Shown here: in pieces, positions 1 through 32,439 of the stretch
Position numbering within the stretch: position 1 is the stretch's first letter
Layout: each line of letters starts with the position of its first letter
NCBI GenBank assembly: GCA_016871015.1
Contig: VFZX01000043.1
Span: 1 to 32,439 of the forward strand
From: Acidobacteriota bacterium
GTDB taxonomy: Bacteria > Acidobacteriota > Terriglobia > Bryobacterales > Bryobacteraceae
Length of the DNA: 32,439 nt
Direction of reading: 5' to 3'
Notes under the pieces: generated by a model
What the model saw: the letters and a program-made list of their open reading frames with translations, nothing else
The model's database searches: none
Told to the model about the DNA's origin: nothing
Program-made: the position numbers and the translations under genes

Positions 1-31
1 TTTGTTCCTGGCTCATCGAGATTCGTTCCAT
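1..31 (-). CDS. Transposase N-terminus (partial, about 10 codons)
   Basis: On the minus strand an ATG at bases 31-29 opens the peptide MERISMSQEQ before the window ends. A start of the form MERI-x-MS is, from memory, common among HTH/DDE transposases annotated as ISNCY or IS21-like. GGAAGG abuts the first ATG directly, so the second Met (bases 16-14) could also be the start. Ten residues are too few for a family call on their own; the assignment leans on the terminal repeats between this frame and base 100. Confidence 0.4.
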   Translation of the reverse strand, partial: MERISMSQEQ

Positions 32-52
32 CCTTCCAGATTCGCGTCAAGA

Positions 53-95
53 GGAACTTTCTACTTTGCGCAAACCGGAACTTCTCACTTTGCGC
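53..95. repeat. Two 19-bp direct repeats at the IS terminus
   Basis: GGAACTTTCTACTTTGCGC (53-71) and GGAACTTCTCACTTTGCGC (77-95) match at 16 of 19 positions, the differences being three adjacent bases, with a 24-bp period. Their place just inside a TG/CA terminus suggests multiple transposase-binding sites. Confidence 0.75.
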
Positions 96-140
96 CGACA
101 ATGTAGCCGGGTCACCAGCGCCGCCTCCGCGTGGTAATGA

Positions 141-146
141 TACAAT
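141..146 (+). promoter_or_regulatory. -10-like box TACAAT, leaderless-type, for the first Oar-like gene
   Basis: TACAAT lies 6 nt before the ATG at 153, so transcription would start at or beside the first base of the start codon. No Shine-Dalgarno sequence precedes the ATG, and no recognisable -35 element lies 16-18 nt upstream. The same arrangement recurs at several other genes in this window. Confidence 0.5.
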
Positions 147-152
147 CTGCGC

Positions 153-3100
153 ATGCAGAAACTGGGGATGGCCTTTCTGGCTTTGGGGTTGATTGGAGCC
201 GCCCTCGGGCAAAGCTCCTACGGACGGCTGACCGGGCGTGTCACGGATCCGCAGGGTGCGCTTGTGGCCGGCGCGGCGGTGAAGCTGACGCAGACTGACA
301 CCAACATTCAAGTGGCGGGGTCGACGAACGGCGAGGGACTGTACGACTTCCCGAGCCTGCTTCCGGGAGCCTACCGGATCGCGATCAGTATGGAGGGCTT
401 TAAGGCCTACACGCGCACGGGCGTCATGATCCGGGTCGGCGATGTGCTCACGGTGGATGTGCTGCTCGAAGTCGGCGCCGTGAGCGAGGCCGTGATGGTG
501 ACGGCGGAAGCGCCGCTGCTTGAGACCAGCAACGCAAGTGCGGGCCAGGTGATTGATAACAAGCAGCTCTCCGACCTGCCGCTGGCGGGACGTGGTGTCA
601 CCTACCTGATGCAGCTCTCCCCGACGGTGATCTCGACCAACGCGCCGATGCACGGCTGGCTGCCGCAGGCGCGAGGATCGGTATCGGATCTGGCGGTGGG
701 CGGCTCGCGGACGCGGTCGAGCGAGTTCACTCTCGACGGGATCCCGAACATGGAGGAGGGTGGTACGATCGCCTTTCAGCCGCCGCCGGAAATGATCCAG
801 GAGTTCCGCGTGCAGACGGCGGCGTACGACGCCTCGCTCGGGCGGTTCACCGGAGCCAGCATCAATATGGTGCTCAAGAGCGGGGCGAATGATTATCACG
901 GGAGCGGATGGTTCTCGCACTTGAGCCGTCCGCTGATGACGCATCCGTTCTTCGTGAACCGGAACCTGTACGACACAATCTCGGGTCCGCCGACGCCTCA
1001 GAAGCGAAGCCGGCTGTGGCCAGCGACCAAGACGAACCGCTACCGGGCGCAGTTGGGCGGTCCGGTGCGGATCCCCAAGCTCTATGACGGGCGCAACAAG
1101 ACGTTTTTCAGCTATGGGAACGACTTCATGCTGCGGACGTTCGCCAACATCTCGACACAAACCGTGCCGACGCCGGAGCAGCGGCGTGGGGACCTTTCCG
1201 GACTGCTGCGGATCGGCGCCTCCTATCAGATTTATGATCCCGCGACCATCGCCACGGCGCCGAACGGCCGTTTCTCGCGGCAGCCGCTGCCAGGCAACGT
1301 CATTCCCGCGAGCCGCATTTCGCCGCTGTCGCAGCAGTTGCTCACGCATTATCCGCTCCCGAATGCGAGCGGAACCGTGGACGGCCGGAACAACTTCTTC
1401 ACCACCACCGCAAGCATCATCGAGTATTGGGCGCACATGGCGCGGGTGGATCAGGTAATCAACGAGCGCCACAGGTTCTACGTCTCGACCAGCTTCATGC
1501 GGACCGACGGCGACCAGGGACGGAACCTCGCCAACGACGCGTTGGGCAACCTCTCGATCAACAAATACACAGGCGCCGCCTTCGACTACGTGTGGATGGC
1601 GCGTCCGGACCTGGTCGCCAACTTCCGGTACGGATTCACCCGGATGCGCTCCGGAGGATGGCCACCCACACTGGGCCTGGACCTCGCCGCCGCCGGGTTC
1701 GCCAGCTCGTTCGCCGGCCGGCTGGACCGGACGCGCACGGCGCTGCCGGAGGTCAACGTCGATGGGTACGCCGCAATCGGTACGAACCTGGTATCAAACT
1801 CGGCTTTCAACAACCATTTCGTAAGCGGATCGGTATCGAAGAGCGCCGGTGCGCACACGCTGCGGGTGGGCGGCGAGTACCGGGTGCTGCTCGACAACAA
1901 CTTCAACCAGGGCAACTACCCGGGCAGCTTCACGTTCGGCACGCTGTGGACGCAGGGTCCACTCGATAATTCAACTCCTGCGCCGATCGGCCAGGGGTTG
2001 GCCGCATACCTGCTGGGACAACCGACCGATGGATTCGTGGATGTCAATGCAAGCCAGGCGGAGAAGTCCACGTATTGGGGGCTGTACCTGCAGGACGACT
2101 GGAAGGCGACGCGGAAGCTGACGGTAAATATGGGGCTGCGGTATGAGGGCGAGGGTCCGACGACGGAGCGCTACAACCGGTCCAACGTCGGGTTCGCGTT
2201 CGACGCCGTGAATCCGGCTGACGCGGCGGCGCGGGCCGCGTACGGGAGGAATCCGATTGCCGACATCCCGGCGGACCAGTTCCGGCTCCGTGGCGGGTTG
2301 CTATTCGCAGGGGACGGTGGCAACCGGCGGACGCTGTGGAAGGGCGACTACAACAACCTGTCGCCGCGCTTGGGAATCGCTTATCAATTGAACCAGCGGA
2401 CCGTGGTCCGCACGGGCTACGGGATTTTCTACGAGACGCTGGGAGCCGACCGCAGCGATTCCGGCCAGCTCGGCTTCAGCCAGCGCACCCGGCTCAATCC
2501 GTCGAGCGACAACGGGCGGACGTTCAGTGCCACGTTCGCCAATCCGTATCCGGCGGGGCTGCTGGCGGCGCCGGGCGCCTCCGGCGGGCTCACCACGTAT
2601 CTGGGCCTCGCGCCAGGCTTCTTCCTGCCCGAGCGGCGGAGTGGATACATGCAGCGCTGGGGATTCAGCGTCCAACGGCAGGTGGGAACGAACTGGCTCG
2701 TGGAGCTCGGCTACACCGGCAACCGTGGGAACAAACTGGGTCTCGTGCGCGACTACAACGCGCTGCCGCTGCAGTACCTCAGCCGGTCCACCGAGCGCGA
2801 TCTGGACACGATCAACGCACTGTCGCGCAACGTACCGAATCCGTTCCGCGGGATTGCCGAGTTCTCATCGAGCCCGGCGTTTCTGAATAACGCGAACCTG
2901 GCGCGGAGCCAGCTCCTCCGGCCGTATCCCCATTTCACCGGCGTGAGTTCGACGGCCAGCACAGGCTTCTCCTGGTACCACGCGGGGCACATCCGCATCG
3001 AGCGGCGGTTCCGTGGCGGATACTCGCTGTCCGGGCACTATACGTGGTCGAAGTTCATGGAGGCGATCGATCTGCTCAATGGCGCTGATCCCCAGCCGCA

Positions 3101-3656
3101 TCACGTCATCTCGCCTCAGGACCGGCCGCATCACATCGCCCTCAGCAGCCTCTTCGACCTGCCGTTCGGCACGGGCCGGCGGTGGCTGGGGTCCCTGCCA
3201 CGGGCGGCGGACACGGTCCTCGGAGGCTGGAGCGTCAACGCAATCTATCAATGGCAGAGCGGACCACCGATCGGATTCGGCAACGCGCTCTACCGGGGAG
3301 TGCTCGCGGACCTGGTGATTCCCTACGCAGACCGCCGGGTGGAGCAGTGGTTCCGCACCGATCAGTTCGAGCGCCGGACCACCGCTCAGTTGGAGTCCAA
3401 TTTCCGGGCGTTTCCTTTGCGGCTGACGGGCCTGCGCGCCGATGGGTGGAACAACTGGGACCTGGCACTGTTCAAGGACATCACTCTGACTGAGAAGGTG
3501 AAGCTACAGCTCCGTGCCGAGGCGGCGGATGCGTTCAATCACGCGATGTTCAATGCGCCCAACACGGCTCCGGTGAACACTGCGTTCGGAACGGTGGTGG
3601 CGACCATCTGGACCGAGCAGCGGAAAGTCACGGTGGCGGCGAAGCTGTTTTGGTAG
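153..3656 (+). CDS. Oar-like TonB-dependent receptor with N-terminal carboxypeptidase-regulatory domain
   Basis: This 1167-residue protein is predicted to sit in the outer membrane. A signal peptide (about residues 1-19, ending LGQ) is followed by a carboxypeptidase-regulatory-like beta-sandwich (about 22-108, with GRVTDPQGALVAGA and a PGAYRIAI strand), a plug-like region (about 110-240, with LSDLPLAGRG and FTLDGIPN), and a long beta-barrel with alternating aromatic strands. The C-terminus ends in an aromatic residue (KLFW), typical of Bam-assembled proteins. Acidobacteria encode many such paralogues, often linked to uptake of oligomers, but the substrate cannot be read from sequence. No clear TonB box was seen, and no tonB/exbB lies nearby. 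The start is chosen by the signal peptide and the TACAAT box. It converges on gcdH and starts 52 bp from an IS end. Confidence 0.88.
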   Translation: MQKLGMAFLALGLIGAALGQSSYGRLTGRVTDPQGALVAGAAVKLTQTDTNIQVAGSTNGEGLYDFPSLLPGAYRIAISMEGFKAYTRTGVMIRVGDVLTVDVLLEVGAVSEAVMVTAEAPLLETSNASAGQVIDNKQLSDLPLAGRGVTYLMQLSPTVISTNAPMHGWLPQARGSVSDLAVGGSRTRSSEFTLDGIPNMEEGGTIAFQPPPEMIQEFRVQTAAYDASLGRFTGASINMVLKSGANDYHGSGWFSHLSRPLMTHPFFVNRNLYDTISGPPTPQKRSRLWPATKTNRYRAQLGGPVRIPKLYDGRNKTFFSYGNDFMLRTFANISTQTVPTPEQRRGDLSGLLRIGASYQIYDPATIATAPNGRFSRQPLPGNVIPASRISPLSQQLLTHYPLPNASGTVDGRNNFFTTTASIIEYWAHMARVDQVINERHRFYVSTSFMRTDGDQGRNLANDALGNLSINKYTGAAFDYVWMARPDLVANFRYGFTRMRSGGWPPTLGLDLAAAGFASSFAGRLDRTRTALPEVNVDGYAAIGTNLVSNSAFNNHFVSGSVSKSAGAHTLRVGGEYRVLLDNNFNQGNYPGSFTFGTLWTQGPLDNSTPAPIGQGLAAYLLGQPTDGFVDVNASQAEKSTYWGLYLQDDWKATRKLTVNMGLRYEGEGPTTERYNRSNVGFAFDAVNPADAAARAAYGRNPIADIPADQFRLRGGLLFAGDGGNRRTLWKGDYNNLSPRLGIAYQLNQRTVVRTGYGIFYETLGADRSDSGQLGFSQRTRLNPSSDNGRTFSATFANPYPAGLLAAPGASGGLTTYLGLAPGFFLPERRSGYMQRWGFSVQRQVGTNWLVELGYTGNRGNKLGLVRDYNALPLQYLSRSTERDLDTINALSRNVPNPFRGIAEFSSSPAFLNNANLARSQLLRPYPHFTGVSSTASTGFSWYHAGHIRIERRFRGGYSLSGHYTWSKFMEAIDLLNGADPQPHHVISPQDRPHHIALSSLFDLPFGTGRRWLGSLPRAADTVLGGWSVNAIYQWQSGPPIGFGNALYRGVLADLVIPYADRRVEQWFRTDQFERRTTAQLESNFRAFPLRLTGLRADGWNNWDLALFKDITLTEKVKLQLRAEAADAFNHAMFNAPNTAPVNTAFGTVVATIWTEQRKVTVAAKLFW

Positions 3657-3671
3657 GGCTTATGGCAGACC

Positions 3672-3691
3672 GCCGCGCTCACGCGCGCGGC
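3672..3691. terminator. Weak hairpin between convergent genes, possible bidirectional terminator
   Basis: GCCGCGC (3672-3678) pairs with GCGCGGC (3685-3691) around a 6-nt loop in the 39-bp gap between two convergent genes. There is no convincing T-run on either side, so this may be only chance GC-rich pairing. Confidence 0.25.
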
Positions 3692-3695
3692 CGGG

Positions 3696-4865
3696 CTATT
3701 TGTAGGCTGCGATGCCCGTTACCCGCTCGCCGATGACGAGAGCGTGGATGTGGTCGGTTCCCTCATAGGTCTTGACGGTTTCGAGATTGCACATGTGGCG
3801 CATGATGGGCGCTTCGTCCATGATGCCGTTGGCGCCCAGCAGGTCGCGCGAGAGCCGCGCGCATTCGAGCGCCATGCCGACGTTGTTGCGTTTCAGCATG
3901 GACACATGGGCGGGATCGAGCTTGCCCTGGTCCTTGAGCCGTCCGCAGTGAAGCGCCAGGAGTTGTGCTTTGGTGATTTCGGTGATCATCCAGGCGAGTT
4001 TCTCCTGGACGAGCTGGTGGGCAGCGATCGGCTTGCCGTCGAACTGGGTGCGCAGGATTGAGTATTGCCGCGCGGTCTCGTAGCAGTCCATGGCCGCGCC
4101 GATGACGCCCCAGCCGATTCCGTAACGCGCCTGGGTGAGGCAGCTCAGCGGGCCTTTGAGTCCTTTCGCGCCGGGGAGCATGGCGGACGCCGGGACGCGG
4201 CAGTCCGCTAAGGCGAGGCTGGATGTGACCGACGCGCGCATCGACATCTTGCCGTGGAGATCGGATGACGTGAATCCGGGCGTCCCCTTCTCGACCAGGA
4301 ATCCGCGGATGCCGTCCGGGGTCCGGGCCCAGACCACCGCGATATCGGCGGCAGAGCCGTTGGTGATCCAGGTCTTTTCGCCGTTGAGGATCCAGCCGCC
4401 GTTGTCCTGGCGGGCGGTGGTCTGCATTCCGGCGGGGTTGGAGCCGAAACCGGGCTCGGTGAGTCCGAAACAGCCGACGGCGGAGCCGGTACGGAGGCGC
4501 GGCATCCACTGGTCTTTTTGTTCTTTGGATCCATAGGTGAGGATCGGGTACATCACCAGGGCTCCCTGGACCGAGCAGAAGCTGCGGAGTCCGGAGTCGG
4601 CGCGCTCGAGCTCCTGCATCAGGAGCCCGTACTCGACGCTCGACATTCCGGCACAGCCGTAGGCGTCGAGGTTGGCGCCGAAGTAGCCGAGTTCGCCGAG
4701 TTTGGGGATCAGGTGCGTGGGGAAGCGGCCCTCGCGGTAGCAGTCGCGGATGAGGGGCATGACTTCGGCGTCGGCGAACTGGCGGACGGACTGGCGGACG
4801 AGGAGTTCCTCCTCGCTCAGCATCGAGTCGATCAGCAGGTAGTCGACTCCACGGAATTGGGCCAT
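3696..4865 (-). CDS. gcdH: Glutaryl-CoA dehydrogenase (acyl-CoA dehydrogenase family)
   Basis: This 389-residue FAD enzyme is predicted to oxidise and decarboxylate glutaryl-CoA to crotonyl-CoA in lysine, tryptophan or aromatic degradation, passing electrons to ETF. It follows human GCDH closely as I recall it: DSGLR (Arg94, which binds the gamma-carboxylate), CFGLTEPGFGSNP, GEKTWITN, ARYGIGWGVIGA, LLKRNN and TYEGT with the catalytic Glu368. The length matches the family. Just after the catalytic Glu the sequence reads DHIHAL where relatives usually read HDIHAL, a small oddity. The frame stays open far upstream, antisense to rpoB, but homology begins here. The ATG at 4865 is preceded by TAAAAT 7 nt upstream and fits a leaderless start; an in-frame ATG at 4874 would add three residues. 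No other lysine-degradation gene is in the window. Confidence 0.92.
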   Translation of the reverse strand: MAQFRGVDYLLIDSMLSEEELLVRQSVRQFADAEVMPLIRDCYREGRFPTHLIPKLGELGYFGANLDAYGCAGMSSVEYGLLMQELERADSGLRSFCSVQGALVMYPILTYGSKEQKDQWMPRLRTGSAVGCFGLTEPGFGSNPAGMQTTARQDNGGWILNGEKTWITNGSAADIAVVWARTPDGIRGFLVEKGTPGFTSSDLHGKMSMRASVTSSLALADCRVPASAMLPGAKGLKGPLSCLTQARYGIGWGVIGAAMDCYETARQYSILRTQFDGKPIAAHQLVQEKLAWMITEITKAQLLALHCGRLKDQGKLDPAHVSMLKRNNVGMALECARLSRDLLGANGIMDEAPIMRHMCNLETVKTYEGTDHIHALVIGERVTGIAAYK

Positions 4866-4872
4866 AGGGTCC

Positions 4873-4878
4873 ATTTTA
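4873..4878 (-). promoter_or_regulatory. -10-like box TAAAAT for gcdH
   Basis: On the minus strand TAAAAT ends 7 nt before the ATG at 4865. No Shine-Dalgarno sequence precedes this ATG, and no -35 match is evident. This spacing is the main argument for starting gcdH at 4865 and not 4874. Confidence 0.45.
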
Positions 4879-4907
4879 TCGCGGGAGGACGGCCGCGTCC
4901 CAGGCGT

Positions 4908-4936
4908 TTGACCGAGGTTCAACGATCTGTTACACT
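4908..4936 (+). promoter_or_regulatory. Sigma-70-type promoter for rpoBC
   Basis: TTGACC (4908-4913) and TACACT (4931-4936) are separated by exactly 17 nt, matching the housekeeping consensus at 5 of 6 and 4 of 6 positions. Transcription would start near 4943 and run toward rpoB. It is the best -35/-10 pair I found in the window and supports an autonomous rpoBC unit. Confidence 0.65.
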
Positions 4937-5001
4937 GAAATTGTTTCGGCCGGACTCGACACTCGGACTCTGCCCACGTGAGTTTTCCCGTCTCCCCCCT
5001 A

Positions 5002-5016
5002 GGGTACTCCGTACCC
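5002..5016 (+). other. Short perfect hairpin in the rpoB leader
   Basis: GGGTAC (5002-5007) and GTACCC (5011-5016) form a perfect 6-bp stem with a 3-nt loop TCC, following a C/T-rich tract. There is no T-run after it, so a simple terminator is unlikely. Confidence 0.4.
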
Positions 5017-5177
5017 ATCGCGGCGGATGGAGGGCGGCGTTGAACGCACGCCATCCCTTCATGCGTCTCCAGATCCTCACCCCTACACTCGGAGTGTGTC
5101 CAGGCTCCGGCCATCTCTGGCCCTTGCATTGTCCCGAAGCAGCCCAACCGGCGGCGCGGTTGAGCCGCTACTAGCGC

Positions 5178-5202
5178 CTTGGGACAACGTGACTGTCCCA
5201 GG
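5178..5202 (+). promoter_or_regulatory. Hairpin just upstream of the rpoB ribosome binding site
   Basis: CTTGGGACA (5178-5186) pairs with TGTCCCAGG (5194-5202) as a 9-bp stem including one T-G wobble, with a 7-nt loop. It ends 6 nt before the Shine-Dalgarno GAGGAG (5209-5214), which itself sits 11 nt before the ATG. The position would suit translational control or leader stabilisation; no ligand or protein is indicated by the sequence. Confidence 0.5.
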
Positions 5203-5225
5203 CCAACCGAGGAGAGAACCCAGCT

Positions 5226-8200
5226 ATGTCGAATTCCCCCACTGGTATCGCCCGCGAGCGAGTGGACTTCTCCAAGATCAAGACCTCGATTCCGATTCCG
5301 AACCTGATCGAAGTCCAGAAGAAGTCCTACGAGCGCTTCCTTCAGATGGATTTGCTGCCTGCCGAGCGCGACGACTCCGGCCTTCAGAGCGTCTTCAGTT
5401 CGGTTTTTCCGATTTCGGATTTCCGTGGCCTGTCCCAGCTTGAATTCATCGATTACTCGATCGGCAATTGGGAGTGCAAGTGCGGATCGCTCAAAGGGTT
5501 GCACCACCTGCGGTCGACTTGCCGCAACTGCGCCGCGGCAATCCAAACCGACCCCTTCCATTCGGGGGAGGTGCTGTGCCACAAATGCGGAACGTTCAAC
5601 AAGAACATCGTGACGTTCTGCAACCGGTGCGGCGACCCGGTCGGGCTGCAACTGAAGTACGACGTGGCCGAGTGCGAGGAGCGCGGCATGGCGTACGCGG
5701 CTCCGCTCAAGGTCACGATCCGGCTGACCATCTACGACAAGGACGCGGAGACGCAGACCAAGACGATCCGCGAGTCCAAAGAGCAGGAAGTCTTCTTCGG
5801 CGAAATCCCGCTGATGACCGACAACGGCACGTTCATCATCAACGGCACCGAGCGTGTCATCGTCAGCCAGTTGCACCGGTCCCCAGGCGTGTTCTTTGAG
5901 CGCGTGGCGGCGCAAGGCTACTTCCTGGGCAAGATTATTCCCTACCGGGGAAGCTGGGTCGAATTTGAGTACGACAACAAGAACCTGCTCTACGTCCGGA
6001 TTGACCGCAAGCGCAAGTTCTATGGGACGGTGTTCCTGCGGGCGCTCGGGTTGAAGTCCGACGCCGACATCATCAAGGCGTTCTACAAGGTCAGCCAGGT
6101 GAGTCTGGCGGGCGGGAAGCTCCAGTGGAAGGTGTCGGACGCCATCATCGGACGGAAGTTGTCCTATCCGGTCACCAAGGGTGGCGAGACCGTGGTCCAG
6201 CTCGGAAGGAAGATCACCAACAGCGTTTTCCGCGACCTCACCAAGGCCAAGATCGAAGCCGTCGAGGTTGCGCCGAATGACCTCGAGGGCGCCTTTGCCG
6301 CGGCCGACGTCGTCGACATGTCCACCGGCGAAGTGCTGGTGGAGGCCAACCACGAGCTGAGTGCGGCGGCGTTCGCGCGCGTGGCCGAAGCCGGAATCGA
6401 TACCGTGGACCTGTTCTTCCCGGAATCAGACGACGCGGGCAACGTGATCTCGGCCACGATGCGCAAAGACAGTGTGCGCACGCAACAGGAAGCGCTGCTC
6501 GAGATCTACCGGAAGCTGCGGCCTGGCGATCCGCCCACGGTCGACACCGCGACGCAGTTGTTTAATGGCATGTTCTTCGACGCCCGCAAGTACGATTTTT
6601 CGCGCGTCGGACGGATGAAGTTCAACATCAAGCTGCACGACAAGGCCGACGCCACGAGCCTCGACAAGCGGACGCTTGACCAGAACGACTTCATCCACAC
6701 GATCAGCTACCTGCTCAAGCTGCGTAAATACGTGGGCACCGTCGACTCTGCCTACCGCGTCGACGACATCGACCACCTGGGCAACCGCCGCGTCCGCGCG
6801 GTCGGCGAGCTGCTGGAGAACCAGTTCCGGATCGGGCTGGTCCGCATGGAGCGCGCGATCAAGGAAAAGATGTCGGTGTACCAGGAAATGTCGACAGCTA
6901 TGCCGCACGACCTGGTGAACGCCAAGCCGGTCATGGCGGCGATTCGCGAGTTCTTCGGTTCGAGCCAGCTCTCGCAGTTCATGGATCAGACGAATCCGCT
7001 GTCGGAGATCACGCACAAGCGGCGTCTGTCGGCCCTTGGACCGGGCGGGTTGTCGCGTGAGCGCGCCGGATTCGAGGTGCGCGACGTGCACCCGACTCAC
7101 TACGGGCGCATCTGTCCGATTGAGACGCCGGAAGGCCCGAACATCGGACTGATTTCCTCGCTTTCCTGCTTCGCACGCATCAATGACTACGGGTTTATCG
7201 AGAGTCCCTACCGGCGGATCGCAGGCTCGCAGCTCACTGACGAGGTGAAGGTCCTCAATCCGGGCGATTCGAGCTACAAGGTCGGCGACGTAGTGCCGCG
7301 GGGCGACTTGATGAGGACCCAGGACACGCTCCAGGCCAAGAACAAGCAACTGGCCGAGTACGAGTCCCACTGCGATTACCTGTCGGCGTGGGAAGAGGAC
7401 CGCTACATCATCGCGCAGGCCAATGTCCAGCTTGACCCGGACGGAAACATCACCACCGAGCTGGTCAACGCCCGGCAGGCCGGAAATTTCGTGCTCAAAC
7501 AGCGGGACGAGGTGGAGTACATGGACGTGAGCCCGAAACAGCTCGTGTCGGTGGCCGCCTCGCTGATTCCGTTCCTTGAAAACGACGACGCCAACCGCGC
7601 CCTGATGGGATCGAACATGCAGCGCCAGGCGGTTCCCCTGCTGCGCGCGGATTCTCCGTACGTGGGCACGGGCATGGAGAAGGTGACGGCGCGCGACTCC
7701 GGCGCGGTGGTCATCTGCAAGCGGTCCGGTGTGGTGGATTCAGTGGACTCGACCCGCATCATCGTGCGTGTCGACGGATCGAGCGCGCACGAGGGACAGA
7801 TGTCGCGCGAGGTGGGCGCCGACATCTACCAGCTCACCAAGTTCAAGCGGTCCAACCAGAACACCTGCATCAATCAGAAGCCGATCGTGGACGCGGGACA
7901 GCGGGTCCGCAAGGGAGACGTGCTGGCCGATGGTCCTTGCACGGACCGCGGCGAGCTGGCACTGGGGCGCAACGTGCTGGTGGCGTTCATGCCCTGGCGC
8001 GGGTACAACTTCGAAGACGCGATCGTGGTGAGCGAGAAGCTGGTCAAGGAAGACTACTACACCTCGATCCACATTGAGGAATTCGAGATCGAGGCGCGCG
8101 ACACCAAGCTTGGGCCGGAAGAGATCACGTGCGACATTCCGAACATCGCCGAGAGCTTCCTGCGGAATCTCGACGAGAGCGGCATCATCCGGATCGGTGC

Positions 8201-9545
8201 GCAGGTCAAGCCGGGCGACATTCTGGTTGGCAAGGTGACGCCGAAGGGCGAAACCCAGTTGACTCCGGAAGAGAAGCTCCTGCGGGCGATCTTCGGCGAG
8301 AAGGCTGGCGACGTCAAGGACGCCTCGCTCTACTGCCCGCCGGGAATCGAAGGCACAGTGGTCGATTGCAAAGTGTTCTCCCGGAAGGGCGCTGAACTGG
8401 ACGAGCGGTCCAAGTGGATCCTCGAACAGCAGATCGACCGGATGCACCGCAATCTGGAGGACGAGAAGCGCATCCTCAGCGACGAGCGGGCCAAGCGGTT
8501 GATGAATCTTCTTGGGGGCCAGCAGTTGCTCGCCGACCTCCACGACGAGAAGACGAACCGCAAGCTGCTGTCCAAGGGCGCGGAGCTGACGCGCGAAGTG
8601 GTCGAGAAGCTGCGCAAGGGCGACCTGAAGCGGCTGCGCGTGAAGGACCGGGATCCCCGGCTCAACGACATGATCGACGACATCGAGGAGATGACCTCGC
8701 GCCAGATCGCGGTCCTCGAGAAGATCACCGAGGAAAAGATTGCCAAGCTCAAGAAGGGCGATGAGCTGCCCCCGGGCGTGATCAAGCTGGTAAAGGTCTA
8801 CATCGCCATGAAGCGCAAGCTTTCGGTGGGCGACAAGATGGCGGGACGCCACGGCAACAAGGGTGTCATCGCGCGCATCGTACCCGAAGAGGACATGCCG
8901 TGCCTGCCGGATGGCACGCCGGTCGAGATCGTGCTCAATCCGCTGGGCGTTCCCTCCCGTATGAACGTCGGCCAGATCCTCGAGACGCACCTTGGCTGGG
9001 CGGCGGCCCACCTGGGCGTGAAGTTCGCGACACCGGTGTTTGACGGCGCGACCGAGTCCGACATCAAGAAAGCGCTTGCCGACGCCGGGCTGCCCGGATC
9101 CGGCAAGATCCAGCTTCACGACGGGATGACCGGGCTGCCGTTCGAACAGCCGGTGACAGTGGGCTACATCTATATGCTCAAGCTGTCGCACCTGGTGGAC
9201 GACAAGATTCACGCCCGTTCGATCGGGCCTTACTCGCTGATCACCCAGCAGCCGTTGGGTGGCAAGGCTCAGTTCGGTGGACAGCGGTTCGGTGAAATGG
9301 AAGTGTGGGCGCTCGAGGCTTACGGAGCGGCCTACATCCTGCAGGAGCTGTTGACGGCCAAGTCCGACGACGTGTTCGGGCGGGCCAAGATCTACGAGGC
9401 AATCGTCAAGGGCGAGGCGGCGAGCGAACCAGGAGTACCGGAATCGTTCAATGTGCTCATCCGTGAGCTGCAGTCGCTTTGCCTTGACGTCGAGTTGATG
9501 AAGCGTCCCCGCGAAGTGCAAGACACGGCGCTGGCGGCGGACTAG
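5226..9545 (+). CDS. rpoB: RNA polymerase beta subunit with cysteine-rich insertion
   Basis: This is the 1439-residue beta subunit of RNA polymerase. Clear landmarks are [19 protein letters not shown], the rifampicin region [19 protein letters not shown] (from residue 576) with [38 protein letters not shown] and the C-terminal [19 protein letters not shown]. Asp587, His597 and Ser602 match the sensitive residues of E. coli RpoB (516, 526, 531). The odd part is residues about 80-141: where E. coli goes straight from the SYRLGEP stretch to VFDVQEC, this protein carries eight cysteines (84, 86, 99, 102, 118, 121, 132, 135) spaced like two zinc ribbons. A later helical insertion precedes [10 protein letters not shown]. 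The ATG at 5226 has a good Shine-Dalgarno. rpoC follows after 27 nt. No rplJ/rplL lies upstream. Confidence 0.98.
5463..5648 (+). other. Two-zinc-ribbon-like insertion within RpoB
   Basis: Codons for about residues 80-141 add two cysteine sets: CxC-x12-CxxC (84-102) and CxxC-x10-CxxC (118-135). The surrounding frame is continuous and reads into conserved beta sequence on both sides, so this is an in-frame domain and not a sequencing artefact. The first set has the same spacing as Cys69/71/84/87 of the neighbouring RpoC, and both begin WECxCG. Zinc binding is inferred from spacing only. Confidence 0.8.
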
Positions 9546-9572
9546 TCCCGAGTATCGGAAGGAGGCTTATTC

Positions 9573-13805
<4,233 letters not shown>

Positions 13806-13813
13806 ACCGGAGG

Positions 13814-15043
13814 TTAGCGGCTCAGCAGCTGGGCCGCTTCCCGGTATCCCGCAAAAACAAAGAACAGCAGCGCCGAGGCGAGAATCAGGTTCAGCCCCAG
13901 CGCTGCTTTGAATTTTTCGCCGACCCAGTCCGCGCGGTTGTTCATTACCAGCAGCGTGACCGCCAGTAGCGGCAGCAGCATCGCCCCAGTCAGTCCGAAG
14001 GCGAGCTGCAGCGTGGGGACGGGCCATTGCAGCAGGAACTGCGGGATCACGGCGAGCGCTACAAGATACGCCCGGTAGGGGCGGGAGGCTTCGGCATTCC
14101 CGCCGCTCGTTGAAACACTCGATCCGCGGCGGAGCCACAGCACATCCGCGAATAGATAAGGCAGGCTCTGCCAGACTCCCAACATGGCGGAGAAAACCGC
14201 GGCCCAGAATCCTACCAGGAAGATCCAGCGTCCAGTGGGACCCAGGCTGAGCGCGAGCTGGTCGGCGAGCAGCACCGCCAGTCCCGCGCCCTGGCCGCGG
14301 ATCTGGACCCGTGACCCGATGATCACCACCGCGGCGCCGAACAGGGCCATGACGATGTAGGACAAGGTCAGGTCGTAACGGCAGTCGCGTAGACCTTGTT
14401 CGCCGCTCCGTCCTTCCTCACGGATCCAGTAGCCGTAGCTGATCAGGGCCATCGTGCCACCGATCGCGCCGATGAGGGCGATGGCCCAGCCCGGACCCTC
14501 GGCCGGGATCGACGGGATGAGTCCGCGGGCGACGGCGGTCCAATCCGGGGCGAGAAGGACGGCGGTCAGCAGCACCGTGAAAAACATCGCGCCGACACAT
14601 ACGGCCAGGATCCGCTTGAGCAGCGCGTATCCGCCGAACCAGACCAGGCACAGCGCAGCCGCCGCGTGGATTCCGCCCCACACCTGCCGCGACCACTGCG
14701 CCTCGCCCAACGGGATCAGCGCCGCGCCTGCCACGCCACACGCACTGGAGAGCATCCCGCCGGTGACCAGCGAGAACAGGATCAGGTAGGCGAGGAAGAT
14801 CCACAGCACCCACCGGCCGAACCGCGTCACCCAGCCTTCGAGCAGAGTCGTACCGGTCGCCATTTGCCATCGCGCGATCCCCTCGGTGAGCGTCCACTTG
14901 AGGATCACGCCGGCGGCCGCGGCCCACAGCACCGCGATTCCGGCGTGGGCGCCGGCGAGGCTGCCGGTGAGGATGTCGCCCGCTCCCACGCTGGTGGCGG
15001 TCAGCAGAATCGCCGGACCGATGCGCGAGAGCTTGCTGGTCAC
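13814..15043 (-). CDS. Nramp-related membrane transporter lacking the DPGN metal motif
   Basis: This 409-residue protein is strongly hydrophobic with about 11 predicted membrane segments, and its opening IGPAILLTATSVGAGD resembles the first helix of Nramp (SLC11) proteins. The metal-binding DPGN of helix 1 is replaced by GAGD (residues 20-23), and the helix-6 MPH motif by a stretch reading ISYGYW. Such variants are, from memory, frequent in Acidobacteria and Planctomycetes and are annotated as divalent metal transporters, but the changed site makes manganese/iron transport uncertain. The start is a GTG at 15043 whose last two bases belong to the TGA of the gene before (GTGA overlap), so translation is probably coupled. 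The frame is open further upstream, but that part reads as a shadow of the neighbouring gene. The substrate cannot be read from sequence. Confidence 0.72.
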   Translation of the reverse strand: MTSKLSRIGPAILLTATSVGAGDILTGSLAGAHAGIAVLWAAAAGVILKWTLTEGIARWQMATGTTLLEGWVTRFGRWVLWIFLAYLILFSLVTGGMLSSACGVAGAALIPLGEAQWSRQVWGGIHAAAALCLVWFGGYALLKRILAVCVGAMFFTVLLTAVLLAPDWTAVARGLIPSIPAEGPGWAIALIGAIGGTMALISYGYWIREEGRSGEQGLRDCRYDLTLSYIVMALFGAAVVIIGSRVQIRGQGAGLAVLLADQLALSLGPTGRWIFLVGFWAAVFSAMLGVWQSLPYLFADVLWLRRGSSVSTSGGNAEASRPYRAYLVALAVIPQFLLQWPVPTLQLAFGLTGAMLLPLLAVTLLVMNNRADWVGEKFKAALGLNLILASALLFFVFAGYREAAQLLSR

Positions 15044-15474
15044 AAGAGTCCCGTGCCTTTCAATGAACCGATCACGGCTCCGCTCAGCGCCCCGAAGAAG
15101 GCGCCCGTGGCTCCGATGATCCAGGCACCGTGGCCGAACGACCGGCGGAGGACCAGACGCCAGGGATCGGCGGGGCCGAACAGGAATGCGAAGAAGGCAA
15201 TGCTGACTCCGCCCAAGAGGTATCCAGCAACCGCACCCCAGGGAAGTCCTACGAGGATGCCAGCGGGAACTCCGCGGACTCGCACGTAATCCGCAGCCCA
15301 GGAACCAGCGGAAACTAAACCTCCCAGCAATGCCGCGAGCAACAGGGAACCCAGCAGGACCGCGGTAAGTCTGTCTGTCCACTCGCGCAGGCGCAAGGCC
15401 GCCGCGCCACCGAGCACAGCGCCCATTACCGCACCGAGGATCAGAACTCCCAGCGGAGGCATGACGGGATTCAC
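15040..15474 (-). CDS. Small glycine/alanine-rich membrane protein, unknown function
   Basis: I do not recognise a family for this 144-residue protein. It is almost entirely hydrophobic, with about four membrane segments rich in glycine and alanine (GAVMGAVLGGAAAL, PWGAVAGYLLGGVSIAFFAF, GAFFGALSGAVIG), a pattern that allows close helix packing. It begins with GTG at 15474, overlapping the sulfatase stop by 4 nt (GTGA), and ends with a TGA overlapping the GTG of the Nramp-like gene. Tight coupling on both sides suggests its product works with, or is needed in proportion to, the transporter or sulfatase. A later in-frame ATG (MPPLG, about 15462) is an alternative start. Confidence 0.7.
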   Translation of the reverse strand: MNPVMPPLGVLILGAVMGAVLGGAAALRLREWTDRLTAVLLGSLLLAALLGGLVSAGSWAADYVRVRGVPAGILVGLPWGAVAGYLLGGVSIAFFAFLFGPADPWRLVLRRSFGHGAWIIGATGAFFGALSGAVIGSLKGTGLL

Positions 15475-16763
15475 GCGGGACGCTCTTTCATCACGTCCTC
15501 GTGCTGGTCCATCAATCGCGCCAAGGTCTTCTTGAGGTCCCCCAGACGCTTTGCGTGCTCCGGCCGCGAAGCGAGGTTGGTGAGTTCCCAGGGATCCTTC
15601 ACCACGTCGAACAACTGGAACTGCGGCACCTTGGGATACCAGATCAACTTGTACCGGGCGTCCCGCACCATCCGCTGGACGTCTTTATAGACAGCGAACC
15701 CGTGCTCGCGGACTTGTGCGGCCGTGCCTTGAATCACGGGAAGGAGGTTCGAACCCTCCACTTCGCGCGGGACGGCGGCCCCGGCGATTGCGCAGACGGT
15801 GGGGAACAGGTCATGCATGTGCACGATCGCATCGGACTTGCCGCGCCGGATCCCGGGTCCCGCCAGGATGAACGGCGACTTGAAGTGCTCGTACAGGTTC
15901 TGCTTGCCCATGAGCCCGTGGCGGCCTCCGACGGCGAGTCCCTGGTCGGAAGTGAAGATCACCACCGTGTTGCCGAGCCGGCCGGTGTCACGCAGATGGT
16001 CGAGCACACGTCCGATATGGTGGTCGAAGCAGGAGATGGTCCCGTAGTACTCGGCGAGGTGCTTCCGCATTTCGTCTTCCGTACGCGGGAATCCGGCAAG
16101 CATTTCATCGCGGATCTTGAGGTCGCCGTTGTCAAACGGATGCCCGGGCATGAAATTGGGCGGCAGCGTGATCTTCGCTGGCTCATACATTTTCATGAAG
16201 CGCTCTTCGGCGACGCGCGGGTCGTGCGGGACCGGCGGCGCCATGTAGACGAAGAACGGCTTTTCGCCCGGCACGGACTTCACGAACTCGATCACGGCAT
16301 CGGCGTGCCACCGGCTTTGCGGCTCGCGCTCCTTGCCAAGCTGCTCGGCGAAAGTGAACTTCTCGAACGCCTCGCTTGCGGGAAGGAAGGTGTTGCCGCG
16401 CTTGCCGGCGTGGAAGGTCGCGTATCCGCCTGCCTGCATCGCCTTGGCGAGTAGAGGGTAGTTGCCGCTGCGGTCCTGAGGCTTGGGGATCCGGAACACG
16501 GTGCGTCCGGTCATCAGCATGGTCCGCGAGGGGAGGCACATGGCGCCGATGAGTCCGCCCTGGGAGTACAGGTTGGTGAAGTGGAACCCGCGCTTCACAA
16601 GTCCGTCAAGTACAGGTGTGTGGATCTCGCGGTTGCCCAGGGCGCGGATGGTGTCGAAACGCTGGTCGTCGGCGTTGATCAGGAGCACGTTGGGGCGGCG
16701 TGCCTGGGCAGCGGAGGGGAGACAGGCGCCAGCCAGTGCGCCGAGCGCGGTTCGTCGGTCCAT
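15471..16763 (-). CDS. Exported type I sulfatase (formylglycine-dependent)
   Basis: This 430-residue hydrolase is predicted to cleave sulfate esters outside the cytoplasm. The N-terminus MDRRTALGALAGACLPSAAQA looks like a Tat signal peptide (Arg3-Arg4 before a hydrophobic run), and Tat export fits an enzyme modified before folding. The modification motif CLPSR has Cys76 as the predicted formylglycine. Asp32-Asp33 and the FTSDQG stretch supply calcium ligands, and PHDP and GKQNLYEH are family landmarks. The closest resemblance is to choline-sulfatase/iduronate-sulfatase-like enzymes of Planctomycetes and Acidobacteria; the substrate is unknown. The frame extends 340 bp upstream without homology, and the ATG at 16763 gives the complete signal peptide. 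It is the first gene of a three-gene overlapping cluster and diverges from the DUF2157-like gene across 25 bp. No formylglycine-generating enzyme is in the window. Confidence 0.9.
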   Translation of the reverse strand: MDRRTALGALAGACLPSAAQARRPNVLLINADDQRFDTIRALGNREIHTPVLDGLVKRGFHFTNLYSQGGLIGAMCLPSRTMLMTGRTVFRIPKPQDRSGNYPLLAKAMQAGGYATFHAGKRGNTFLPASEAFEKFTFAEQLGKEREPQSRWHADAVIEFVKSVPGEKPFFVYMAPPVPHDPRVAEERFMKMYEPAKITLPPNFMPGHPFDNGDLKIRDEMLAGFPRTEDEMRKHLAEYYGTISCFDHHIGRVLDHLRDTGRLGNTVVIFTSDQGLAVGGRHGLMGKQNLYEHFKSPFILAGPGIRRGKSDAIVHMHDLFPTVCAIAGAAVPREVEGSNLLPVIQGTAAQVREHGFAVYKDVQRMVRDARYKLIWYPKVPQFQLFDVVKDPWELTNLASRPEHAKRLGDLKKTLARLMDQHEDVMKERPA

Positions 16764-16788
16764 TCTTAAGACGATACAATGAACGGGC
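16764..16788. promoter_or_regulatory. 25-bp divergent intergenic region with overlapping -10-like boxes
   Basis: Rightward, TACAAT (16775-16780) lies 8 nt before the GTG at 16789. Leftward, TATCGT (16776-16771) lies 7 nt before the ATG at 16763. The two boxes share two bases. Neither start codon has a Shine-Dalgarno sequence, so both transcripts would be leaderless and any -35 contacts would fall inside the opposite gene; no good -35 match is visible on either side. Confidence 0.5.
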
Positions 16789-17808
16789 GTGACTCCACAG
16801 CAGCAGGCCGACCTCCTGCGGATCCTAACCGAGGAATTGGATGCTCTCGAACGCGCGGGCGTGGTGGCTCTCGATCCGGCGCAGCGCGAAGCGATCCAGA
16901 AGCATGCGGCGGCGCGGCTCAAGGACCTGGCCGGGCAGTTCGATGTCGACACGACCCAGGCAGAGCGGCAGCTCTCAATGGGCATGAAGATCGCCGCGGC
17001 ACTCGGGGGACTCGCGCTGGTGATCGCCACCGTGCTGTTCCTCAACCGGCATCTTGGACGGCTTCCGGTGTGGATGCAGGTGGCCACCCTGGTGTCGGCT
17101 CCCATCGCGCTTGCATGCGCGGCGAGTTGGATCGCGCGGGACGAGCGGCGGCGCTACTTCAGCACGCTCGTGGCGGTGGTGGCGGTGGCGGCGTTTGTCG
17201 CCAACCTCGCGGCAATTGGAGGACTGTTCAATCTCGCGGCATCGCCTCATGCGTGGCTGGCATGGGGACTGTTTTCGCTGGCGTTGGGGCATCATCTGGG
17301 AGTCCGCGTGCTGGTGGCTGCGGGGTTGACCGGATTTCTGCTGTGGACGTCGGTCCTGCTGAGCGGAGATTTCGGACGGATCGACCATCTTGAAATCATG
17401 ATGGCGGCGGGCGCCGTGATTGCGTTGATTCCGGGCCGGTGGCCAGGGCTCGTTCCCGGTACAATGGCGCCGGTCTTCCGCGTGGCAGGTGTCTCGGGAT
17501 TCCTGTTGGCGGTCCTGATTCTCTCGCAAGAGGGGCGGATGAGCGTCCTGCCGATGGGCCGGCGCGCGGCGGAGCAGATCTACCAGGTGGTGGGACTGTT
17601 GGTATCGACTGCGGTCCTGTGGTGGGGTGTGAAGCGGAACTGGGCATCGGTCTTCGTTCCCGGGATCATTGCGTTCGTCGCCTTCCTGCTGTTGCGCATG
17701 GCCGACTGGCTGTGGAACCTGGTGCCCAAGTATTTGTTCTTCCTGCTGGTGGGACTCACAGCTGCAGGCTTGATCGCGCTGTTCCAACGGATCCGGAGGC
17801 GGGTATGA
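16789..17808 (+). CDS. DUF2157-like multi-pass membrane protein
   Basis: This 339-residue protein has a charged, helical N-terminal part of about 65 residues (starting TPQQQADLLRILTEELDAL) followed by about eight or nine membrane segments. A cytoplasmic helical head before a stack of membrane helices, with a DUF4824-like gene next, fits the DUF2157 group; the molecular function is unknown. It starts with GTG, supported by TACAAT 8 nt upstream and the absence of any Shine-Dalgarno. The stop overlaps the next start as ATGA, so the two are probably translationally coupled. Confidence 0.65.
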   Translation: MTPQQQADLLRILTEELDALERAGVVALDPAQREAIQKHAAARLKDLAGQFDVDTTQAERQLSMGMKIAAALGGLALVIATVLFLNRHLGRLPVWMQVATLVSAPIALACAASWIARDERRRYFSTLVAVVAVAAFVANLAAIGGLFNLAASPHAWLAWGLFSLALGHHLGVRVLVAAGLTGFLLWTSVLLSGDFGRIDHLEIMMAAGAVIALIPGRWPGLVPGTMAPVFRVAGVSGFLLAVLILSQEGRMSVLPMGRRAAEQIYQVVGLLVSTAVLWWGVKRNWASVFVPGIIAFVAFLLLRMADWLWNLVPKYLFFLLVGLTAAGLIALFQRIRRRV

Positions 17809-18431
17809 GAGTCCACGCGCTTTGGCTTGCCATCGCCACGGTGATTGCGGCGAACGGTCTGGGCCTGTACGGCGTGTGGGAGAACCGGTCCGGAGCGCCC
17901 GACGCCGACATCGAAATGACGAGCCGCGAGCTGCGGTTCTACGGCTCGATCGAAGAGGACGGCAGCGCCCAGTTGTCGATGGAATGGAACAGCCCGGACA
18001 AACTATTCGATGCCCCGCGGATCAGCGAGTTGAAGCTGCAGCCGGCGGGCGAGGCGAAACCGGTGTGGGTGGCGCTCGAGTACGGAGGAACTTCGTGGCA
18101 GAAGTGGTCGCAGGGGGTCGAGCGCCTGGAGGGCATCGGAGAGCAGAGCCGGTTGATCGCGTTCGACGCCGGTCTTGATCCCGCGGTGTTGCGCGAACGC
18201 CATCCGGACGGCCGGCGTGTGTTGATTGTGAGGGGTACGGCGGTCGCGCGCGAGGATGGATTTGGCCGCATCATTGGCATCGCGCATCCGCGGCTGTATG
18301 TCCCGGCGGGCATTGCGCCGAACCTGGTGGTTCCGCAGCCCGGGAAGGGGCCACGGTATGTAGTGCGGGTGCGGTCGGGGAAGAAGTTCGTACCGTGGAT
18401 TGCGGACGTCCAGCCAGGCGCTAAAGAGTAG
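17805..18431 (+). CDS. DUF4824-like protein
   Basis: This 208-residue protein has one N-terminal hydrophobic segment (about residues 4-24) followed by NRSGAPDADIEMTSRELRF, which resembles the opening of DUF4824 proteins as I remember them. The rest is a soluble, probably periplasmic beta-rich domain. The ATG overlaps the stop of the DUF2157-like gene by 4 nt. DUF2157 and DUF4824 neighbours occur together in other bacteria, suggesting a shared membrane complex, but no activity is known. The next gene starts 12 nt downstream, apparently with its own -10-like box. Confidence 0.65.
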   Translation: MRVHALWLAIATVIAANGLGLYGVWENRSGAPDADIEMTSRELRFYGSIEEDGSAQLSMEWNSPDKLFDAPRISELKLQPAGEAKPVWVALEYGGTSWQKWSQGVERLEGIGEQSRLIAFDAGLDPAVLRERHPDGRRVLIVRGTAVAREDGFGRIIGIAHPRLYVPAGIAPNLVVPQPGKGPRYVVRVRSGKKFVPWIADVQPGAKE

Positions 18432-18437
18432 TAGATT
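18432..18437 (+). promoter_or_regulatory. -10-like box TAGATT for the second Oar-like gene
   Basis: TAGATT ends 6 nt before the ATG at 18444, the same spacing as at the first Oar-like gene, with no Shine-Dalgarno between. The box directly follows the stop of the DUF4824-like gene, so the receptor may be transcribed both from it and by read-through. Confidence 0.4.
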
Positions 18438-18443
18438 ATTCTC

Positions 18444-21400
18444 ATGGGGTTGTCCGTTCGTAAGGTGATGTCATCCGCTTTGATCGCGGCTTCAGTGTGG
18501 GGCCAGGGGACCGCCACCGTGACCGGAGTTGTAACGGATTCCGCCGGGGCGGTGATTCCCGGGACGCGCATCGTGGTCCGGCACACCGGAACAAACGCGT
18601 CGCGCACCATTGACACGAGCCCCGAGGGCTCATTCACCATTACGAACCTGCCGCCGGGACCGTATGAAGTGCAGGCGGGCAAGGATGGATTCCGCGCGCA
18701 CAAGACGACCGGTGTGGTGCTCGAGTTGAATCAAGTGCTGCGGCAGGACATCGTCCTGCAGGTGGGCACGGTCACCGAGTCTGTGAGCGTCACGGCCGAG
18801 GCTGCGCTCGTGAACACCGAAATGGGCGCCATCAAGGGCGACGTGATCACCAACCAGCAGATCAACGAGCTTCCACTCGACGGCCGCGACTTCTTTGACC
18901 TGGCGCTGATGGTGCCGGGCGTTGTCCCCGCGGCGCAAGGCGGCCAGGGGTCAGGCCTGAACGTCAACGGAGCGAGGTCGGACTCCACCAACTACTCGGT
19001 TGACGGATTCAACAACCGGAATCCGCGGGGCGCGGGAACTTATGTCCGGCCCAATATGAGCGCGATGCAGGAGTTCAAGATGGAAGTCTCCGGATTCTCC
19101 GCCGAGAACGGCCGGATGGCGGGCGGGGTGATGAACATGGTCCTGCGCTCGGGAACGAATCAATACCACGGCGACGTCTTCGAGTACATCCGCAACGACA
19201 TTTTCGACGCGCGCTCGTTCTTCGACCAGCGGAAGCTGCCGCTGCGGCGCAACCAGTTCGGCGCGACGCTGCATGGCCCGGTGCGGATTCCGGGGTTGTA
19301 TAACGGACGCGACCGGACGTTCTTCATGTTCAGTTGGGAATCCTACCGCGAGGTTTTGGGCCAGAGCATCATCGGCAACGTGCCGACGGTGTTGCAGCGC
19401 GAGGGAGACTTTTCGCAGTCGGTGGTGCCGATCACCGGCGCCAAGCTGTACCTGCGGGATCCGCTCGCCACAGGGACGTGCAGCGCCACGTCGGCGGCTG
19501 CTTGTTTTCCAGGCAATGTCATGCCAAAGAGCCGGTTCCACCCGATCGCCCTGAAGCTGATGGAATACTATCCGTTGCCGAACCGGCCCGATCCGTCGAA
19601 CAACTTCATCAACACGGCGAGGGACTTTGACCGCTTCAACAGCTTTATCGTCCGGATCGATCAACGTTTCTCTGCCCGGGACAACCTGGCGTTCCGGATG
19701 CAGCACCGCCTGGCCAACAACACGAATCCTTTCGCGGGCAGCGGGCTGGCGCAGTGGCCGACCTTTGTGCGGGATCCTCGTTACCTGGTGGGGCTCGACT
19801 ACACGCATATGTTTGGCCCCACGCTGCTCATGGAGATCCGGGGAGGCGTGAGCCGGAACGCGACGACCGAGCGCGAGAAGTTCCAGGGCCAGGACGTTGC
19901 CGGGCAGTTGGGAATCATGGGGACGACCGACGATCCCTTCCTGCGGGGATTCCCGCGTTTCACCGTGCAGGACTACCTGCCGATCGGAGCTGCCGCGGCG
20001 CAACCAGTCGCCTACCACGTCACTGTTTTCCAGTTGAGCAACAAGTTCACCTGGATCAAGGGGAAGCACAATCTGAAATGGGGCTGGGACATCGAGCGCG
20101 TCCGCTTCAATCAGCCTTACTTTGACAATTCGCGCGGGACGTTCAATTTCAACCGCAACTGGACCAACCACTCGGTAGCCGATTTCCTCCTGGGCATGCT
20201 GCAATCGACGACACGCAATGCCGAAGGCACGCGGAACTATCTGCGCTCCTTCAGCACCGGCGTGTTTTTCAATGACGACTTCAAGGTGACGCGCAACTTC
20301 ACTCTGAATCTCGGCATGCGGTACGAGCTGGACCTGCCGCCGGTGGACCGCTACGACCGCTCGTCGAACTTCGTCGATGAGTTCTCGAAGATCCTGATCG
20401 CGGATGACCGCGCGCTGCCGAATCTCCAGGAGCGGCTGACGCGGTTCAACGTCCAGGGCAGAACCGCGCTCGCGCGGGACTTCGGCTATCCGCGGTCCCT
20501 CGTGTGGGCCGACAAGATCAACTTTGCACCACGCCTGGGATTCGCGTGGCGCGTGCCGTACTTCAAGAGGACAACAGTGGTCCGGGGCGGCTACGGGATC
20601 TTCTTTACGGGCCATCTGCTGAATCCGGTCCGCACGGCGTTGATGACCGGGTTCCCGTTCTCGGTGAACCAGACGTTCTCGCGTCTGGCGGCGGACACGT
20701 CGCTGGTCACGCTGTCCAACCCCTTCCCGGATGTCCGCACGACGGAAGCCAACGCGACCAATTCGAACGGTTATGATCCGAGGCCGCCGTTGGGGGACTT
20801 GCAGAGCTGGAACTTCACGATCGAGCGGGAGTTGGCCACGGGGTGGGCGATCGAGCTCGGGTATGTCGGGTCCAAGGGCACGCACCTCGGGCGCCAGTAC
20901 GACCTCAACCAGCAGATCCGTTCGTTGGCCGCCTATCAGAACAACATCGCGTTTCCGCGTCCGATCTCGGGGATCAATACGATCAACTACTTTTCGTTTG
21001 GCGCGAACTCCAACTACAACGCAGGGCAGTTTTCGTTGCGGCGGCAGATGCGCGGTGCGTTCATCCGGTTCAACTACTCGTTCAGCAAGTCGATTGATGA
21101 TGCTTCGCAGTTGACCGGGCAGTCGGCGGGTGGATTCCCCGGGGCGCAGAACGCGCGGGATCTCAAGTCTGAGCGGGCGCGTTCGGATTTCGACCGCCGG
21201 CAGGTGATCACCGCGGTGTATTCGACGCCAGTGCCGTTTGGGCGTGGACGCCGGTTCATGAGCGGCGCGCGGGGCATCACGAACGGGATCGTGGGGGGCT
21301 GGCAGTTCTCCGGGAGCGCAAGCATCTACACCGGGCAGGCGCTGACCATTACGTCAGCGAACGTGGACGCGAACCTTGGCGAGTCGCTGCGACCGAACCG

Positions 21401-21812
21401 GATCGGATCCGGCATACAGCCGGAGATCCCGGGCGCGGGCCGCAAGGGCGTCGATTATCCATGGGTGAAGCTCGACGATTTCGAAGCGGTTCCGCGTTGT
21501 GCCTCGCGCAGTGTGTGTGAGGCGAGCGCCCACGGATTCACGCCGTTCAATTTCGGGAACTCGGGGCGGAACATTCTCGATGGTCCCGCGCATCACTACA
21601 TCAATATGGCGCTGCTCAAGAACTTCCGGTTCGACGAAAGGAAGAAGAACGTGCAGTTCCGCTATGAGTTGTTCAACATCCTCAACCACGCGAATTTCAT
21701 GTTGCCGGAAAAGCAGTTCAACGCCATCGGCGGCGGCCTGATCACCGGCGTCGTGGACCGGGGCCGGGGAGGGCCGCGCGTGATGCAGGTGGCTCTGAAG
21801 TTCGAGTTTTAA
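18444..21812 (+). CDS. Oar-like TonB-dependent receptor with N-terminal carboxypeptidase-regulatory domain (second copy)
   Basis: This 1122-residue outer-membrane protein has the same layout as the first copy: signal peptide (about 1-21, ending WGQ), regulatory beta-sandwich (about 24-105, GVVTDSAGAVIPG), plug-like region (about 110-235, with INELPLDGRDFFDLALMVPG and YSVDGFNNRNPRG), then a large barrel ending in the classical terminal phenylalanine (ALKFEF). The sequences diverge too far for a recent duplication. A TACPTSAAAC-type cysteine pair in the barrel (GTCSATSAAACFPG) and CASRSVC near the end could form loop disulfides. The ligand is unknown. Its last 71 bp overlap the 3' end of the convergent cupredoxin gene, so the terminal strand codons are constrained on both strands. 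Confidence 0.88.
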   Translation: MGLSVRKVMSSALIAASVWGQGTATVTGVVTDSAGAVIPGTRIVVRHTGTNASRTIDTSPEGSFTITNLPPGPYEVQAGKDGFRAHKTTGVVLELNQVLRQDIVLQVGTVTESVSVTAEAALVNTEMGAIKGDVITNQQINELPLDGRDFFDLALMVPGVVPAAQGGQGSGLNVNGARSDSTNYSVDGFNNRNPRGAGTYVRPNMSAMQEFKMEVSGFSAENGRMAGGVMNMVLRSGTNQYHGDVFEYIRNDIFDARSFFDQRKLPLRRNQFGATLHGPVRIPGLYNGRDRTFFMFSWESYREVLGQSIIGNVPTVLQREGDFSQSVVPITGAKLYLRDPLATGTCSATSAAACFPGNVMPKSRFHPIALKLMEYYPLPNRPDPSNNFINTARDFDRFNSFIVRIDQRFSARDNLAFRMQHRLANNTNPFAGSGLAQWPTFVRDPRYLVGLDYTHMFGPTLLMEIRGGVSRNATTEREKFQGQDVAGQLGIMGTTDDPFLRGFPRFTVQDYLPIGAAAAQPVAYHVTVFQLSNKFTWIKGKHNLKWGWDIERVRFNQPYFDNSRGTFNFNRNWTNHSVADFLLGMLQSTTRNAEGTRNYLRSFSTGVFFNDDFKVTRNFTLNLGMRYELDLPPVDRYDRSSNFVDEFSKILIADDRALPNLQERLTRFNVQGRTALARDFGYPRSLVWADKINFAPRLGFAWRVPYFKRTTVVRGGYGIFFTGHLLNPVRTALMTGFPFSVNQTFSRLAADTSLVTLSNPFPDVRTTEANATNSNGYDPRPPLGDLQSWNFTIERELATGWAIELGYVGSKGTHLGRQYDLNQQIRSLAAYQNNIAFPRPISGINTINYFSFGANSNYNAGQFSLRRQMRGAFIRFNYSFSKSIDDASQLTGQSAGGFPGAQNARDLKSERARSDFDRRQVITAVYSTPVPFGRGRRFMSGARGITNGIVGGWQFSGSASIYTGQALTITSANVDANLGESLRPNRIGSGIQPEIPGAGRKGVDYPWVKLDDFEAVPRCASRSVCEASAHGFTPFNFGNSGRNILDGPAHHYINMALLKNFRFDERKKNVQFRYELFNILNHANFMLPEKQFNAIGGGLITGVVDRGRGGPRVMQVALKFEF

Positions 21813-23592
21813 CCAGCGCCGCACCGCGGTACATGCCCATGCCGCAGGCGAACGTGACTTCGCCCGCGGGCTGAGGCGGAAGCTCGATCACGGTGATCTG
21901 GCCCGGGGGGAGCGCGCGCGTGATCCCGAGTCCGGCGAAGATAATCGAGCTGGCGCAATTCTGGGCGTCCACCCGGTGGATCGCCAGACGCACCGGGCGG
22001 CCATCGGGGATCGTGATTCGCGCGGGGGTGTAGCCGGATCCATTCACGGTGATGCGGACGGCATCCCCGGGCGGCGGCGCAGTGGTGACAGCGCGGCCCG
22101 GCGCGACTTCGATGTCGAACGGGAAGGTCAACACCTCACCGGCGCGTTTCACCTGGAACCACAGCCTGTACCGGCCGGGGTGCGAGAATCCGGTGCTGGT
22201 TTCGATTTCCGTGGGAGGTGTCGCGCCGAGGTGTGAGTGCTTCCACGGACCTTCGGCGGGGGGCGTCTCCTCCTGAGGATGCGCATGGATGAATTCGCGC
22301 TTATCGCGGCTGATAATCATCACGTGCGCCCAGGAGCCGAGGAAGGGCTCGATGTCCGGTGAGGGGAGTTTGAAACGGAAGCGGATATCGCGGCCGGTCT
22401 CGAGCGGGCCATCGTAGGTCATTGACACTGCGGCCGGCGGGGCCGTGCTCCGCCGCTGTCCGCCGCCCGTGACGGTAAAGCGCGAAACCGTGTGCGCCGC
22501 GCCGGGCGCCGTATAGCCCGCGAAGATCCAGTACGTGTCCCGCGGACCGAAGTCGTAGCGGAGCTGGTAGAGTCCGGCGCCGATGGGCTCGGGATGCACG
22601 TGATCGAAGATGGAGAGATCAGAGGAGACGGCGATGACGTGCATCGGCCGCTCGTGGACTGTTTCAAGCACCGGGTGTGGCGTCTCGAAGATCAGTTCCG
22701 AGCCGCGGCGGTGGAGTTTGAGCCCGTTGTCCTCGCCAGCGGCCTGGTATGACGCGAGATCCACGGGTTGGAACTCGCCGCGAAGGGATGGCCCGGTCAG
22801 GTACGGATACTCGGGCTCCCCGTGCGGAGACGTGGCGAGGAAGTAGGCGTAGGTTCCGCCGGGATACTCAGGAGTCCGCGCGAAACGGCCATTGTGCTCA
22901 TCGAGATCACCGCCGCCGGCCGAGAATTCGTAGTCCTCGGCGAACGTGCCAGCGGGGAATTGCGGGCCGGCCGCGGGACCTTCCTGTGCAGGTGTCAGCT
23001 CAACCCGGTTTCGCGCGGTGCGGCGGGTAGCGTTGCGAATGCGGTAGCTCGAGCGGAACCGGCGGAGGCGGCCAGCGTCATCCCAACCATATGGCCCGTA
23101 GATTGGAAATCCGTCGATGGCGTATCCGATCAATGGCGAATGCCGGCCGGTATCGCGGAGGAGTGCTGCCAGCAGTGGTGGGGCGGGACCACGGCGGCTG
23201 GCTGTTGCGGCGGAGTCGGCGTGCCACAGGTTCTGGCCCCGGAACGAAGGTCCGGCGTTGACACTGTAGATGGGGACGCCGTTGATGAACGTACCCGCGA
23301 CCGCCGGCGCGGCGGCGGGACGTTTGGCTGGTTGGGGTGCGCGCGGGATCCGGTAGACGAACTTGCGCGGGGCTTCTTCTTCTGGACGTGTTTCCAACAT
23401 TCCGAACGACTGCATTGACAAGCCCGCCGACTCGACGTACGCATAGGCTTCATCGGACCAGACGCGGTGCACTTCCGGGAGTGCGCGTCGCAACGCTTCG
23501 TTATCTGCCGGTTGGGCGCGGATCCAGGACGCCGTCGCAGGGTCCGCGGACAGGATCCGCGCCACAACCAGGAGGAAAAGCGTCCGGACCAT
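21742..23592 (-). CDS. Secreted YHYH-family protein with C-terminal cupredoxin-like domain
   Basis: This 616-residue protein carries a signal peptide (about 1-21). The N-terminal part (about 40-260) is YHYH-like: RIPRAP, FINGVPIYS, NLWHAD and HSPLIGYAIDGFPIYGPYG are recognisable, but the segment that should hold the C-x-GHP and YHxH residues is missing between WHAD and HSPL. The middle (about 300-480) has two His-rich beta repeats (DHVHPE, FIHAHPQE) like those next to copper or heavy-metal proteins. The end (about 508-592) resembles the small cupredoxin domain found beside copper ATPases, with Cys542 in NCASS and CGMGMYRG near 580; metal binding is inferred. About 23 residues after the expected end (ALVK) are encoded antisense to the receptor gene. 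Its ATG shares one base with the TGA of the upstream gene, so the two are coupled. Confidence 0.75.
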   Translation of the reverse strand: MVRTLFLLVVARILSADPATASWIRAQPADNEALRRALPEVHRVWSDEAYAYVESAGLSMQSFGMLETRPEEEAPRKFVYRIPRAPQPAKRPAAAPAVAGTFINGVPIYSVNAGPSFRGQNLWHADSAATASRRGPAPPLLAALLRDTGRHSPLIGYAIDGFPIYGPYGWDDAGRLRRFRSSYRIRNATRRTARNRVELTPAQEGPAAGPQFPAGTFAEDYEFSAGGGDLDEHNGRFARTPEYPGGTYAYFLATSPHGEPEYPYLTGPSLRGEFQPVDLASYQAAGEDNGLKLHRRGSELIFETPHPVLETVHERPMHVIAVSSDLSIFDHVHPEPIGAGLYQLRYDFGPRDTYWIFAGYTAPGAAHTVSRFTVTGGGQRRSTAPPAAVSMTYDGPLETGRDIRFRFKLPSPDIEPFLGSWAHVMIISRDKREFIHAHPQEETPPAEGPWKHSHLGATPPTEIETSTGFSHPGRYRLWFQVKRAGEVLTFPFDIEVAPGRAVTTAPPPGDAVRITVNGSGYTPARITIPDGRPVRLAIHRVDAQNCASSIIFAGLGITRALPPGQITVIELPPQPAGEVTFACGMGMYRGAALVKTRTSEPPASRAALPGPGPRRR

Positions 23593-25493
23593 CAGCGGAT
23601 GCTCACGTTGACCGCGTTGCTCGGCCGTCCGGCGGCGGTGATCACCACGGGGACTGAGCCGCGTCCGGCCAAAGCGCGCGGAACCTGGACATTGATTTGG
23701 TCCACGCCGGGGAAAGTCCCCTGCGGACCCGCGTACGAAACGGGTGCGTCGAGGCCGCCAATCGTGGCCTTGACTTCGGATGACCCGCCAAGGCCGCTGC
23801 CGGAAAGCGCAAGATAGACTTGATCGCTTTCAGGGCCGAGGTCGATTGCGGAGGACAAGCTCTCAGACGTCTGCTGGCTGCCGCGAATCCGGGTGACGTA
23901 GCCGGATGCGGTAGTGGCGGCGTCAGCAATGAACAGGTTTGGATAGCTGTTCAGGATGTGCAGATTGGTCGTGTAGGAGACGGCGCCGTTGTTGAGGATG
24001 GCGGCCGCGTATCCGGTGGCGGTGTCCGGCGGGATCCGGTAGTTCAGTTGGGTGGGCGAAGCGTAGTAGATCTGGGCCGGGCGAGAGACGCCAGCCGAGT
24101 CTCGCACGGTGATGGTTGCGCCACCAAGGGTTGTTGGCCAGTCCGGTATGGGAGCGGTCGCGGTGGAAGTGGCGAGCGCCGCGCCGAACATCGCGTAGGC
24201 GGTCATGATGGAGCCGGGAGCGGCGGGTCCGCGCTCGTTGGATGCCGCGGAGACGTGTACGGCGGTTTGGACCACCGTGCCGCCTCCAACGTCGCGGGAG
24301 TTGCCGGTGCTATAGGTTGCGCCGTCGAGGAAGTTGAACACGGTGACGCCATTCACCCAGAGTCCTTGTGCACCGAGTCCGGTGTTCGGCTTGCTGGCTG
24401 CCGGAGCAGGTGTCCGGGGGAACTGCATCTGGTTCGTCTGGCGCGCTGGGAAATTGCTGAACACGCCTCCGGCCATAGTCGCGTCGAACCAGGGTCCCAT
24501 GACGTAGGTGCCCAAACCGTTCGAGTTCACGAACACCGCGGTGTCGCTGTAGCGGATTCGCTGTGTTTCCGCGGGCACCTCGGCGGCCGAGCCGCCGGAG
24601 ACCCGGGCTCCGGTGGGGATGTTGGTTGGCCAGGTGGTCGACGGCCCGGCGGAAGGATCGAATCCACTCGACACACGGGCGGGCTGTGTGGCGCCACCGG
24701 TCTGCCAGGAAGAGAGCGCCGGACTCCGGTCCGCCGCGCCTGGCTGGGCCGCTAACGACGCGTTGAAGTACTCCTGGACGCCCGCCGGGACATTCTGGGT
24801 CCGGCCTCCGGTGAGAGTTCCGAAGAGCTGTCCACCGAGAATGTAGGGGAATACGGGCCGCCCCTGGTCATCGATGGTCACGTGATATGCGTAGGTGCCT
24901 TGGGGGAACTCGGGAGTCACCTCCTGGCGGCCGTTGTACTGGTCGAGGTCGCCGGATCCGGCGGCGTATTCGTAATCCTCGATATAGCGGCCGATTGGGA
25001 ACTCGGCGTTAATGGGAGGTCCGAATTGGTTGGGATTGAGCTGAAGCGGAACGTTCGCGTGGGCGGACTGGGTCCATTCGGGGATCGATGTCCGCGCGGT
25101 GATGGAGCGCAGGCGGAAGCTGGAGCGCAGGCGCCTGACTGCACTGCTTGCGTTGGAGGCCTCCGAATAACCATAGGGGCCGTAGATCGGATTTCCATCG
25201 AACGCCCATCCGAGGATTGGAGAGTGGCTCCAGGGCGCCGCCTTCTCGCGGTACTGGATGCCGGTACGCGTGCTGCGCACGATCTCCAGGTTGTCCTCGA
25301 GTTGGGCCCTCAAGCAGGTGGGACTGGCGTGGTGGTGATATTCGCCTGTCTGGGGCTGGTGCCCTTGGCAGGCGTCAAAGGTCTGTGCTTCGCCGAAATA
25401 CGCGTCGCGGCGCCAGATGCCGTCGCCTTGTCCACCTGGCTGTGCAAGAGCGGACGTGGCAGCGAGGAAAACAACCGGTACGAGTGATCTCAT
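23592..25493 (-). CDS. Secreted YHYH-family protein with Solibacter-type C-terminal domain, modules in swapped order
   Basis: This 633-residue protein has a signal peptide (about 1-18, ending ALAQ). Residues 26-108 form the histidine module: WRRDA, FDACQGHQPQTGEYHHH, a CL pair at 60-61 and HSPILGWAFDGNPIYGPYG. The module that normally comes before it in this family (YSDTAVFV, FPRTPAP, GLWVNGVTVFNFLDGA) appears here after it, about residues 305-410. The C-terminal part (about 423-633, starting APGSIMTAYAMFG, with YYASPTQLNYRIP and PGVDQINVQVP) matches the TIGR03437 Solibacter domain. Biochemical function of YHYH proteins is unknown; it is presumably secreted or surface-attached. The ATG at 25493 gives the signal peptide; upstream in-frame GTGs at 25499 and 25496 are alternatives, the first sitting 8 nt after TATGGT. 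Confidence 0.78.
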   Translation of the reverse strand: MRSLVPVVFLAATSALAQPGGQGDGIWRRDAYFGEAQTFDACQGHQPQTGEYHHHASPTCLRAQLEDNLEIVRSTRTGIQYREKAAPWSHSPILGWAFDGNPIYGPYGYSEASNASSAVRRLRSSFRLRSITARTSIPEWTQSAHANVPLQLNPNQFGPPINAEFPIGRYIEDYEYAAGSGDLDQYNGRQEVTPEFPQGTYAYHVTIDDQGRPVFPYILGGQLFGTLTGGRTQNVPAGVQEYFNASLAAQPGAADRSPALSSWQTGGATQPARVSSGFDPSAGPSTTWPTNIPTGARVSGGSAAEVPAETQRIRYSDTAVFVNSNGLGTYVMGPWFDATMAGGVFSNFPARQTNQMQFPRTPAPAASKPNTGLGAQGLWVNGVTVFNFLDGATYSTGNSRDVGGGTVVQTAVHVSAASNERGPAAPGSIMTAYAMFGAALATSTATAPIPDWPTTLGGATITVRDSAGVSRPAQIYYASPTQLNYRIPPDTATGYAAAILNNGAVSYTTNLHILNSYPNLFIADAATTASGYVTRIRGSQQTSESLSSAIDLGPESDQVYLALSGSGLGGSSEVKATIGGLDAPVSYAGPQGTFPGVDQINVQVPRALAGRGSVPVVITAAGRPSNAVNVSIR

Positions 25494-25507
25494 CACCACT
25501 CGATTGG

Positions 25508-25513
25508 ACCATA
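25508..25513 (-). promoter_or_regulatory. -10-like box TATGGT before the YHYH pair
   Basis: On the minus strand TATGGT lies 8 nt before an in-frame GTG at 25499 and 14 nt before the ATG at 25493. No Shine-Dalgarno precedes either codon. If the transcript is leaderless, the GTG would be the true start. Confidence 0.35.
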
Positions 25514-25563
25514 TCAATGTTAAGGGAACGTTCGGGAGCGCGTTAAGAAGCGTAAAGCATTCA

Positions 25564-25597
25564 GGGCGGGAACCGCGCGTCCGTGCGATTCCCGCCC
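25564..25597 (-). terminator. Strong hairpin downstream of the BACON-repeat gene
   Basis: GGGCGGGAA (25564-25572) and TTCCCGCCC (25589-25597) form a perfect 9-bp stem. The loop contains a further 5-bp inner pairing (CGCGC with GTGCG, one wobble). It lies 24 nt past the stop of the BACON-repeat gene and before the start of the YHYH pair. The downstream T-run on the minus strand is weak, so it may stop transcription inefficiently or protect the 3' end. Confidence 0.6.
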
Positions 25598-25620
25598 TTT
25601 GTCCAGTTGGGTTGTTTGCT

Positions 25621-28600
25621 CTACTGGATGGCGATGGTGGTGCCCGCCAGGCTCACATTGTTCCCCACGAGGAGATCGATGGGAACAGCGGCACCGGAAG
25701 GAACCGTCGTTCTGATGAACACGTTGATCTGAGTGACGCCGGCGACGAAGCCCGGCGCGGAGCCAGCGTATTCGACTTCATGCTCGATGCCGCCGATACG
25801 CACGCGGACAGGAAGCAGCGGACGCCGCAACTGCTGGGCCGTGGTGGGAACGAGTCCGTCGATTCCCGGAGGCGACACCGCGCCATCGCCCGTGGCGTAG
25901 ATGGTGATGATGGTGTCCTTCGCCGCCGCGGTGCCTGCCCCGTTGACCACGCCGTTCTGGTTCACGATAGCGCCTTGTCCGGCTTGGTTCAGCCGGAAGA
26001 TGCCAGGAACCGCGTCGACCACGCGCAGCTCGACCACATTGCCCACGACGCCCTGGTATTCCACCTGCACGCGTGTGCTCACGCGTCCGGCCAGTGCGTA
26101 TGGCGCCACGCAGTTGATCTGTGTCGCCGATAGGAAGATGAGCGCCCCGGGGATGCCGTCGAACAGCACGCGGACACCGGAGTTGGTTGTCGTCACCAGA
26201 CCGTTGGCATCCACGCGGATTCCGGCGGCCGCGGCCGGTCCCATGTTCTGTCCGAACAGCGTCAGGATCAGTCCGGGGGCGACAGCGGTCGGCTGGAAGG
26301 TGGCCGCGTGGACCACTTCACGGAGCTGCGGCGCGGGGACCTGCGAGATCACCAGCGTGACATTGATGACGCGCGTGGCTGCTCCGGCGCCCGGCGGCGT
26401 GAGGGTGATGGTCCCGGTGAAGGTTCCCGCCGCGAGTCCAGCCGGGTTGACGCTGACGTTTAGTGTCGCTGGAGTGGTGCCAGTATTGGGCGCCACGCTG
26501 AGCCATGCCGACTGCGGCTGGAAGGTGACGGTAAACTGCGTCGCTTCGGCAGCCGTGATGGCGAGAGTCTGCGCGGGAGGCGGCGTGCCGCCCGGCATGA
26601 AGTTGAAGGTCAGCGCCTCGCGGTCGGAGACGATCGGCGATACACGCGTGGTCACCGTGAGCGTGACGGGGATCAGGATGTTCCGGACGTTGGGTGCGTT
26701 CACCGGAGTGACCGTGATGGTGCCGACATACACGCCTGGCTGCAGATTGCCGGAATTGACCGTGACCGAGAGATCGCTCGGCGTGATGCCGTCAAGGGGA
26801 TTCACGGTGAGCCAGGCGACCGGGGAGGTGACGTTCACGGTGGCGTTGAAGGCGACACGCCCATCCGGAGTGAGCCGCACGGCGAGAGTCTGCGCGGCAG
26901 GCGCCGCGCCGCCTTGCGACTGCGTGAAGGTGAGTGCCACCGGAGTGACTGTGAGATCCTGGGCCTGGCCCTGTACGATGAGGATCACGGGGACGAAAAT
27001 TGGGGCGTTGGCCGCGGAGCTGGCGATGGCGATGATGCCCGTGTAGACGCCCGCGCCGAGGGCTCCCGGATTCACCGCGATGATCGTGTCGGTGCCGCCG
27101 GTGGTCCCTTGCGTCCGCGACATGACGATCCAGGGATTCCCATCCGCGGTGCTGTTGGTCAGAGTGTAGGCGATCGCGCCTTGTGTCGCGCCGATCGGCA
27201 ACGACTGATTGTCAGGCGGAGTCCGGCCGAGAACGTGGTTGAAGACGATAGCCGCCGTGGACACAATCAGTCCGGGCGCGCCGATCACCTGCAACCGGAC
27301 GGGAATCACAATGCCGGGACTCGATCCATCCCCGGGAGCGACCGTAACGGTACCGGTATAGACGCCCGGGGGCAGGCCGCCCGCGTTGCCACTGATCACC
27401 AGGTTCGCTGGGGTCGTGTTCTGGGACAGGGCCGCGCCCAACCATCCGCCGCCGCTCACTGCCGATACCGTAACACCGAGTGCCGCGCCCGTGGAGGTGA
27501 CTTGAAGGGTGCGCGACGGCGCCGTGGCAGCGCCCTGCTGATGTACAAGGGAGACGTAGTTGTCGCTGACACGGAGTCCCGGTCCGCCGGTGACAACGAA
27601 GGTGACGGGGATATTGATCGGGCTGTTGCCGAAGTCGCCCGAGAGACGCACATTTCCGTTGTAGGTGCCGGCCGGGAGACTGGCGGGTTCGACGCCCACC
27701 GAAACCGTGGCGGGCGTGCCGATCCGCGAAGGCGTCGCATTCAGCCAGTTGCCGCCGTTGGTGGTCTGCACTTCGACCGTCACGCCCGTGGTCGCGCCGG
27801 TGCTGGTGACAACGAACGCCTGGCGGGGAACTGCTCCACCGCCGGTTTGGAAGCTGAACCGGAGTCCGTCACCGGGGGTCGCGGTGAGGATGGGATTGTT
27901 GCTCACCCGGAGTGTCGCGACGACTTCGAGAGGACTGTTGGTGACCGCCGGCGAGATGATCCGGATCCGGTTTTCGTAGGTGCCCGGCGCGAGTCCAGCC
28001 GGATTGGCGGAGAAGGTCAACTGCTGCGGCGTGACGAGAGCCGCATTGGCCGCCGCGACGCTGAGCCAGTTGCCGCCGGAGGTGCGAACCAGTTCCACCG
28101 TGAAGGCGACGTTGGCCGACGTGCTGGTGACGAACAGCGTCCGGTCACCCGGCGCCGGACCTCCGGTCTGGAAGTCGAACGAGAGCGCGCTCGGAGTCGC
28201 GGAGAGCCGCGCCTCTTCGAGTACCTGAAGCACGACAGCTATCTGGAATGGGTTGTTTGACGCTCCAGGCGCGATGATGCTCACGGTTGCGTTATAGGTT
28301 CCCACCGCGAAGTTCGCGATCTCAGCCACCGAGAGCGTGACAGTTGTGGGCTGTGTTGTACCAGCCGTCGCGTTCACCGGTTCGATCCGGAGCCAGTTGC
28401 CAGTGCCCTGGATCTGCGTCACCGCCGCCGTGAACGTGATGCCCGCCGCAGTAGCCCGGACGCTCACAGGTCGCGCTGCGGGGACTTGCCCGCCGCGAGA
28501 GAACTGGAACACCACCTGCTGCGGCTCGGCGGCGATCAAGGGCGTGTCGGCCACCACGAACGTCACCGCGATGTTGACCGCCGTGCCCGTCGGTGGTGTG

Positions 28601-28926
28601 AGCGTGATGGTGCCGGTGTAGGTTCCCGGATCGAGCGCTGGAACGGTGAACGGATTCACCACCACGTTCAACGCACCGGACGCCACCATTTCCGTGGGAA
28701 CCACGAGCCAGTTGCCGCCAGCGCCCGTGGCTGTCCTGGTGATGCGGACAGTCGTGCCCGGAACCGAAGAGGTCACGTTCACCACTTGGCCCGGGGGGAG
28801 CTGGCCTCCGCCAGGACGCTGGTGAATGAAATAGAGCCGATCGGTGCTCGCCGACAGCGTTTGCGCCGCCAGCGGAGCGGTGCCCGCCAGAAGCAGGCTC
28901 AAGGTCAGGAGGGTTCGTGCGGTCAT
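25621..28926 (-). CDS. Secreted protein with eight BACON-like beta-sandwich repeats and Solibacter-type C-terminal domain
   Basis: This 1101-residue protein has a signal peptide (about 1-22, ending PLAAQ). About eight tandem units of 100-108 residues follow; each has an L-F core strand, G-x-x-P, a GNWL or AWL-x-V motif, a TP-x-x-L stretch and a (L)xxGTYTGTI strand ending in V-x-L-x-V. That is the pattern of BACON-type immunoglobulin-like domains, linked to glycan or mucin binding in Bacteroidetes. The last 235 residues (VAPGLILTLFGQNMG, LSATQINCVAPY, VTQINVFI) match the TIGR03437 Solibacter domain, here with a second sub-part. A surface adhesin or carbohydrate-binding role is inference. GAGGA 5 nt before the ATG at 28926 supports this start; an in-frame ATG at 28938 is possible. 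It is followed by a hairpin and preceded by another. Confidence 0.8.
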   Translation of the reverse strand: MTARTLLTLSLLLAGTAPLAAQTLSASTDRLYFIHQRPGGGQLPPGQVVNVTSSVPGTTVRITRTATGAGGNWLVVPTEMVASGALNVVVNPFTVPALDPGTYTGTITLTPPTGTAVNIAVTFVVADTPLIAAEPQQVVFQFSRGGQVPAARPVSVRATAAGITFTAAVTQIQGTGNWLRIEPVNATAGTTQPTTVTLSVAEIANFAVGTYNATVSIIAPGASNNPFQIAVVLQVLEEARLSATPSALSFDFQTGGPAPGDRTLFVTSTSANVAFTVELVRTSGGNWLSVAAANAALVTPQQLTFSANPAGLAPGTYENRIRIISPAVTNSPLEVVATLRVSNNPILTATPGDGLRFSFQTGGGAVPRQAFVVTSTGATTGVTVEVQTTNGGNWLNATPSRIGTPATVSVGVEPASLPAGTYNGNVRLSGDFGNSPINIPVTFVVTGGPGLRVSDNYVSLVHQQGAATAPSRTLQVTSTGAALGVTVSAVSGGGWLGAALSQNTTPANLVISGNAGGLPPGVYTGTVTVAPGDGSSPGIVIPVRLQVIGAPGLIVSTAAIVFNHVLGRTPPDNQSLPIGATQGAIAYTLTNSTADGNPWIVMSRTQGTTGGTDTIIAVNPGALGAGVYTGIIAIASSAANAPIFVPVILIVQGQAQDLTVTPVALTFTQSQGGAAPAAQTLAVRLTPDGRVAFNATVNVTSPVAWLTVNPLDGITPSDLSVTVNSGNLQPGVYVGTITVTPVNAPNVRNILIPVTLTVTTRVSPIVSDREALTFNFMPGGTPPPAQTLAITAAEATQFTVTFQPQSAWLSVAPNTGTTPATLNVSVNPAGLAAGTFTGTITLTPPGAGAATRVINVTLVISQVPAPQLREVVHAATFQPTAVAPGLILTLFGQNMGPAAAAGIRVDANGLVTTTNSGVRVLFDGIPGALIFLSATQINCVAPYALAGRVSTRVQVEYQGVVGNVVELRVVDAVPGIFRLNQAGQGAIVNQNGVVNGAGTAAAKDTIITIYATGDGAVSPPGIDGLVPTTAQQLRRPLLPVRVRIGGIEHEVEYAGSAPGFVAGVTQINVFIRTTVPSGAAVPIDLLVGNNVSLAGTTIAIQ

Positions 28927-28995
28927 GGTTTTCCTCATATAGCCGTCTAGCACGTATCGTACCAAAACTGAAACATAAAGAAATAAAAATGTTTT

Positions 28996-29022
28996 GGGCG
29001 GGACCGTTGCCGGTTCCCGCCC
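28996..29022 (-). terminator. Rho-independent-like terminator after the small secreted protein gene
   Basis: GGGCGGGA (28996-29003) pairs with TCCCGCCC (29015-29022), and an inner CCG/CGG extends the stem to 11 bp with one bulged T and a 4-nt loop. On the minus strand it is followed by AAAACATTTTTATTTCTTT, a T-rich tail. It lies 26 nt past the stop of the 131-residue protein gene. Confidence 0.65.
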
Positions 29023-29048
29023 GCTCATGGACCGCGATGAATTTTGTT

Positions 29049-29444
29049 TCAGCTTTGGCGCTTGAAGGTGACGCTTGCCGCCCGTTTCCCCTTGCCCGCC
29101 GGAGTGAGCGTGAGCTGGTCTCCATCAAGCGTCGCTTCCCATTGGGTGGTGACAGCGCCCTTCTTCTTGGTCTGAAGCACAGTGTCGAACGTGAGCTTGT
29201 TGCCATCGACCTTGGCGTTTTGGATTTCCGCGGCCTTGGGCTTGCGCGTGACTTTGGCCTCGTAACTGCCTGTCAGCTTGCCCTGTTCCGTCTTCAGGAC
29301 CAGCGTCGCCGTGCCGGACTTGGCTTCGCCTCCCTTCTTGCCGCGAGCCTTCACTTCGGCGGTCCAGGTTCCATCGAATCCGGCCCCGGCGGCGAGCGCC
29401 ACCATGGACAGGGCGGTTAAGATAAAGGTGCAGATTCTCTTCAT
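29049..29444 (-). CDS. Small secreted protein of unknown function
   Basis: This 131-residue protein has a signal peptide (about 1-20, MKRICTFILTALSMVALAAG) followed by a basic, beta-rich domain beginning FDGTWTAEVKARGKKGG. The alternation of strands (TATLVLKTEQGKLTGSYEA, NKLTFDTVL, WEATLDGDQLTLTP) suggests a small beta-barrel or lipocalin-like sheet; similar small FDGTW proteins are common in Acidobacteria but have no assigned role. It diverges from priA across 39 bp and has its own terminator. No clear Shine-Dalgarno or TAnnnT box was found upstream. I cannot suggest a function. Confidence 0.75.
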   Translation of the reverse strand: MKRICTFILTALSMVALAAGAGFDGTWTAEVKARGKKGGEAKSGTATLVLKTEQGKLTGSYEAKVTRKPKAAEIQNAKVDGNKLTFDTVLQTKKKGAVTTQWEATLDGDQLTLTPAGKGKRAASVTFKRQS

Positions 29445-29483
29445 GCTTGGATCAACACCGTAGCGGAGGGGAAGTTTCGCTCA

Positions 29484-31910
29484 ATGCCCGACGTTCCGCT
29501 CTTCTGCGACGTGAGTCTGCCGGTGCCACTGGACCGGCCATTCACCTACGCGCTTCCCTCCGCGATTGCCCCACGGACCCGGCCGGGCTGCCGTGTCAGT
29601 GTCCCATTTGGGTCAAGACGACTCACGGGTGTCGCGATCCGGGTACACTCGGACGCGCCCGGTGAGGGCATTGAGGTCAAAGACGTCCAGCGGCTGGTGG
29701 ATGACGAACCGGTCCTCGATGCGGCGATGATGCAGCTCGCGCAGTGGATCGCATCCTATTACTGCGCGCCGCTCGGAGAGGTGCTCCGCGGGATGACTCC
29801 GCTTGGAGGCGAGATCCGCGCGACGCGCACCTACGCGCTGACCGACTCCGGCCGGGACGCCGCGCGCCAGTTTCTGTTGGGCACACCGGGCGAGGAGCCC
29901 ACGGTTCAGATTCTGCGCCTGCTCGAAACGCGGCCGCTGTCGGCGGCGTACCTTCTGAAGAAGGTCCCTCGCGCGGAGGCAGCGGTGAAGGCTTTGATGA
30001 AGAAAGGCCTCATCTCCGCGGAGGACAGCGACGCGGCGCGCGATCCGCTGCGGTCGCCCTCGAACCGGCTGCGTGCGCAGTTCACGGCCCGCGCCGATGA
30101 CCAGAAGCTGACCAAGTGGGAGCGCGAGCTGATCTCCTACCTGGAGCTTCACCCGGGTTCGCACAACCTTGCTGATATTGAGCAGGCGCTCCCGAAAGCG
30201 GCCGGGGCGGCGCGCAGCCTGGGACGGCGCGGTCTGATCCAGTTGCGGCCAGAGGCGCCCGCCCTGCTGGCGGGCAGTATCCGTCCGCCGCACGAGCTCA
30301 ACCGGTGGCAGCAGGCGGCGTATGAGCGGGTGGCGGAGTCGGTTGGAGCGCGGAGGTTTGAACCATTCCTTCTGCACGGCGTGACCGGGTCGGGCAAAAC
30401 CGAGGTGTACCTGCGGCTGATCGAAGAAGCGTTGCGGCTGGGCCGGGGCGCACTGATGTTGGTGCCCGAGATCGGACTCACGCCGGCCGTCGCCGGGCAA
30501 TTTTTTCACAGGTTCGGCGACCGGGTGGCGATTCTTCATTCCGCATTTACCGGGATCGAGCGCGTGGAGCAATGGCGGAGGATCCGGCGCGGCGAGGCGG
30601 CGGTAGTGGTGGGCACCCGGTCCGGCGTGTTCGCCCCGGTGCGGGAGCTGGGGTTGATCATCGTCGACGAGGAGCACGATGGATCGTACAAGCAAGAGGA
30701 GACGCCCCGCTACAACGGGCGGGACGTGGCCGTGGTCCGGGCGCGGAATTCGAATGCGGCGGTGGTGCTCGGGTCGGCGACGCCGAGCCTGGAGAGCCGC
30801 TACAACGCTGAGAAGGGCAAGTACGCGTTGATCGAGATGCCCGAGCGGATCGAGAAGCGGCCGCTGCCCGAGGTCGAGATCATCGACATGCGGCAGGAGT
30901 TCCTGGAGACACGCAAACACAACACGTTCTCGCGAGCGCTCGTTGAGGCGGTGAACAGCCGGCTGGAGAAAGGAGAACAGTCGATCCTGATCCTGAACCG
31001 CCGGGGCTATTCGACGTTTGTCGCCTGCCGCTCGTGCGGCGCACGGCTGGAGTGCCAGAACTGCGCGGTGACGCTCACCTACCACCGCCGCGACAAGCGC
31101 ATGTTGTGCCACTACTGCGGGTACGCGGAGAAGGTTCCCACCACGTGTCCCAAGTGCGGGAGCGAACATATCTACTTCCTCGGCACCGGCAGTGAGAAGG
31201 TCGAGGACGAACTGAGCCTTGGATTCAAGGATGCGCGCGTGGCCCGCATGGATCGCGACACGGTGAGCACGCGCCACCAGTTCGAGAAGCTCCTGCACGG
31301 GTTCCGCGAGCACAGCTACGACATCCTGGTGGGCACCCAGATGATCGCCAAGGGCCACGATATCCCGAACGTCACCTTTGTCGGCCTTGTAAACGCCGAC
31401 ATCGGGCTTGCGCTGCCGGACTTCCGCGCCGCCGAGCGTAGTTTTCAGCTTCTCACGCAGGCGGCGGGGCGCGCGGGCCGGGGCGAGACTCCAGGTACGG
31501 TGCTGATGCAGACCATCAACCCGGAGCACTACGCCATCCGGTGCGCTGCCGCGCAGGACTACAAAGCGTTCTATGCGAAGGAGTGCGAGTTCCGGCGGCT
31601 GATGCGCTATCCGCCGTTCGCGGCGCTGGCGAATATCGTTTTGCGGTCGCAGGATCAGGAGACGGCGATGCGGATGGCGTCAGAAACCGGCGAGTTCCTC
31701 AAGCCGCCACCGGAGGGTATCAAGGTGCTGGGTCCGGCCGAGGCGCCGGTGCCGAAGCTGAAGCAGGAGTTCCGGTATCAGTTGTTGATCAAGGCGGTGA
31801 GCCGGAAAGCGTTGAACGACGCGCTGCAGTCGCTGCGGAGGCTGGCGGTGGACAAGCATTGGCAGGCCACCGCAATGGTCATTGATGTGGATCCGCAGAC
31901 GTTGCTGTGA
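29484..31910 (+). CDS. priA: Primosomal protein N' (replication restart helicase PriA)
   Basis: This 808-residue 3'-to-5' DNA helicase reloads the replisome at stalled forks. An N-terminal 3'-OH-binding domain (about 1-100, FCDVSLPVPLDRPFTYALP) is followed by a winged-helix-like linker, Walker A GVTGSGKTEVY (about 299-309) and DEEH (about 394-397). Eight zinc-binding cysteines (about 515-562: CRSCG, CQNC, CHYCG, CPKCG) sit between the helicase lobes, and GTQMIAKGHDIPNVTFVG and QAAGRAGRG are the late helicase motifs. Length and order fit complete PriA. GGAGGGG (29465-29471) precedes the ATG at 29484, a normal ribosome site. It stands alone, divergent from the small secreted protein gene; sequence beyond its stop looks decayed. 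Confidence 0.97.
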   Translation: MPDVPLFCDVSLPVPLDRPFTYALPSAIAPRTRPGCRVSVPFGSRRLTGVAIRVHSDAPGEGIEVKDVQRLVDDEPVLDAAMMQLAQWIASYYCAPLGEVLRGMTPLGGEIRATRTYALTDSGRDAARQFLLGTPGEEPTVQILRLLETRPLSAAYLLKKVPRAEAAVKALMKKGLISAEDSDAARDPLRSPSNRLRAQFTARADDQKLTKWERELISYLELHPGSHNLADIEQALPKAAGAARSLGRRGLIQLRPEAPALLAGSIRPPHELNRWQQAAYERVAESVGARRFEPFLLHGVTGSGKTEVYLRLIEEALRLGRGALMLVPEIGLTPAVAGQFFHRFGDRVAILHSAFTGIERVEQWRRIRRGEAAVVVGTRSGVFAPVRELGLIIVDEEHDGSYKQEETPRYNGRDVAVVRARNSNAAVVLGSATPSLESRYNAEKGKYALIEMPERIEKRPLPEVEIIDMRQEFLETRKHNTFSRALVEAVNSRLEKGEQSILILNRRGYSTFVACRSCGARLECQNCAVTLTYHRRDKRMLCHYCGYAEKVPTTCPKCGSEHIYFLGTGSEKVEDELSLGFKDARVARMDRDTVSTRHQFEKLLHGFREHSYDILVGTQMIAKGHDIPNVTFVGLVNADIGLALPDFRAAERSFQLLTQAAGRAGRGETPGTVLMQTINPEHYAIRCAAAQDYKAFYAKECEFRRLMRYPPFAALANIVLRSQDQETAMRMASETGEFLKPPPEGIKVLGPAEAPVPKLKQEFRYQLLIKAVSRKALNDALQSLRRLAVDKHWQATAMVIDVDPQTLL

Positions 31911-32068
31911 GTCACTTCGATCGGCCTCTGCGTCCGGTATTGGAGAGCATTCCGGGCAAGGTCAGTGGTGGGGCGCGGACGAGGTTTCGTACAGCACATC
32001 GGACGGGCGCGTAGTCCACAGGAAGGTCTTGACAATCGTCGCTGACAGCGCAACGCTTGCCGCTGACT
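31911..32068. other. Non-coding or decayed sequence between priA and the IS-truncated fragment
   Basis: No convincing gene starts here. One forward frame ends ...VLTIVADSATLAADFTG with a TGA near 32079 and has protein-like composition, so it may be the tail of a lost gene, but it lacks its own start signal and I recognise no family. TTGACA at 32029-32034 has no matching -10. Confidence 0.3.
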
Positions 32069-32312
32069 TCACCGGCTGAACTGATGGAACAGTCCCTTGA
32101 GCGTCTTGAGAAAGCGCCCCAACGACTCCTCGCTGGTTTCGACATGACCCAAGTCCATCGCCATCACGATATCTTCCGCGAACTCCTCCCCGCCAAGCGG
32201 AGCGTCAATGCCCGATTGCCGGATCTCTGTCCGCAGCAGCCGCTTGTACTCGCCCTTCTCACACTTGACGGCCGGCGTCGTGCATCCCCGGCCAAACACG
32301 GTTTGGAAGGCC
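32069..32312 (-). pseudogene. Gene fragment of unknown function, 5' end cut off by an IS1182-type element
   Basis: A minus-strand frame of about 80 codons ends ...ESLGRFLKTLKGLFHQFSR at 32069. Its middle (KRLLRTEIRQSGIDAP, GGEEFAEDIVMAMDLGH) has ordinary charged, helical protein character. The only upstream ATG (32389) lies inside the insertion sequence, and the frame across the junction at about 32312 changes character, so the original start seems to have been removed by the insertion. I do not recognise the family. Confidence 0.4.
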
Positions 32313-32439
32313 CTAGGAGCCTGTCCGAGAATTCCCGAACATCGTGGGAACGGATAGAACAAAACCAGTACATAATGTTTTATGCCCAAGGGGTACCGCG
32401 CCTACAACCCGGACCAGGATCTGCTACTGCCACCGAGCT
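32313..32439 (+). mobile_element. Left end of an IS1182-family insertion sequence (partial)
   Basis: The stretch starts with CTAGGAGCCTGTCCGAGAAT, which resembles IS1182-family termini and may include a palindromic CTAG target. A short inverted repeat TTCCC/GGGAA (32332-32350) and CATAAT (32371-32376) lie before the transposase start. The exact outer boundary is inferred; the remainder of the element is beyond the window. Confidence 0.65.
32382..32439 (+). CDS. IS1182-family transposase, N-terminal 19 residues (partial)
   Basis: The ATG at 32382 opens MPKGYRAYNPDQDLLLPPS and then the window ends. IS1182 transposases, as I know them, begin with YRPYDPDQ-x-LLLPPS-x-x-EWLPE, so the match covers almost the whole visible part. 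No clear Shine-Dalgarno precedes it. This is a DDE transposase that would insert the flanking element; whether it is intact cannot be seen. Confidence 0.8.
   Translation, partial: MPKGYRAYNPDQDLLLPPS

Follow-up and report, generated by a model that had tools for sequence, protein, structure and literature searches.

The protein encoded at 23592-25493 of the window, the whole 32,439-nucleotide stretch of DNA analyzed, is almost certainly a true circular permutant of a YHYH (PF14240) protein, judging from its sequence. By the canonical rule the N-terminal part lies ahead of the C-terminal part on one chain. The window protein breaks this rule and, because its module order is reversed, we class it as a permuted variant and not as a canonical PF14240 member. 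Our overall explanation, that an extracytoplasmic YHYH protein with a predicted metal site and a paralogue as its partner was permuted in one event within Acidobacteriota, is very likely. The gene, its parts and the adjoining paralogue are as follows.

23592..25493, minus strand: gene for the permuted YHYH protein (P0001, 633 aa), with an ATG start; ORF and translation confirmed

25440..25493, minus strand: N-terminus resembling a signal peptide, residues 1-18, judged by eye from the sequence

24816..25427, minus strand: old C-terminal YHYH half, now first, residues 23-226, from the C-module HMM match and PF14240

25314..25379, minus strand: FDACxGH...YHHH...C segment, residues 39-60, including C42 and C60, from conservation counts and the Zn-site prediction in a passage of PMC7824862

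24714..24815, minus strand: first part of the new linker, approximately residues 227-260, the start weakly resembling canonical C-terminal tails

24312..24713, minus strand: old N-terminal half, now second, residues 261-394, from the N-module HMM match (308-394) and leader alignment

23595..24254, minus strand: Soli_cterm domain (TIGR03437), residues 414-633, 113.2 bits against a curated cut-off of 29.05

21742..23592, minus strand: canonical-order YHYH + Cupredoxin_1 paralogue, 616 aa, from sequence and Pfam

The swapped order had been noticed in a first-pass annotation, and the ORF, the motif positions, the reversed profile matches and a profile-profile comparison described below all bear it out. 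The protein does start with the WRRDA module, as had been claimed (GDGIWRRDA at residues 23-31, then FDACQGHQPQTGEYHHH at residues 39-55); the motif of the second module, VNGVTVFNFLDGA, lies at residues 380-392, however, and not at 368-390. This second half has a leader beginning SSWQTGG and a core of the form GPW...VNGVTVFN...LDG. In a search with PF14240, residues 11-208 of the window protein matched profile positions 34-183 of 193 (E 2.6e-42) with 145.4 bits, which passes the Pfam gathering cut-off of 25, and the second module gave no match by itself. In several relatives (G168, G191 and others) PF14240 does match the second module: within one frame, profile positions 2-54 or 1-54 follow positions 47-183 or 43-183, respectively or in other pairings, and three stand-alone permutants (L047, L258 and L259) have two PF14240 stretches apiece.

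We built a profile from 8 canonical-order relatives and tested 37 distinct swapped proteins against it, the window protein included. Along the tested stretch of the latter, residues 3-206 matched profile positions 117-292 (226.4 bits), and residues 276-374 then matched positions 23-115 (61.7 bits). When the protein was rotated in silico, the two pieces merged into a single match to positions 23-292 with 297.9 bits. All 37 swapped proteins had reversed-order pieces; after rotation 32 gave a one-piece match and 5 gave two collinear pieces. The cut is clean, with 23-115 and 117-292 adjoining at neighboring profile columns. No N-C-N or C-N-C ORF, the form expected of a duplication intermediate, was present among the related loci examined. 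Structure models of the permuted protein (mean pLDDT 50.6, N-half mostly below 50) and of a canonical protein (mean pLDDT 51.1) were both of low confidence and too poor for superposition. They come from alignments that are shallow because only window and related-locus sequences were used; for the permuted model these were 4 full-length permuted sequences and 30 fragments of the C-half. Searches of the PDB by sequence or fold yielded no convincing relative; antibody structures, with a best E of 0.0015, were judged to be chance matches.

A passage of PMC7824862 predicts that three His and one Asp, not numbered there, are Zn2+ ligands in YHYH proteins and that these proteins are metal-dependent hydrolases. 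By our own reading of that passage, we take D40, H45, H53 and H55 to be the predicted His triad and Asp. D40, H53 and H55 are present in 41/41 permuted rows and H45 in 40/41, and each of the four positions is conserved in 10/10 canonical-close rows. We hold a metal-site function tentatively, at a little short of an even chance; it could consist of metal binding outside the cytoplasm, perhaps with hydrolysis. The best-surviving alternative accepts the permutation and makes YHYH a binding domain, for example for carbohydrate or a surface, with His and Asp residues that are structural and neither catalytic nor metal-handling. Such a role would fit a passage of PMC7029224 that places YHYH among carbohydrate-binding and host-recognition domains, and the phage versions, which are structural proteins in some of which the His residues appear altered by eye. 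By contrast, the (near-)invariance of the His/Asp set in permuted and canonical-close rows and the cupredoxin paralogue in the same operon argue against this alternative. A pure binding domain is a real possibility, though a doubtful one.

The second module might instead be a convergent or decayed look-alike, in which case the window protein would be a truncated YHYH protein whose first half folds alone and is followed by an unrelated linker domain. The N-half is indeed less conserved and poorly modeled, and in the window protein PF14240 misses it. However, hhalign paired swapped with canonical-close N-halves at 99.9% probability (E 4.6e-32) and C-half with C-half at 100%, whereas the cross pairs reached 0.4% (swapped N-half against canonical C-half) and 0.1%. 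The swapped N-half was also similar to the cupredoxin-type N-half, but less so (98.2%, E 3.4e-14). Furthermore, all 41/41 permuted rows carry G, P and W in GPW, N and G in VNG and D in LDG, and the module is retained in the three stand-alone permutants, which lack Soli_cterm and in which the chain ends soon after the N-module. We consider a look-alike very unlikely.

The reversed order is common to 45 distinct proteins among the related loci examined, and the permuted proteins come from at least five Acidobacteriota families, so the swap is no local accident. In a full tree of 59 rows, the 41 permuted proteins formed one clade (support 100/100) whose sister is the canonical Acidobacteriota protein L048 (99/92), which amounts to one change of order. 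The permuted proteins also formed one clade with sister L048 in trees of the N-half only (SH-aLRT 96 for the clade, 93 for the sister) and of the C-half only (99 and 82). Having the same sister in each tree, the two halves share a common ancestry. The permutation apparently was a single old event, in an ancestor within Acidobacteriota, which are soil and water bacteria. Canonical YHYH proteins with a similar leader may also occur in Verrucomicrobiota. The first-pass annotation had regarded many YHYH proteins with this order as evidence against permutation; they are indeed numerous, but all 41 that we placed in the tree belong to a single derived clade, so that compared with other YHYH proteins their order is still a permuted one.

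That annotation had left the choice between permutation and module shuffling inside one operon. In a shuffling event, the N-half would have been taken from another YHYH gene, such as the operon neighbor, and put behind a truncated C-half protein. Raw material for such a fusion is present, since neighboring and tandem YHYH genes exist: the gene directly downstream is another YHYH gene, mostly touching or overlapping, for 23 of 27 long permuted genes, and permuted genes stand in tandem in L212 and L213. However, both modules are closer to the canonical-close set (identity 0.32-0.40 for the N-module and 0.49-0.56 for the C-module) than to the operon-neighbor type (0.20-0.26 and 0.39-0.47), and these identities, with the trees, rule out the neighbor as parent or N-half donor. 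Because the separate half trees share a sister, we halved the already small probability of shuffling, which is now slimmer still than that of a look-alike. Permutation thus stands, on the clean cut, the same modules and the common sister of both halves, and intra-operon shuffling falls, on the single clade spanning several families and the more distant neighbor. Finally, the reversed order is seen in 44 more distinct proteins, all encoded in other genomes, so we reject an assembly or rearrangement artefact of the source genome, a draft in 720 contigs.

Under the permutation model, the mature chain of the ancestor would have been re-cut once, in the loop between the N-half and the metal-site half, with a linker joining the old C-tail to the old mature N-terminus and the signal peptide preceding the metal-site half. 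The linker may hold both old ends, as a faint resemblance to tail and leader hints; this resemblance rests on approximately 15-20 columns because each linker alignment contains 40 module residues. Soli_cterm, which follows the N-half in one branch, would have been gained there or lost from the stand-alone branch, and could be an adaptor; it is also the C-terminal domain in L004, L005 and L006. The permuted chain would fold back to the same fold and bind metal through D40, H45, H53 and H55. Working alongside the coupled cupredoxin paralogue, which lacks the His triad, it would have an extracytoplasmic role, perhaps in metal handling or metal-dependent hydrolysis. A more ambitious version, which we consider unlikely, is that the permutation altered capability: the metal-site half would sit at the new mature N-terminus, the end of the N-half would be free for a Soli_cterm adaptor, and the permutant, which bears the site, and the canonical YHYH-cupredoxin protein, which does not, would be produced from a single coupled operon and form a two-part extracytoplasmic metal device.

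The paralogue, like the permutant, belongs to the PF14240 family and its gene is coupled, its ATG overlapping the stop of the permuted gene by 1 nt (TGATG). As previously claimed, it keeps the usual order, which can be read from its sequence. It differs from the permutant in this order and in a C-terminal Cupredoxin_1; Pfam detects only PF14240 profile positions 88-183, and most of the FDxCxGH...YHxH segment is absent (counted in 8 relatives, by eye in the window's own). Soli_cterm lies outside the YHYH fold and is also found on an unrelated upstream protein at 25621-29028. A search for strong functional context in 21 regions (the window and L211-L230) found none: OmpR-type two-component regulators sharing 60-76% identity with the one in L226 occur in 4 of the 21 including L226, LTXXQ proteins in 2 and DUF411 in 1, and the neighbor tally, covering 62 of 154 called neighbor proteins, was scattered. 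Rfam gave no match at gathering thresholds, and a promoter and terminator scan returned 0 promoters and 2 terminator-like sites, below the number in shuffles.

The permuted clade is a natural experiment on the workings of a poorly understood fold. From the existence of a natural single-clade permutant, some members of which stand alone, we argue that the fold requires both YHYH halves, that a linker should be able to span the distance between the old chain ends, that closure of the inter-module loop is not required, and that selection maintains the likely metal site. The permutants are also ready constructs for crystallography and metal assays.

Canonical PF14240 proteins (such as L048, L192, L008 and L078-L082) share with the permutants both modules, the conserved D/H residues and, by eye, an exported-looking N-terminus. 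In the permutants, by contrast, the order is reversed, the new ends lie inside the inter-module loop, and 54-84 aa separate the HMM matches where the old ends join, compared to an inter-module gap of 2-10 aa in canonical-close proteins. Most of the latter lack approximately 18-25 residues within the C-half, their C-HMM matches stopping at about 40-46 and resuming at about 64-67. Cyanophage-like YHYH structural proteins (IMG/VR L107-L186 and phage records), among them those with altered His residues, have the same two modules and a big change at about the same inter-module site. All 64 distinct viral YHYH ORFs with both modules are in canonical order, and 60 of 68 viral rows have an insert of 181-310 aa between the modules, where the permutants have their chain ends, indicating that this loop tolerates big changes. 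YHYH proteins are found in bacteria, in phages and, by annotation, in giant viruses.

The permuted gene and its surroundings in the window were as follows:

23592-25493, minus strand: permuted YHYH gene, encoding 633 aa with a signal-peptide-like start (by eye)
21742-23592, minus strand: canonical YHYH plus cupredoxin paralogue, without the FDxCxGH...YHxH segment (by eye)
25621-29028, minus strand: adjoining upstream gene, whose 1135-aa product has BACON_2 repeats plus a Soli_cterm of its own
18444-21812 and 153-3656, both plus strand: a pair of large proteins sharing 27% identity, which presumably resemble Oar-type outer-membrane receptors

Residues 11-208 of the permuted protein match PF14240 (YHYH; profile positions 34-183 of 193) and residues 414-633 match Soli_cterm (TIGR03437). 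GDGIWRRDA lies at residues 23-31, FDACQGHQPQTGEYHHH at 39-55 and VNGVTVFNFLDGA at 380-392. The VNGV module, second here, is the one that stands ahead of the YHYH half in canonical proteins. With these motifs located, the swapped module order described in the first-pass annotation stands, its second module lying about ten residues beyond the 368-390 proposed. Hereafter, the halves are named by their canonical order, N-half then C-half.

We scanned the ORFs of the collected loci with half-specific HMMs built from 22 swapped proteins (A1). After removal of identical module stretches, the cellular loci, which were pooled from several searches and so do not yield frequencies, gave 49 C-then-N ORFs, 46 N-then-C, 49 with the C-half only and 12 with the N-half only. 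A C-half match longer than 150 columns was present in 45 of the 49 C-then-N ORFs, and none was nested in another. The viral loci, limited to the best 80 of the matches listed and likewise no measure of frequency, gave 64 N-then-C ORFs, 17 with the C-half only and none in the C-then-N order. No N-C-N or C-N-C ORF was found in the scanned cellular loci or the best 80 viral loci.

A canonical profile built from eight canonical-order relatives (L008, L048, L078-L082 and L192) matched 37/37 distinct swapped proteins (that of the window among them) piecewise, with the order of the pieces reversed. In-silico rotation produced a single continuous match in 32/37, and two collinear pieces each in L026, L033, L035, L036 and L040. 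The eight canonical proteins showed the opposite behavior, a non-independent control because the profile was made from them. The pieces of the window protein covered profile columns 117-292 and then 23-115, placing the cut between neighboring columns. In profile-profile comparisons of swapped proteins with their nearest canonical-order relatives (hereafter canonical-close), N-half paired with N-half (99.9%, E 4.6e-32) and C-half with C-half (100%, E 4.4e-86); the cross pairs scored 0.4% and 0.1%. The swapped N-half matched that of the more distant cupredoxin-type paralogues more weakly (98.2%, E 3.4e-14). At the level of sequence, the reversed pieces and their restoration by rotation confirm the proposed circular permutation, in one clade.

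The main tree held 59 rows in rotated register: 41 of 45 permuted proteins, 10 canonical-close proteins and, as outgroup, 8 of 14 cupredoxin-type paralogues (long branches flagged: Q_L219 and K_L262). The permuted proteins formed one clade (100/100) with canonical L048 as sister (99/92), and the tree carried one change of order. Within the clade, the stand-alone permutants L047, L258 and L259 grouped together (99/87) as sister to 38 long forms, assigned by ORF length (95/95). TIGR03437, tested directly, was present in 4/4 long forms (window, L004, L005 and L006) and 0/3 stand-alone proteins. A quick 60-row tree, which used the full outgroup of 14 and omitted L258 and L259, agreed on a single permuted clade (SH-aLRT 99), and in it L047 branched first.

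The first-pass annotation had also suggested module shuffling within the operon; one form of it would be capture of the N-half from the neighboring gene. This alternative became less probable with trees of the separate halves, which agree on the sister: the N-half tree (112 columns, few for the row number) recovered one permuted clade (96) with sister L048 (93), as did the C-half tree (209 columns; 99 and 82). Moreover, both halves were nearer to canonical-close proteins (mean identity over 37 permuted rows, N 0.32-0.40, C 0.49-0.56) than to cupredoxin paralogues (N 0.20-0.26, C 0.39-0.47). The identities and the two half-trees therefore favor permutation of one protein over capture.

The halves lie 2-10 aa apart in canonical-close proteins (n=9); in swapped proteins (n=37), 54-84 aa separate the end of the C-half match from the start of the N-half match. 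By hhalign, the first part of this linker extends the alignment with canonical C-terminal tails (99.7%). From the SWxT motif onward, the linker instead extends that with the canonical leader behind the signal peptide (98.3%; signal peptides assigned by eye). Each alignment contains 40 known-module residues, and the new evidence amounts to only ~15-20 columns. These alignments lend modest support to a linker made of the old chain ends joined. Among viral two-module ORFs (best 80 loci of the matches listed), 181-310 aa separated the halves in 60/68 rows and -7 to 8 aa in the remaining 8, counts that still include near-copies; about the same site therefore accepts large inserts. In cyanophage-like structural proteins of up to ~2,900 aa (L107-L186, e.g. 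L112 and L146), the YHYH halves are separated, approximately at the permutation site, by an insert of glycine-rich repeats that is at least ~240 aa long.

D40, H53 and H55 were conserved in 41/41 permuted rows and H45 in 40/41; all four positions were conserved in 10/10 canonical-close rows. Cupredoxin-type rows had a gap at D40 and H45 in 6/8 and histidine at H53 in 1/8 and at H55 in 2/8, and retained the HSP histidine (7/8) and the aspartate of DG (8/8). C42 and C60 occurred in 41/41 permuted rows and each in 6/10 canonical-close rows. A jumbo-phage paper reports, for the YHYH domain, a conserved His triad and Asp with predicted Zn2+ binding and suggests a metal-dependent hydrolase (PMC7824862); it mentions circular permutation once, for DNA methylases. 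PMC11992049 does no more than list the family in diatoms. For the permuted protein, we can only infer function, and its metal site is putative.

In genome searches, a permuted match was a continuous A1 match ending at profile position 378 or later. Scoring the best 4-13 candidates per genome, which makes the counts lower bounds, in samples sharing some genomes, we found permuted matches in at least 5/396 Acidobacteriota genomes drawn phylum-wide, at least 7/147 from the class of G488 and at least 21/348 from the class of G400. They fell in families f1 (the window's), f2, f71, f92 and f95; PF14240 in any order occurred in 38/200 genomes of the window's own family. With the same scoring, 294 Planctomycetota genomes (at least 34 with some match) contained no permuted match, nor did 147 genomes from the class of G452 (at least 2 with some match, canonical or partial only). 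Where both halves shared a frame in Planctomycetota, N preceded C in 7/7 (G593, G626, G655, G660, G670, G708 and G792). A Deinococcus plasmid protein was canonical by eye, with an N-half score of only E 0.63. An apparent permuted-gene remnant (L263, G128:C371) passes directly from the first C-half residues into the linker, with most of the C-half gone.

We checked the neighborhoods of 29 permuted genes, 27 of the long type. Another same-strand YHYH gene directly followed 23/27 long genes, its start (mechanically, the first possible one) at -4 to +113 nt relative to the stop; 21 gave canonical or C-half-only matches and 2 were another permuted gene. The overlap was 4 nt in eight pairs; in the window pair it was 1 nt (TGATG). 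Of the two overlapping genes in the window, the permuted one encodes the likely site, which the product of the canonical one lacks. Cupredoxin_1 was present in both downstream proteins scanned (window and L227). A sulfatase gene separates the two YHYH genes in L226, and L212 and L213 have a tandem permuted pair, then a canonical paralogue. By HMM, no YHYH gene followed the long genes L261, L005 (which has a reduced relative below threshold) and L006; none followed stand-alone L258 and L259 or appeared in the region of L047 (L229). Mutually related OmpR-type regulators lie near the permuted gene in L211, L219, L226 and L228. These regions, which belong to families f1 and f71 of the Acidobacteriota, have related genes for a response regulator and a histidine kinase; the regulators share 60-76% identity with the one in L226. 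For a minority of loci, these neighbors, together with LTXXQ proteins (L226 and L222) and DUF411 (L217), hint at envelope stress or metal stress.

AlphaFold2 models had mean pLDDT of 50.6 for the permuted protein (C-half ~70, N-half mostly <50) and 51.1 for a canonical one. Foldseek with the low-confidence permuted model matched phage YHYH proteins in BFVD and nothing in the PDB at E <= 0.001. We found no solved structure for the family in these searches, and no sign of an earlier description of a permuted YHYH member among the open-access papers listed. The stand-alone proteins L047, L258 and L259 are good candidates for crystallography. Their open frames are 416-429 aa long, and the start of L047 is lipobox-like by eye.
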